A model generated the notes under the pieces. It was not told the origin of the DNA and searched no databases. It saw nothing but the letters and a program-made list of their open reading frames with translations. 64,000 nt of DNA, taken from NCBI GenBank assembly GCA_029101005.1, contig JAQXQE010000017.1, forward strand, positions 16,803-80,802, given 5' to 3'. The stretch is from Bacillota bacterium. Lineage in GTDB: Bacteria > Bacillota > Clostridia > Peptostreptococcales > Anaerovoracaceae. The position numbers were made by a program, and so were the translations under genes. Below are positions 1 through 64,000 of the stretch, one piece after another (within the stretch, counting starts at the first letter, position 1; every line of letters begins with the position of its first letter).

Positions 1-195
1 AAGAACAAGATGAAGTCCCATAGAGGAGCTATGAAGCGTATGAAGCTCACAGGCTCAGGCAAGATCAAGAGAAACAAGGCATACAAGAGCCACATTCTTA
101 CAAAGAAGACTGCAAAGAGAAAGAGAGGCCTCAGAAAGGCTACAACACTCACAAGTGCAGATCTGAAGCGTATGCTGAGATCAATGGCTAAGTAA
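1..195 (+). CDS. rpmI: 50S ribosomal protein L35 (5' end truncated by window edge)
   Basis: Reads [45 protein letters not shown], a typical L35; frame is open to base 1; followed by rplT. Confidence 0.97.
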
Positions 196-211
196 TTAGG
201 AGGTAAGAAGA

Positions 212-568
212 ATGGCAAGAGTAAAGAAGGGCGTTAACGCTCATAAGAGACATAAGAAGGTCCTGAAGCAGGCTAAGGGATTCTACGGAAGAAAGAAGAA
301 CACTTTCAGAGCAGCTAACACAGCTGTAATGAGAAGCCTGAGATCAGCTTACGTTGGTCGTAAGAACAAGAAGAGAGAGTACAGAAGACTCTGGATCGCA
401 AGAATTTCAGCTGGCGCTAGAGCTAACGGAATCAGCTACTCAAGACTCATGGACGGTCTTAAGAAGTCAGGAATCGAGATCAACAGAAAGATGCTCTCAG
501 AGATGGCTATCTACGATGCACCTGCATTCGCAGAGCTTTGCGAGACAGCTAAGAAGGCTGTAATGTAA
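212..568 (+). CDS. rplT: 50S ribosomal protein L20
   Basis: [37 protein letters not shown]20 signature; RBS aggaggtaagaag. Confidence 0.98.
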
Positions 569-577
569 TTTAAATAG

Positions 578-733
578 ATGGATTACTTTCTCAGTCATAT
601 CGGCACACTTTTCTTCGCAGCTTGCCTCGTAGCAGGAGTTGCGGTCTTCTGGCAGTATCTTCTCGAGACTAACGCTAGACTCAAGAGAGAAAGAGCTGCG
701 GCTAAGAAGAAGGAAGCCGAGAAGAATCAGTAA
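578..733 (+). CDS. Small single-pass membrane protein (51 aa) downstream of rplT
   Basis: ATG at 578, TAA at 731-733: MDYFLSHIGTLFFAACLVAGVAVFWQYLLETNARLKRERAAAKKKEAEKNQ; hydrophobic segment plus Lys/Arg-rich tail; followed by a strong terminator; below the ORF-track length cutoff. Confidence 0.6.
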   Translation: MDYFLSHIGTLFFAACLVAGVAVFWQYLLETNARLKRERAAAKKKEAEKNQ

Positions 734-736
734 AAA

Positions 737-807
737 ATAACCTCACCCGAAGGTGAACTTGTCTACTTTATGTTGACAAGTTCACCGAAGGATGAGGTTT
801 TCTTTTT
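737..807 (+). terminator. Rho-independent terminator of the rpmI-rplT operon
   Basis: Long inverted repeat acctcaccc-gaaggtgaacttgtc ... gacaagttcaccgaagga-tgaggt followed by tttcttttt. Confidence 0.9.
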
Positions 808-903
808 GCGCTTATTTGTCAGTTACAAGTAAGGTGATTCTTATCCATCAAGCGATATCGAGATAGTAGTACCAAGAGCGAAATAGAGTGCTTATGACAA
901 ACG

Positions 904-930
904 AAAGCCTGCCTCACGGCAGGCTTTTAA
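904..930 (+). terminator. Second intergenic terminator
   Basis: aaagcctgcc-tcac-ggcaggctttt. Confidence 0.8.
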
Positions 931-946
931 CGTGTGGCAGATTGGT

Positions 947-975
947 TTGCTAAACACTATATACTGTGGTAAAAT
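947..975 (+). promoter_or_regulatory. Sigma-70/A-type promoter for the PPIase gene
   Basis: TTGCTA - 17 nt - TAAAAT upstream of the ORF at 1016. Confidence 0.5.
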
Positions 976-1015
976 CATGATGTATAACTATCTTACATAC
1001 AAGTAAGGAGAAATA

Positions 1016-2110
1016 ATGAAAGATAAGAAGAGAATTCTGCTAGTAGGCGGAGTTGTTCTGGCTGTTGCACTCGTAGTTGCAGGATTTGCGGTGACTAAGA
1101 ACTCAATCAAGTTGCCGGATGAGTACGACTATGATGATCTGTCAGAATATATCACTCTCGGAGATTACTCGAATCTTGAATACGAGAGTGGAAGTACAGA
1201 GCCTACACAGTCTGAGGTTATGGAGTTTATATACTCTGAGATGGATCAGGCGGCAGAGACTAAGTATGTATATGAAGGCACCGTAGGGAAGGATAGCATT
1301 GCTGTAATTGACTACGATGGCCGTTATAGGGGAACTCAGATTGATGGAGCTTTCGCCGAGGGAGTTGAGATTGATATGGCTGCCGGCGGATATGTAGATG
1401 GCTTCCTCGAGGGTATCATCGGCCGTAAGGTTGGAGAAACCTTCACGATGCAGGTAGTATTCCCTGAGAACTATGCGGGAGAGTACGGCGGCAAGACCAT
1501 AGATTTTACCGTGACAGTACAGAGCCTCAAGAAGACAGTAACTCCTAAGTACAACGATGAATACGTTCGCAAGAACACAGAGTACAGCAGCACCAAGGCT
1601 TATGAGAAGGCTGTAAGAAAGCAGCTTAAGGCTTCGAATGAGGCCAATGCTGAGAATTCTGCTAAGCTCGAGCTCTTCAACCAGATTATGGATAACAGCA
1701 AGGTGAAGAAGTATCCTGAGAAGGAACTGAAGTCGAGATGTGACCAGATTAAGAACACATACGCTAAGATTGCGATGGACAATGACCTTGATTTCGCTGA
1801 ATATCTAAAGAATGAGCTTGGACTTACAGAGGAGGAATTCAACAAGGAAGTCAAGGCTACTGCGAAAGACGCAGTTAAGCAGGAACTCATCCTGAGACAG
1901 ATTGCAGAACTGGAAGGCATCTCTGTCAGCAAGAAGGATTACAACGATTACCTTGATGAACTTCTCGAGAAGAATGGACATACTCGCTCTTCATATAAGA
2001 AAGAGATGGGAATTTCCATTGTAGAATATGCTGAGAGTAATAATCTCTATTCATCACTGCTGTACAACAGAGTAATGGATAAGATATACAGCAACAGTCA
2101 GGCTAGATAG
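1016..2110 (+). CDS. Membrane-anchored FKBP-type peptidyl-prolyl isomerase with trigger-factor-like C-terminal region
   Basis: N-terminal TM (RILLVGGVVLAVALVVAGFAV), FKBP-like core GKDSIAVIDYDGRYRGTQIDGAFAEG...GFLEGIIGRKVGETFTMQVVFPENYAG, helical C-terminus. Confidence 0.75.
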   Translation: MKDKKRILLVGGVVLAVALVVAGFAVTKNSIKLPDEYDYDDLSEYITLGDYSNLEYESGSTEPTQSEVMEFIYSEMDQAAETKYVYEGTVGKDSIAVIDYDGRYRGTQIDGAFAEGVEIDMAAGGYVDGFLEGIIGRKVGETFTMQVVFPENYAGEYGGKTIDFTVTVQSLKKTVTPKYNDEYVRKNTEYSSTKAYEKAVRKQLKASNEANAENSAKLELFNQIMDNSKVKKYPEKELKSRCDQIKNTYAKIAMDNDLDFAEYLKNELGLTEEEFNKEVKATAKDAVKQELILRQIAELEGISVSKKDYNDYLDELLEKNGHTRSSYKKEMGISIVEYAESNNLYSSLLYNRVMDKIYSNSQAR

Positions 2111-2146
2111 TATATATTTGAGCAACTTGAAAGTGGAGGATGACTT

Positions 2147-2605
2147 ATGAAGTGCCCATATTGCAACAACGATGACACCAAAGTAGTAGATTCAAGACCA
2201 GTTGAGGATGGACTTGCAACCAGAAGAAGAAGAGAGTGCGAGAAGTGCCACAAGCGCTTTACAACTTTCGAGAAGATTGAGAACTCTCTGCTGGTAGTAG
2301 TTAAGAAGGACGGCAAGAGAGAGAGCTTTGACAAGAACAAGATTGTCAATGGTATCATGAAGGCCTGCCAGAAGACTAAGGTTACTTATGATGATGTTCT
2401 CGCAATTGCAGATAATATCGAGAGAGGTCTCAAGAATACGCTTGAGAAGGAGATCAAGAGTGATATGATAGGCGGCCTTATTATGGATGAACTCAAGAAG
2501 CTTGATAAGGTTGCTTATGTAAGATTCGCTTCTGTATATCAGAACTTCCAGGACATCAACACATTCCTCGAGGAGATCAGCAAGTTACAGGGCGAGAACA
2601 AATAA
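2147..2605 (+). CDS. nrdR: Transcriptional repressor NrdR
   Basis: MKCPYCNNDDTKVVDSRPVEDGLATRRRRECEKCHKRFTTFE zinc ribbon plus ATP-cone. Confidence 0.97.
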   Translation: MKCPYCNNDDTKVVDSRPVEDGLATRRRRECEKCHKRFTTFEKIENSLLVVVKKDGKRESFDKNKIVNGIMKACQKTKVTYDDVLAIADNIERGLKNTLEKEIKSDMIGGLIMDELKKLDKVAYVRFASVYQNFQDINTFLEEISKLQGENK

Positions 2606-2622
2606 ACGCGTTAGGAGAGAAT

Positions 2623-3279
2623 ATGTTCAGAATTGCTATTGACGGTCCGGGCGGAGCAGGCAAGAGCACAATTGCCAAGCTTGTTGCCGACAGATACGGA
2701 CTTGATTATGTGGATACAGGCGCAATGTACAGAGCGATTGCGCTGAAGACAGTAAGAGCTGGCATCGATCAGAGCGATGTAGCGGCTATCGAGAAGATGC
2801 TAGAGACAACTGATATTGATTTCAACGGCACAAGTATTCTTCTTGATGGTGAGGATGTAAGCACACTCATCAGAACACAGGAAGTATCGATGGCTGCATC
2901 AAACGTATCAAAGATTGGATGCGTCAGAGAAGTTGTGAGCAATCTCAGCAGAAGTATGGCTGAGAGCAAGGATCTCGTTATGGACGGAAGAGATATCGGC
3001 ACTAATGTCATCAAGGATGCCGAACTCAAAATCTTCCTTACAGCAAGTGCTGAGGTGAGAGCTAAGAGAAGATATGATCAGCTTATCGAGGCTGGCAAGG
3101 AAGCAGATTATGACACAATCCTCAGAGAGATTGAGGAGAGAGATTATCAGGATACACACAGAGAACTCAATCCGCTCGCGCAGGCTGAGGATGCTGTATA
3201 TCTTGACACATCAGATATGAACATCGACGAGGTTGTCGCTGCCATCTCTGAAATGATTGATTCAAAGGAGCGTAACTAA
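2623..3279 (+). CDS. cmk: (d)CMP kinase
   Basis: IAIDGPGGAGKSTIAKLVADRYGLDYVDTGAMYRAIAL ... MDGRDIGTNV. Confidence 0.97.
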   Translation: MFRIAIDGPGGAGKSTIAKLVADRYGLDYVDTGAMYRAIALKTVRAGIDQSDVAAIEKMLETTDIDFNGTSILLDGEDVSTLIRTQEVSMAASNVSKIGCVREVVSNLSRSMAESKDLVMDGRDIGTNVIKDAELKIFLTASAEVRAKRRYDQLIEAGKEADYDTILREIEERDYQDTHRELNPLAQAEDAVYLDTSDMNIDEVVAAISEMIDSKERN

Positions 3280-3830
3280 TGATTAAGAAAGGTCTCGAAG
3301 ATCTCGCTAAGCTGAGAACCTATATCTATATTCTTTTTGGTCTGCTTGTTGTGAATATCTTCCATCCAGGAATTGCTAATCTTATTCACTTCACAAGATC
3401 GAGAATGCTCTATTCTCTGACTATGATTATCGTATCGGTCGCAATCATCTGCACAATCTATATCATCAAGTTTGCATCGCAGGTGAGAGAGAATAAGTAT
3501 AAGAAGATTATCATCATGTATGCTGCAAAGATCAGATACTTCATCATCGGCATCATGATTCTGCTCGCAGTTCAGGTAGCAATCTGTTATTTCGATTTGC
3601 CGATTATTGCTGACAAGCTTATGGTTGTGACAGAGATGTCTCTTATTGCTTTCTCTCTTAAGTATCTGACACTTCTCCAGCGTGAGGAGTATCCAGATTA
3701 CGCAGGCTGGCAGGCAAAGCAGCAGGCAAAGGCTAAGGTAGTAGAGCCTGAAGAAGAGGAAGGTCCTAAGAGCAGAGTTGGAAGCAACAAGGCTAAGAAG
3801 GCTGCAGCCAAGAAGAGAAAAAAGAAATAG
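3279..3830 (+). CDS. Multi-TM membrane protein with Lys-rich C-terminal tail, unknown function
   Basis: Four or so hydrophobic segments; ends KAKKAAAKKRKKK; overlaps cmk stop. Confidence 0.6.
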   Translation: MIKKGLEDLAKLRTYIYILFGLLVVNIFHPGIANLIHFTRSRMLYSLTMIIVSVAIICTIYIIKFASQVRENKYKKIIIMYAAKIRYFIIGIMILLAVQVAICYFDLPIIADKLMVVTEMSLIAFSLKYLTLLQREEYPDYAGWQAKQQAKAKVVEPEEEEGPKSRVGSNKAKKAAAKKRKKK

Positions 3831-3884
3831 GCCTGTCGCATTTATCTTAGTGTCGACAGATAATGTTTAATCACGATATTATAT

Positions 3885-3919
3885 GGCCCCTGCTTTCTTG
3901 AGAGCAGGGGCTGTCTTTG
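3885..3919 (+). terminator. Rho-independent terminator
   Basis: gcccctgct-ttcttgag-agcaggggctgtcttt. Confidence 0.75.
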
Positions 3920-3959
3920 ATATAATCACCATATGCGCTCCACGAAGAAGGAGTATAAT

Positions 3960-4640
3960 ATGAGAATAGTCAATATGCCTGTCGAGGACAGACCTCAGGA
4001 GAAACTTCTCTACAGTGGTGCTGAATCTCTAAGCACACAGGAACTTCTCGCTCTTCTGATTAGAACTGGAACCAAAGAGCAATCCGCAGTGCAACTTGCA
4101 GAAGAACTGCTAGCTGTAGCCTCAAACTGTGGAGGTCTCGGTCAGATTGATGTCAAAGAGTTACTCGAGGTCGACGGCATAGGCACGAGTAAGGCGTGTT
4201 CAGTAATAGCTGCCATCGAGCTTGGTAAGAGAGTGGCTGCAAGCAGAACTGAGGCGAGAAGCATCATTCGTGATTCGACAGATGCAGCACAGCTTCTGCT
4301 GGCAGAATTCAGAGATGAGAAGCGCGAACACCTTGTTGAACTGATGCTCAACGTCAAGGGTGAGGTTGAGGCGAAACAGATCATCTCTATTGGAGAACTA
4401 TCTGCAACATCAGTTCATCCGAGGGAGGTATTTGCACCTGCGATACGAAAGAGTGCCGCAGGTATCATAGTAGCGCACAATCATCCGAGCGGTGATCCAA
4501 CACCAAGTCCGGAGGACATTCAAGCTACCGAGAGGCTTCTTGAAGCCTCCAAGATTATAGGAATCAAACTAGTTGACCATCTGGTGCTTGGCTATGATTC
4601 ATACGTTAGCCTAAGAGCAGAAGGTCATATAAGGAATTAG
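3960..4640 (+). CDS. radC: RadC-family (JAB/MPN domain) protein
   Basis: HNHPSGDPTPSPEDI JAMM motif; RBS gaaggag favours the ATG at 3960 over 3933. Confidence 0.93.
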   Translation: MRIVNMPVEDRPQEKLLYSGAESLSTQELLALLIRTGTKEQSAVQLAEELLAVASNCGGLGQIDVKELLEVDGIGTSKACSVIAAIELGKRVAASRTEARSIIRDSTDAAQLLLAEFRDEKREHLVELMLNVKGEVEAKQIISIGELSATSVHPREVFAPAIRKSAAGIIVAHNHPSGDPTPSPEDIQATERLLEASKIIGIKLVDHLVLGYDSYVSLRAEGHIRN

Positions 4641-4655
4641 AGGAAGGCGTATACA

Positions 4656-5384
4656 TTGAGCAGAGTTATTATGGTTGCTTCGGGAAAAGGTGGTACAGGC
4701 AAGTCGACGGTTTGCGTTAACCTCGGTCTTTCTCTTGCTCTGTCTGGAATCAAGGTGCTCCTGCTCGATATGAATACAGGTCTCAGAACACTCGACCTGT
4801 ACCTCGGTCTGGAGAACCGAGCACTCTTCGACATAGGAGATGTTCTTAGCGGCAACTGTGGACTTGAGAGCGCAGTTATCGAAACAGATGTTAGCAGTAA
4901 TCTCTGTCTTCTCCCAGGTACTCAGAGCTACTCCTGTGAGCACATCACAGCAGATAATATGGCAGATCTAATTGAGAAGCTAGACGATGAATATGACATA
5001 GTGCTTCTCGATTGTCCACCGGGCATTGGAGATATGATAGAGCTTTGTGCTGAGGTATCTGATGAAGCGATTATGGTAATCAATGCAGACTATGCAGCTC
5101 TAAGAGATGCAGATGCACTTGAAGACAGATTGCTTAGATGCGGAGTATGGAGGCGTAATTACATACTCAACGGACTGGCTCTCGATCTTGTCGAGAAAGG
5201 GGCAGTCGTAGATATCGAAGAAATAGATGCGAGGCTCAGATGTGCGATGCTTGGAGCGATTATGTACGACTTCAACATCAAGGCATCAACCAATCAGGGT
5301 GTACCTATCACAATCAAGAGAGACACATATATAGCACAGAATTATGACAGAATTGCAAGCAGACTGCTTGCTGAGGAGTATTAG
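4656..5384 (+). CDS. MinD/ParA-family P-loop ATPase (MinD-like, no evident membrane-targeting helix)
   Basis: Deviant Walker A SGKGGTGKSTV, LLLDMNTGLRTLDLYLGLENRALFDIGDV, TTG start. Confidence 0.8.
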   Translation: MSRVIMVASGKGGTGKSTVCVNLGLSLALSGIKVLLLDMNTGLRTLDLYLGLENRALFDIGDVLSGNCGLESAVIETDVSSNLCLLPGTQSYSCEHITADNMADLIEKLDDEYDIVLLDCPPGIGDMIELCAEVSDEAIMVINADYAALRDADALEDRLLRCGVWRRNYILNGLALDLVEKGAVVDIEEIDARLRCAMLGAIMYDFNIKASTNQGVPITIKRDTYIAQNYDRIASRLLAEEY

Positions 5385-6884
5385 ATGAGAAGTATTAAAG
5401 ATTACACAGAGGCTCTTAGAGCAGCTGGCATAACAGTTATCAAAGAAGCGGCAGGAAGCGAAGAGATTGCTTCCGTAACATATAACTCAAAGGCTGTAGT
5501 GCCTGGTACACTTTTCATCTGCAAGGGTGCACATTTCAAAGAGCAGTATCTTGCTGAAGCTGTATCAAAGGGGGCAGTATGCTACATCAGTGAGAAGGAA
5601 TATGCAGTTGATTGCGATAGCATTATCGTTGACGACATCAGGGCCGCAATGCCAGTAGTTGCTGAGACCTTCTATGGAAGATTATCTGAGCAGCTCAAGA
5701 TGATTGGAATCACGGGAACAAAGGGTAAGTCAACAACTACATATTTCGTAAGACAGATATTAGATGACTGGATGGAAGCTGCAGGCGGCAAGAGATCTGC
5801 TGTATGCTCAGGTATCAATAATTATGATGGTGTCATTGATGAGGAATCACACCTCACAACACCAGAGATTATGGAACTCTACTGGCATATGAGAAATGCT
5901 CTCGACAGCGGTATCAGTCACCTCACAATGGAGGTATCAAGCCAGGCTCTCAAGTATGGAAGAGTAGAGGGTATCAATTACGAGGTGGCGTGCTTCCTTA
6001 ATATCGGAACAGATCACATCAGTGCTATCGAGCACCCAGATTATGAGGATTACTTCCACTCCAAGCTCCTCATCTTCAGACAGTGTAAGAAGGCCTGCAT
6101 TAATCTCGACTGCGACGGACAGGATGAGATGCTCGAGGCTGCAAAGAATTCACCAGAGATTATCACATTCAGCCAGAAGAATGCTGATGCTAATGTATAT
6201 GCATACGATATCGTATCAAATGAGGGTAGAGTAAGCTTCAGAGCCAAGATCAAGGACATCAATGGCTATGAGGATATGGATGAGGAACTCAAACTTGCAA
6301 CTTTCGGAACTATCAATATTGAGAATGCAATCGCAGCTCTCGCTATTGCAGCAGCATGCGGCGTGCCATTTGAATATATCCGTTCAGGACTTGCTAAGGC
6401 AGTAGCACCAGGTAGAATGGAAGTATTCAGAAGTGCTGATGATAAGAAGATTGTTCTTGTCGACTACGCACACAATAAGCTGAGCTACAAAGCGCTCTTC
6501 GAGTCAATTGCTGGAGAGTTTCCAAGCAGAAAGCTTGTAATTATCTTCGGAACTCCAGGTGGCAAGGCTTTCGCACGAAGAGAAGAGCTTGGAAGTCTTG
6601 CAGGTGAGTATTGTGTTAAGTCATATATCACCGAGGAGGACTGCGGTGAAGAGGACTGCAGATCAATCTGTGAGGAGATTGCAACACATGTTGCATCTGC
6701 TGGCGGAGAATATGAGATTATTCTCGACAGAGTTGAGGCTATCAGAAAAGCAATTGCCGAGGCTGATGAGAATGTGATTGTAATTGCAGCTGGTAAGGGC
6801 AGAGAGACAAGACAGAAGAGGGGCATTGAATATATCGATACACCTTCCGATGTAGAGGTAGCTGTTGCCGCTCTTGCAGAATAA
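5385..6884 (+). CDS. murE: MurE-like UDP-MurNAc-tripeptide synthetase (Mur ligase)
   Basis: GITGTKGKSTTTYFVRQI, TMEVSSQALKYGRV, DYAHNKLSYKAL; Mur ligase fold; substrate motif atypical. Confidence 0.8.
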   Translation: MRSIKDYTEALRAAGITVIKEAAGSEEIASVTYNSKAVVPGTLFICKGAHFKEQYLAEAVSKGAVCYISEKEYAVDCDSIIVDDIRAAMPVVAETFYGRLSEQLKMIGITGTKGKSTTTYFVRQILDDWMEAAGGKRSAVCSGINNYDGVIDEESHLTTPEIMELYWHMRNALDSGISHLTMEVSSQALKYGRVEGINYEVACFLNIGTDHISAIEHPDYEDYFHSKLLIFRQCKKACINLDCDGQDEMLEAAKNSPEIITFSQKNADANVYAYDIVSNEGRVSFRAKIKDINGYEDMDEELKLATFGTINIENAIAALAIAAACGVPFEYIRSGLAKAVAPGRMEVFRSADDKKIVLVDYAHNKLSYKALFESIAGEFPSRKLVIIFGTPGGKAFARREELGSLAGEYCVKSYITEEDCGEEDCRSICEEIATHVASAGGEYEIILDRVEAIRKAIAEADENVIVIAAGKGRETRQKRGIEYIDTPSDVEVAVAALAE

Positions 6885-6898
6885 CGACATAGACAGAC

Positions 6899-6925
6899 AA
6901 AGCCGCCTTCGGGCGGCTTTTTGCA
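6899..6925 (+). terminator. Rho-independent terminator
   Basis: aaagccgcc-ttcg-ggcggctttttgc. Confidence 0.9.
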
Positions 6926-6970
6926 TAGAATTAATATATAGATTGTGTAATATTTTGCTTTAAGGCTTTC

Positions 6971-6999
6971 TTGACTGGAAGAGTGCAGTATTGTATACT
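6971..6999 (+). promoter_or_regulatory. Promoter for rny
   Basis: TTGACT - 17 nt - TATACT, about 95 nt upstream of rny. Confidence 0.75.
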
Positions 7000-7093
7000 A
7001 TTTCTGTATGTTTATGCAAAAAAATCAGCAGGGGTATTATCGCTGGTTTATGTATTATATATACAAATTTATATAACATAAGGAGACTGTATT

Positions 7094-8638
7094 ATGACAC
7101 CAGCAGTATTAGCGGTTATTACAGGCATTGTTTTCCTTATTGTCGGCGTAGGAGCCGGATATATCTGGCGCAAGAATGTTGGCGAGAAGGCCATCGGAAG
7201 CGCAGAACAGAAGGCCCAGAATCTTATTCTGGATGCACAGAATCAGGCAGAAAGCATTAAGAAAGAAAGAATTCTGGAGGCAAAAGAGGAAATACATCGC
7301 CAGAGACAGGACTTGGAGAATGAGCTTCGTTCAAGAAGAAATGAGATGTCCAAGTCAGAGAGACGTATTCAGCAGAAAGAAGAGAACATGGAGCGCAAGC
7401 TCGATAATATCGAGAAGAGAGAGCAGAATCTCACGAAGAGAGAGCGTTCTATGGACGACAAGCATAAAGAGGTTGATGCAGCTATCGCTAAGCAGATGGC
7501 TGAACTCGAGAGAATCTCTGGATACACAAAGGAAGAGGCTAAGCAGGTTCTTCTCGATGAGGTAGAGAAGGACATCCGCAAGGATGCGTCAGCTCTCATC
7601 ACAAGAATTGAGACTGAGGCTAAGGACGAGGCAGACAAGAAGGCCAAAGAGATTATCACAATGGCTATTCAGAGATATGCCGCTGACCAGGTTACTGAGA
7701 CAACTGTTTCAGTAGTAAGCCTTCCTAATGATGATATGAAGGGTCGTATCATCGGTAGAGAGGGAAGAAACATCAGAGCAATTGAGACTCTCACAGGAGT
7801 TGATCTCATCATTGACGACACTCCAGAGGCTGTTGTTCTCTCAGGTTTCGACCCAGTTAGAAGAGAGATTGCAAGAATCGCACTTGAGAAACTCATCGTT
7901 GACGGACGTATCCATCCAGCAAGAATCGAGGAGATGGTACAGAAGGCGACTAAGGAAGTTAACAATATCATCAAGGAAGAGGGAGAGAAGGCCTGCTTCG
8001 ATACAGGCGTTCACAATCTCCATCCTGAGCTGATTAAGCTTCTCGGAAGACTCAAGTACAGAACTTCATACGGACAGAATGTTCTGCAGCATTCAGTTGA
8101 GGTTGCTACACTTGCTGGACTTATGGCTGAGGAGCTCGGCTTCGATGCTAGACTCGCAAGAAGAGCAGGTCTGCTCCACGATATCGGTAAGTCAATCGAC
8201 CACGAGGTTGAGGGTACACATGTTGAGATCGGTGTAAATATCTGCAAGAAGTACAAGGAGTCATGGAAGGTTATCAATGCAGTTGAGGCTCATCACGGAG
8301 ATGTTGAAGCAACAACTCTTGAGGCTGTGCTCGTAGGTGCTGCAGATGCACTTAGTGCGGCAAGACCTGGTGCAAGAAGAGAGACACTCGAGACTTACAT
8401 TAAGAGACTTGAGAACCTTGAGAGTATCGCAAACACAACTAAGGGCGTTGACAAGTCATATGCTATTCAGGCGGGTCGTGAGATTCGCGTAGCAGTTAAG
8501 CCTAACCAGGTAAGTGATGATGAGATTCCAATGCTCGCTAGAGACATCGCTAAGAAAATCGAGGCAGAGCTTGAATATCCGGGACAGATCAAGGTCAATG
8601 TAGTAAGAGAAACTAGAGCTACAGAGTACGCGAAATAA
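7094..8638 (+). CDS. rny: Ribonuclease Y
   Basis: N-terminal TM, coiled coil, KH domain ([31 protein letters not shown]), HD domain ([12 protein letters not shown]). Confidence 0.97.
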
Positions 8639-8644
8639 TGATTG

Positions 8645-8672
8645 GGCTCCCCTCACAATGGGGAGCCATTTC
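8645..8672 (+). terminator. Hairpin between rny and the cysteine desulfurase (terminator or attenuator)
   Basis: ggctcccc-tcacaat-ggggagcc-attt; it lies inside the over-extended start of ORF 8638. Confidence 0.55.
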
Positions 8673-8688
8673 TATAGGGGCACTAAAG

Positions 8689-9876
8689 ATGATGGTTTAT
8701 TTAGATAACAGCGCAACGACAAGACAGTATGATGAAGTAACTGAGCTTATGTATAAGATTGCGAAGGAGGACTTCGGTAATCCTTCCTCCCTTCATTCGC
8801 TCGGTTTCGAGGCTGGCAATTACCTCTTCGAGGCAAGACAGACAATGGAAGATTGCTTCTACGGCAATGGAAGTGTAATCTTTACATCAAGCGGTACTGA
8901 GGCTGACAATATGGCACTCGTATCAACTTGTCGCAAGATGAGAAGAAGAGGCAACAAGATTATCACAACCAAGGTTGAGCATCCTGCAATTCTCGAAACT
9001 TGTAAGAGACTTCAGGAGGACGGTTTCAATGTTGAGTATCTTGACGTTGATGTAGACGGCTACCTCGAGCCACAGCTTCTCAAGGCTGCACTCGACAAGG
9101 ACACAATCCTTGTCTCAATCATGACTGTTAACAATGAGGTCGGAACAATTGAGCCTGTACTTCCAGCATACAGAACTGTTCAGGAGTTCAATAAGGCTAA
9201 TGGAACTAATATAATTTTCCACACAGATGCTGTTCAAGCTTTTGGCAAGATCGCCATGGACGATGCACCTTTCGACCTTATTTCTGCAAGTGCGCACAAG
9301 ATTCATGGTCCAAAGGGTATGGGTGTTCTCTATATGCGCAAGGATTTGAAGCTGCCTGCATTTATCACTGGTGGTGGTCAGGAGAGCGGATACCGTTCAA
9401 GCACAGAGAATGTGCCTGGAATTGCAGGATTCGGACTGGCTGCAAAGATGGCAACTGCAGATCTCTACAACAAGATGAATCGCATCGGAGAAGTGAATGA
9501 ATACCTGCTCAGAGGACTTACTTCCGAGATCAGCGACGTACTGGTGAACGGACCCGAGGAACTCGGATACACCTTATACGACCACGGCAAGAGATGCCCA
9601 TCTGTACTTAATCTCTCGTTCATGGGAACCAGAGGTGAGGTACTGCTCCACACACTTGAGCAGGACAAGATCTTAGTGAGCACAGGTTCGGCATGTGCTT
9701 CACATAAGACTGGTGATAGCCACGTACTGCAGGCTATGTCGATGAGTCACAAGGAGATTGAAGGTGCAATCAGATTCAGCCTGTCAGAGTTCAATACCAT
9801 CGAGGAGATGGACTACGTAATTGATAGAGTCAAGAAGGCTGTAGAGCGATTCAGAAAGCTCGGCAGTTTTAGATAA
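8689..9876 (+). CDS. Cysteine desulfurase
   Basis: MMVYLDNSATTRQYDEV, SASAHKIHGPKGMGVLYMRK, TGSACAS; start moved to the ATG at 8689. Confidence 0.93.
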   Translation: MMVYLDNSATTRQYDEVTELMYKIAKEDFGNPSSLHSLGFEAGNYLFEARQTMEDCFYGNGSVIFTSSGTEADNMALVSTCRKMRRRGNKIITTKVEHPAILETCKRLQEDGFNVEYLDVDVDGYLEPQLLKAALDKDTILVSIMTVNNEVGTIEPVLPAYRTVQEFNKANGTNIIFHTDAVQAFGKIAMDDAPFDLISASAHKIHGPKGMGVLYMRKDLKLPAFITGGGQESGYRSSTENVPGIAGFGLAAKMATADLYNKMNRIGEVNEYLLRGLTSEISDVLVNGPEELGYTLYDHGKRCPSVLNLSFMGTRGEVLLHTLEQDKILVSTGSACASHKTGDSHVLQAMSMSHKEIEGAIRFSLSEFNTIEEMDYVIDRVKKAVERFRKLGSFR

Positions 9877-9893
9877 GAAAGGATAGAGACGGT

Positions 9894-11075
9894 ATGAAGA
9901 AGAATCTCTATATTGTAAGATGCGGAGAGGTTGCTCTTAAGGGTATGAACAGACCTTATTTCGAGCGAATCCTGCTGGAGAGAGTTAAGAATGCTATCAG
10001 CTGCTATGAGAATGCTGAGGCCTGCTGGAAGAACGGACTTATGCTCGTAAGAGTAGAGGACAGCATTCCAATGAAGGAGGTTGTTAAGAGATGCTCTAAG
10101 GTATTTGGAGTAGCGTCTGTCAGCCCTGCAGTTGAGGCGCCTAAGGATATTGATGCCATCGGTAAGGTTGCATCAGACTTCATGATGAAGCTCATCGAGG
10201 AGGAAGGCATCAAGACTTTCAAGGTTAAGGGTAAGAGAGCGGACAAGAACTTCCCAATCCAGTCACCTGAAATCGGTAAGATTGTCGGAGCTATCATCCT
10301 CAAGACATGCAAGGTTCTGAGCGTAGATGTTCACAATCCTGACTGTGAGCTCTTTGTAGACGTAAGACACGAGGGAACATATATCTTCAGAGATAAGATT
10401 AAGGGCTTCGGCGGACTTCCACTCGGAACTAACGGACGAGGAATGATTCTCATGTCAGGTGGAATCGACAGTCCGGTTGCTGCATTTATGATGGCTAAGA
10501 GAGGAATGACAATTGAAGCTGTTCATTTCCACTCATATCCATACACAAGCCCAAGAGCACAGAAGAAGGTTGAGGACCTTTGTGCTGTACTTGCTGGCTA
10601 TATGGGAACAATCAAGATGCACTGCATTAATCTTCTTCCAATTCAGGAGCAGATTGTACAGAACTGTCCTGAGGACGAGACAACACTGCTCGTAAGAAGA
10701 TTCATGATGAGAATTGCAGAGCAGATTGCTATTAAGAACAACAATATGATGCTCATCACAGGTGAGGACCTCGGTCAGGTAGCAAGCCAGACTGCTGAAG
10801 CACTGGTAGTAACTGATGCCGTTGTAAAGATGCCTGTTATGAGACCTCTCATCGCAATGGACAAGGTTGATATTATGGAGAAGGCTCAGGAGATAGGTAC
10901 GTATGAAATCTCAATTCAGCCTTATGAGGATTGCTGCACAGTATTCCTTCCTAAGCATCCATGCACCAAGCCTAAGCTTGAGAATATCGAGCGTTCAGAG
11001 TCAGCTCTTGATGTTCAGACTCTTGTTGATGCAGCTGTTGCATCAGAGGAGATTGTTGTAATCAAACCAAGATAA
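9894..11075 (+). CDS. thiI: tRNA 4-thiouridine synthase ThiI
   Basis: THUMP domain, LMSGGIDSPVAAFMMAKRG PP-loop; adjacent to a cysteine desulfurase. Confidence 0.96.
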   Translation: MKKNLYIVRCGEVALKGMNRPYFERILLERVKNAISCYENAEACWKNGLMLVRVEDSIPMKEVVKRCSKVFGVASVSPAVEAPKDIDAIGKVASDFMMKLIEEEGIKTFKVKGKRADKNFPIQSPEIGKIVGAIILKTCKVLSVDVHNPDCELFVDVRHEGTYIFRDKIKGFGGLPLGTNGRGMILMSGGIDSPVAAFMMAKRGMTIEAVHFHSYPYTSPRAQKKVEDLCAVLAGYMGTIKMHCINLLPIQEQIVQNCPEDETTLLVRRFMMRIAEQIAIKNNNMMLITGEDLGQVASQTAEALVVTDAVVKMPVMRPLIAMDKVDIMEKAQEIGTYEISIQPYEDCCTVFLPKHPCTKPKLENIERSESALDVQTLVDAAVASEEIVVIKPR

Positions 11076-11146
11076 TAATATAAATTATCTCCGAAAGATG
11101 ATATAATTATTCGACTATAGATTTTACACAAGAAGGAGTACGCGAA

Positions 11147-12892
11147 ATGGCAAAAGCAAAGATCGATTTCAATGACCAGGCTGTTAGAGATATGTTCAGA
11201 CATACAAGCTCACACATTCTGGCTCAGGCAATTAAGAGAATCTGGCCAGAGGCAAAGCTTGCTATCGGCCCATCAATCGAGAATGGCTTCTATTACGATA
11301 TAGATCTGGATTATAAGTTAACTGATCAGGATCTTCTCAAGATTATGAAGGAGATGAAGAAGATCACACAGGCTAACTATCCACTTGAGAGATTCGAGCT
11401 TCCTAGAGAAGAGGCTATCAAGCTGATGGAGGAGAAGGGCGAGGACTACAAGGTAGAGCTCATCAACGACCTTCCTGAGGATGCAGTAATCTCATTCTAC
11501 AAGCAGGGTGATTTCACAGACCTCTGTGCTGGTCCACACGTTGAGTCAACAGGCGTTATCAAGGCATTCAAGCTGACAAGCGTTGCTGGTGCATATTGGA
11601 GAGGTAACTCAGACAATAAGATGCTCCAGAGAGTATACGGAACATCATTCCCAAGTCAGGCAGAGCTTGACGAGTACCTCGCTAAGATTGAAGAGGCTAA
11701 GAAGAGAGACCACAGAAAGATCGGTAAGGAGATGGATCTCTTCATGATCGCTGATGAGGGTCCAGGATTCCCATTCTTCCTTCCTAAGGGAATGGTTATC
11801 AGAAATGAGCTCGAGAGCTTCTGGAAGCAGGAGCACTATAAGAGAGGTTATGAGGAGATTAGAACTCCACTCATCCTCAACGAGCAGCTCTGGAGAACTT
11901 CAGGACATTGGGATCACTATAAGGAGAATATGTACTTCACACAGATTGACGAGGCAGATTACGCTATCAAGCCTATGAACTGCCCAGGTTCAATACTTGC
12001 ATTCAAGAGAAAGATGTGGTCATACAGAGAGCTTCCTGTAAGATATGCAGAGCTCGGACAGTGCCACAGACATGAGCTCTCAGGAGCACTTCACGGACTG
12101 ATGAGAGTAAGAACATTCGTACAGGATGATGCTCATATCTTCATGCTCCTCGAGCAGACAAGAGAAGAGGTTACTAACGTAATCAAGCTCTACGATGATC
12201 TTTACAAGCTCTTCGGACTCCCATACCACATCGAGCTCTCAACAAGACCTGAGAATTCAATGGGAACAGAGGAGGAGTGGAATACAGCTGAGTCAGCACT
12301 GAAGGATGCTATCGAGTCTGTAGGCGTTCCTTACGTAATCAACGAGGGAGACGGTGCATTCTACGGCCCTAAGCTCGACTTCCATCTTGAGGATACACTC
12401 GGAAGAACATGGCAGTGCGGTACAATCCAGCTCGACCTTCAGATGCCACAGAACTTCGATGTAACATACATCGGACCAGACGGCAATAAGCACAGACCTC
12501 TGATGATTCACAGAGCTGCATTTGGTTCTGTTGAGAGATTCATCGGAATCCTCATCGAGCACTTCGCGGGTAAGTTCCCACTCTGGCTCGCACCTGTACA
12601 GGTTAAGCTCTGCACAGTTACAGATGCTAATGCTGAATTCGCTGTAGCAGTTGCTGACAAAATGAGAGAGGCTGGAATCAGAGTTGAGCTCGACCTCAGA
12701 AATGAGAAGATCGGCTATAAGATCAGAGAGGCTAGAAACGCAAGAGATTCATACATCTGCGTAATCGGTGAGCGTGAGGCTGAGGAGAATTCACTTTCAG
12801 TAAGATCAATCAAGACAGGTGATCTTGGTACAATTGCTGTAGATGAGTTCATCGAGAAGCTCAAGGAAGAAATCACAACAAAGGCAATGTAA
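11147..12892 (+). CDS. thrS: Threonyl-tRNA synthetase, TGS-less form (581 aa)
   Basis: [35 protein letters not shown] editing domain starts near residue 18; class II catalytic motifs downstream. Confidence 0.97.
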
Positions 12893-12906
12893 CAACGGGG
12901 AGTATT

Positions 12907-13611
12907 ATGGCTATCAAATACAATAGAGTACTGATTAAGCTTAGCGGAGAAGCTCTTGCAGGTGAGCAGGGCTTCGGCGTTAACCCAGAGATGACACTTC
13001 AGACTGCTGCACAGATCAAGGAGATCCGTGATATGGGCGTGCAGGTTGGTATCGTAGTTGGTGGAGGCAATTTCTTCAGAGGAAGAACTGGCAAGAGCAT
13101 CGACAGACCAACAGCTGACTATATGGGAATGCTCGCAACAGTTATGAATGCACTTGCACTTCAGGATTCACTTCTGTCAATTGGTTGTGAGGCGAAGGTT
13201 ATGACTGCTATCGAGATTAGAGATATGGCTGAGGGATACTCAAGAAGAAAGGCTCTTGATTATCTTGATGAGGGTAAGGTAGTAATCTTCGGTGGCGGAA
13301 CGGGAAGCCCATTCTTCACAACTGATACAACTGCAGCTCTCAGAGCAGCAGAAATTGGCGCAGAGGTTCTCCTCCTCGCCAAGAACATCGATGCAGTATA
13401 TTCTGCAGATCCTAAGATTGATCCTAATGCTGAGAGATTTGAGGAACTCTCATACATGGATATAATTGAGAAAGACCTTAAGGTAATGGATTTAACGGCA
13501 GCTACTCTCTGTAAGGATACATCGACTAAGATATATGTATTCGCTCTTGCAGAAGAGGGCAATCTCATGAGAGTGGTTAACGGCGAGAACGTCGGAACCC
13601 TGATTCAGTAA
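12907..13611 (+). CDS. pyrH: UMP kinase
   Basis: [19 protein letters not shown]...[11 protein letters not shown]. Confidence 0.97.
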
Positions 13612-13628
13612 TTAAACGGAGGATAGAT

Positions 13629-14183
13629 ATGTCTCACCACAAGAAGACTTTTGAAGAGAGAATTGAGAAGACTTATGAAGTTCTCGGCGAGAATCTCAAT
13701 ACAGTAAGAGCAGGAAGAGCAAACGCTGCACTTCTTGACAAGGTAATGGTTTCATACTATGGAGTACCTACACCACTTAAGGCTCTGGCTAATATTTCAG
13801 TTCCAGATCCAAGAACAATTATGATTACACCATTTGATGTTAAGTCAGTATCAGATATCGAGAAAGGTATCAACGAGGCTAACATCGGAATCAACCCAAC
13901 AAATGATGGTAAGGTAATCAGACTCGTAGTACCACAGCTCACAGAGGAGAGACGTAAGGAGCTCCAGAAGGTTGTTAAGAAGTATGGCGAGGATGCTAAG
14001 GTTGCTATCAGAAATCTCAGAAGAGAGCATAACGATGTTCTCAAGAAGATGGAGAAGGAAGGCGAGCTTACAGAGGACGATTGCAAGAAGGAGCTTGATG
14101 CTACTCAGAAGACAATCGATAAGGCTGTTAAGCACATCGATGAGATTATCGAGAAGAAGACAAAGGAAATTATGGAAGTATAA
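13629..14183 (+). CDS. frr: Ribosome recycling factor
   Basis: LNTVRAGRANAALLDKVMVSYYGVPTPLKALANISVPDPRTIMI. Confidence 0.97.
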   Translation: MSHHKKTFEERIEKTYEVLGENLNTVRAGRANAALLDKVMVSYYGVPTPLKALANISVPDPRTIMITPFDVKSVSDIEKGINEANIGINPTNDGKVIRLVVPQLTEERRKELQKVVKKYGEDAKVAIRNLRREHNDVLKKMEKEGELTEDDCKKELDATQKTIDKAVKHIDEIIEKKTKEIMEV

Positions 14184-14190
14184 GTCAAAC

Positions 14191-14218
14191 AACGTGGCCT
14201 CTGGCCACGTGTTTGCTA
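14191..14218 (+). terminator. Hairpin between frr and uppS
   Basis: acgtggcc-tct-ggccacgt-gtttgctattt. Confidence 0.55.
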
Positions 14219-14234
14219 TTTAAGGGAAAGTGCT

Positions 14235-14978
14235 ATGATAGACAAGAATAAACTACCTGTTCATGTTGGAATCATCATGGACGGCAACGGAAGATGGGCT
14301 AAGCAGAGAATGCTTCCTCGCGTTATGGGACATAATGCAGGTATGGAGGCAATGAAGAAGATTGTTATTGCCGCTTCTAATATGGGAATTAAGCATTTGA
14401 CTGTATACGCCTTCTCAACAGAGAACTGGAAGAGAAGCGTTGAGGAGGTCAATGGAATCTTCAAGCTAATCGTTAAGTATGTTAATTCTGAACTGCAGGA
14501 ACTCATCGACAATAATGTTCACATCAATATTCTCGGTGAGTATGATATGCTCCCTCAGGATTCGGTTGAAGCGATTGATAAGCTCCTATCTTCGACAGCT
14601 GGCGATGATGGTCTTACGTTCAATATTGCTCTTAACTACGGTGGAAGAGATGAGATCGTAAAGGCTGTAAGGGCACTCTACGAAGAGAAGAAGAATCAGG
14701 AAGAGCAGGGAGTATTCATAGAGATCACAGAGGATGATATCAGCAGATACCTCTACACAGGTTCTGCTAATCATGATATTCCAGATCCTGACCTCATCAT
14801 CAGAACAAGTGGTGAGGAGAGAATGTCCAACTTCCTTGTGTGGCAGGCTGCATACAGTGAGCTGATGTTCACTGATACACTATGGCCTGACTTCACAGCT
14901 GAGGAGTTTGAGCAGATGGTGGAGAAGTTCACTCATCGTAACAGACGCTTCGGAGGAAGAAAGGAAGAAGACAAATAA
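14235..14978 (+). CDS. uppS: Isoprenyl (undecaprenyl) diphosphate synthase
   Basis: HVGIIMDGNGRWAKQRMLPRVMGHNAGMEA ... IRTSGEERMSNFLVWQAAYSELMF. Confidence 0.97.
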   Translation: MIDKNKLPVHVGIIMDGNGRWAKQRMLPRVMGHNAGMEAMKKIVIAASNMGIKHLTVYAFSTENWKRSVEEVNGIFKLIVKYVNSELQELIDNNVHINILGEYDMLPQDSVEAIDKLLSSTAGDDGLTFNIALNYGGRDEIVKAVRALYEEKKNQEEQGVFIEITEDDISRYLYTGSANHDIPDPDLIIRTSGEERMSNFLVWQAAYSELMFTDTLWPDFTAEEFEQMVEKFTHRNRRFGGRKEEDK

Positions 14979-15009
14979 GATATATCCGTAGACTAAAGGT
15001 GGGTTTATT

Positions 15010-15813
15010 ATGAAGACAAGAGTTATTGCGGGCCTCTGTATGGCTCCATTACTGGTTATTATCTATTTCGGAGGAACTGCGCTTGCGATTGCTGCTGCAC
15101 TTATCGCACTCATGGGCGTAACTGAGTTCTATAAGGGTTGGGAAGCACTTGGTGTTAAGCCTTGCAAGAATCTTGCATACGTGATGATTGCTGTCCTCTA
15201 TGCAGGTCACTTCATTCTTGGCGCAGACCAGGTATTCATTATGGCATGGCTCTTCGTATCAATTACAGCTGCTATGATCTACGGCTGGGATCTTGAGAAG
15301 AGAGGTCCATACGATGCTATGGCTACAGTTCTTGGACTTGTGTATGTAGTATTCTTCTCATACCATATCGTTCTGATTGACTGCACTCTCTGGGGACAGC
15401 TCGTATGGCTAGTAGTAATTGCGGCTTTCGGATCAGATATTATGGCATACTTCTCAGGCTACCTCTTTGGTAAGCACAAGCTTGCACCGGTACTGAGCCC
15501 TAAGAAGACTATTGAGGGTGCTATTGGAGGTTTTATTGGAGCAGGCTTCTTCTGCGGACTCTTTGCATATATTTTCTTCGATCACGGAATGCTCGTTCAC
15601 TATATCATCGTAGGACTGATTGGAGGAGCGTTCTCTCAGGCAGGAGACCTCACAGCATCTGCATTCAAGCGTAAGATGGGCATCAAGGATTACGGTAATC
15701 TCATCCCTGGACATGGTGGAATCATGGACAGATTTGACAGCATTCTCTTTGTTGCACCACTCGTGTATTACTACATCGCCTTTGTACTTAAGGTAGCGAC
15801 AATATCATGGTAA
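15010..15813 (+). CDS. cdsA: Phosphatidate cytidylyltransferase
   Basis: Polytopic; FGKHKLAPVLSPKKTIEGAIGGF...KDYGNLIPGHGGIMDRFDSILF. Confidence 0.96.
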   Translation: MKTRVIAGLCMAPLLVIIYFGGTALAIAAALIALMGVTEFYKGWEALGVKPCKNLAYVMIAVLYAGHFILGADQVFIMAWLFVSITAAMIYGWDLEKRGPYDAMATVLGLVYVVFFSYHIVLIDCTLWGQLVWLVVIAAFGSDIMAYFSGYLFGKHKLAPVLSPKKTIEGAIGGFIGAGFFCGLFAYIFFDHGMLVHYIIVGLIGGAFSQAGDLTASAFKRKMGIKDYGNLIPGHGGIMDRFDSILFVAPLVYYYIAFVLKVATISW

Positions 15814-16955
15814 AAAGAATTATTATTATGGGCAGCACCGGTTCTATCGGTTGCCAGGCCCTCGATATTATCAGAGACAATCCTGACAAGTTCAAGGCTG
15901 TTGCTCTCACATGTAACAGCAGAGTTGATGACATTGTCGGACAGATCAGAGAATTTGCTCCTGAGGCTGTATGTGTCGGACGAGAGGAAGACGCGCGCAG
16001 ACTCCAGCAGCTTTTCCCTGAGGTGACGATATACTTTGGTTCAGAGGGACTTGTCGAGCTTGCCAAGCTTGATGCGGATATGGTTCTCAATTCTCTCATG
16101 GGTATCAGCGGACTTGAGCCAACATATGCTGCGATTAAGACTGGCAAGGACATTGCACTTGCGAATAAGGAGACACTCGTTACGGGTGGAGCACTGATTA
16201 CTGAGCTCTGTAAGGAGAAGGGCGTTAAGCTTCTTCCTGTAGACAGCGAGCACAGTGCCATCTTCCAGTGTCTGCAGGGCAATATGAATCAGAAGATCAA
16301 GAGAATTCTGCTGACATGCTCGGGTGGTCCGTTCAGACACGCGAGCCTTGAGGATCTTGAGAGTGTTACTGTCGAGCAGGCTCTCAATCATCCAAAGTGG
16401 AATATGGGAAGCAAGATTACAATCGACTCTGCGACAATGATGAACAAGGGTCTTGAGGTTATCGAGGCAAAGTGGCTCTTTGATGTTGAGCCTGAGCAGA
16501 TTCACGTTCATATTCATCCGCAGAGCATTGTGCATTCAATGGTAGAGTTTGAGGATACATCGGTAATTGCACAGCTTGGACTTCCAGATATGAGAATTCC
16601 AATCAGCTATGCTTTCAATTATCCTGACAGACTGCCATATAAAGGCGATAGTCTTGACTTCTTCACAACTGGCGCTGATCTTCACTTCGAGAAGCCTCGT
16701 ACAGAGGTTTTCCGTAGCATCGACCTCGCATATGAGGCCCTGCGTGAAGGCGGAAGTGTCCCGGTTGTACTGAACGGAGCTAACGAGGAACTCGTTGCGC
16801 TTTTCCTTGCGGGTAAGATTAAGTTCCTCGATATTCAGAGAACGGTAGAGAAGGTGATGGATGTGCACACACCTTCTGTTCCTAAGACGGTAGAAGAGAT
16901 TATTGCCATTGACGCTTATTCAAGGGCCAAGGCAAGAGAAATTGTAGGTAGATAG
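15807..16955 (+). CDS. dxr: 1-deoxy-D-xylulose 5-phosphate reductoisomerase
   Basis: IMGSTGSIGCQALDII, ALANKETLVTGG, LPVDSEHSAIFQCL. Confidence 0.97.
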   Translation: MVKRIIIMGSTGSIGCQALDIIRDNPDKFKAVALTCNSRVDDIVGQIREFAPEAVCVGREEDARRLQQLFPEVTIYFGSEGLVELAKLDADMVLNSLMGISGLEPTYAAIKTGKDIALANKETLVTGGALITELCKEKGVKLLPVDSEHSAIFQCLQGNMNQKIKRILLTCSGGPFRHASLEDLESVTVEQALNHPKWNMGSKITIDSATMMNKGLEVIEAKWLFDVEPEQIHVHIHPQSIVHSMVEFEDTSVIAQLGLPDMRIPISYAFNYPDRLPYKGDSLDFFTTGADLHFEKPRTEVFRSIDLAYEALREGGSVPVVLNGANEELVALFLAGKIKFLDIQRTVEKVMDVHTPSVPKTVEEIIAIDAYSRAKAREIVGR

Positions 16956-17960
16956 ATGTTAGTAACTGCAGTACTATTCGTACTTATGCTACTCATCCTT
17001 GTAATTCCGCATGAGTTCGGTCACATGATTGTGGCTAAGATGTGCGGTGTGCAGGTTAATGAGTTCTCGGTGGGCATGGGCCCGCTGATATATCAGAAGC
17101 AAAAAGGAGAGACGATGTATTCGATACGCCTCCTTCCGCTCGGAGGTTTCTGCGCGATGGAAGGTGAAGACGAAGACAGCGACAATCCTAGAGCATTCAA
17201 TAACAAGACGGCAGCTCAGAAGATTGCAATTCTTCTTGCTGGGGTATTCATGAATGTGGTGATTGCTATACTCGTATGCATTATCACATTCACAGCGGCA
17301 GGAATAGCTGTCAACACAATTGATACTGTAGCTGACGGTTCACCTGCAGCAGTAGCAGGACTTGAGGCTGGAGACAAGATTATCGAGGTTGACGGCCAGA
17401 AGGTCAGCAGATGGTCTGATACAGTTCTCGCAATCGCTGAATACCAGGAGGGTGATAAACTTGAGATGACAGTTCAAAGAGACAATCAGCTCAAGACAGT
17501 ATTTATTGTGCCGGAATTCAACGAAGAGGTTCAAAGATACACAATCGGCATTACAGCTGGAGTATCGCACAATATCATTCAGACGGTGCCTTATGGTGTC
17601 TACTACACCAAGCAGCTGAACAAAGTGATGATAGAGTCATTCAAGATGCTCTTCACAGGCAAGGTGTCGAAGGATGAGTTATCTGGACCTGTTGGACTAG
17701 TTAAGATCGTAGATCAGACTAAGGCGAATTACACTTCATACCTGCTGCTTCTGGCTCTGGTAAGCCTTAACCTTGCTATATTCAATATTCTGCCATTTCC
17801 AGCTCTTGATGGAGGAAGAATTCTCTTCGTGCTGATAAGACTGGTAACGGGTAATGCAATCTCGGACGAGATGGAGGGAACAGTCCACACGATTGGAATG
17901 CTACTTCTTCTCGGACTGTTCGTGTTCATAACATTCAACGATATTCTCAATTTTTTCTAA
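16956..17960 (+). CDS. rseP: RIP (site-2) metalloprotease
   Basis: HEFGHMIVAKMCGVQVNEFSVGMGP, PDZ domain, LPFPALDGGRILF. Confidence 0.95.
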   Translation: MLVTAVLFVLMLLILVIPHEFGHMIVAKMCGVQVNEFSVGMGPLIYQKQKGETMYSIRLLPLGGFCAMEGEDEDSDNPRAFNNKTAAQKIAILLAGVFMNVVIAILVCIITFTAAGIAVNTIDTVADGSPAAVAGLEAGDKIIEVDGQKVSRWSDTVLAIAEYQEGDKLEMTVQRDNQLKTVFIVPEFNEEVQRYTIGITAGVSHNIIQTVPYGVYYTKQLNKVMIESFKMLFTGKVSKDELSGPVGLVKIVDQTKANYTSYLLLLALVSLNLAIFNILPFPALDGGRILFVLIRLVTGNAISDEMEGTVHTIGMLLLLGLFVFITFNDILNFF

Positions 17961-17975
17961 TTGCAGGAGACTGAT

Positions 17976-19037
17976 ATGACTTTAAGTGTAAATTGCGGTG
18001 GCGTACAGATTGGTGGCGGTGCTCCAGTATCAATTCAGTCTATGACTAATGTCGACACAAGAGATACCAAGGCACTTCTCAGACAGATTGATGAGCTTGC
18101 TGATGCAGGTTGTCAAATCATAAGAGCGGCTGTTCCAGATATGGAGGCAGCTGAGTCGTTTGCGCGTGCCAAGAAGGAAGCTAAGATACCAATGGTTGCC
18201 GATATTCATTTCGATTACAAGCTCGCTCTCGCTTCAATAGAGGGTGGTGCAGATAAGATCAGAATTAACCCTGGTAATATCGGAAGCATTGAGAATGTAC
18301 GCAAGGTTGTAGATGCTGCAAAGGAGAGAAATATACCTATCAGAGTTGGTGTTAATTCTGGCTCGCTTCAGACGGATATCAGAGAGAAGTACAACGGAGT
18401 GACTGCTGCAGCTCTTGCTGAGAGCGGACTGGCAACACTCAAGATTATCGAGGATATCGGATATGATCAGCTCGTAGTATCCATCAAATCATCTGATGTT
18501 AAGATGAATTATGATGCACATATGATGCTCAAGGATATGACTGATCATCCTATACACATCGGTATTACCGAATCTGGTACACCCGAGAATGGTAAACTAA
18601 AGTCTGCAGTAGGAATTGGAAGCCTGCTCCTCGCTGGAGTGGGAGATACTATGCGTGTATCCCTTACAGATAATCCTGTTAACGAGGTTATCTGGGCTAG
18701 ACGCATTCTTGAGACAGTAGGTCTCAGGGAGAAGAGCTTTGAGATTGTCTCATGTCCTACATGCGGAAGAACAGAGATTGATCTGATTGGTCTTGCACTC
18801 GAGGCAGAGGCGAGACTTGCGAAGATTGGAGAGATTAGAGCTGCTCAGGGCAAGAAGCCTCTCAAGGTTGCAGTTATGGGCTGTGCGGTTAACGGACCGG
18901 GAGAGTCAAGAGAGGCTGACTATGGAATTGCTGGAGGAAGAGGGGAAGGACTTGTCTTCGCTCACGGCGAGATTATCGAGAAGGTACCTGAAGAGCAGCT
19001 TATCGATAGATTATTGGAGATAATTGCGAATGATTAA
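17976..19037 (+). CDS. ispG: 4-hydroxy-3-methylbut-2-en-1-yl diphosphate synthase
   Basis: VSIQSMTNVDTRDTKALLRQIDELADAGCQIIR; CPTCGRTEID; ATG at 17976 preferred over TTG 17961. Confidence 0.96.
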   Translation: MTLSVNCGGVQIGGGAPVSIQSMTNVDTRDTKALLRQIDELADAGCQIIRAAVPDMEAAESFARAKKEAKIPMVADIHFDYKLALASIEGGADKIRINPGNIGSIENVRKVVDAAKERNIPIRVGVNSGSLQTDIREKYNGVTAAALAESGLATLKIIEDIGYDQLVVSIKSSDVKMNYDAHMMLKDMTDHPIHIGITESGTPENGKLKSAVGIGSLLLAGVGDTMRVSLTDNPVNEVIWARRILETVGLREKSFEIVSCPTCGRTEIDLIGLALEAEARLAKIGEIRAAQGKKPLKVAVMGCAVNGPGESREADYGIAGGRGEGLVFAHGEIIEKVPEEQLIDRLLEIIAND

Positions 19038-22000
19038 ATTTCCTCAGGGATTACTGACAACTGAAGAACTTGTGCAGGCATCCGGGCTCAAAGTCAATGA
19101 TATTGATATTGAGCTCAAGGATGTCGCACTCGACAAGAAGAGCATGGTGTTGATTATCTACATCAGGCTCAATTTTGTGTTGAGCGCAAGATATGAGAAC
19201 ATCCTCAGAAGAAGAATCACTGATATGGTCGGACCAGTTAAGGACATTCGCTTTGACTATATGTACGACTTCCCTAAGCCAGCTGAGCACTCAGCACCAG
19301 CTCAGGAGAGTAGACCTCAGTGGAATGGTGGCGGCGGTGGCTACAGAAGAAAGCAGGATAATGTCAGAACTGGAGATGCGATAATCGGTCGTGACTTCAG
19401 CGATGCACCGATAGCTTACGATGCGGCGCTGGAGAAGGTAGGAAGCAAGGACGCCTGCGTCGTAGAAGGCGAACTTTTTGCAATGGAAGAGAAGCCTATC
19501 AGAAATGACAGAACTCTTCTTACTATCGCAATCGCAGATAAGTCGAGAACTCTTTGTGCGAAGGCATTCATGGACGAAGATGGCCTTGCGTACTTCAAAG
19601 AGAAGGTCAAGGATGGTGACAGAATCAGAATCAAGGGCAGCATGGAGTATGACACCTATGCGAATATGCCTGCGCTTATGATTAAGTCACTCAAGAAGGC
19701 TGAGGGCAAAGCTCAGAAAGAAGATAATTATCCTAATGGCCGCAGAGTTGAGCTTCATATTCACAGTAAGTTCAGTGATAATGATGGCTTCAACGAAGTA
19801 GCTGATATTGTTAAGACTGCTGCTCGCTGGGGACAGCCTGCAGTTGCAATTACTGATCACGGTGTAGTTCAGGGCTTCCCTGATGCGGCGAATGCAGCGA
19901 AGAAGCTCAAGAAGAGCAAGGATATCGACATCAAGGTAATCTTCGGACTGGAGGGATATCTTTTCCCTGACGAAGATGCGAAGAGAGAAGACGGCACGAT
20001 TGATATTAAGAAGCACGGTACATACCACATCATCCTTCTTGCTAAGAACAAGACTGGTCTTAAGAATCTGTACAAGCTTGTATCGTTCTCACACATAGAT
20101 TACTTCTACAGAAGACCGAGAATTCCTCGTTCGGTGCTCGAGGAGCATAGAGAGGGTCTGATTATCGGAAGTGCCTGCGAGGCGGGCGAGCTCTATCAGG
20201 CGATTAGACGTGGCGAGGATGAGGAGACGCTGCTTAAGATTGCGGATTTCTACGATTACCTCGAGATTCAGCCGCTTGCGAACAACCAGTTCCTCATCAA
20301 TGAGGGCTATGTCAATGACAGACAGGACCTCGTTGATAACAACCTCAAGATTCTTGAGCTTGCAGATAAGCTCGGTAAGCCTTGTGTTGCGACAACTGAC
20401 TCTCATTATCCTACACAGGATGCGGCTATCTACAGAAATATCATCATGAAGGGTATCGGATTCAAGGATACCGAGTCGGACAATCTCTATATGAGAACAA
20501 CTGAGGAGATGATGAAGGAGTTCTCGTACCTTGGGGACAGGGCTGAAGAGGTTGTAATCACAAATACAAATAAAATTGCAGATATGTGCGAGGTTTTCGA
20601 TCCAGTACCGGATAAGAAGTTCCCTCCTAAGATTGAGGGTGCCGAGGAGAAGCTTCGTAGCAGCTGCTATGAGAAGGCAAAGTCAATATATGGAGATCCT
20701 TTGCCAGAGGTAATCGAGGAGAGACTTGAGGCCGAGCTCGTCCCAATCATTCGAGAGGGATATGCCGTGATGTACGTTGCGGCTCAGCTGCTCGTAGCGA
20801 AGTCAATGTCAGATGGATACCTCGTAGGAAGCCGAGGTTCTGTTGGTTCATCATTTGCGGCGACAATGGCAGGAATTACTGAGGTTAACCCTCTTGATCC
20901 GCACTATGTCTGCCCTGAGTGCAAATACCTCGAATTCGGTGACCTCAACCAGTACGACTGCGGTTTCGATATGCCTGAGAAGAACTGCCCTAAGTGCGGT
21001 GCTAGACTTCACAAGGATGGACTGGCTATTCCTTTCGCGACCTTCCTTGGATTCAAGGGCGACAAGGAGCCTGATATCGACCTTAATTTCGCCGGTGAGT
21101 ATCAGCCAATCGCTCATAAGTACGTTGGAACTATCTTCGGAGAGAAGAATGTATATAAAGCGGGTACTGTAGCTACACTGCAGGATAAGACCGCATTCGG
21201 TTACGTTAAGCATTACTTTGATGAGAAGGGAATGAATCCATCGAAGTATGATATAGATTATCTGGTAAAAGGTTGTGTAGGCGTTAAGCGTACGACAGGC
21301 CAGCACCCAGGAGGTATCATCGTCGTGCCAGACGATCACGAGATCTACGAATTCTGTCCTGTTCAGAAGCCTGCCAATAAGGTGGATGTCGACGTAATCA
21401 CAACTCACTTCGACTACCATAAGATTGACCAGAACCTTCTTAAACTTGATATACTCGGACACGATGCTCCGCAGCTCCTGAGACATCTTCAGAACCTGAC
21501 AGGAGTGGAGCCGATGAGCATTCCTTTCGATGATCCTGAGACACTTAGCATCTTCACTTCACTTGATGCTCTCAAGATCAAGAATCCGGATTATCAGTTC
21601 ACTCACGGAACATATGCTATCCCTGAGTTCGGAACGAACTTCACACGAGGAATGCTTGACGATATCAAGCCTAAGACAGTATCTGCTCTCATCAAGATGT
21701 CAGGATTCTCACACGGAACTCTCGTATGGCAGGGTAATGGTCAGGATCTTCTTCTCAAGGATGAGAGACTTAAGGATGTAATCAAGGGCGAGGACATCAC
21801 AATCGATGACCTCATCTCAAGCCGAGACGATATCATGCGTTACCTGATTCTTCACGGCATTGATAAGAGTGAATCCTTCAAGATCATGGAGAAGGTAAGA
21901 AAGAACAAGGTTCTGACAGAAGAGGAGCTTGAGCTTATGAAGAGTCATGGAGTACCAGACTGGTATATCTGGTCATGTGAGACTCTGACTTATCTCTTCC

Positions 22001-22527
22001 CTCGTGCCCACGCATCGGCCTACGTAATGATGTCGATTCGTATGGCATGGTTCAAGATTAATCATCCAGCGGCATTCTATGCTGCATACTTCACATCTAA
22101 GGTTGATGACTTCGATGCTGAGGCAATCTACGGCGGATATGATGGAGTAATGGCTAAGATCAAGGAGATTCAGGAGCTCGGTAATGCTGCAACTGCGAAG
22201 CAGAGGACTACACTCATCGTTCTTGAGGTAATGTATGAGATGTTATCAAGAGGCTATGAATTCGCTGAGCCTGAGCTTGGAGTATCGCATCCAACTAACT
22301 TCATTGTTGTAGATGGTAAAGTTAAGCTTCCATTTATGGCAATTCAGGGTGTTGGAAGGACTGCTGCAGAGTCGATTGCTGAGGCATATAAGGAGAAGGA
22401 CTTCTTCACACTCGATGATGTGTGCCAGAGAACTAAGCTTTCGGCTAGCAATATCGAGGATCTGAAGCGCCACGGCATGTTCACAGAACTGCCAGAGTCA
22501 GCACAGATGAGCATTTTTGATTTCTAG
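19024..22527 (+). CDS. polC: DNA polymerase III PolC-type alpha subunit lacking the 3'-5' exonuclease domain (1167 aa)
   Basis: OB fold, PHP (ELHIHSKFSDNDGF...AITDHGVVQGFPDA), zinc finger (YVCPECKY...CPKCGARLH), GQHPGGIIVVP, C-terminal clamp-like motif QMSIFDF; no DxE exonuclease motif. Confidence 0.95.
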   Translation: MRMIKFPQGLLTTEELVQASGLKVNDIDIELKDVALDKKSMVLIIYIRLNFVLSARYENILRRRITDMVGPVKDIRFDYMYDFPKPAEHSAPAQESRPQWNGGGGGYRRKQDNVRTGDAIIGRDFSDAPIAYDAALEKVGSKDACVVEGELFAMEEKPIRNDRTLLTIAIADKSRTLCAKAFMDEDGLAYFKEKVKDGDRIRIKGSMEYDTYANMPALMIKSLKKAEGKAQKEDNYPNGRRVELHIHSKFSDNDGFNEVADIVKTAARWGQPAVAITDHGVVQGFPDAANAAKKLKKSKDIDIKVIFGLEGYLFPDEDAKREDGTIDIKKHGTYHIILLAKNKTGLKNLYKLVSFSHIDYFYRRPRIPRSVLEEHREGLIIGSACEAGELYQAIRRGEDEETLLKIADFYDYLEIQPLANNQFLINEGYVNDRQDLVDNNLKILELADKLGKPCVATTDSHYPTQDAAIYRNIIMKGIGFKDTESDNLYMRTTEEMMKEFSYLGDRAEEVVITNTNKIADMCEVFDPVPDKKFPPKIEGAEEKLRSSCYEKAKSIYGDPLPEVIEERLEAELVPIIREGYAVMYVAAQLLVAKSMSDGYLVGSRGSVGSSFAATMAGITEVNPLDPHYVCPECKYLEFGDLNQYDCGFDMPEKNCPKCGARLHKDGLAIPFATFLGFKGDKEPDIDLNFAGEYQPIAHKYVGTIFGEKNVYKAGTVATLQDKTAFGYVKHYFDEKGMNPSKYDIDYLVKGCVGVKRTTGQHPGGIIVVPDDHEIYEFCPVQKPANKVDVDVITTHFDYHKIDQNLLKLDILGHDAPQLLRHLQNLTGVEPMSIPFDDPETLSIFTSLDALKIKNPDYQFTHGTYAIPEFGTNFTRGMLDDIKPKTVSALIKMSGFSHGTLVWQGNGQDLLLKDERLKDVIKGEDITIDDLISSRDDIMRYLILHGIDKSESFKIMEKVRKNKVLTEEELELMKSHGVPDWYIWSCETLTYLFPRAHASAYVMMSIRMAWFKINHPAAFYAAYFTSKVDDFDAEAIYGGYDGVMAKIKEIQELGNAATAKQRTTLIVLEVMYEMLSRGYEFAEPELGVSHPTNFIVVDGKVKLPFMAIQGVGRTAAESIAEAYKEKDFFTLDDVCQRTKLSASNIEDLKRHGMFTELPESAQMSIFDF

Positions 22528-22553
22528 ATATATAACAATGGCAGGTAATTGAT

Positions 22554-23795
22554 ATGGAATTATATTTACCGATTATTCTTGATGGCGCTACTGGAAGCCA
22601 GCTCGCAAGATGCGGATATGACGGCAAGACCTGTGCAGAGAAGTGGACTGTAGATAATCCGGATTCTGTACTCTGGCTTCACGATGCATATGCGTCAGCT
22701 GGTTCGGATATTGTTTATGCACCGACATTCCAGGCAAATGAAGCAAAGCTTGCGGAGGCTGGTTATGCAGGCTTCACTGACGAATGCAACAAGATTCTTG
22801 TTGGCCTTTCAAAGAAGGCTGTTGATGGAAGATGCTATGTTGCAGGAGATATCTCGCCAATCGGCAAGTTCATCGAGCCACTCGGAGAATCAAGTTTTGA
22901 TGAGATTCACGACATATACCTCGGCCAGATTAAGGCTCAGGACGAGGCTGGTGTAGAACTCTTTGCTGTAGAGACGCAGATGACTGTTCCTGAGGCAAGA
23001 GCAGCTTTTCTCGCTGCAAGAAGCATAGGAGATAAGCCTATATTTGTCAGCTTTACAGTTAATGATGAAGGCAAGACTCTGACTGGAACGGATATCACTG
23101 CTGCGCTCGTAATCTTCCAGGCTATGGGAGCTGCGGCATTTGGAATTAACTGCTCAGCAGGACCAGATATGGTTCTTAAGCAGATTAAGAGATTAGCTGA
23201 ACTCAATGAGATTCCTCTGATTGCTAAACCTAACGCAGGTCTTCCGGAGATCATTGATGGCAAGACTGTATATAATTGTCCACCTGAAGAATTTGCTTCA
23301 TTCGTTCCAGAACTCGCTGCTAATGGAGTTGGAATCTTCGGCGGATGCTGCGGAACTACTGAAGACCACATTGCTGCACTATATAAAGTAACTAGAGATA
23401 TCGAGATTAAGAATCCTATTCTCGTTGAAGACAGATTCCCAGGCATGCTTGTAGGAGCTACTGAGAAGAAGGTATGGATGCTTCCAGAGGGAAGTGTATG
23501 TGAATACTGGCTCGATTGCGATGCATCAATTGAGACAAAGCTCGATGATGCCCTTGAAGCTAAGACTGAGGTTCTCGGAATCAGAATTGCTGATGAGGCA
23601 TCACTTGCAATCTTCGAGAAGATTCAGGGTTTAATCAGTCTGCCACTCTGCATCGAGGCTGATGATGCAGCTGTTCTCGATAGAGCACTTAGACTCTATC
23701 AGGGAATTGCTATGTACAGAAGCGCACTCGATGAGGTAACAGCATCAGAGATTGCGAACTTGTACGGAGCAATCAGAGAGGGGGACAGAAGATGA
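22554..23795 (+). CDS. Homocysteine S-methyltransferase domain protein
   Basis: LDGATGSQLARCGYDGKTCAEKWTVDNPD..., IFGGCCGTTEDHIAAL zinc-binding CC motif; extra ~120 aa C-terminal region. Confidence 0.88.
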   Translation: MELYLPIILDGATGSQLARCGYDGKTCAEKWTVDNPDSVLWLHDAYASAGSDIVYAPTFQANEAKLAEAGYAGFTDECNKILVGLSKKAVDGRCYVAGDISPIGKFIEPLGESSFDEIHDIYLGQIKAQDEAGVELFAVETQMTVPEARAAFLAARSIGDKPIFVSFTVNDEGKTLTGTDITAALVIFQAMGAAAFGINCSAGPDMVLKQIKRLAELNEIPLIAKPNAGLPEIIDGKTVYNCPPEEFASFVPELAANGVGIFGGCCGTTEDHIAALYKVTRDIEIKNPILVEDRFPGMLVGATEKKVWMLPEGSVCEYWLDCDASIETKLDDALEAKTEVLGIRIADEASLAIFEKIQGLISLPLCIEADDAAVLDRALRLYQGIAMYRSALDEVTASEIANLYGAIREGDRR

Positions 23796-25507
23796 AGCCA
23801 GCAGAATTATTTCTCGAGACAATAAAGAAAGGCGGCAAGCCTGAGAGACAGCTCAAACAGTATGAAGCTCTCGGTTTCGTCGGTAATGACCCAATTAACC
23901 TCTACCTCAGAGAGAATGAAGGTCCTGGTAAGGAAGGTGAGGACAAGTGGGGTGTGTATATCATCTATCCTGAAGATGCCCCTGGTAAAACTCCGTATAT
24001 CACGGAGGAGAACAAGGTTCTCAAGGATATCACAAGATGGCGTGACTATGTTCATCTGCCGGACATAGAGACTGCGGCCCTTGGCGACTGGGATGCTCCA
24101 AGAGCTAAGGCTGAAGCAATCAGAGCAGAGGGCAAACTCGCAACTGTTCTGATGGGAACAGGTATCTTCGAGCAGGTTCACTTCCTCATGGGATTCGAGG
24201 ATGCACTTACTGCGCTTATCGAGCATCCAGATGAGATGCACGAACTTATTGAGTGCATAACTGAATACAGAATCAGATATGCTGTGCATATATGTGATAA
24301 GCTTCACCCAGACGTTATTCTCTCGCATGATGACTGGGGAACTAAGAATGCTCTCTTTATGAAACCTGAGATATGGAGGGAATTCTTCAAGGAACCATAC
24401 AGAAGATTCTATGAGGCCATTCGTTCGCGCGATGTAATCGCAATTCACCATGCTGATTCATATCTAGTTCCTATTGTTGAGGATATGGTAGAGATAGGAA
24501 TTCAGGTATGGCAGGGCGTGCTTCCAGAGAACAATGTGCCTAAGCTTCTAAGACAGCTCGATGGTAGAATGGCTCTTATGGGAGGCATCGGCGCCGTTAT
24601 CGACAGATCAGATGTCAAGGAAGATGAAGCAAGAAGATATATCAAGTCAGTTCTCATTGAGTGCTGCAGATACAGCAATTTCATCCCTTGCATCACATAC
24701 GGTGGTCCTGGAACAGTATTCAAATTCGTAGATGGATATATCAACGATGAGATAGATAAGTATAATAATAGGCTCCACATAAGATTCGACCTCGGAAAGC
24801 CAGAAACATCAGCTGATACTTCAAAGATTCTAGGTGTTCAAGCAGAGGCCGACGAAGAAGAGTCTGGAGATATCCTATTTGAGATTGCAAAAGCAGTCGA
24901 GAAGGGACAGGCTTCTAAAGTGGTTAAGCTTCTCGAAAGCGAGGAAGCTAGCGCGCTCGAACCAAAACAGATTCTCGATGAGGCATTGATTGTTGCTATG
25001 AATAAAGTTGGCGAGGACTTCTCTGATGGCGAGGTATTCGTTCCCGAGATGCTACTCGCAGCAAAGGCTATGCAGGCTGCACTTGAGATTCTGAGACCAA
25101 AGATGGTCGATGACAATGCGGAGTCTCTTGGTAAGGCTTGTATTGGAACTGTCAAAGGCGATCTTCACGATATCGGCAAGAACTTAGTTAAGGTAATGAT
25201 GGAAGGATCCGGTATCGAGGTAATCGATCTTGGAACTGATGTATCTGCAGAGAAGTTCGTTCAGACAGTAAAGGATGAGGGCTGCGATATCATCTGCTGC
25301 TCATCACTTCTCACAACAACAGTATGGGAGATGAAGAATGTTGTAGATGCCTGCAAGGATGCGGGAATCAGAGACGATGTTCTCATTATGATAGGCGGTG
25401 CACCTGTTACTCAGCATTTCTGCGAAGAGATTGGAGCAGATATCTACTCGGTGGATGCTGGACAAGCAGCAAAGAAAGCCGTAGAGGTACTCAAGCAGAG
25501 AGCGTAA
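23792..25507 (+). CDS. Uroporphyrinogen decarboxylase-like (MtaA/MtbA-type) methyltransferase fused to a corrinoid-binding protein
   Basis: N-terminal URO-D/methyltransferase region (HDDWGTKNALFMKPEIWREFFKEPYRRFYEAI); C-terminal B12 cap and Rossmann region with GTVKGDLHDIGKNLV (DxHxxG). Confidence 0.85.
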   Translation: MKPAELFLETIKKGGKPERQLKQYEALGFVGNDPINLYLRENEGPGKEGEDKWGVYIIYPEDAPGKTPYITEENKVLKDITRWRDYVHLPDIETAALGDWDAPRAKAEAIRAEGKLATVLMGTGIFEQVHFLMGFEDALTALIEHPDEMHELIECITEYRIRYAVHICDKLHPDVILSHDDWGTKNALFMKPEIWREFFKEPYRRFYEAIRSRDVIAIHHADSYLVPIVEDMVEIGIQVWQGVLPENNVPKLLRQLDGRMALMGGIGAVIDRSDVKEDEARRYIKSVLIECCRYSNFIPCITYGGPGTVFKFVDGYINDEIDKYNNRLHIRFDLGKPETSADTSKILGVQAEADEEESGDILFEIAKAVEKGQASKVVKLLESEEASALEPKQILDEALIVAMNKVGEDFSDGEVFVPEMLLAAKAMQAALEILRPKMVDDNAESLGKACIGTVKGDLHDIGKNLVKVMMEGSGIEVIDLGTDVSAEKFVQTVKDEGCDIICCSSLLTTTVWEMKNVVDACKDAGIRDDVLIMIGGAPVTQHFCEEIGADIYSVDAGQAAKKAVEVLKQRA

Positions 25508-25516
25508 CGCATAAGC

Positions 25517-25550
25517 AAGAACTCGCTTCGGCGAGTTCTTTTATATTTTT
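25517..25550 (+). terminator. Rho-independent terminator
   Basis: aagaactcgc-ttcg-gcgagttctttt. Confidence 0.9.
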
Positions 25551-25571
25551 CCAAAAAAGTATTGCATTATT

Positions 25572-25611
25572 ATGAACATATGATAATATATTCATATGAA
25601 TAAACGTTCAT
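25572..25611 (+). promoter_or_regulatory. Candidate ArsR/SmtB-type operator
   Basis: Perfect palindrome TATTCATATGAATA (25589-25602) nested between ATGAAC and GTTCAT half sites, directly upstream of an ArsR-family gene. Confidence 0.65.
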
Positions 25612-25640
25612 TTGTTGTTTGAAGGAGAAAGGACAGTTAT

Positions 25641-25961
25641 ATGCCTTACGACAAGACAGACGTATTAATCAGAGATATCGGCGAGGAGGAGCTGCTCGAT
25701 CTGGCGGAGCTCTTTAAGATGTTCTCGGATTCGACTCGAATCAAGATTCTGTATGACCTCTTTGATGGGGAGAAGAATGTCGGTGAGATTTGTGAGGATA
25801 TCGAGATGAACCAATCGGCAGTATCGCATCAGCTTAAGCTTCTGAAGTCGTCCAAACTTGTTACAAGCAGAAGAGAAGGCAAGGCAGTAATCTACTCGCT
25901 GGCTGATGATCACGTTAAGACTATTATTGCGATGGGCAAAGAGCACATCGAAGAAGATTAA
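25641..25961 (+). CDS. ArsR/SmtB-family metalloregulator
   Basis: LAELFKMFSDSTRIKILYDLFDGEKNVGEICEDIEMNQSAVSHQLKLLKSSKLVTSRREGKAVIYSLADDHV. Confidence 0.93.
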   Translation: MPYDKTDVLIRDIGEEELLDLAELFKMFSDSTRIKILYDLFDGEKNVGEICEDIEMNQSAVSHQLKLLKSSKLVTSRREGKAVIYSLADDHVKTIIAMGKEHIEED

Positions 25962-25974
25962 GGAGGGCCTTACA

Positions 25975-26193
25975 ATGAAGAAGAAATTTAAGCTTGAGAA
26001 CCTTGATTGCGCACACTGCGCTCAGAAGATGGAAGACGCTATCAACGCACTGCCAGATGTTGAGGAGGCTTCAGTAAGTTTCATGACACAGAAGCTCACA
26101 ATCGTTGCAGACGAGGATAAGATGGAAGCAGTTATCGAGCAGGCTGTTGCTGAGATTGCAAAGGTTGAGCCTGATTGCGTAGTTGTTAGATAA
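25975..26193 (+). CDS. Stand-alone heavy-metal-associated (HMA) domain protein
   Basis: MKKKFKLENLDCAHCAQKMEDAINALPDVEEASVSF; start moved to the ATG at 25975 (RBS aaggaggg). Confidence 0.88.
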   Translation: MKKKFKLENLDCAHCAQKMEDAINALPDVEEASVSFMTQKLTIVADEDKMEAVIEQAVAEIAKVEPDCVVVR

Positions 26194-26205
26194 AAGGATA
26201 TTGCT

Positions 26206-28107
26206 ATGAAACAGAAGTTAACGGCTAAGCAGCAGAAGTCTCTTCGCGAGATTATTATCGCAGGCGTGCTACTTGCGATTCTTATGGTCGTTGAGCACAC
26301 TGAGTCTATTCCGCTTTTTAATGAACATTCATGGACTATGCTTCTTGCATGTCTGGTGCCATATCTGCTCGTTGGAAGGGATGTCGTGAGACTCTGTATC
26401 AAGGGTATTCTCAACAGACAGCTTCTTGATGAGAGATTCCTGATGACAATTGCGACTATCGGTGCTTTTGCAACTGAGGAGTACTGCGAGGCTGTAGCAG
26501 TAATGCTTTTCTACCAGGTGGGAGAGTTCTTCCAGAGCTATGCTGTAGGTAAGTCAAGAGAGTCAATTCAGCAGCTTCTCACTATTGCTCCTGAGTATGC
26601 GAATGTAATCGCAGAAGACGGAAGTGTTGAGACTGTTGACCCGGACGATGTAGAGATTGGAGATGTACTTCTTGTTAAGCCTGGCGAGAAGATTCCAGTT
26701 GATGGAACTGTAATCGAAGGAAGTGGACTTATCAATACTTCGGCACTGACTGGTGAGTCAATGCCAAGAGAGGTTCAAGTGGGAGATGCAATCATCTCTG
26801 GCTGTGTCAACGGTGAGAGTCTTCTCAAGGTGAGAGCTGATAAGCTCTACGATGATTCAACTGTAGCACAGATTCTCGAGCTCGTTGAAAACGCGGCAAC
26901 TAAGAAGTCTAAGACTGAGTCATTTATCACTAGATTCGCGAGATATTACACACCAATCGTTGTAGCTGGTGCAGCTATTCTCGCATTCATACCACCGATC
27001 TTCTTTGGTGAATTTACAAAGTGGATGCTCAGAGCATGCACATTCCTCGTAATCTCATGCCCATGTGCACTCGTTATCTCGGTTCCGCTTGCTTTCTTCG
27101 GAGGTATTGGAGCGGCTTCGAAAGCAGGTGTGCTTGTAAAGGGTTCGAACTATCTTGAGATGATGGCTAATCTTGATACCATCGTATCTGACAAGACTGG
27201 AACTCTTACTCAGGGAAAGTTCAAGGTAAGTGCTGTTAATCCAGCTGCTGATTTCGACAAGGATTCCCTTATGAGGTATGCTGCAGCAGTTGAGCAGACT
27301 TCAACTCATCCTATTGCTGTATCAATCTGTGAGGCATATAAGGATGAGATTGATCCAACAGCTCTTGCAGCTGTTGAGAACCTTGCAGGCAGAGGTATTA
27401 CTGCTAATTTCGAGGGTAGAAAGCTTGCTGTCGGCAATATGAAGCTTATGAATGAGCTTGGTGTTGCAGTGGCAGAAGATGCTGTTATCAGAAGTGGAAC
27501 CTGTGTATATATTGCAGTTGACGGTGTTTACGTTGGAAGCATTGAGGTAGCTGATGCTCCTAAGAGCGAGGCGGTAAGGGCAATCACTGATATCAGAGCT
27601 GAGCATGTTAAGAATATTGTGATGCTGACTGGTGATGCTGAGGATACAGCTAAGAAGGTTGCTGCTGAGCTCGGAATCACTGAGTACAGAGCGGAGCTTC
27701 TTCCACAGGATAAAGTATCGGTTGTTGAAGAACTTCTCGAGAAGGTGGGAGTTGCCGGCAAAGGCAAACTTGCTTTTATCGGTGACGGAATCAACGATGC
27801 GCCTGTGCTCACTAGAGCGGATGTAGGCATTGCTATGGGATCTCTCGGATCTGATGCGGCTATCGAGGCGGCTGATATCGTTATTATGGATGACAATCTT
27901 GAGAGAATTCCAACTATCATCAGAATCGCCAGAAAGACTATCGGAATCTCTAAGGCGAATATCGCTTTCGCACTCGCTGTTAAGATTGCCTGTCTCGTAC
28001 TTGGTGCTGCGGGCATCGTAGGAATGTGGGGCGCTGTATTTGCGGACGTTGGAGTTGCTTTCATCTGCATACTGAATTCGATGAGAACCCTTGCAAAAAA
28101 CGCTTAA
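26206..28107 (+). CDS. P1B-type heavy-metal ATPase (Zn/Cd/Pb-like)
   Basis: FLVISCPCALVISVPLAFFGG (CPC), SDKTGTLTQG, TGDAEDTAKKVA, GDGINDAPVL, DVGVAFICILNSMR. Confidence 0.93.
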   Translation: MKQKLTAKQQKSLREIIIAGVLLAILMVVEHTESIPLFNEHSWTMLLACLVPYLLVGRDVVRLCIKGILNRQLLDERFLMTIATIGAFATEEYCEAVAVMLFYQVGEFFQSYAVGKSRESIQQLLTIAPEYANVIAEDGSVETVDPDDVEIGDVLLVKPGEKIPVDGTVIEGSGLINTSALTGESMPREVQVGDAIISGCVNGESLLKVRADKLYDDSTVAQILELVENAATKKSKTESFITRFARYYTPIVVAGAAILAFIPPIFFGEFTKWMLRACTFLVISCPCALVISVPLAFFGGIGAASKAGVLVKGSNYLEMMANLDTIVSDKTGTLTQGKFKVSAVNPAADFDKDSLMRYAAAVEQTSTHPIAVSICEAYKDEIDPTALAAVENLAGRGITANFEGRKLAVGNMKLMNELGVAVAEDAVIRSGTCVYIAVDGVYVGSIEVADAPKSEAVRAITDIRAEHVKNIVMLTGDAEDTAKKVAAELGITEYRAELLPQDKVSVVEELLEKVGVAGKGKLAFIGDGINDAPVLTRADVGIAMGSLGSDAAIEAADIVIMDDNLERIPTIIRIARKTIGISKANIAFALAVKIACLVLGAAGIVGMWGAVFADVGVAFICILNSMRTLAKNA

Positions 28108-28134
28108 ATATAGGCATATCAAGGGATTTGGGGC

Positions 28135-28163
28135 TTGAATTCAAGTGAATATGGTGCTATTAT
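28135..28163 (+). promoter_or_regulatory. Promoter of the rimP-nusA-infB operon
   Basis: TTGAAT - 17 nt - TATTAT. Confidence 0.7.
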
Positions 28164-28237
28164 TATTACATACGTTAAAGCAAGGAAGAGTGGGGAAACC
28201 CACTCTTTCACTTATGTTCGGACAAATTGGAGGCAAG

Positions 28238-28714
28238 ATGGCAAAAGTAGATGTCTGTGCAAGAGTAAGCGCAATGCTTGAGGATTTCCTCACTGAGAAG
28301 GAACTCGAGATCTATCTGATTCAGTATAAGAAGGAAGGTCCAGACTGGAAACTCAAGGTTTTCCTTGATAAGACAGAGGGCGCTGAATCTGAGTATGTGA
28401 ATATCGAAGAGTGTGAGGTAGTTACAAGATATCTCAATGAGAAGCTTGATGAGGAAGATTTCATCGATAAGCGCTATACCCTGGAAGTATCGTCTCCAGG
28501 TCTCGACAGAGAACTTATCAAGGACAACCACTTCACAAGATACGCTGGTAAGCTTGTAGAGGTGAAGCTGTACGAGGCAATTAACGGCAATAAATTTCTT
28601 GAGGGAGAGCTCGTTGGTAAGAACGAGGGCATCGTTACAGTTAAGGTGAATGATGCTGATATTGAGATCCCTGAGAAGAAGATTTCTAAGATAAATCTAG
28701 CAGTAGTTTTCTAA
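28238..28714 (+). CDS. rimP: Ribosome maturation factor RimP
   Basis: YTLEVSSPGLDRELIKDNHFTRYAGKLVEVKL; start moved to the ATG at 28238 after ttggaggcaag; upstream extension runs through the promoter. Confidence 0.93.
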   Translation: MAKVDVCARVSAMLEDFLTEKELEIYLIQYKKEGPDWKLKVFLDKTEGAESEYVNIEECEVVTRYLNEKLDEEDFIDKRYTLEVSSPGLDRELIKDNHFTRYAGKLVEVKLYEAINGNKFLEGELVGKNEGIVTVKVNDADIEIPEKKISKINLAVVF

Positions 28715-28724
28715 GGAGGAAGAA

Positions 28725-29837
28725 ATGAACAAGGAATTTCTTGATGCACTATCAGATCTCGAACGTGAGAAGAATATTTCAAGAGAAGAGATTATCACTG
28801 CTATTGAGGATGCAGTAGAGAACGCATATAAGAAGAATTACGGAGCATCAAATGTCAGAGTAATCGTTGACAGAGAGACTGGCGAGGTAATGGTTCTTAT
28901 GGGCAAGGAGGTCGTTGAGGAAGTATTCGACGACATGACAGAGGTTTCACTCGAAGAGGCACTCTCATACGACGATAGATATGAGATTGGTGACATCATC
29001 GAGTATCAGGTAGACCCTAAAGACTTCGGAAGAATTGCAGCACAGGGCGCTAAGCAGGTTGTAGTTCAGAAGATTAGAGAGGCTGAGAGAGCTAACTCAT
29101 ATAACGAGTATATCGACAAGAAAGGTCAGATCATCTCAGGTAAGGTTGAGAGAATCAACAACGGAACAATGCTTGTTTCATTCGGTAACACTGAAGGAAT
29201 CATCCCTGCTTCAGAGCAGGTTAAGGGTGAGAGCTTCAAGCTTGGAGACAGAATCAAGGTATACGTAATGGATGTTAAGAAGGAGAACAAGGGACCTCAG
29301 GTATTCCTCTCAAGATCACATCCAGGCCTTGTAAGGGGGCTCTTCGAGCTTGAGATTCCAGAGATTGCTGATGGAACAGTTGAGATTAAGGGTATTGCAA
29401 GAGAGGCAGGATCAAGAACAAAGATCGCTGTATACTCACACGATGAGAATGTAGATTCTGTAGGTGCTTGCGTTGGTAACAGAGGCGCAAGAGTACAGGC
29501 AATCGCTGATGAGCTCTTCGGAGAGAAGATCGATATCATCGTATGGGACGAGGATCCAGCAGTACTTGTAAGCAATGTACTAAGACCAGCAGTTGTTGAG
29601 GGCGTATATGTTAACGAGGACGAGAAGATGGCTACAGCCGTTGTTCCTGAGCAGCAGCTCTCACTCGCTATTGGTAGAGAGGGACAGAATGTAAGACTCG
29701 CAGCAAGAGTAAGCGGATGGAAGATTGACATCAAGAGCAAGGCTCAGCTCGAGCAGAGCGGTTTCAACTTCGATGAGTATCTTGACGAGGGAGAGATTGC
29801 TGATGAGTTCGAAGACACAGAGAACGCCGATGCGTAA
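28725..29837 (+). CDS. nusA: Transcription termination/antitermination factor NusA
   Basis: S1 and KH domains: VDSVGACVGNRGARVQAIADELFGEKIDIIVWDEDP; AIGREGQNVRLAARVSGWKIDI. Confidence 0.97.
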   Translation: MNKEFLDALSDLEREKNISREEIITAIEDAVENAYKKNYGASNVRVIVDRETGEVMVLMGKEVVEEVFDDMTEVSLEEALSYDDRYEIGDIIEYQVDPKDFGRIAAQGAKQVVVQKIREAERANSYNEYIDKKGQIISGKVERINNGTMLVSFGNTEGIIPASEQVKGESFKLGDRIKVYVMDVKKENKGPQVFLSRSHPGLVRGLFELEIPEIADGTVEIKGIAREAGSRTKIAVYSHDENVDSVGACVGNRGARVQAIADELFGEKIDIIVWDEDPAVLVSNVLRPAVVEGVYVNEDEKMATAVVPEQQLSLAIGREGQNVRLAARVSGWKIDIKSKAQLEQSGFNFDEYLDEGEIADEFEDTENADA

Positions 29838-30102
29838 ATGCGTCTCATGCATGATGTCATATCCGCAGAATCAGCTCATAAGACTGACACGCAAGGGAGA
29901 TGAGATTATCATCGACCACAACGGCAGGAGTGAAGGACGCGGAATGTACATGTGCAGAAACGCTGAGTGCATCGATAATATGATCAAAAGAAAAGCATTC
30001 AATCGTGCGTGCAGATGCAATCTCAATCAGGAAATGCTCGCAGCACTGCATGATGAACTGCTTACGGTATTGAAGGAGGGTACAAATGTCAAAGAAAGTT
30101 AG
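29830..30102 (+). CDS. ylxR: YlxR/RnpM family RNA-binding protein
   Basis: MRKCVSCMMSYPQNQLIRLTRKGDEIIIDHNGRSEGRGMYMCRNAECID; ATG 29830 overlaps the nusA stop. Confidence 0.93.
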   Translation: MRKCVSCMMSYPQNQLIRLTRKGDEIIIDHNGRSEGRGMYMCRNAECIDNMIKRKAFNRACRCNLNQEMLAALHDELLTVLKEGTNVKES

Positions 30103-32851
30103 TGAACTTACAAAGGAACTTGGCATTTCCTATCAGGAGTTAAAAGAATACGCAGACAAGCTCGGCATTGCAGTAAGCAGCCAGCGTGGAAGCGTTGATG
30201 ACAAGGACCTTGGAAGACTTGTCAGCACAATAGAGATGATGAAGGGAAAGACAAGCTCAAATGGTGGTAATGCGAACAGACCTAAGATTAAGGCTGTTCC
30301 AATTATCAATAGGGATATGCCTAAGAAGGCACCTGTTGGTAAGCCAGTAATTCCTACTGATTTCGAGAATAGACCTCACAAGGCTGAGCCAGAGGCAGAG
30401 AAGCCTGCAGTTGAGGAGACAGCAGCTCCAGTTGAAGCAGAGGTAAAGGCAGAGCCAGTTAAGGCTGAGCCAACTCCTGCTCCAGAGAAGACTGAGGCAG
30501 CAGCTAAGGAGGAGCCTAAGGCAGAGTCAAAGCCTGAGGTAAAGCCAGAGCCTGTTAAGGAAGAGAAAAAGGAAGAGGAGGAGTATGTTAATGCTCCTAA
30601 CAAGCCTATGCGCTTCAAGAAGATCGTTGACGCCAACGAGGTAAAGAAGGAAGAGCAGAGAAGAAAGGCTGAGCAGCAGCGCAAGAGCGAGGAGTCAAAG
30701 TCAGAGAAGAGTGGTAACAGAGATCGCAGAAACAACGACAAGAAGGACAATCGCGGCGACAGAAACAAGAATGACAGAAACGGCAAGGATCGTTTCAACA
30801 AGAACGATAAAGACGGAGATAATAAGGGTTCACGTCCAGCTCAGAGAAAGCCTTCTGGCGGCGGCGAGGCTGCTGCAACTCCAACAGGAGACAAGAAGTC
30901 AAAGGGCAAGAGCAAGAAGTTCTTCGATAACAGAGATAAGGACAAGCAGAGCAGATCTGATAGAAAAGAAGACGGAAACGGAATGCGTAACAACAGAAAC
31001 GCAAACTTCGATGAGAGAAGTCTCGAGAAGCAGACCCGTCATAAGAGAAAGAACAAGCCAAAGGATGAGCCAGAAGTCTCAATCGAGGAGCTGCTTCCAG
31101 AGGGTTCAATCGCTGTAACAGTTCCAATCACTGTCGGTGGTCTTGCTGAGCTCGCTGAGATCTCAGTTTCAAGAATCATTATGGCGCTCATGCAGATGGG
31201 AATCATGGCAACAATAAACCAGACTCTCGACAAAGACGCAGTAGAGATGCTCGCAGTAGACCTCGGCGTTGAGCTTGTTGTAACTGAGGAAGAGGAGGAA
31301 GTTGTTGAGGAAGGAATCGACAACCACGAGGATAATGAGAAGGATCTCAAGCCTCGTCCACCAATTATCACAGTTATGGGTCACGTTGACCACGGTAAAA
31401 CATCGCTGCTCGACGCTATCAGAAAGACAAACGTTACAGCTGGCGAGTCAGGTGGTATTACACAGCACATCGGTGCTTCAGAGGTAATGATCAATGGCCA
31501 GAGAATCGTATTCCTCGATACCCCAGGTCACGAGGCTTTCACAACAATGAGAGCTAGAGGAGCTCAGGTTACAGATATCGCTGTACTCGTAGTTGCTGCA
31601 GACGACGGAGTAATGCCACAGACAATCGAGTCAATCAGCCACGCTAAGGCTGCTGGCGTTCCTATCATCGTAGCAATCAACAAGATTGATAAGCCAGGTG
31701 CTAACCCAGATAGAGTTAAGCAGGAGCTCACAGAGCACGGCATCCTCGTAGAGGATTGGGGTGGAGACGTAATCAGTGTTCCAGTATCAGCTAAGAAGGG
31801 AGAGGGAATCACAGACCTTCTTGAGATGATCCTTCTCCAGGCTGAGGTACTCGAGCTCAGAGCAAACCCTGATAGACTTGCTAACGGTACAGTAATCGAG
31901 GCAAGACTTGATAAGGCAAAGGGTCCTATCGCTACACTTCTCGTTACAAACGGAACAATCAAGACTGGCCAGAGCGTAGTAGCTGGTACATGCTCAGGTA
32001 AGATCCGTGTAATGACTAACTTCAAGGGAGATGAGATCAGAAAGGCTGGTCCTGCAACTGCTGTTGAGATTCTCGGTCTTGGTGATGTACCAATGGCTGG
32101 AGACCAGTTCAACATCGTTAAGGACGATAAGACAGCTAGAGAGATCGCTTCTGCAAGAAGAGAGAAGCTGAGAGAGGACGTACTTGCTAAGAACGCAAGC
32201 ACAACACTTGAGAAGCTCTTCTCACAGATTCAGGAGGGAGAGGCTAAGGAGCTCAACCTCATCGTTAAGGCTGACGTACAGGGTTCAGTCGGTGCTATCA
32301 TCTCATCACTCGAGAAGCTCGATACACCAGAGGTTAAGGTAAGAGTTATCCACTCAGGTGTTGGTACAGTTAACGAGTCTGACGTAACTCTTGCTGAAAC
32401 ATCAAATGCTATCATTATCGGATTCAACGTAAGACCTACAACAGCTGTTATGAACCAGGCTTCAAGCGCTGAGGTAGAGGTAAGACTCTACAGAGTAATC
32501 TACGATATCATCGATGATATCCAGGCTGCTATGAAGGGTATGCTCGATCCTGAGTTCAAGGAAGAGGTTCTCGGAATGGCTGAGGTTAGAGATACATTCA
32601 AGGTACCTAACGTTGGTATCGTTGCCGGTGCATACGTTAAGGAAGGAATCGTTAAGAGAAATGAGCAGATTCGTCTTGTAAGAGATGGTATCGTTATCCA
32701 CGAGGGTATGATCTCATCACTCAGAAGATTCAAGGACGATGCCAAGGAAGTAAACGCAGGTTACGAGTGCGGAATCGGTATCGAGAAGTACAACGATATC
32801 AAGCCAGGTGATGTAATTGAGTGCTTCACAATGGTAGAGATCGAGAGATAA
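30086..32851 (+). CDS. infB: Translation initiation factor IF-2
   Basis: ITVMGHVDHGKTSLLDAIRKTNV, FLDTPGHEAFTTMRARGAQ; low-complexity linker. Confidence 0.98.
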   Translation: MSKKVSELTKELGISYQELKEYADKLGIAVSSQRGSVDDKDLGRLVSTIEMMKGKTSSNGGNANRPKIKAVPIINRDMPKKAPVGKPVIPTDFENRPHKAEPEAEKPAVEETAAPVEAEVKAEPVKAEPTPAPEKTEAAAKEEPKAESKPEVKPEPVKEEKKEEEEYVNAPNKPMRFKKIVDANEVKKEEQRRKAEQQRKSEESKSEKSGNRDRRNNDKKDNRGDRNKNDRNGKDRFNKNDKDGDNKGSRPAQRKPSGGGEAAATPTGDKKSKGKSKKFFDNRDKDKQSRSDRKEDGNGMRNNRNANFDERSLEKQTRHKRKNKPKDEPEVSIEELLPEGSIAVTVPITVGGLAELAEISVSRIIMALMQMGIMATINQTLDKDAVEMLAVDLGVELVVTEEEEEVVEEGIDNHEDNEKDLKPRPPIITVMGHVDHGKTSLLDAIRKTNVTAGESGGITQHIGASEVMINGQRIVFLDTPGHEAFTTMRARGAQVTDIAVLVVAADDGVMPQTIESISHAKAAGVPIIVAINKIDKPGANPDRVKQELTEHGILVEDWGGDVISVPVSAKKGEGITDLLEMILLQAEVLELRANPDRLANGTVIEARLDKAKGPIATLLVTNGTIKTGQSVVAGTCSGKIRVMTNFKGDEIRKAGPATAVEILGLGDVPMAGDQFNIVKDDKTAREIASARREKLREDVLAKNASTTLEKLFSQIQEGEAKELNLIVKADVQGSVGAIISSLEKLDTPEVKVRVIHSGVGTVNESDVTLAETSNAIIIGFNVRPTTAVMNQASSAEVEVRLYRVIYDIIDDIQAAMKGMLDPEFKEEVLGMAEVRDTFKVPNVGIVAGAYVKEGIVKRNEQIRLVRDGIVIHEGMISSLRRFKDDAKEVNAGYECGIGIEKYNDIKPGDVIECFTMVEIER

Positions 32852-32870
32852 TCTACAACATATGCATATA

Positions 32871-32906
32871 AGAGCGGGCGCGTAAGCGTCCGCTTCATTC
32901 TTTTAA
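32871..32906 (+). terminator. Terminator after infB
   Basis: agcgggcgc-gtaa-gcgtccgct-tcattctttt. Confidence 0.75.
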
Positions 32907-32915
32907 AATAATTCG

Positions 32916-32943
32916 TTGTCATGCCGTAATTGTTTGTTATAAT
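32916..32943 (+). promoter_or_regulatory. Promoter for the AAK6-like gene
   Basis: TTGTCA - 16 nt - TATAAT. Confidence 0.7.
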
Positions 32944-32972
32944 GTACATGATTATATCGGATGGGAGGACAG

Positions 32973-33602
32973 ATGATGAATACAGTAATATGCATCAATA
33001 GAAAAAAAGGAACTGGTGGAGCAAGAATTGGAAAGCTTGTTGCAAATCAGCTTGGTATCGCATTCTTCGGTAAGAATCTTGCAGAGATGGCAATCGAGTA
33101 TGGTGGACTCGACCATACAAAGTACGAGCCAATGCTCAAGAAGTATGAAGAGACAGCGCCTAACAAGTTCACATATTCACTCCTCGATATCGGTAACTCA
33201 CATGTTACAAAGATGGCTCCGGCAGAGGACATCATCTACGATCTCGAGAAGGAAGTAATCATTAAGGAGGCTAAGGAGAAGAACTGCGTTGTTATTGGAA
33301 GATGCGGCGGAGATATCCTTGCTGATGCTGATGTAAGAGTAATCAGAGTATTCCTTACAGCTTCAGATGATTACAGAGTTAAGTACATCTTCGATCACAG
33401 TGGCGAAGAGGTAACTGAGAAGGAAGCACGCAAGAAGATGGAGCACGACGATAAGCAGCGTGCACAGTTCTTCAAGAACTACACAGGCAAGGAGTGGGAA
33501 GATCCTGCTTCATACGATATCGTAGTTAACGTAGAGAACCTCGGAGTAGAAGAGACAGTAAGACTGCTCTGCGGAATCTTCCACAACGAATACGAGAAAT
33601 AA
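32973..33602 (+). CDS. Cytidylate kinase-like family protein (second, divergent paralogue)
   Basis: NTVICINRKKGTGGARIGKLVANQLGIAFFGKNLAEMA..., CVVIGRCGGDILAD; RBS gggagg. Confidence 0.8.
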   Translation: MMNTVICINRKKGTGGARIGKLVANQLGIAFFGKNLAEMAIEYGGLDHTKYEPMLKKYEETAPNKFTYSLLDIGNSHVTKMAPAEDIIYDLEKEVIIKEAKEKNCVVIGRCGGDILADADVRVIRVFLTASDDYRVKYIFDHSGEEVTEKEARKKMEHDDKQRAQFFKNYTGKEWEDPASYDIVVNVENLGVEETVRLLCGIFHNEYEK

Positions 33603-33610
33603 TAAACAAA

Positions 33611-33636
33611 GAGACCGCGAAAGCGGTTCTTTTTGT
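33611..33636 (+). terminator. Terminator
   Basis: gagaccgc-gaaa-gcggttcttttt. Confidence 0.85.
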
Positions 33637-33641
33637 GCAAA

Positions 33642-34223
33642 TTATTCTTTGTAAACTATGATGATCTCTTCACCGTCGTTGATTCGGTTCTCCGCATCAA
33701 GCCATATTAGGTCGGCAATCTTAGGCTCTCGCATCAGGCTGTTCCATGCCTTGTAAGTTGCTTTGATAAAATCCTCTTGGAGAGGGTATTTCTCTCTCTC
33801 AACTATCAGCGGACAGCTGTATGGTAAGTCGTTAGTGTCGTATATAAGACACAGTTTGCCGTCGAAATCGATGTGAGGCTGAAGAGGGAATGTCCTGCAC
33901 TGCATAGGTCGTAAAGCTCTGTCGCAGTGGCAGTTTGCCTTACAGTATAGGAAATAGAAAGTGCCATGCCAAGAATCTGGAAACTCATAGTCTTCAGCTT
34001 TAGAAGATGACCAGCCGAGCCATTCTTCGTTACGGAAGTAGACCTTGTCTTCTCCAGGAAGAAGGAAGATTCCCATATCTTCATCAGGGTCGTTGGCGAT
34101 GCTTGAGGCACATGAACAGCAGGCAGCTTCACAGAGCTCCCCGCAATCGTAATCTACAGGCGAGACCTCATCGAGCATCTTGTAGATATCTAGATATTCT
34201 TGTCTTGTAATTATGCTTTTCAT
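33642..34223 (-). CDS. YkgJ-family cysteine cluster protein
   Basis: CGELCEAACCSCASS ... YCKANCHCDRALRPMQCRTFPLQPHID. Confidence 0.75.
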   Translation of the reverse strand: MKSIITRQEYLDIYKMLDEVSPVDYDCGELCEAACCSCASSIANDPDEDMGIFLLPGEDKVYFRNEEWLGWSSSKAEDYEFPDSWHGTFYFLYCKANCHCDRALRPMQCRTFPLQPHIDFDGKLCLIYDTNDLPYSCPLIVEREKYPLQEDFIKATYKAWNSLMREPKIADLIWLDAENRINDGEEIIIVYKE

Positions 34224-34262
34224 GTATACAATTGTAACCTCAGATGAGCATCATTCATATTA

Positions 34263-34292
34263 TTGAATTACTCGCGCGTTATAAGGTATAAT
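34263..34292 (+). promoter_or_regulatory. Promoter for rbfA operon
   Basis: TTGAAT - 18 nt - TATAAT. Confidence 0.7.
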
Positions 34293-34319
34293 ATAGGACT
34301 AGTTTGGAGGTAGAACATT

Positions 34320-34715
34320 ATGGCAAGACACAGACAAGGAAGATTAGGCGAAGAAATTAAGAAGAGCATCAGCTCAATGCTTATCAACGGCATCAAAGAT
34401 CCAAGACTCGCTAACAGAATCATCACAGTAAGCGGCGTTGATGTAACTAACGACGGCAGCTTCGCATATGTTTATGTTACACCTCTGGTTCTTGGCAACG
34501 AGGATAAGGATGAGGTTTGCAAGGAAGTACTCGCAGGCTTCAACAAGGCTAAGGGTCTCCTCAGAAACAAGGTAGCTTCAGATATCAAACTCAGACATAC
34601 ACCTGAGCTCATCTTCAGAATAGATTCATCAATGGATTACGGCAGACATATAGACTCAATTCTCAAGGATATCAAAGCTAACACACCAGAGCGTTCAGAA
34701 GAAGAGGAGCAGTAG
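34320..34715 (+). CDS. rbfA: Ribosome-binding factor A
   Basis: IKDPRLANRIITVSGVDVTNDGSFAYVYV ... LRHTPELIFRIDSSMDYG. Confidence 0.96.
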   Translation: MARHRQGRLGEEIKKSISSMLINGIKDPRLANRIITVSGVDVTNDGSFAYVYVTPLVLGNEDKDEVCKEVLAGFNKAKGLLRNKVASDIKLRHTPELIFRIDSSMDYGRHIDSILKDIKANTPERSEEEEQ

Positions 34716-34723
34716 ACCTTATT

Positions 34724-35695
34724 ATGAATTCACTTCAGCAGATAGCTTCAGTTCTCAAAGAATCAGATAATATTCTGATCTTTCCGCACGTTAATATCGA
34801 CGGTGATGCATTCGGTTCAAGCAGTGCACTTTGTGCCGCTCTCAGACTTATGGGCAAGAATGCCTATATTATGATGTCAGAGGATGCACCTTCTAATCTC
34901 GATTATCTCGAGCACGATTACATTACAAGAGATGCCTCGGTGCTTGAGAAGACAGAGATAGCGCTCATGCTCGATTGCAGTGGATATGACAGAATTAGAG
35001 GCAGAGAAGAAGAGTACAAGGCTGGCAGAATTAAGATCTGCATTGACCACCACGCTACAGTTAATAGCGAGATTGAGTACGATTACTATCACTGTGAGCC
35101 TCAGTCTGCAGCGACTGCAGAGCTCGTATATCTGCTGATTAAGGAACTCGGTGTTGAGATTAACCTTGAGATTGCTGAGAGTATCTTCACTGGTATCACA
35201 ACAGATACTGGCAATTTCCAGCACAGCAATACTACTAAGAGAACTCACATGATCGCTGCTGAACTCTATGATATTAAGGGTTTCGGCTCAAAGAAGATAA
35301 GTTCTCTGATATATGACAGACGCTCAAGAGACGAGTTTACTCTCGAGAATATCGTTCTTTCGAATCTCACATTCTACGCTGATGGCAAGATTGCTGTTGG
35401 AACAGTTACTCAGGACCTTCTCGATACACTCGGCTGCAATCTCTCACACGCAGATCCGATTATTCAGAGAGTAATGAGCATCAATGGAGTAGAGATAGGA
35501 GCTATTATCAAGCAGAATCCAGAGGGATTCTTCAAAGCTAGCCTCAGAGCTAAGTCATATGCAAATGTAGCTGAGGTTGCTGCGCAGTTTGGCGGTGGCG
35601 GACATGTAAGAGCTGCAGGTTGCAATCTCGGAGAGAACATTGGTGAGGCAAAGTTCAAGCTTATTGACGCACTGACGAAGGCAGTTAACGTATAA
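34724..35695 (+). CDS. nrnA: Bifunctional oligoribonuclease/PAP phosphatase NrnA (DHH family)
   Basis: FPHVNIDGDAFGSSSAL, CIDHHATVN, GGGGHVRAAGCNL. Confidence 0.94.
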   Translation: MNSLQQIASVLKESDNILIFPHVNIDGDAFGSSSALCAALRLMGKNAYIMMSEDAPSNLDYLEHDYITRDASVLEKTEIALMLDCSGYDRIRGREEEYKAGRIKICIDHHATVNSEIEYDYYHCEPQSAATAELVYLLIKELGVEINLEIAESIFTGITTDTGNFQHSNTTKRTHMIAAELYDIKGFGSKKISSLIYDRRSRDEFTLENIVLSNLTFYADGKIAVGTVTQDLLDTLGCNLSHADPIIQRVMSINGVEIGAIIKQNPEGFFKASLRAKSYANVAEVAAQFGGGGHVRAAGCNLGENIGEAKFKLIDALTKAVNV

Positions 35696-36646
35696 ATGAT
35701 TATTGATGGCGTAATTAATATTAACAAACCTGAGGGACTCACTTCACATGATGTCGTGGGAAGGCTCAGAAGAAGACTTCACATCAAGCGCATCGGCCAT
35801 ACTGGAACTCTTGATTCAATGGCAACAGGTGTGCTTCCTGTTTGCATAGGTAAGGCAACAAGAGCAGTTGAGTACTACGATGCGGACTATAAGACTTATC
35901 TTGCGGAACTTAGATTTGGAATCGTAACAGATACATTAGATATCACAGGAGAGGTTCTCGAAGAGAACGAGGTTCCCGCTGATGTATACGAGAGACTTAC
36001 GGAGATTCTTGAGAACTACCGCGGTATAGTGACTCAGGTACCACCTAAGTATTCGGCTCTTAAGGTCGATGGCAAGAGATTATATGAGTATGCGAGAGAA
36101 GGTCTCGATGTTGAGATTAAGTCTCGTCAGATATATGTGAGAAGCATCGAGGTAGTTGCTCAGAATCCAGAGGAGAATTCTCTGAGTTTGGAGGTTTGTT
36201 GTTCAAAGGGTACATATATCAGAACTATCTGCGATGACATTGGAAGAGATCTGGGCTGCGGAGCGGTTATGACCTCGCTCTGTAGAACAGCCAGTGGTTC
36301 ATTAAGCATCGATGATGCAGTTGATCTTGATGCAGTGATGGATATGAGCGATGAGGAGATTGAGGCACTCATAAGAGATGTAGATGACACTCTCTGTGGA
36401 TATGCGGAGATTAAGCTCAAGCCACATCGAATCAAAGCGTTCTGTAACGGTATGACGACATCTTCCGGACAGTATGTGATCAGCCGTGAGGCTGATTTTA
36501 TCTCGGACCCAAGATATGCTACCAGCGAGAGACTGCGAGAACTCGCTGGCATGTACAAGGTCTACGGTGGAGGTGAATTCCTCGGAATTGCCGACATCAA
36601 TCAGGATAAGGAGTTAAGACCAGTCAAAGTAATACAATGCAAGTAA
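35696..36646 (+). CDS. truB: tRNA pseudouridine(55) synthase
   Basis: GVININKPEGLTSHDVV, RIGHTGTLDSMATGVLPVCIGKATR. Confidence 0.96.
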   Translation: MIIDGVININKPEGLTSHDVVGRLRRRLHIKRIGHTGTLDSMATGVLPVCIGKATRAVEYYDADYKTYLAELRFGIVTDTLDITGEVLEENEVPADVYERLTEILENYRGIVTQVPPKYSALKVDGKRLYEYAREGLDVEIKSRQIYVRSIEVVAQNPEENSLSLEVCCSKGTYIRTICDDIGRDLGCGAVMTSLCRTASGSLSIDDAVDLDAVMDMSDEEIEALIRDVDDTLCGYAEIKLKPHRIKAFCNGMTTSSGQYVISREADFISDPRYATSERLRELAGMYKVYGGGEFLGIADINQDKELRPVKVIQCK

Positions 36647-37587
36647 TAACATCACTTGAGAACATAAGAATAGACGAGAGAACTGTTGTTGCGCTTGGCA
36701 ACTTCGATGGAGTGCATATTGGCCACAGGACGATTCTCGAGGGGGCTGTAAGCGCTGCTCGCAGAATGGGAATTGCGGCTGCTTGTTATACTTTCTCGAA
36801 CCACCCAGTCAACTATTTCTGGAAGAAATCTGGTAAGGAAGGTGAGGGCGTCAAGCTCATCTGCACCGAGGAGGATAAACTCGCACTTCTGGAAGAGCTT
36901 GGTTTCGATTATGTAATCAATGTCGAGTTCAATGATTACATTGCGAATATGAGTCCTAGAGCTTTTGTTGAGGATATTCTCTCAGAGAAACTCAATGCGG
37001 ATATGGTCTGCTGTGGTTTTAACTATACATTTGGTGCAAGGGCAGAGGGTAATGTTGATTTCCTCAAGCAGAAGGGCGATGAGTTGGCTATTGAGGTATC
37101 TGTTCACGATGCTGTTGAATTAGATGGTGAGACGGTAAGCTCTACTCTTATCAGAAAGCTGATTGCTGCTGGTGATATGGAGAAGGTTAATCGATGTCTT
37201 GGACGAGCATATACACTCAGCGGAACAGTAGTTCATGGCAATCATATTGGTAATAGGATAGGTTTCCCTACTATGAATATCAGCGCTCCACTCAGTATAG
37301 CGCTTCCTCCTAATGGAGTATATTTCACTAGAGCATATCTTGACGGAAAGTGCTATTCAGCGATATCCAACCTGGGAGTTAAGCCAACTATTGGTGAGCA
37401 TCTTAAGTCTATTGAGACATTCCTCTTTGACTATGAGGGAGATGCTTATGGCAGTGATATTCGCGTCGAATTCCTCGTATGGGAGAGACCGGAGTGCAAG
37501 TTCGAGAGTGTTGAGGCACTTAGAGAGCGCATTGCATTGGACTGCAAGATGGCTGAAGAATATCATAGAAATTCATTCAAAAAGTAA
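36637..37587 (+). CDS. ribF: Bifunctional riboflavin kinase/FAD synthetase
   Basis: ALGNFDGVHIGHRTIL, GRAYTLSGTVVHGNHIGNRIGFPTMNI. Confidence 0.95.
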   Translation: MQVITSLENIRIDERTVVALGNFDGVHIGHRTILEGAVSAARRMGIAAACYTFSNHPVNYFWKKSGKEGEGVKLICTEEDKLALLEELGFDYVINVEFNDYIANMSPRAFVEDILSEKLNADMVCCGFNYTFGARAEGNVDFLKQKGDELAIEVSVHDAVELDGETVSSTLIRKLIAAGDMEKVNRCLGRAYTLSGTVVHGNHIGNRIGFPTMNISAPLSIALPPNGVYFTRAYLDGKCYSAISNLGVKPTIGEHLKSIETFLFDYEGDAYGSDIRVEFLVWERPECKFESVEALRERIALDCKMAEEYHRNSFKK

Positions 37588-37711
37588 TAGACATAAGCCT
37601 ATGCTTGTGTTATTATAATCGATATGTAATTTCATATACCTATGCTTCGTCTCACGCTACTCCGGCGGTCACAATGCATAGGCGAATCGCAAAGAAAAGG
37701 AGATTTTTATT

Positions 37712-37978
37712 ATGCTTACAAAAGAGAAGAAACAGGAAATTATCAGAGAGTATGCTATCAAGGAAGGTGACACAGGTTCACCAGAGGTTCAGGTTGCTAT
37801 TCTGACATACAGAATCAACGACCTTAACGAGCACCTCAAGGAGCACCACAAGGATCACCACTCAAGAAGAGGTCTTCTTAAGATGGTAGGTCAGAGAAGA
37901 AACCTTCTCAAGTACCTCAAGGAGACAGATATCGAGAGATACAGAAGCCTTATCGCTAGACTCGGTCTCAGAAAGTAA
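37712..37978 (+). CDS. rpsO: 30S ribosomal protein S15
   Basis: [51 protein letters not shown]. Confidence 0.98.
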
Positions 37979-37990
37979 TTACTTGTATGA

Positions 37991-38024
37991 AAGCGGGATT
38001 GCAGCAATGCTATCCCGCTTGATT
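37991..38024 (+). terminator. Hairpin between rpsO and pnp
   Basis: aagcgggat-tgcagcaatgct-atcccgctt-gattt. Confidence 0.65.
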
Positions 38025-38086
38025 TATCTTTGTATGAATCGCAAGAAGGGATTTAAGGAATTAACAGGAAGGAGTTGTTAATTAGA

Positions 38087-40210
38087 ATGGCAAGATTCAC
38101 AGATTACAGAACTTTTAAGACTGCACTTGGTGGCAGACTTCTTCAGTTCGAGATTGGCAAGGTTTGCGAGCAGGCAAACGGACAGGTTACAGTAAGATAT
38201 GAGGACACTGTAGTTAACTGTACTGCAGTTGCTTCAAAGGAGCCTAAGCAGGATGTAGATTTCTTCCCGCTTAGCTGTAATTATGAAGAGAAGATGTATG
38301 CAGTAGGTAAGATTCCTGGTGGATACATTAAGAGAGAGGGTAAGGCTGGAGAGCACGCTACTCTCGTATCAAGACTTATCGACAGACCACTCAGACCACT
38401 TTTCCCTAAGGGATACAGAAACGATGTAGTAGTTACATGTACTGCTTGGTCAGTAGACCACGACTGCTCACCAGAGATCGCAGCAGTTATCGGTTCATCA
38501 GTAGCTATCGCTATCTCAGATATTCCATGGGATGGTCCTACAGCAGGTGTTGTTGTTGGTAGAGTTGACGGAGACTTCGTTATCAACCCAACATACGAGC
38601 AGAGACAGGTAAGTGATCTTAACCTCACAGTATGCGGTACTGAGGAGGCTATTATGATGGTAGAGGCTGGAGCAAAGGAGCTTCCAGAGGAGGTAATGCT
38701 CGACGCTATCATGTTCGCTCACGAGGAGATCAAGCAGCTCTGCAGATTTATCAAGGAGATTGTTGCTGAGGTTGGTAAGGAGAAGCAGGAGTACAAGGTA
38801 TTCAAGGCTGGCGAGGATGTTGATGCAGCTGTAAGAGCTTACTCAACAGAGAAGATGGTTGAGGCTATCAAGACATTCGACAAGCTTGAGAGACTTGCTA
38901 ATATGGACGCAGTTGAGAAGGATGCACTTGAGCACTTCGCTGAGGAGTTCGAGGGCAGAGCTTCTGAGATTGCTGAGGTAACATACGCAATCAAGAAGGA
39001 AGAGGTTAGAAGAATGATTCTCGAGGAGGGAATCAGACCTGACAACCGTAAGCTTACTGAGATCAGACCTGTATGGTCAGAGACAAGCTTCCTTCCAAGA
39101 GCACACGGATCCGGACTCTTCAAGAGAGGGCAGACTCAGGCTCTTTCTGTTGCTACTCTGGCACCACTCAGTGAGGCACAGAACCTCGACAGCATCGACA
39201 TCGATGTAACAACAAAGAGATATATGCATCAGTACAACTTCCCAGGATACTCAACAGGTGAGGCTAAGGTTTCAAGAGCTCCTGGTAGAAGAGAGATTGG
39301 ACATGGTGCACTTGCTGAGAGAGCTCTTCTCCCTGTAATTCCAAGCGAGGAAGAGTTCCCATACGCAATCAGAGTCGTTTCTGAGATTCTCTCATCAAAC
39401 GGTTCATCATCAATGGCTTCAACTTGTGGTTCAACACTTGCTCTCATGGATGCTGGTGTTCCTATCAAGAAGCCAGTATCAGGTATTGCTATGGGTCTTA
39501 TCGAGGGATTCAATGAGGATGGTTCAAGTAAGTTCGCCGTTCTGTCTGACATTCAGGGTATGGAGGACTTCCTCGGTGATATGGACTTCAAGGTAACTGG
39601 TACACCAGACGGTATCACAGCTCTTCAGATGGATATCAAGGTTCATGGACTTTCAAGAGAGATTCTTGAGCAGGCTCTTAACCAGGCTAAGGTTGGTAGA
39701 GCAGAGATCCTTGCTAATATGCTCGAGGAGATTGCTGAGCCAAGAACTGAACTTTCACCATATGCTCCAAGATTCGTTTCAATGAGAATTGATCCAGATA
39801 AGATCAGACTCGTTATCGGACCTGGTGGTAAGACAATCAACAGAATCATTGATGAGACTGGTGCTAAGATCGACATCTCAGAGGATGATCCAGGACTCAT
39901 CTGCATCTACGCGACTGATCAGTCAGGCGCTGATGCTGCTAAGCATGAAATCGACCTTATCACAAAGGATGTAGAGGTTGGCGAGACTTACGAGGGTGAA
40001 GTTAAGAGAATCATGAACTTCGGTGCATTCATCGAGATTCTCCCTGGTAAGGAAGGTCTTCTCCACATCTCAAAGATGGCTAACCACAGAGTAGAGAAGG
40101 TTGAGGATGTTATGAACATCGGCGACAAGGTAACTGTTAAGGTAACAGAGATCGACAGCCAGAACAGAATCAATCTCTCAAGAAAAGAGCTTCTTAAGGA
40201 CGAGAAGTAA
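38087..40210 (+). CDS. pnp: Polyribonucleotide nucleotidyltransferase
   Basis: Two RNase PH domains, KH (KIRLVIGPGGKTINRIIDETGAKIDI), S1; ATG 38087 preferred. Confidence 0.98.
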   Translation: MARFTDYRTFKTALGGRLLQFEIGKVCEQANGQVTVRYEDTVVNCTAVASKEPKQDVDFFPLSCNYEEKMYAVGKIPGGYIKREGKAGEHATLVSRLIDRPLRPLFPKGYRNDVVVTCTAWSVDHDCSPEIAAVIGSSVAIAISDIPWDGPTAGVVVGRVDGDFVINPTYEQRQVSDLNLTVCGTEEAIMMVEAGAKELPEEVMLDAIMFAHEEIKQLCRFIKEIVAEVGKEKQEYKVFKAGEDVDAAVRAYSTEKMVEAIKTFDKLERLANMDAVEKDALEHFAEEFEGRASEIAEVTYAIKKEEVRRMILEEGIRPDNRKLTEIRPVWSETSFLPRAHGSGLFKRGQTQALSVATLAPLSEAQNLDSIDIDVTTKRYMHQYNFPGYSTGEAKVSRAPGRREIGHGALAERALLPVIPSEEEFPYAIRVVSEILSSNGSSSMASTCGSTLALMDAGVPIKKPVSGIAMGLIEGFNEDGSSKFAVLSDIQGMEDFLGDMDFKVTGTPDGITALQMDIKVHGLSREILEQALNQAKVGRAEILANMLEEIAEPRTELSPYAPRFVSMRIDPDKIRLVIGPGGKTINRIIDETGAKIDISEDDPGLICIYATDQSGADAAKHEIDLITKDVEVGETYEGEVKRIMNFGAFIEILPGKEGLLHISKMANHRVEKVEDVMNIGDKVTVKVTEIDSQNRINLSRKELLKDEK

Positions 40211-40226
40211 TATTTCGAATAACACG

Positions 40227-40258
40227 AGAGCGTGATGTTTCGACATCACGCTCTTTTT
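40227..40258 (+). terminator. Terminator after pnp
   Basis: agagcgtgatgt-ttcg-acatcacgctcttttt. Confidence 0.95.
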
Positions 40259-40324
40259 ACATACCAAAGAAGCTCTGGAAGTGATACAATTAATTCAAGA
40301 GACTATTAACGAGGTAAATGTTAT

Positions 40325-42172
40325 ATGTTCAATTCTTTGATAACTGACAAGCTTAGAAGGGTGGCTGCTGTGCTGATTGCTGCAGCTCTTCTTGTGTTGT
40401 TCTCAGCTTCGACATATATGTGTTCTGCGGCAGAGATCAGCGGCTACAGCATCAGGGAGTTCAAATCTAAGGTTGTAATCAGCAACGAGAATATCTATAA
40501 ATACGACGAGGTTATCTCAGTTGAGGTAGATAATGATTTGGAGCCTGATACAGAATTTGACATAGTTCGAAAACTTCCTAAGGAGTATATTGGAAGAATC
40601 GCAAGCATTAATATCAATGCATATGATTTTGATTTCGACGAGGAGACAAATCTTCTTACGATTCATATCAATGGTAAAGGTATGAATGACACTCTCGTCT
40701 TTGAGATGCAGTACACAGTCAATGGTGTGGACTTCATGGGTGAGAAGGCTGATTATTTCGATCTTTACTTCCTTCAGGGTGACAATACTGGAACTCTTTA
40801 TAATGCAAATATTGTTGTCTCATATCCTGAGGATATGAAGATCCATCGTCTCAGTCTGCATGGAGCTGCGGAGCCATTTGTTGGCGTATGGGTTGATGAT
40901 AACAAGAAGCATAGACTTAAATTCGAAGGAATCAATCTGCCTGAGGATACAGTTGTAAGTGCGAAAGCCGATCTTCCTGCTGGTTACTGGGCAAATGCAG
41001 TTGCTATCGGAATTACTAAGACACTCTCTGTGTCTGTTCTGTTGGCAGGCATAATTATTTTCATTCTGCTTAGAGTTGCACTCAGTCGAGAGCATACTAT
41101 AGAGGTAAAAGAAACTCGTTATGCGCCAGCTGGCCTTTCTCCAGCACATCTTGGCTTCCTCGTGGATAGTGTCGTAGATGACAGAGATATTATGGCCATC
41201 TTCTATTATCTCGCTGAGCGGGGATATATGACGATACATGAATTCGAGAGAAGGAGATTCAGATTCACACAAATTGAATATCCAAAGAATGAGACGAAGT
41301 CGGTTAGATTGCTCTACGAGGCAATTTTTGACGGTAAGGGTGTTAAGGGCAAGACTGTGGAACTAGATTCTTGCGTTCCTGCAGTAAGAAAAGCTGCAAG
41401 AAAGATTCGTCGTACTGTTGAGAAGGACATCTTCGACGGCAATAGATTCTATTCAGTTGGATCGAAGCTTGCAAGCAGAATAAGCAAGTTCACTTTCTTA
41501 ACCGTAATTGCTGCAATTCCGATTTTCAATTTCGTTTATATTCAGCTCGCTGGAGGACAAATTGTTGCGGGACTGGCTTTCATCATCTGCGTTATGATGG
41601 TGATGAGCATCGCTCTTGAGGTGCTTTGCTCAAACTACTTCAAGAGTCAGCAGAGAAACAGCAAGGACAGCAACAAGAAACTTGTTCTTTCGGTGATTGT
41701 GTATATTGTATTGTCTGTTCTGTATGTATATTTCTTCAGATTCGCAGTTCACGGACGAGTAGGTGATATGAGTGTTGCAACTGCAAGTGCATTATTCCTA
41801 CTTGTTGTTCCTCTTATGCGAATTGGAATGAAGAGTAGAAGTAAGGCAAATGCAGCTCTTACAGGAAAAGTACAAGGATTGCAACATTGGATTGAGGAGG
41901 CGAGCAAGGAAGAGATTGCTGAACAATCTTCAAGCGACAAGAATTATTATTTCAGAATAATGCCTTATGCATTTGTTCTCAACGATTCGAGAGTATTTGC
42001 TGGTAAGTTCGAGTATGTTAAGTTAGAACAGCCTTCATGGTATAAGGCGTATGGATTGGATGAGGGAGCTGAATTCGATATTGTTACGATAAATTCACTC
42101 ATAAAAAATCTTCCAGATCAGCTTAGTAAGACAGTGTTTGCGCAGGGAATCAAGTCGCAGGTGATGAGATAG
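40325..42172 (+). CDS. DUF2207-type membrane protein
   Basis: Signal peptide, extracytoplasmic beta-rich domain, TM at ~230, cytoplasmic winged region, further TMs. Confidence 0.7.
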   Translation: MFNSLITDKLRRVAAVLIAAALLVLFSASTYMCSAAEISGYSIREFKSKVVISNENIYKYDEVISVEVDNDLEPDTEFDIVRKLPKEYIGRIASININAYDFDFDEETNLLTIHINGKGMNDTLVFEMQYTVNGVDFMGEKADYFDLYFLQGDNTGTLYNANIVVSYPEDMKIHRLSLHGAAEPFVGVWVDDNKKHRLKFEGINLPEDTVVSAKADLPAGYWANAVAIGITKTLSVSVLLAGIIIFILLRVALSREHTIEVKETRYAPAGLSPAHLGFLVDSVVDDRDIMAIFYYLAERGYMTIHEFERRRFRFTQIEYPKNETKSVRLLYEAIFDGKGVKGKTVELDSCVPAVRKAARKIRRTVEKDIFDGNRFYSVGSKLASRISKFTFLTVIAAIPIFNFVYIQLAGGQIVAGLAFIICVMMVMSIALEVLCSNYFKSQQRNSKDSNKKLVLSVIVYIVLSVLYVYFFRFAVHGRVGDMSVATASALFLLVVPLMRIGMKSRSKANAALTGKVQGLQHWIEEASKEEIAEQSSSDKNYYFRIMPYAFVLNDSRVFAGKFEYVKLEQPSWYKAYGLDEGAEFDIVTINSLIKNLPDQLSKTVFAQGIKSQVMR

Positions 42173-42190
42173 TAACGCATAGGAGGAGAC

Positions 42191-44227
42191 ATGGCGAATC
42201 TATACGAAGAAGGTTTTACACAGAATAGAGAGATATCCTGGCTCAGATATAACGAAAGAGTACTGGAGGAAGCCTTTGATGAGACGGTTCCTCTCTTCGA
42301 GAGACTGAATTTCATATCAATTTTCTGCTCGAATCTGGAGGAGTTCTTTCAGGTGAGAGTTGGAAGCCTGATTACTGACGAAGAGGATGGAGATGATTCA
42401 ATCGACAGCAGATCTGGTATGAGTGCCGCTGAGCAACTCGATGCCATCTACAAGATGATTCCTGAACTCTACGCAAAGATGGATCAGGCATACAATGTTA
42501 TCGATGCAAGCCTTAGAGATGCTGGTGTTGTAAGACTCAATGTAATGGAGTTGAGTGAGGAAGAACTCGGTAAGGCGCTCAGTTTCTGCCTTCAGTACAA
42601 AGATGGTTTCTCCGTTAGAATGCTCAAGCAGGCAGATGAGATGCCTATTCTTACTAGCAACAAACAGTATTTTATCAGCAGACTTGTGAATGATAATGAC
42701 TGCAGATATGCGCTTTTTGATGCAGGTCGTGAACTGCCATCAATCTACGTGCTTGATGATGGACTGCTTCCTGGGTCAAAATTGAGATATGTTGTATGTT
42801 CAGATGTAATTAAGGCGCTTATTCCACAGATGCATAAGCCGTTCACAAGTGCAGAGACAGTTGCTTTCTCTATTACGAGAAATGGTGATGTTGAGGCGGA
42901 TGAGGATGCAGAGACACTGCTTGAGGAGATGAAGTCCATAGTTGAGCAAAGAGAGATATCTCCAGCGGACAAGCTCTGCTGTGATTCTAAGCTCAGTAGT
43001 GATATGAGGGACTTCTTGCTTGAGGCATTCGGACTTGAAGAGGATCAGCTGTATTCCGTTGTTAGAGCTTCGTTCAGATATGTTGGAGACCTCAAGGATG
43101 TGCTTCCTCCTGAGCATAAGGAGAGACTCTGTTACATGCCATTCGTTCCATTCAATCAGCTCAGTCTGATGAACAAGCCTGTAATGGAGTATGTCAAGGA
43201 GAAAGACCTTCTCTCGGCTTATCCTTTTGATTCAATGGATCCATTGCTTGAGCTTCTCAAAGAAGCCTCTGAGAGTGATAAGGTTAAAGAGATTAGAATG
43301 ACAATATACAGACTGTCATCTAATCCTGTTATAGTCGATCATCTTCTCAATGCTGTTAATAACGGCAAGAAGGTCAAAATTCTGATTGAGCTCAGAGCGA
43401 GAAACGACGAAGCAAAGAATATCGACTGGGCACAGAAGCTTAGTGATGCAGGTTGCAAGGTTTATTACGGTGACGACGAGTATAAGGTTCATTCGAAGCT
43501 CTGTCAGGTTGTGATTGATGAGAGGGATGAGAAGAAGTTCATCAGCCAGATATCAACAGGGAATTACAACGAGAAGTCAGCAAAGAGCTACACTGATTTC
43601 TCGCTTATCACATATGATCAGCGCATCGGTAAAGATATCAATGAATTCTTTGAGGATGTATTCAAGCACAAGGAAGGCAAGTATGACCACATACTAACTT
43701 CTCCTAAGACAATGCATCAGACTGTAATCAATCTGATTAGAAGAGAGGCGAAGAAGGGTAGCAAGGGAAGAATCTTCATCAAAGTTAATGCTGTTACTGA
43801 CTCAAAGCTGATTGAGGAACTGATGGAAGCTTCATGCGCTGGATGTAAGGTCAGAATGATAGTTCGTGGAATATGCTGCATTCTTCCAGGGGTTGAGTTC
43901 TGCACTGAGAATATCGAAATAGTGAACCTCGTAGGAAGACTGCTCGAACATTCTAGAGTGTATATCTTTGGTGAGGGAGATGATGAGATGATGTATATCT
44001 CTTCAGCTGACTTTATGACAAGAAATATGCTCAGAAGAGTTGAGGTCGCTTGTCCAATATACAACAGTGAACTTAGAGAGAGAATCAGAGCTATTCTTTA
44101 TCTTAACTTCATCGATGACGTTAAGGGCAGAAGACTCAGGAGAGATGGTTGCTATGAGATTAAAGAAAGCGGACAAACAAAAACAGACAGCCAGAATCTG
44201 CTCATTAAGCAGTCTCAGCTTGTCTGA
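42191..44227 (+). CDS. ppk1: Polyphosphate kinase 1
   Basis: REISWLRYNERVLEEAFDETVPLFERLNFISIFCSNLEEFFQVRVGSL; IRMTIYRLSSNPVIVDHLLNAVNNGKKVKILIELRARNDE. Confidence 0.96.
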   Translation: MANLYEEGFTQNREISWLRYNERVLEEAFDETVPLFERLNFISIFCSNLEEFFQVRVGSLITDEEDGDDSIDSRSGMSAAEQLDAIYKMIPELYAKMDQAYNVIDASLRDAGVVRLNVMELSEEELGKALSFCLQYKDGFSVRMLKQADEMPILTSNKQYFISRLVNDNDCRYALFDAGRELPSIYVLDDGLLPGSKLRYVVCSDVIKALIPQMHKPFTSAETVAFSITRNGDVEADEDAETLLEEMKSIVEQREISPADKLCCDSKLSSDMRDFLLEAFGLEEDQLYSVVRASFRYVGDLKDVLPPEHKERLCYMPFVPFNQLSLMNKPVMEYVKEKDLLSAYPFDSMDPLLELLKEASESDKVKEIRMTIYRLSSNPVIVDHLLNAVNNGKKVKILIELRARNDEAKNIDWAQKLSDAGCKVYYGDDEYKVHSKLCQVVIDERDEKKFISQISTGNYNEKSAKSYTDFSLITYDQRIGKDINEFFEDVFKHKEGKYDHILTSPKTMHQTVINLIRREAKKGSKGRIFIKVNAVTDSKLIEELMEASCAGCKVRMIVRGICCILPGVEFCTENIEIVNLVGRLLEHSRVYIFGEGDDEMMYISSADFMTRNMLRRVEVACPIYNSELRERIRAILYLNFIDDVKGRRLRRDGCYEIKESGQTKTDSQNLLIKQSQLV

Positions 44228-44248
44228 ATGTTTCGTTAATATAACGGA

Positions 44249-44452
44249 TTAATGAATATTACGCTTGTGCTTCTCTGTATCGATATTCTCGGTAGGGAAG
44301 TATAAGGTCTTATTCTCAGAGGCATCTGTGTCGCTGTCCTTCTTGCGGCGTCTTACAGGAGCCTCATTATCTTTGCCATCAGAAATATAATTGATTATCG
44401 CAAAGATAAGCAGGAATATAAGTACGATTAAACCGAGCAGAATCAGTGGCAT
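44249..44452 (-). CDS. Small single-pass membrane protein (67 aa)
   Basis: MPLILLGLIVLIFLLIFAIINYISDGKDNEAPVRRRKK...; RBS ggaggaaatt before the ATG at 44452. Confidence 0.6.
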   Translation of the reverse strand: MPLILLGLIVLIFLLIFAIINYISDGKDNEAPVRRRKKDSDTDASENKTLYFPTENIDTEKHKRNIH

Positions 44453-44705
44453 AATTTCCTCCAATGTTCATAGAAATAACATATGAATATTATATATTAT
44501 GCTGAGTAAAGAATGAAGAGGATTTTGCTCAGTATTTATTGCATGAAACTGAGATTTGAAGTGCAAATTATGCGTATTTATGGTATGATAATTATGTATA
44601 ATTTTGCACTATTTTTGTGCAAAAAATTCACAGGGTATTGAGACATTGGGACTGTGAACTAGTTTATAATTAATAATTTTTAAAATATTTAATAGGAGAG
44701 CAAAC

Positions 44706-47700
44706 ATGTTTGAAAAACTTTCGGAGAAGCCTGTTGCTGAATATCAGAACGAACAGGTAGCGCATTGGAACGAGATGGATCTTCTCGAGCTCTGCGTAAC
44801 TGAGCGTGAGGGAGCACCAAGCTATGTATTCTATGAGGGACCGCCAACTGCTAACGGCCGTCCAGGAATTCACCACGTTATGGCAAGAACTCTTAAGGAC
44901 TCAGTTAACAGATATAAGACTATGCAGGGTTTCCAGGTTAAGAGAAAAGGTGGCTGGGATACTCACGGTCTTCCTGTAGAGATCGAGGTTGAGAAGCAGC
45001 TCGGCTTCAGCGGCAAGCAGGATATCGAGAAGTACGGTATCAGAGAATTCAATGAGAAGTGCAGAGAGTCTGTATTCACATACACTCAGATGTGGACAGA
45101 TATGTCAGAGAGAATGGCATACCTCGCTGATATGAAGGACCCATACATCACATACAAGAACGATTATATCGAGACTGGTTGGTGGATCCTCAAGACTGCT
45201 TTTGATAAGGATCTCGTATACGAAGGATACAAGATTCTCCCATACTGCCCAAGATGTGGAACAGGACTTGCTTCACACGAGGTAGCTCAGGGATACAAGA
45301 TGGTTAAGGTTAACACACTGACTGTAAAGTTCAAGAAGAAGGGTACAGACAACGAGTACTTCCTCGCTTGGACAACAACACCTTGGACACTCGCTGCTAA
45401 CAGCTGTCTGACAGTTGGACCTGACATCGACTACGTAAAGGTTAAGATGACATCAGGCGAAAACGAGGGTAACATCTTCTACATCGCTAAGAACCTTGCA
45501 GCTAAGACATTCGGTAAGGATGAGTACGAGGTTATCGAGGAGCTCAAGGGTAAGGATATGGAGTACATGGAGTATGAGCAGCTCATGCCATTCTGTGTAC
45601 CAGAGAAAGGTAAGAACGCATTCATCGTAACATGCATGGACTATGTATCCATCGAGGATGGTACAGGTATCGTACATACAGCTCCTGCATTCGGTGAAGA
45701 CGACTACCAGTGCGGAAGAAAGTACAACGTGGCAGTACTTCAGCCAGTAGATGAGAAGGGTGAATACACAGCTACACCTTGGAAGGGTCACTTCGTAATG
45801 GAGGACGGCCTCGACGTTGAGATCATCAAGTACCTTGCACAGGACGACAAGATCTACGCTAAGCAGAAGCTTGAGCACAACTATCCACACTGCTGGAGAT
45901 GTTCAACTCCACTCGTATACTATGCAAACAAGTCATGGTACATCGAGATGAGCAAGCTCAAGGATGAGCTCGTAGCTAACAACAATACAGTAAATTGGTA
46001 TCCGGATTACATCGGAGAGAAGAGATTCGGTAACTGGATTGCAGATGTTAAGGACTGGGCTATCTCAAGATCAAGATACTGGGGTACACCAATTCCTATC
46101 TGGAGATGCGAGTGCGGACACCTCCACTGCATCGGTTCAAGAGCTGAACTCGTAGAACTTGCTAACGAGGATATCGATGAGAGCATTGAGCTGCATAGAC
46201 CATATGTTGATGAAGTAACTCTCACATGTCCAGAGTGCGGCAAGACAATGCACAGAGTAACTGAGGTAATGGACTGCTGGTTCGACTCAGGAGCAATGCC
46301 ATTCGCTCAGTGGCACTATCCGTTTGAGAACAAGGAGAGATTTGACGAGCTCTTCCCTGCAGACTTCATCTGCGAGGGTATCGACCAGACAAGAGGTTGG
46401 TTCTACTCACTGATGGCTGTATCAACAATCGTAAAGGGATGCGCACCTTACAAGAACGTTCTTGTTAACGACCTTATCCTTGATAAGGAAGGTAAGAAGA
46501 TGTCAAAGTCAAGAGGCAACACAGTATCACCATTCGAGCTTCTCGACAAGTACGGTGCTGACGCACTCAGATGGTACCTCGTATCAGTATCACCAGCATG
46601 GACTCCAACAAAGTTCGATGAGGACGGTGTTAAGGATGTTGTAAGCAAGGTATTCGGAACACTCAGAAATACATACAACTTCTTCACACTTTACTCAAAT
46701 CTTGATGATCTCGATGCTGCTAAGATCGAGATTCCATATGCTGATAGACCAGAGCTCGACAGATGGATCATCTCAAAGTACAACAAGCTCATCAAGTACA
46801 CAACAGAGAGCATGGATGCTTATGACCATATGAAGACTGTTAAGGCAATCGGAGAGTTCATCTCTGAGGACCTTTCAAACTGGTACATCAGAAGAGCAAG
46901 AAGAAGATTCTATGCTGAGGGCATGACAGATGATAAGAAGGCTGTATATGCAACAACATACGAGATTCTCCTCGGACTCTCAAAGATGATGGCTCCTATC
47001 GCTCCATTCATCAGTGATGAGATCTACACAAAGTTGACAGGCGAGGCAACAGTTCACACTGCATTCTACCCAGTATGCGACGAGTCACTCATCGACGAGG
47101 CAGTTGAGGAGAGAATGGATCTCGTAAAGACTCTCGTTAACCTCGGAAGAGGAACAAGAGAGCAGGAGAAGCTCAAGGTTAGACAGCCACTCCAGAAGGT
47201 AATCGTTGACGGTAAGTATGAGTCACTCATCGCTAACCTCACAGACCTCATCGAGGAGGAGCTGAACGTTAAGGAAGTAGTATTCGAGAACGACCTTGAC
47301 CAGTACATGAACTACTCAGTAAAGCCTAACTTCAGAGCAGCTGGTCCTGTTCTTGGTAAGAACATCAAGGAGTTCGGACAGAAGATGGCTGCAGCTGATG
47401 CTAAGGAGATCATCGCTCAGCTCGCTAATGGCGCAGTTGAGATGGAGCTTGGCGGAGAGAAGTATGAGATCACAGAGGACTTCCTCGATGTAAGAATCTC
47501 AGCTAAGGAGGGCTTCGTTGTAGGAATGGAGAACAACGTATTCACAATCCTCGACACTGTACTCACACCAGAGCTCATCGAGCAGGGTTATGTAAGAGAG
47601 ATCATCTCAAAGATTCAGCAGCTCCGTAAGCAGGCTGACTTCGAGATGATGGACAATATCACAATCTACCTCAATGCTGACGAGGAGATTAAGGCAGCAG

Positions 47701-47822
47701 TAGATGCTAACGCAGAGTTCATCATGGATGAGACTCTCGCTAAGAGCATCGAAGCTAAGAGCGACCTTGAGGAGTTCGATATCAACGGACACAAGACAGG
47801 AATCGCTGTAGAGAGAATCTAA
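44706..47822 (+). CDS. ileS: Isoleucyl-tRNA synthetase, IleRS2-like, altered class I signature
   Basis: GPPTANGRPGIHHVMARTLKDSVNRYKTMQGFQVKRKGGWDTHGLPVEIEVEKQLG; KKMSKSRGN. Confidence 0.97.
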   Translation: MFEKLSEKPVAEYQNEQVAHWNEMDLLELCVTEREGAPSYVFYEGPPTANGRPGIHHVMARTLKDSVNRYKTMQGFQVKRKGGWDTHGLPVEIEVEKQLGFSGKQDIEKYGIREFNEKCRESVFTYTQMWTDMSERMAYLADMKDPYITYKNDYIETGWWILKTAFDKDLVYEGYKILPYCPRCGTGLASHEVAQGYKMVKVNTLTVKFKKKGTDNEYFLAWTTTPWTLAANSCLTVGPDIDYVKVKMTSGENEGNIFYIAKNLAAKTFGKDEYEVIEELKGKDMEYMEYEQLMPFCVPEKGKNAFIVTCMDYVSIEDGTGIVHTAPAFGEDDYQCGRKYNVAVLQPVDEKGEYTATPWKGHFVMEDGLDVEIIKYLAQDDKIYAKQKLEHNYPHCWRCSTPLVYYANKSWYIEMSKLKDELVANNNTVNWYPDYIGEKRFGNWIADVKDWAISRSRYWGTPIPIWRCECGHLHCIGSRAELVELANEDIDESIELHRPYVDEVTLTCPECGKTMHRVTEVMDCWFDSGAMPFAQWHYPFENKERFDELFPADFICEGIDQTRGWFYSLMAVSTIVKGCAPYKNVLVNDLILDKEGKKMSKSRGNTVSPFELLDKYGADALRWYLVSVSPAWTPTKFDEDGVKDVVSKVFGTLRNTYNFFTLYSNLDDLDAAKIEIPYADRPELDRWIISKYNKLIKYTTESMDAYDHMKTVKAIGEFISEDLSNWYIRRARRRFYAEGMTDDKKAVYATTYEILLGLSKMMAPIAPFISDEIYTKLTGEATVHTAFYPVCDESLIDEAVEERMDLVKTLVNLGRGTREQEKLKVRQPLQKVIVDGKYESLIANLTDLIEEELNVKEVVFENDLDQYMNYSVKPNFRAAGPVLGKNIKEFGQKMAAADAKEIIAQLANGAVEMELGGEKYEITEDFLDVRISAKEGFVVGMENNVFTILDTVLTPELIEQGYVREIISKIQQLRKQADFEMMDNITIYLNADEEIKAAVDANAEFIMDETLAKSIEAKSDLEEFDINGHKTGIAVERI

Positions 47823-47843
47823 GCAATCCACGAAAGGACAAAG

Positions 47844-48887
47844 ATGGCTAATAAGGACGGAAAGCAGAATATTCTCAGTCTGAATACAGAGGAACTCAAA
47901 GCAGTAATGCTTGAGTACGGAGAAGCTGCTTTCCGTGCCAAGCAGATCTTTGGTTGGCTTGCTAAGGGCACAGAGAGTTTCGAGGACATGCTCAATATCC
48001 CCTCGAAACTCATAGCCCGTCTCGAGGAAGATTACTATATCGGACTGCCATGCATCGTAAGAAGCAGCAAGTCTGCGATTGATGGAACGGTAAAAGTTCT
48101 GTATGAAATGGCGGACGGCTCCTGCGTAGAATCGGTATGTATGCAGTATTCGTATGGTAATTCAATATGCATCTCAACTCAGGCTGGATGTAGAATGGGA
48201 TGCACATTCTGTGCAACCGGAATCGGCGGTCTTGAGAGAAACCTGACAGCAGGTGAGATGCTTGGTGAAGTACTTCAGATGAGAAACTTCATTGGTGATA
48301 GAATCAATCACATAGTGTTAATGGGTATGGGAGAGCCGTTTGATAACTACGAGAATGTTGCACGTTTCCTGAAGCTTGTTAACGATAAAGCAGGATATAA
48401 CCTGAGCATGAGAGATATCACGGTATCAACATGCGGAATCATTCCGATGATCGAAAGATTTGGAGATGACTTCAAGCAGGTGAATCTTGCAGTCTCACTC
48501 CACGCACCTAATGACGAGATAAGACGCAGAACTATGCCAGTTGCGAAGGCATATCCTTACAAGGATCTTATGAAGGCATGCAAGGAGTATACGCAGAAGA
48601 CCGGTAGACGAATTACTTTTGAGTATTCGATGATTAATGGTGTTAATGATTCGGCAGAATGTGCAGAAGAGCTTGCTTCAAACATCAAAGGCTGGCTCAG
48701 CCATGTTAATCTCATTCCGCTCAATGCTGTGAAAGAGAAAGATTACAAAGCTTCAGAGACAAAGAGAATTAAGGCATTTAAGTCTATTCTCGAATCATAT
48801 GATATAGCATGCACAATAAGAAGAACGCTTGGTTCAGATATTGATGCAGCATGCGGACAACTGAGGAACAACAATCGTAATAATTAA
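47844..48887 (+). CDS. rlmN: 23S rRNA (adenine(2503)-C2)-methyltransferase RlmN
   Basis: QAGCRMGCTFCATGIGGLERNLTAGE radical-SAM motif. Confidence 0.97.
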   Translation: MANKDGKQNILSLNTEELKAVMLEYGEAAFRAKQIFGWLAKGTESFEDMLNIPSKLIARLEEDYYIGLPCIVRSSKSAIDGTVKVLYEMADGSCVESVCMQYSYGNSICISTQAGCRMGCTFCATGIGGLERNLTAGEMLGEVLQMRNFIGDRINHIVLMGMGEPFDNYENVARFLKLVNDKAGYNLSMRDITVSTCGIIPMIERFGDDFKQVNLAVSLHAPNDEIRRRTMPVAKAYPYKDLMKACKEYTQKTGRRITFEYSMINGVNDSAECAEELASNIKGWLSHVNLIPLNAVKEKDYKASETKRIKAFKSILESYDIACTIRRTLGSDIDAACGQLRNNNRNN

Positions 48888-48903
48888 CGGAGGCTAAGGT
48901 TAG

Positions 48904-49917
48904 ATGAGAATACTTGTAGACGGTATGGGAGGCGATTATTCGCCATCAGAAATAGTTAAGGGTGCAGTTAGAGCTGCTTCAGAGGTAGATGCGACAATTG
49001 GAATTCTCGGACCAGAGGAGACAATTAACAATCTTCTCAAGCAGGAGAACTGGACTGGTAACAATATTGAGGTAATCAACGCTGCAGAGGTGATTACTAA
49101 TGATGATTCGCCAGCACTGGCAATCAGAAGAAAGAAAGATTCAACAATTGTTAAGGGCATGAATATGCTCAAGGCAGGTGAGGCTGATGCATTCATCTCA
49201 GCAGGAAGCACAGGAGCTCTGCTCTCAGGTGGACTTCTTCTGCTCGGAAGAATCAAGGGCATCAAGAGACCTGCTCTCGCAGCGTTCTTCCCTAAGATCG
49301 GACAGGACGATACAACACTTATTGTTGACTGTGGTTCAAATGTTGAGACAAAGCCAGAGCACATCCTTCAGAATGGAATCATGGGAAGCATCTTCGTTAA
49401 CTGTGTAAAGGGTATTGAGAACCCAGAGGTTAAACTTCTCAATGTAGGTGCTGAGGATGGTAAGGGTAACGACCTTCACAAAGAGGCATTCGAAATGCTC
49501 AAGGAGAGCAACGTTAACTTCACAGGTAATGTTGAGGGAAGAGACGTATGCTTTGGAGTATGCGATGTAGTTGCAACTGATGGATTCTCAGGAAATGTAT
49601 TCCTCAAGAGTTCAGAGGGAGTTGCAATCGCAATTATGAATAGAGTAAAGGAGAAGCTTACCGAGGGCTTACAGGCTAAGCTTGGAGCTGCTCTTGCGTA
49701 CGGCAAGCTCAAGGAACTCAAGGCAGAGTTCAACTATGACAGAGAAGGCGGTGCACCAATTCTCGGTCTCAAGGGTGCTGTACTCAAGATTCACGGTAAT
49801 TCAAAGGCTCCTGCAGTGTACTACGCAATTAAGAAAGCTATTCCATACGTTGAGAATGACGTAACAGGTAAGATTGCAGCTGCAGCAGCGGCGAACAAGG
49901 ATATATGTGCAGAATAG
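48904..49917 (+). CDS. plsX: Phosphate acyltransferase PlsX
   Basis: ILVDGMGGDYSPSEIVKGAVRA ... FISAGSTGALLSGGLLLLGRIKGIKRPAL. Confidence 0.97.
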   Translation: MRILVDGMGGDYSPSEIVKGAVRAASEVDATIGILGPEETINNLLKQENWTGNNIEVINAAEVITNDDSPALAIRRKKDSTIVKGMNMLKAGEADAFISAGSTGALLSGGLLLLGRIKGIKRPALAAFFPKIGQDDTTLIVDCGSNVETKPEHILQNGIMGSIFVNCVKGIENPEVKLLNVGAEDGKGNDLHKEAFEMLKESNVNFTGNVEGRDVCFGVCDVVATDGFSGNVFLKSSEGVAIAIMNRVKEKLTEGLQAKLGAALAYGKLKELKAEFNYDREGGAPILGLKGAVLKIHGNSKAPAVYYAIKKAIPYVENDVTGKIAAAAAANKDICAE

Positions 49918-50597
49918 AAGAATTACAGAGCACAATTCAATACAGATTTGACAATGAGACACTTCTCGTCAATGCACTGACTCACAGTTCTTACGCATCT
50001 GAGAATGGTAAGAACTATCGTTCCAACAATGAGCGACTCGAGTTTATCGGTGATGCATATCTTGGAGCAGTCGTTGCAACGAAGCTCTACAGTGTTATGG
50101 ATGATACTCAGGAGGGTATTCTCTCTCGAAAGAGAGCAGAAGTAGTATGCGAGTCAACTCTTGCTGATGTAGCAAGAAGCATTGGACTCGGCAAGTATAT
50201 TCTGCTCGGCAAAGGAGAGGATGCGCACAACGGCAGAGAGAAGGATTCAATTCTCTCCGATGCTATGGAGGCTGTTATAGGCGCTATCTTCCTTGATGGC
50301 GGCTTTGATGCCTGCAGAGAAGTTATTCTTAGACTCTTCGCTGAGAAGATTAGAATGGCTATCAAGGGTGAACTAATCCATGATTTCAAATCAGAGCTTC
50401 AGAGAAGAATTCAACATAGATTCCACGAGAACAGACTTGAATATGTTGTCGTAGCAGAGAGCGGACCGGCGCACGACAAGACTTTTACCGTAGAGGTCCG
50501 TCACAGAGATGAGCCAATTGGCGAAGGAAGCAGTAAGAGCAAGCTCAAGGCAGAGCAGGCAGCTGCTGCATCTGTACTCAAGAAAGGGGTATTCTAA
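49905..50597 (+). CDS. rnc: Ribonuclease III
   Basis: NNERLEFIGDAYLGAVVATKLY; C-terminal dsRBD. Confidence 0.97.
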   Translation: MCRIEELQSTIQYRFDNETLLVNALTHSSYASENGKNYRSNNERLEFIGDAYLGAVVATKLYSVMDDTQEGILSRKRAEVVCESTLADVARSIGLGKYILLGKGEDAHNGREKDSILSDAMEAVIGAIFLDGGFDACREVILRLFAEKIRMAIKGELIHDFKSELQRRIQHRFHENRLEYVVVAESGPAHDKTFTVEVRHRDEPIGEGSSKSKLKAEQAAAASVLKKGVF

Positions 50598-50599
50598 CT

Positions 50600-53500
50600 T
50601 TGTATTTCAAGCGAATCGAACTGCAGGGATTCAAGTCTTTCGCAGATCCAGTAACAATTGAACTGAATGACGGTATCACCTGCATTATCGGTCCTAATGG
50701 AAGTGGTAAGAGTAACATCAGCGATGCGCTTAGATGGGTTCTCGGAGAGCAGAGCTCGAAGCAGCTTCGTGGAAGCAAGATGCAGGATGTTATTTTCTCT
50801 GGTACCAACACAAGAAAGCCTAAGGGTATGGCTGAGGTTACGCTCGTAATCGATAATACTACAGGCATTCTTCCTTTGGAGTACAACGAGGTAGCTGTTA
50901 CAAGAAGAATGTTCAGATCTGGTGAGAGTGAGTATCTCATCAATGGTAATAACTGCAGACTCAAGGACATCAAGGAGCTCTTCATGGACACTGGTATCGG
51001 TGTCGATGGTTATTCAATCATCGGTCAGGGTAAGATTGCCGAGATTGTTAGCCAGAAGGCTGAGAGTAGAAGACAGATTTTTGAAGAGGCTGCAGGAGTT
51101 GTTCTTTACAAGAGTCGTAAGACTGACGCGGAGAACAAGCTCAAGACAGCAAGTGACAATCTCGAGAGAGTAAGAGATATTATCGCGGAGATTGAAGGCA
51201 GAATCGGAGGTCTTAAGGAGGATTCCGAGAAGGCTATCGAGTATATCGGTCTCAGAGACAGATATAAGACACTTGGTATCAATATCATCCTACACAATCT
51301 CGATGGTCTCGAGAAGAGCGTTGAGGCTGGTAAGGCTGACCTGTTAGACGCTGAGAAGAAGATTCTCGATATTCAGTCTAAGCTCATCGAGCTTGATGAT
51401 GAGATTGATACAAGAAGTGCAGATGATACTGAACTTCAGGAGAAACTCTACGATAAGAACAATGAGCTCCTCGCTAAGATTAATGAGCTGAACACAATTA
51501 GTAGTAGTGGTCAGGTTAACGACGAGAAGCTTAACAATATCGAGAGAGAACTCGAGAGACTTAATGCGGCAATTGAGGAGAATGAAGCTAAGCTCGAAGA
51601 GGAGAGAGCTTCATTTGTTGAGCTTGAGGCGAAAGATAACGAGTACAATACAGCTCTTGAAGAAGCTAAGTCGAATTACAATCAGGCTGTAATGAAGCTC
51701 ACTGAGCATAATTCAGAGCAGATTGAGGTTTCTGATCATATTGAGAGAAATAAGGACGAGATCATCTCGCTTAACAGCTTCTGCATTAGCAGAAATGGAG
51801 ATATCAATACTCTCGAGAACTATAAGAAGACACTGAGCGACAGAATCGAAGCAATCCAGTCGGATAATAGCGGCAGAGACGCCAGGGATGCTGAGCTCAG
51901 AGCTTCATTTGCTGATATTGAGGCTAAACTCGAAGCGAAGGAGAAGGAACTCAACGACGCTAGAGAGGCACTGGCGAATAATGACGAAGAAATTTTATCT
52001 GTTAACAGAAAGATAGCTGACTGCTCAACAGAGATCTTCGACCTTACTGACAAATTCAACAGAACAGAAGCTCGTAGAAATACTATCGAAGAGATGGAGA
52101 ATAACTACGAGGGATATAATAATGCGGTTAAGGCTGTAATGAGAAAGTCATTCGGCGGCATCATCGGAACTGTTTCTGACATCATCACAGTTCCTGATGG
52201 TTATGCGACTGCAATTGAGACAGCTCTCGGTAATGGACTTCAGAACATCGTCTGCAAGGATGATGCTTCAGCTAAGGCTGCGGTAAGCTGGCTCAAGTCA
52301 GCTAAAGCTGGAAGAGCGACTTTCCTGCCTATAGAGTCAATTAGAGCAGAAAGAATCAGACCTGATAATTCAGTTGTCAATGCGGACGGATATATCGGTA
52401 TCGCATCTGACCTTATTGAGTATGATTCAAAGTATTCAAACATCGCAGAATATCTTCTCTGCAGAGTAATCGTTGCTGATAATATGGACAATGCGGTTAT
52501 CATTGCTAAGAAGAATATTAGAGGATTCAGAATTGTAACACTTGACGGTGAAGTAATCAGTTCAGCTGGTTCAATCACTGGAGGTAAGTATGTCAACAAG
52601 TCAGCTAATCTTCTCGATCGTAAGAAGGAGATTGAGGAGCTTGGCGCTGAGCTTGAGAAACTGAGAAGCAGAATATCACAACTCAAGAGTGATAGAGCAG
52701 AACTTAGTGATAAGCTGGCCGAGGCTAACAGCAAGAAAGGTAGCTTGCTTGAGAATGCTCAGACTATCGAGATTGAGTACAACGTACTTAAGGCTGATAG
52801 AGATCATACTTCTGAACTTGTTAAGGAGAGCGGAAGCAATGCTGATAAGGCTGCATCTGAGATTAATACTATCAGAGATGATATCGCATCCGCTGAGAAT
52901 ATGATCAAGAAGCATAGAGCAGCTATTCAGGAAGCTGAGGAGAAGTCACAAGTTTACAATGATGAACTCGACGGCCTTATGGCTAGACAGGATGAGCTCA
53001 AGGCTCTCATCGAGGAATACAATGAGTCAATCATTGCTCTCAAGGTAGAGGTCACCGAGAATGAGACAAAGATCTACTCACAGAATGAGCTCGTCGAGAA
53101 GGTAAGAGATAATATCACTGATCTCGAGGAGGCACTGAGGGAGGATAAGGAACTTAGAGCTGAGCATGAGACTAACAGAAATCTCCTCACAAGCACGGGT
53201 GTTGAATCTGAGGAGCAGATAGAGCAGCTCAAGAAAGACAAAGCTGATATCGAGCTTGAGATTGCTGACCTCAATGCTGCTTATGACAATAATAAGGCTG
53301 CATATGATGCTGCGAATAAGGAGCAGAGAAGACTTAATGGTGAGATTGAGTCTGCTAAGGAAGAGAAGTATAAGCTTGAGCTTAAGACTACTCGTAACGA
53401 GACACTTCTCGATACTCAGAAGGACAAGCTCTGGGATGATTTTGAGGTTTCATACGCTGAGGCAGTTGATATGAGAGAACCAGACTTCGCTATTACAGCA

Positions 53501-54160
53501 GGTAACAGGGAGTCTAAGGAGATTAAACTGAGAATGGCAGAGCTTGGCGATGTCAATATCAGCGCAATCGAGGAATATAAGAAGGTAAGCAAGAGATATG
53601 AGTTCCTGACAACTCAGGAAGCTGACACAAGCAAGGCTATGGACGAGCTCGAGTCAATCATCTCCAATATGGACAAGACTATTAGAGTCAAGTTCAAGGA
53701 GACCTTCGATGAGGTTGTAATTAATTTCGAGAAAGCTTTCAAGGACCTCTTTGGAGGCGGATATGCGGAGCTTACACTCGAGGATCCAGAGAATCCGCTC
53801 GAGTCAGGCATCGAGATTACAGCACAGCCACCTGGCAAGAAACTCAAGAACATCAACCTTCTCTCTGGAGGAGAGAAGACTCTCACAGCTATTGCACTGA
53901 TGTTCGCTGTACTCAGAGCTAAGCCAACACCTTTCTGTATTCTTGACGAGGTTGAGGCTGCTCTCGACGAAGTTAATATTGAGAGATTCTCAGACTATCT
54001 CAGAAACTTCGAAGGAATTCAGTTCGCACTCATCACTCACCAGAAGGCAACAATGGAGCATGCTGATGTTCTCTACGGCGTAACAATGCCGGAGCAGGGC
54101 GTATCGAGAATGCTCTCACTTAAACTTGGTGATGATTTCAATGTTCCAGGGCTGGAATAG
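50600..54160 (+). CDS. smc: Chromosome segregation protein SMC
   Basis: IIGPNGSGKSNISDALRWVLGEQSSKQLRG; long coiled coil and hinge; LLSGGEKTLTAIALMFA; TTG start. Confidence 0.98.
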   Translation: MYFKRIELQGFKSFADPVTIELNDGITCIIGPNGSGKSNISDALRWVLGEQSSKQLRGSKMQDVIFSGTNTRKPKGMAEVTLVIDNTTGILPLEYNEVAVTRRMFRSGESEYLINGNNCRLKDIKELFMDTGIGVDGYSIIGQGKIAEIVSQKAESRRQIFEEAAGVVLYKSRKTDAENKLKTASDNLERVRDIIAEIEGRIGGLKEDSEKAIEYIGLRDRYKTLGINIILHNLDGLEKSVEAGKADLLDAEKKILDIQSKLIELDDEIDTRSADDTELQEKLYDKNNELLAKINELNTISSSGQVNDEKLNNIERELERLNAAIEENEAKLEEERASFVELEAKDNEYNTALEEAKSNYNQAVMKLTEHNSEQIEVSDHIERNKDEIISLNSFCISRNGDINTLENYKKTLSDRIEAIQSDNSGRDARDAELRASFADIEAKLEAKEKELNDAREALANNDEEILSVNRKIADCSTEIFDLTDKFNRTEARRNTIEEMENNYEGYNNAVKAVMRKSFGGIIGTVSDIITVPDGYATAIETALGNGLQNIVCKDDASAKAAVSWLKSAKAGRATFLPIESIRAERIRPDNSVVNADGYIGIASDLIEYDSKYSNIAEYLLCRVIVADNMDNAVIIAKKNIRGFRIVTLDGEVISSAGSITGGKYVNKSANLLDRKKEIEELGAELEKLRSRISQLKSDRAELSDKLAEANSKKGSLLENAQTIEIEYNVLKADRDHTSELVKESGSNADKAASEINTIRDDIASAENMIKKHRAAIQEAEEKSQVYNDELDGLMARQDELKALIEEYNESIIALKVEVTENETKIYSQNELVEKVRDNITDLEEALREDKELRAEHETNRNLLTSTGVESEEQIEQLKKDKADIELEIADLNAAYDNNKAAYDAANKEQRRLNGEIESAKEEKYKLELKTTRNETLLDTQKDKLWDDFEVSYAEAVDMREPDFAITAGNRESKEIKLRMAELGDVNISAIEEYKKVSKRYEFLTTQEADTSKAMDELESIISNMDKTIRVKFKETFDEVVINFEKAFKDLFGGGYAELTLEDPENPLESGIEITAQPPGKKLKNINLLSGGEKTLTAIALMFAVLRAKPTPFCILDEVEAALDEVNIERFSDYLRNFEGIQFALITHQKATMEHADVLYGVTMPEQGVSRMLSLKLGDDFNVPGLE

Positions 54161-54184
54161 AATATAATAAGAGGATAAAGAATA

Positions 54185-55081
54185 ATGGGTCTTTTTGAGA
54201 ACAAATCTACATTCAGACGATTCGTTGACAGTATCACAAATGTAATCGCTGATAAACCGACAATCGACGATGATTTCTACGAGGAACTCGAGGAGTCACT
54301 TGTCATCTCTGACATCGGAATTGACACAGCTGAGCACATCATGGATCAGCTCAAACAGGTTGTTAACAAGAAATACATCACTAAGCCTGAGAGAATCACG
54401 GATGAGCTCAAGGTCATCATTGAGGGGCTCGTAGATAAGGGCGAACGCAACAAGCTCTGCAATGAGACACCTCTTGTTATTCTCATGATTGGAATCAACG
54501 GTGGCGGTAAGACTACATCCATCGGAAAGATTGCCAACAGGCTAAAAGAAAGTGGCAAGAGCGTTATGCTCGCGGCAGCCGACACATTCCGTGCAGCAGC
54601 GGCTGAGCAGCTTGAACTCTGGGGCGAGAGAGTAGGTGTAAGAGTCATCAGACACGAAGAGGGAACAGATCCTTCAGCCGTAATCTATGACGCTATTCAG
54701 TCTGCAAAGGCAAATAAGACTGATGTTCTCATAGTAGATACAGCAGGTAGACTGCAGAATAAGGGTAATCTTATGAAGGAGCTCGAGAAGATGAGCCGCG
54801 TAATCAGCAAGGAATACCCAGAGGCAAAGAGAGAGAATCTCCTGGTACTCGATTCGACAACTGGTAAGAACGCAATCAGCCAGGCGAAGGAGTTCTCAGA
54901 GATTACAGATATAACTGGTATTGTTCTGACTAAGATGGACGGAACAGCCAGAGGTGGAATTTCTATTACAATTTCTGACGAGTTCGATCTTCCTATAAAG
55001 TTCATTGGAATGGGCGAGGGTATGAACGATCTGATCGAGTTTAATGCGAAGGACTTCGCAGGGGGAATTTTTGATGAGTAA
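54185..55081 (+). CDS. ftsY: Signal recognition particle receptor FtsY
   Basis: GINGGGKTTSIGKIANRLK, AADTFRAAAAEQL, DTAGRLQNKGNLMKEL, TKMDGTARGG. Confidence 0.97.
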   Translation: MGLFENKSTFRRFVDSITNVIADKPTIDDDFYEELEESLVISDIGIDTAEHIMDQLKQVVNKKYITKPERITDELKVIIEGLVDKGERNKLCNETPLVILMIGINGGGKTTSIGKIANRLKESGKSVMLAAADTFRAAAAEQLELWGERVGVRVIRHEEGTDPSAVIYDAIQSAKANKTDVLIVDTAGRLQNKGNLMKELEKMSRVISKEYPEAKRENLLVLDSTTGKNAISQAKEFSEITDITGIVLTKMDGTARGGISITISDEFDLPIKFIGMGEGMNDLIEFNAKDFAGGIFDE

Positions 55082-56393
55082 ACCAATACTGGCCGTAGTA
55101 GGCCGACCAAATGTAGGCAAATCAACTTTCTTCAACAGAATTATCGGCGAGAGAAGAGCCATCGTTGAGGATAAGCCGGGCGTAACAAGAGATAGAATCT
55201 ATGCTGAGGCAGAGTGGAATGGCAAAGAGTTCGCCATCATCGATACTGGCGGAATCGAGGCTAAGACTGACGATACTATTCTCGCACAGATGAGAGATCA
55301 GGCTGTCATTGCTATGGATATGGCTGACGTAATCATCTTTATGGTAGATGGTAAGGAAGGTCTCACAACTGCTGATAGAGACGTTGCAACAATGCTTAGA
55401 CGAACAGGTAAGGAAGTAATCCTTGTTGTTAACAAGGTTGATGTACCTGAGAGAATCTACGACAATATCTATGATTTCTATGAGCTCGGATTCGGTGAGC
55501 CTGTAGCAATCAGTTCAGTTAATATGCTCAATCTTGGAGATCTTCTCGACAGAGTAATCGAGAGTTTCCCAGATGACTGCTATGAGGAAGAGGATACTGT
55601 TAAGATTGCCATCATCGGTAAGCCAAATGTTGGCAAGTCTTCAATGGTTAATGCACTTACACAGGAGAACAGAGTTATCGTATCACCAATTGCTGGTACA
55701 ACAAGAGACTCAATCGATACTCCATTCGAGTACAATGGCAACAAGTATACTCTTATCGATACTGCTGGACTCAGAAGAAAGAGCAAGGTATACGATAATA
55801 TCGAGCGTTACTCAGTAATCAGAGCCGTTGCTGCTGTAGAGCGTTGCGACGTCTGTGTTCTGATGATTGACGCAGTTGAGGGACTTACAGAGCAGGATAA
55901 GAAGATCGCTGGAATTGCACACGAGGCAGGTAAGGGTCTTCTCATCGTTGTAAATAAGTGGGACCTCATTGAGAAAGAAACGAACACAATGAGAGACTAC
56001 GAGAGAGCTATCAAAGCGGAGCTTCTTTTCGCTTCATATGCTCCAGTACTCTTCACATCTGTTGTGACAAAGAAGCGTATCTACGATGTAATCGACAAGT
56101 GCGAGATGATTCAGAACATGCGCTCATTCAGAATTACAACAGGTAAGCTGAACAGCATCATCGAGGATGCAGTAATGATGAGACAGCCACCACAAGACAA
56201 GGGAAGACGTCTCAAGATCTACTATGCTACACAAGTTGGAGTACAGCCACCTGTATTCAGCTTTAATATTAACGATAAGAAGCTCATGCATTTCTCATAT
56301 GCTAGATATCTCGAGAATAAGATCAGAGATGCATATGGATTCGAAGGAACTTCTATCAAGTTCACATATAAAGAGAAACGAGGTGAGAACTAA
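55074..56393 (+). CDS. der: Ribosome-associated GTPase Der
   Basis: Two G domains: VGRPNVGKSTFFNRI and IGKPNVGKSSMVNAL; ATG 55074 overlaps the ftsY stop. Confidence 0.97.
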   Translation: MSKPILAVVGRPNVGKSTFFNRIIGERRAIVEDKPGVTRDRIYAEAEWNGKEFAIIDTGGIEAKTDDTILAQMRDQAVIAMDMADVIIFMVDGKEGLTTADRDVATMLRRTGKEVILVVNKVDVPERIYDNIYDFYELGFGEPVAISSVNMLNLGDLLDRVIESFPDDCYEEEDTVKIAIIGKPNVGKSSMVNALTQENRVIVSPIAGTTRDSIDTPFEYNGNKYTLIDTAGLRRKSKVYDNIERYSVIRAVAAVERCDVCVLMIDAVEGLTEQDKKIAGIAHEAGKGLLIVVNKWDLIEKETNTMRDYERAIKAELLFASYAPVLFTSVVTKKRIYDVIDKCEMIQNMRSFRITTGKLNSIIEDAVMMRQPPQDKGRRLKIYYATQVGVQPPVFSFNINDKKLMHFSYARYLENKIRDAYGFEGTSIKFTYKEKRGEN

Positions 56394-58165
56394 TGCCTAG
56401 TTACGCAAATCTTATTATTATTGGACTTATCGCATACCTTATGGGTTGCGTATCTCCATCAATTATTCTTGGAAATATTGCCGGAGTTAACATCAAGAAA
56501 GAGGGTAGTGGTAACGCTGGAACAACTAACACACTTAGAGTTCTCGGCGCTAAGCCAGCTATCATCGTACTCGTAGTTGATATCCTGAAGGGATTCATCG
56601 CGGTAAAAATCGGATCAGGTATTGCCGGCGAGATGGGTTCTATCGTAGCTTTCCTCTGTGTTGTAGTAGGACACGTATTCCCTGTCTTCTACAAGTTCAA
56701 GGGAGGTAAGGGTGTTGCAACCTGTCTTGGAGCTGCCTTTGCAGTTGACTTTGCTAGTGCCTTCGCACTTCTTCTGATTGCAGTTATCATAGCTGCATCA
56801 ACAAGAAAGATGTCTGTAGGTTCAATTCTTGCAGCTGCATCATATCCAGTACTTTGCTGGTTCTACCTGAAGGCATATCCTAACTATATGTATATGGCAA
56901 TTGCTATTGCACTCTTTGTTATCTTCAACCACAGAGACAATATCAAGAGACTCATCAAGCATGAGGAGCCTGATCTCGACTTCTCTAAGATTGCTGCGAA
57001 GCTCGGAATGAACAAGACTGAGGCAGAGCCAGTTGCAACTGAAGTCGTAGCAGAGCCAGTTGCAACAGTACTAGTTGCCGCTTCAAACCCTGTACATGAA
57101 GAGTTCGCTGAGCCTGAACCAGTTGACTACTATGAGGGAATTAAGGTTCCTAAGCTCAAGGCTAATGAGAAGAAGAATATCTCAGTAATCGGTAATGGAA
57201 GCTTTGGTACTGCGATTGCCAATGTAATCGTTCACAACGGACACAAGGTTACTGTATACGGAAGAAATAAAGAAGACATCGAGATGATGGCTGAGACAAA
57301 TATGAACGAGAAGTATCTCCCATATGTAATTCTCAGCGATAAGATCAAATATACTAACGTACTCAAGACAGCTGTAAGTAACAGAGATGTTGTTATCTTT
57401 GCTGTTCCTGCACAGAGTTTCAGAGCAGTTTCTAAGAAGGCTTCTAGATATCTCAAGGATGGTGCTGTTGTGGTTAACCTTGCGAAGGGTATCGAGCAAG
57501 GCACACTCAACAGTATGGCAGAGATCGCCGCAGAGACAATGCCAAAGGCTAAGTATGTAGCTCTCTCAGGTCCTTCACACGCAGAGGAGGTAGTAAGAAA
57601 TTATCCAGCTGCCCTCGTTGCTGCTTCGAAGGATAAGGATGCTGCAAAGCTAGTTCAGGATGTACTCATGAACGATAAGGTTAGAATATACACTCACGAG
57701 GATATCGTTGGTGTTGAGCTCGGTGGAGCTGTTAAGAACGTAATCGCAATTGCTACAGGTATCTCTGATGGAATGAAATTCGGTAACAATGCTAGAGCAG
57801 CTCTTATGACAAGAGCTACACATGAGATTTCTAAGCTCGGTAAGGCAATCGGTGCTGATGAGAAGACTTTTGCGGGACTTACTGGTATCGGTGACCTCAT
57901 CGTAACATGCTCAACTAATCTCTCAAGAAATAGAAGATGTGGACTTTTCATCGGTCTCGGACTTACACCAGAGGAGGCTGTTGATAAGGTTGGTTCAACT
58001 GTTGAGGGATTCTACACAGCACAGGCTGCTAAGGAGCTTGCTGACAAGTACGAGGTAGAGATGCCAATCGTACAGGTAGTATACAGCGTACTTAAGGGAG
58101 ATCTCACACCAAGTGAAGCCCTCGATTCACTGATGACAAGAGACAAGAAGGAAGAAACAAAGTAA
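56393..58165 (+). CDS. PlsY-GpsA fusion: acyl-phosphate glycerol-3-phosphate acyltransferase plus NAD(P)-dependent glycerol-3-phosphate dehydrogenase
   Basis: PlsY motifs EGSGNAGTTNTLRVLG and FKGGKGVAT; GpsA motifs VIGNGSFGTAIANVI, ALSGPSHAEEV, ELGGAVKNVIAIATGISDGMKFGNNARAALMTR; one uninterrupted 590-aa frame. Confidence 0.95.
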   Translation: MPSYANLIIIGLIAYLMGCVSPSIILGNIAGVNIKKEGSGNAGTTNTLRVLGAKPAIIVLVVDILKGFIAVKIGSGIAGEMGSIVAFLCVVVGHVFPVFYKFKGGKGVATCLGAAFAVDFASAFALLLIAVIIAASTRKMSVGSILAAASYPVLCWFYLKAYPNYMYMAIAIALFVIFNHRDNIKRLIKHEEPDLDFSKIAAKLGMNKTEAEPVATEVVAEPVATVLVAASNPVHEEFAEPEPVDYYEGIKVPKLKANEKKNISVIGNGSFGTAIANVIVHNGHKVTVYGRNKEDIEMMAETNMNEKYLPYVILSDKIKYTNVLKTAVSNRDVVIFAVPAQSFRAVSKKASRYLKDGAVVVNLAKGIEQGTLNSMAEIAAETMPKAKYVALSGPSHAEEVVRNYPAALVAASKDKDAAKLVQDVLMNDKVRIYTHEDIVGVELGGAVKNVIAIATGISDGMKFGNNARAALMTRATHEISKLGKAIGADEKTFAGLTGIGDLIVTCSTNLSRNRRCGLFIGLGLTPEEAVDKVGSTVEGFYTAQAAKELADKYEVEMPIVQVVYSVLKGDLTPSEALDSLMTRDKKEETK

Positions 58166-58167
58166 TA

Positions 58168-59496
58168 ATGAGCAAGAGCTATCATATTATCACTTATGGA
58201 TGCCAGATGAATGAGCACGACTCTGAGAATCTTGCGGGAATGCTCGAGGCTGAAGGATATGAGTTTGTTGAAGATCCATATGCTGCAGATCTGGTGATTA
58301 TGAATACATGCAGCGTCAGAGAGAATGCGGATAAGAGATTCTTCGGCGTACTTGGACAGTTCAAGAAGCTTAAGAAGATCAGACCTGACTTCATTCTCTG
58401 TGTATGCGGCTGTATGCCACAGCAGCCAAGAGTTGTTGAGGAGATTAAGAAGAGTTTCGCATGGGTTGATATCATCTTCGGAACTCAGAACATTGCCAAG
58501 TTCCCTGAGCTTCTGCATCAGAGAGTAACAACTGGCAAGAAACAGTACTCAATTATCAAAGATAATCCTGTAGTTGAAGAGCATCTTGAGCCTAAGCGTC
58601 TCTATAAGCACAAGGCTCTCGTTAATATCACATACGGATGTGACAATTTCTGCACTTATTGCATCGTTCCTTACACAAGAGGAAGAGAGAAGAGCAGAAC
58701 CGTTAAGGACGTAAGATGTGAGATTGAGAAGCTCGTTGCTGATGGTGTTAAGGAAGTAATGCTTCTCGGTCAGAATGTTGATTCATTCAAAGATCCGGGA
58801 ACAGGAGAGAGATTTGCTGATCTCATCAGAAGTCTTAACAAGGTTGAAGGTCTTGAGAGAATCAGATTCATGACTTCTCACCCTAAGGATATCTCTGACG
58901 ATATGATCAGCTGCTTCACAAGCTGTGATAAGCTCTGTCATAATATACATCTCCCTGTGCAGTGCGGAAGTGACCGCGTTCTGAAGAGAATGAACAGACA
59001 TTATGACAGAGCAAAGTATATGTCTATCATCGCAAAGCTCAGAGAGGAGTGCCCGGACATCACAATCTCAACTGATATTATTGTGGGCTTCCCAGGAGAG
59101 ACTGAGGAAGACTTCGAGCAGACACTCTCTCTCGTTAACGAGGTAGAGTACGACTCAGCCTTCACTTTTATCTACTCACCTAGAGAAGGAACTCCAGCTG
59201 CACGCTACGAGGACCAGATTCCTGAAGAAATCAAGCACGAGAGATTCGACCGTCTGGTTGATGACATCAACAGAATCTCACTTGAGAAGAATCTCCAGTA
59301 TCAGGGCAAGACCTATGATGTTCTCGTTGAGGGCAGAAGCAAGACTGACGATGGTGCCTGGGCTGGAAGAACTAATGGATTTAAGCTTGTTAACTTCACA
59401 GCACCTGAGGAGATGGGAAAGCTCGATGGTAAGACTGTCAAAGTTGAAATTACTGAAGCCAAGACATTCAGTCTGTACGGCGTGATTGCTGAATAG
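58168..59496 (+). CDS. miaB: tRNA-2-methylthio-N6-dimethylallyladenosine synthase
   Basis: ITYGCQMNEHDSENLAGML; TYGCDNFCTYCIVPYTRGREKSR; TRAM domain. Confidence 0.96.
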   Translation: MSKSYHIITYGCQMNEHDSENLAGMLEAEGYEFVEDPYAADLVIMNTCSVRENADKRFFGVLGQFKKLKKIRPDFILCVCGCMPQQPRVVEEIKKSFAWVDIIFGTQNIAKFPELLHQRVTTGKKQYSIIKDNPVVEEHLEPKRLYKHKALVNITYGCDNFCTYCIVPYTRGREKSRTVKDVRCEIEKLVADGVKEVMLLGQNVDSFKDPGTGERFADLIRSLNKVEGLERIRFMTSHPKDISDDMISCFTSCDKLCHNIHLPVQCGSDRVLKRMNRHYDRAKYMSIIAKLREECPDITISTDIIVGFPGETEEDFEQTLSLVNEVEYDSAFTFIYSPREGTPAARYEDQIPEEIKHERFDRLVDDINRISLEKNLQYQGKTYDVLVEGRSKTDDGAWAGRTNGFKLVNFTAPEEMGKLDGKTVKVEITEAKTFSLYGVIAE

Positions 59497-59514
59497 CAAT
59501 GTTTAGGAGCATTA

Positions 59515-60996
59515 ATGCACGAAATTCTAAGAATGATAATTGAATTCATGACTGTTGGGCACATAATGACTATTATTTATGTGCTCAATTTCATTATTGC
59601 TCTTTTTGTCATTTTCGTTGATAGAAAGAGTCCGACGGCTACTATGGCCTGGGTAATGATTCTCTTCATCGTTCCGGTTGTTGGTCTTGTATTCTACGTA
59701 GTATTCTCTCAGAATATTGCAAGGCTCAAGATTGATAAGATATCTCCTGATGAGATGCGAATTAACACGTATATTCGTGAAGAGCAGATAAGACAGCTCA
59801 ATTCTGTCCACCTCGCGAACTATAGTGCGATTCTCGATAAATGGAAGACTATGGTTATGCTCAATCTCGATTATGCGAATTCCTATCTTACTGCCAATGA
59901 GAAGGTTGAGATCATCGATGACGGAAGACTCAAATTCGAGAGAATGTTCGAGGATATCAGAAATGCCAGGGAGAGCGTTGAGGTATGCTACTTCATCATC
60001 AAGAATGATAATGTCGGTCGCAAGCTTATCAAGCTTCTAACTATGAAGGCTCAGGAGGGCGTACAGGTCAGACTTCTTATGGATGCTGCTGGAAGCAAGT
60101 CCATTACACCTCGTATGCTCAATGCGTTCAAGGCTGCCGGTGGTGAATATGCGTACTACTTCAAGCCTAAGTTCAGATATATGAATCTCAGAATCAATTA
60201 CCGTAATCACCGTAAGATTGTAGTAATTGATCACAAGATTGGATATGTGGGTGGCTTCAATGTCGCTAAGGAATATGTTGGACTCAAGAAGAAATTCGGA
60301 TATTGGAGAGACACTCATATTCGTCTGATAGGAGATGCTGTAATCACTCTCAATCTCAGATTCCTCCTTGATTGGAGATATGCATCTGGCAAGAAAGTTG
60401 ACTTCGTTGAAACATTCAAGAATCATCCTATTACAGAATCAGACGGAGATATTCCAATTCAGATTGTTTCAAGCGGCCCTAATTCTCCAAGACAGGAGAT
60501 TAAGCTGGGCATGATGAAGATGATTACTGGTGCCACTGAGAGCATCATGATTCAGACACCATATCTCGTTCCCGATGATGCTATGATGGAATCCCTCCTC
60601 ATGGCAGCCAAATCAGGCGTCGATGTGAGAATCATGATACCTTGCATGCCAGATCATCCATTCGTATACAGAACTACACTTCTCAATGCCGGTATGCTCC
60701 TCGAAGAAGGTGCAAAAGTCTATATCTACGAGAACGGCTTCCTGCATGCTAAGACACTCTGCGTAGATGGAGAGGTGTGCACAGTCGGTTCTGCTAACTT
60801 CGATAATAGAAGCTTCAAGCTGAACTTCGAGACAAATGCTTTCATATATGACGAAGATGTAACGAAGAGAATGGAGAAATTCTTCGAAAGAGACCTCAAG
60901 TACTGCAGAGAATATACGCTTGAGGATCGAAAGAATATATCAATCAAAGAGAAGTTCCTTGAATCAATATCAAGACTTCTTACAGAAATTCTTTAA
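59515..60996 (+). CDS. cls: Cardiolipin synthase
   Basis: Two HKD-like motifs (NHRKIVVIDHKIGYVGGFN; HAKTLCVDGEVCTVGSANFDNRSF), N-terminal TMs. Confidence 0.95.
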   Translation: MHEILRMIIEFMTVGHIMTIIYVLNFIIALFVIFVDRKSPTATMAWVMILFIVPVVGLVFYVVFSQNIARLKIDKISPDEMRINTYIREEQIRQLNSVHLANYSAILDKWKTMVMLNLDYANSYLTANEKVEIIDDGRLKFERMFEDIRNARESVEVCYFIIKNDNVGRKLIKLLTMKAQEGVQVRLLMDAAGSKSITPRMLNAFKAAGGEYAYYFKPKFRYMNLRINYRNHRKIVVIDHKIGYVGGFNVAKEYVGLKKKFGYWRDTHIRLIGDAVITLNLRFLLDWRYASGKKVDFVETFKNHPITESDGDIPIQIVSSGPNSPRQEIKLGMMKMITGATESIMIQTPYLVPDDAMMESLLMAAKSGVDVRIMIPCMPDHPFVYRTTLLNAGMLLEEGAKVYIYENGFLHAKTLCVDGEVCTVGSANFDNRSFKLNFETNAFIYDEDVTKRMEKFFERDLKYCREYTLEDRKNISIKEKFLESISRLLTEIL

Positions 60997-61010
60997 GAGG
61001 AGACTTAGAG

Positions 61011-62405
61011 ATGCTTAGATACTATATCGCACTTTGGGCAGCTAAACTGTCGCTTATTGCTCTTAAGATCACAAAGCACAATGGAACAAATTTCCCTGGA
61101 ATTGTTGCACTGAGAATCTGCCCAGACTTCCTTAAGCGCATTGCAAAGCCTGAGACTATCATCGGTGTAACAGGAACTAATGGCAAGACAACAACCAGCA
61201 ATCTCATAAAGGATGCTCTCGCGGTAAAAGGCGTTCGCGTTCTCTCTAACAGCCACGGAAGTAACATTGCCTCAGGTGTCGCTACATCGTTCATGAACGG
61301 TGTCAACATCTTCGGCAAGTGTAAGTATAAGATGGCAGTCCTTGAGATTGACGAGAGATCTGTAACGAGATTCTTCCCAGCATTCCAGCCTGACTATCTC
61401 ATCATTAACAATCTCACAAGAGATTCAATCATGAGAAATGGTCATCCTGAGTATATTGCCGGAATTCTCACTAAAGAGATGCCAGCCAAGACAAAGCTCA
61501 TCATCAATGGAGATGATCTCATTGCCTGCTCAGTAGCACCCGATAACGAGCGTAAGTACTTCGGAATCGACAGAATGGATACTGATGTTACAGAATGCAT
61601 CAATCTCATCAATGATATGATGAGCTGTCCTCAATGCAACGAGATGCTCAAGTATGAGTACCTGAGATATCACCATATCGGTAAGGCATATTGCCCAGCA
61701 TGTGGTTTCAAATCACCTGAGTGTGACTACCTAGGTGTTGATGCTGATACTGACGCTATGACAATCAGCGTAAGAGAGAAAGCGAATTCTGCAAACGAGG
61801 CTATCAAGTATAAGATTATCAATGATAGCGTATTCAATATCTACAATGTTGTTGCTCTTGTGGCACTTCTCAGAGAGATTGGTTACTGTGCGGAGGACGT
61901 GCAGGAGATGCTCGACGGAATAGAGATCGTAAAGACACGATTCAACGAGAAGCGCATCGGAAGCTATACTTTTATCAGACAGATGTCGAAGGAGAAGAAT
62001 GCTCTCGCATCAACTAGAGTATTCGACTATGTTTCAACTAGACCTGGTGACAAGGAACTTGTTCTGATGATGAACTGCCTTGGCGACACAAAGACATGGT
62101 CAGAGAATATGTGCTGGTTGTACGACTGCGACTTCGAATTCCTGAATAATGACAGCATCAAGAATATCATCGTTACTGGTGAGAGATCGAAGGACTACTA
62201 CCTGAGACTTAAGTACGCGGGAGTACCTGATGAGAGAATCACAATCGTTCCTAACGAGAGGGATATTCCGAGTGGACTTAAGCTTTTCCCTGAATCTAAT
62301 GTATATCTCTTCTATGGAACTGACTCACTCGAGCTCTCATATGTGATTGCGGATGCTATCGAAGAAACTATGAGAAATAAAGTTGCTGAAGGAGGGAACA
62401 GATAA
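61011..62405 (+). CDS. murT: MurT-like Mur ligase (lipid II isoglutaminyl synthase catalytic-subunit family)
   Basis: VTGTNGKTTTSNLIKDAL; Cys4 zinc ribbon CPQCNEMLKYEYLRYHHIGKAYCPAC; paired with GatD-like gene. Confidence 0.85.
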   Translation: MLRYYIALWAAKLSLIALKITKHNGTNFPGIVALRICPDFLKRIAKPETIIGVTGTNGKTTTSNLIKDALAVKGVRVLSNSHGSNIASGVATSFMNGVNIFGKCKYKMAVLEIDERSVTRFFPAFQPDYLIINNLTRDSIMRNGHPEYIAGILTKEMPAKTKLIINGDDLIACSVAPDNERKYFGIDRMDTDVTECINLINDMMSCPQCNEMLKYEYLRYHHIGKAYCPACGFKSPECDYLGVDADTDAMTISVREKANSANEAIKYKIINDSVFNIYNVVALVALLREIGYCAEDVQEMLDGIEIVKTRFNEKRIGSYTFIRQMSKEKNALASTRVFDYVSTRPGDKELVLMMNCLGDTKTWSENMCWLYDCDFEFLNNDSIKNIIVTGERSKDYYLRLKYAGVPDERITIVPNERDIPSGLKLFPESNVYLFYGTDSLELSYVIADAIEETMRNKVAEGGNR

Positions 62406-63139
62406 TGAGAATTGAAGTGTTATATCCAGAGATCTGTAATCTCTTTGGCGAACTCGGTAATATCAGATGCCTCAAGGAGTCAATGCCTGAAGCAGAGATT
62501 ATCGAGACTCATATCAAGGATAAGCCGCGTTTCCTCGATGAGGATGTGAATCTTGTGTATATGGGAACCATGACAGAGCGTTCACAGATTATGGTTATCG
62601 AGGCACTTAAGCCTTATAAGGATAGAATAAAGGATAGAATCCACGAGGGTCTGCCAATGCTCGTAACTGGCAATGCTATTGAGGTTTTTGGTAAGGATAT
62701 CATAGAGGATGATGTGAAGGTGACTGAGGGCATTGGACTATTCAATTTCGAGTCAAGAAGATCATCAATTCACAGAGTTAACCATCTATACGTGGGTGAC
62801 TTCAAGGTTTCAGATACTGAAGTAATTAAGGTCGCTGGCTTCAAGTCACTCTTCGGATATGCATATGGACCTGCTTTCGAGTGTAAACTTTTCGATACGG
62901 TTCTCGGTTATGGTGCTAATGAGGAAATTAAGGAAGAGGGAATCAGATGCCATAACTTCATGGCAACTTATTTGACTGGTCCGCTTCTCATTCTCAATCC
63001 GCCTTTCGCTCAGTGGCTCATGAGAGAGATTATGGGCGCTAAGGACGCAGTTCCAGCACATTATGAAGCTGCTATGGAAGCATATAACTACAGAATTGAG
63101 GAATACTTGAGACCTGGCAAGGGCTTCATATATCACTAG
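62405..63139 (+). CDS. gatD: GatD-like class I glutamine amidotransferase-fold protein, predicted to lack glutaminase residues
   Basis: LYPEICNLFGELGNIRCLKE...; GLPMLVTGNAIEVFGKD and NFMATYLTGPLL at positions equivalent to the Cys elbow and catalytic His; TAATG overlap with murT. Confidence 0.75.
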   Translation: MRIEVLYPEICNLFGELGNIRCLKESMPEAEIIETHIKDKPRFLDEDVNLVYMGTMTERSQIMVIEALKPYKDRIKDRIHEGLPMLVTGNAIEVFGKDIIEDDVKVTEGIGLFNFESRRSSIHRVNHLYVGDFKVSDTEVIKVAGFKSLFGYAYGPAFECKLFDTVLGYGANEEIKEEGIRCHNFMATYLTGPLLILNPPFAQWLMREIMGAKDAVPAHYEAAMEAYNYRIEEYLRPGKGFIYH

Positions 63140-63148
63140 GAGGTGTGA

Positions 63149-63772
63149 ATGGATTCAATTTTGATTAAGATTCTTTCGCTTCCTGGAATAATTGTGGGAT
63201 TGTCATTCCATGAGGCTGCTCATGCTTATGTGTCGCATAAGCTCGGCGATCCGACACCAAAGGCTCAGGGCAGACTTACACTGAACCCGCTTGCACACAT
63301 TGATGTAATCGGTTTCATCGCACTGCTTCTCTGCGGTTTCGGTTGGGGTAAGCCGGTAATGATTGATAACAGATATTATAGGAGACCGAGAAGAGATGAG
63401 TTCTTGGTATCTATTGCGGGTGTTGTAACAAACCTAGCTCTTGCAATCGTTCTCGCGGGTGTGTCAGGTATGATATATAAGTCATATCTTGCAAGCCATT
63501 CACAGCTGATGGAGTATCTGTTCTACATATTCTTCTATGCTATGACAATTAATCTCTGTCTTATGGTGTTCAACCTTATTCCAGTTCCACCACTTGATGG
63601 ATGGGGAATTGTTACACAGCTGTTCAACCTTAGACAGAAGAGTTGGTATTACAATTTGTACAAATATGGATCAGTGATTCTGATACTGCTCGTATTTCTG
63701 AATGTAACGGACTACATACTTACACCAGGTATCAGCATAATGAGCAACTTGCTTATGAGTATATTCTTCTAG
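63149..63772 (+). CDS. Site-2 protease family (M50) membrane metalloprotease
   Basis: GLSFHEAAHAYVSHKLGDPTPKAQGRLTLNPLAHID; PVPPLDGWGI. Confidence 0.92.
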   Translation: MDSILIKILSLPGIIVGLSFHEAAHAYVSHKLGDPTPKAQGRLTLNPLAHIDVIGFIALLLCGFGWGKPVMIDNRYYRRPRRDEFLVSIAGVVTNLALAIVLAGVSGMIYKSYLASHSQLMEYLFYIFFYAMTINLCLMVFNLIPVPPLDGWGIVTQLFNLRQKSWYYNLYKYGSVILILLVFLNVTDYILTPGISIMSNLLMSIFF

Positions 63773-63797
63773 AATTGCTGTCTGACGAGGTATAACT

Positions 63798-63830
63798 AAT
63801 CGACACTACTATGTGTAGTGTCGATTTTTT
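63798..63830 (+). terminator. Rho-independent terminator
   Basis: aatcgacactac-tatgt-gtagtgtcgattttttcg, 12-bp perfect stem. Confidence 0.95.
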
Positions 63831-63871
63831 CGTACAAAAATAAATTATTTCTCAGATGCATCGTAAGCGAT

Positions 63872-63898
63872 TAAAAAGACGGTGCCTTGAACACCGTC
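63872..63898 (-). terminator. Minus-strand terminator of the flanking transposase gene
   Basis: On the minus strand: gacggtgt-tcaagg-caccgtcttttt. Confidence 0.75.
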
Positions 63899-63925
63899 CT
63901 GAGTGATATACAATTTGAATTTGGC

Positions 63926-64000
63926 TTATGCCTTGCATTCTTCCTGCATGAACTCTGACCATGGCATCAGCTCGTCCAGGTGTTCTGTCGAGTGATCCCA
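63926..64000 (-). mobile_element. C-terminal end of an IS66-family-like transposase (truncated by window edge)
   Basis: Minus-strand reading: WDHSTEHLDELMPWSEFMQEECKA-stop, resembling the IS66 transposase C-terminal 'DLMPWS' element; open to the window edge. Confidence 0.55.

Follow-up and report, generated by a model that had tools for sequence, protein, structure and literature searches.

The PolC-type DNA polymerase III α subunit encoded in the window (the whole 64,000-nucleotide stretch of DNA analysed here) lacks the DEDDh exonuclease that, lodged inside the PHP domain, is a hallmark of PolC, and the absence of this domain is genuine. The protein is probably a functional replicase whose exonuclease was lost in its lineage, with proofreading most likely exercised through the PHP site, in an older and still intact domain of the enzyme, and with MutS and MutL behind it: sequence comparison gives this composite reading a good measure of confidence.

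The gene and its product

The source organism is a gut-type anaerobe, kin to Mogibacterium, with a 1.6 Mb genome. It encodes one PolC and one DnaE and no C-family polymerase besides; a second, full-length polC, against which the first-pass annotation had wished to guard, is not present. The open reading frame, 19024-22527, specifies 1167 amino acids from TTG 19024 or 1165 from ATG 19030, and the ATG is the more likely start because alignment with most relatives begins at residue 2 or 3. The product scores 1253 bits against TIGR01405, the NCBIfam PolC equivalog (curated cut-off 1043; the main matching stretch covers profile positions 372-1211), and 1342 bits against PRK00448 (cut-off 873), which makes it a member of the PolC type. 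The gene order in which it stands, pyrH-frr-uppS-cdsA-dxr-rseP-ispG-polC, is the customary one in Gram-positives; directly downstream (22554-25507) are homocysteine methyltransferase-like and corrinoid-protein-like methyltransferase genes.

Table 1. Features of the polC region (window positions; residues numbered from TTG 19024)
Feature	Position	Strand	Basis or remark
pyrH-frr-uppS-cdsA-dxr-rseP-ispG	12907..19037	+	Neighbours upstream of polC; cdsA under its curated cut-off
polC (exonuclease-less PolC-type DNA polymerase III α subunit)	19030..22527	+	ORF translation, NCBIfam, relatives
OB-fold domain, residues 146-210	19459..19653	+	Under Pfam cut-off; aligns with Geobacillus PolC
PHP domain, nine metal ligands intact	19750..20406	+	Pfam and alignments
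24-residue junction (GYLFPDEDA ... TIDIKKHGTY), site of the DnaQ-like exonuclease in canonical PolC	19954..20025	+	Alignments
Polymerase core DNA_pol3_alpha, residues 542-732, with PDIDLNF catalytic motif	20647..21219	+	Pfam, alignment
Polymerase finger domain, residues 818-964	21475..21915	+	Pfam
Tandem helix-hairpin-helix domain, residues 1081-1158	22264..22497	+	Pfam
QMSIFDF, C-terminal	22504..22524	+	ORF translation

The domains are laid out in Table 1. The C-terminal QMSIFDF is presumably, from what is established for PolC, a motif of the β-clamp-binding type. An AlphaFold2 model computed from 18 sequences (mean pLDDT 79, pTM 0.61) finds its best fold match in Geobacillus PolC, 3f2b (E 1.2e-93; TM 0.71 by query, 0.82 by target). 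Domain order and core are indeed those specific to canonical PolC, as represented by B. subtilis and by Geobacillus kaustophilus 3f2b. The 3f2b chain also has no exonuclease residues between its PHP halves, and the window protein thus resembles a naturally occurring counterpart of the crystallised form; only from the window PolC, however, is the exonuclease naturally missing.

A genuine absence

Two profiles speak to the absence directly. Pfam RNase_T gives no match to the window PolC at E<=1, and a profile constructed on 42 exonuclease domains from clostridial PolCs, which matches every PolC with the usual long insert (92/92), matches none of the 113 PolCs that have no long insert, that of the window among them. 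The first-pass annotation had described a PolC without its DnaQ-like DEDD exonuclease, lost cleanly and in frame, the two PHP halves being joined by a linker of ~20 residues, and all of this stands: 24 residues separate E310 from H335, against about 208-219 (~212) in exonuclease-bearing PolCs, the reading frame is intact, and Pfam sees a single unbroken PHP domain (residues 243-413).

Could the gap be an error of assembly or binning? The genome is fragmented (27 contigs), which lends the thought whatever credit it has; but the gap recurs in each of the 80 nearest named relatives, some of them isolates, so that it is no assembly deletion, and with the frame intact the idea is scarcely credible. 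The short insert of these relatives (Candidatus Crickella, Mogibacterium, Emergencia, Aminicella, Hornefia and others, among them the isolate Mogibacterium pumilum ATCC 700696) measures 22-39 amino acids, and exactly 24 in 72 of the 80.

Had such polymerases already been catalogued? The first-pass annotation left this as a question, and the answer is yes. Timinskas et al. found in 2013 that 6% of PolCs have no Exo insertion, all of them, but for one extra Thermotogae copy, from Clostridia and Negativicutes (PMC3919608). The window PolC likewise has the order OB, PHP, Pol3, HhH, a continuous PHP domain without Exo, a clostridial host and a DnaE1 partner (DnaE1 by analogy). It differs from that variant in no architectural respect and adds to it a further member, from an Anaerovoracaceae-type lineage (Candidatus Crickella, Mogibacterium).

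History of the loss

Among the 102 genomes of the window's family with a PolC over the cut-off, the extents of the profile matches show the exonuclease region matched in 12 and skipped in 90. In the rest of the order, every sampled PolC that covers the region has the exonuclease, and the sampled PolCs of the other families offer no clear-cut instance of loss; elsewhere in the class, exonuclease-less or exonuclease-unlike PolCs occur in nine further family groups (f16, f20, f22, f31, f44, f47, f55, f56 and f59). On a tree of the polymerase core with the insert removed (FastTree; long branches flagged), the state of the exonuclease requires at least 8 changes. Exonuclease loss is, as read from these comparisons, recurrent in several clostridial families.

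In the polymerase core, the 12 exonuclease-bearing PolCs of the family do not form a single clade (the AU test rejects it, p 0.006). Their exonuclease domains do form one (support 99), apart from 30 other clostridial ones, with internal groups that agree with the core groups. Since they form this single clade of their own, re-acquisition from a foreign source is disfavoured and vertical inheritance with losses is preferred; regain by recombination within the family is a further alternative. The junction retains the marks of both flanks: the N-side pattern (GYLxDD-like) is found in 95 of 99 exonuclease-less and 10 of 12 exonuclease-bearing family rows, the C-side pattern (IDYK-like) in 87 of 99 and 12 of 12. 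The retention of the exonuclease by 12 genomes of the same family, the family's own exonuclease lineage and the preserved flank patterns thus support a history of secondary loss, in which clean losses would have followed upon an exonuclease-bearing ancestor.

Three states of PolC coexist in the window's family: exonuclease-bearing, exonuclease-less and absent. At least 13 of its genomes have DnaE and lack a PolC that reaches the PolC cut-off, a pattern that is consistent inside several genera (G011, G022, G023, G029, G038, G040, G064, G065, G068, G073, G090, G094 and G108); these are apparent DnaE-only members of a PolC + DnaE1 family.

Other variants deserve mention in their own right. Two PolCs of family group f44, in the same class (L209, L213), have a PHP insert of 150-161 amino acids without catalytic residues, whose resemblance to the exonuclease domain in profile comparison is no more than faint (probability 25%) and which may be a decaying intermediate of exonuclease loss. 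Three others (L216, L217 and L221; family group f47, same class) are about 1650-1705 amino acids long, with a PHP insert of 327-347 amino acids that the exonuclease profile does not recognise and that has none of its DEDD motifs; this insert may be a much altered exonuclease or some other domain. Finally, in a complete one-contig genome of the window's family, polC is split across two frames near profile position 988 (G057:C1:1239517-1242017), a frameshift or sequencing error.

Who proofreads?

For fidelity, the first-pass annotation had offered a separate DnaQ-like subunit, the PHP domain, or a reduced standard. The first of these fares badly. A profile search of the host genome, which is 99.6% complete, gives 0 matches to RNase_T, hence no recognisable DnaQ and no stand-alone subunit of the kind that defines a DnaQ/ε-dependent replicase. 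(A technical note: gene absence is judged here by profile searches; as a control, RNase_T finds matches in 10 of 14 control genomes.) By cross-tabulation of two listings, RNase_T is also absent from 64 of the 90 exonuclease-less genomes of the family. Nor has the exonuclease domain split off to another place in the host genome: the PolC exonuclease profile returns only a weak match of 18 residues, in a 374-amino-acid RNase_H_2 protein (G000:C6:45.4-46.5 kb). This protein, the sole DEDD-like one of the host, has a DIETTG motif, and we take it to be of the YprB type. A Pol A-type exonuclease (PF01612) is represented by two sub-cut-off matches only; the one region that was read encodes a transporter ATPase and permease.

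The YprB-type protein, or else a DnaQ that has escaped recognition, might proofread in trans, much as E. coli-type replicases employ a separate ε subunit. That the host encodes a protein with the DIETTG motif speaks for such an arrangement; but 115 of 121 family genomes encode YprB-type proteins irrespective of PolC state, the exonuclease-bearing ones included (as does B. subtilis), so that these proteins do not track the loss. Together with the missing RNase_T matches in the host and in most of its exonuclease-less relatives, this makes proofreading in trans decidedly improbable.

The PHP site is the best candidate, because the genome has no RNase_T and all nine PHP ligands are intact (H245, H247, D254, H279, E310, H335, C385, D459 and H461). 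Across the PolC alignment (210 rows, some duplicated between searches) the nine are readable and intact in 209, the exception being a truncated fragment; in an 18-row alignment, ligands and polymerase motifs are invariant. The window PolC fits, by its residues, the motif HHDHEH[C/H]DH, which a 2026 survey scores as an active proofreader (PMC12926913). Proofreading by a nine-ligand PHP site is established for Mycobacterium tuberculosis DnaE1 (PMC5636811), in whose chain, as in the window PolC, there is no DnaQ domain; that enzyme is of the DnaE1 type, however, not a PolC, and the PHP activity of the window protein is a predicted one. Geobacillus PolC, with one ligand changed, is reported to have no PHP activity (PMC5636811); by alignment its eighth ligand is N, in place of D459, which is consistent with that report.

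Three points tell against so simple a reading. The ligands are equally intact in exonuclease-bearing clostridial PolCs, and their conservation is consequently not specific to exonuclease loss (the alignment reveals no PHP difference between the two kinds of PolC); Geobacillus PolC, with its one altered ligand, shows no PHP activity; and there is the YprB-type protein already described. Catalytic activity of the PHP site, and its part as the main proofreader, are matters of prediction.

Might PolC instead do without effective proofreading, relying on nucleotide selection and MutSL, or have become the reduced partner of a DnaE1 that is now the main accurate replicase? Exonuclease loss is recurrent, and the family genomes with DnaE and no PolC above the cut-off make PolC seem less indispensable there. 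Set against this is the invariance of PHP ligands and polymerase motifs over deep divergence among exonuclease-less PolCs, unlike the PHP domains of DnaE3-type enzymes, which are reported to be disrupted (PMC3919608). On balance, PolC without effective proofreading, or in a reduced role, is unlikely.

The preferred scheme, with PHP as proofreader, can be set out as follows: 1) An in-frame excision would have removed the DnaQ-like exonuclease lodged within the PHP domain, leaving both flanks and a short loop. 2) Proofreading would fall mainly to the Zn-dependent PHP site in the PolC chain itself. 3) The partner would be a DnaE1 with a likewise intact PHP site: the search for dnaE that the first-pass annotation proposed finds a DnaE with a complete ligand set (HVH...SLLDG, TDHG, GCE, HLILLA, SACLAG, NDAH), assigned to DnaE1 by analogy with Clostridia (PMC12926913). 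4) Errors that escape would be repaired by MutS and MutL, likewise searched for and present, adjacent to each other (987 and 505 bits).

What the loss may mean

Exonuclease-less PolC as such is not new; what is added here is the history of the loss, a genome without a recognisable DnaQ, and a family in which the three PolC states coexist. For annotation the lesson is one of caution: a PolC of ~1170 amino acids should not be taken for a truncated one. Clostridia mostly have three predicted active proofreaders (PMC12926913); here one of the three is gone, with no recognisable DnaQ substitute, while sister genomes within the family have retained the exonuclease, so that the relative weight of the proofreaders in PolC systems could be tested through the mutation rates of close relatives. 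The wider proposition, that this is a clostridial lineage in which the DnaQ domain of an exonuclease-bearing ancestor was lost repeatedly, leaving the PHP site as the only polymerase-linked proofreader, has about an even chance of being right. If it is, the family, with its exonuclease-bearing, exonuclease-less and PolC-free members, would be a natural experiment on whether PHP proofreading makes DnaQ redundant.
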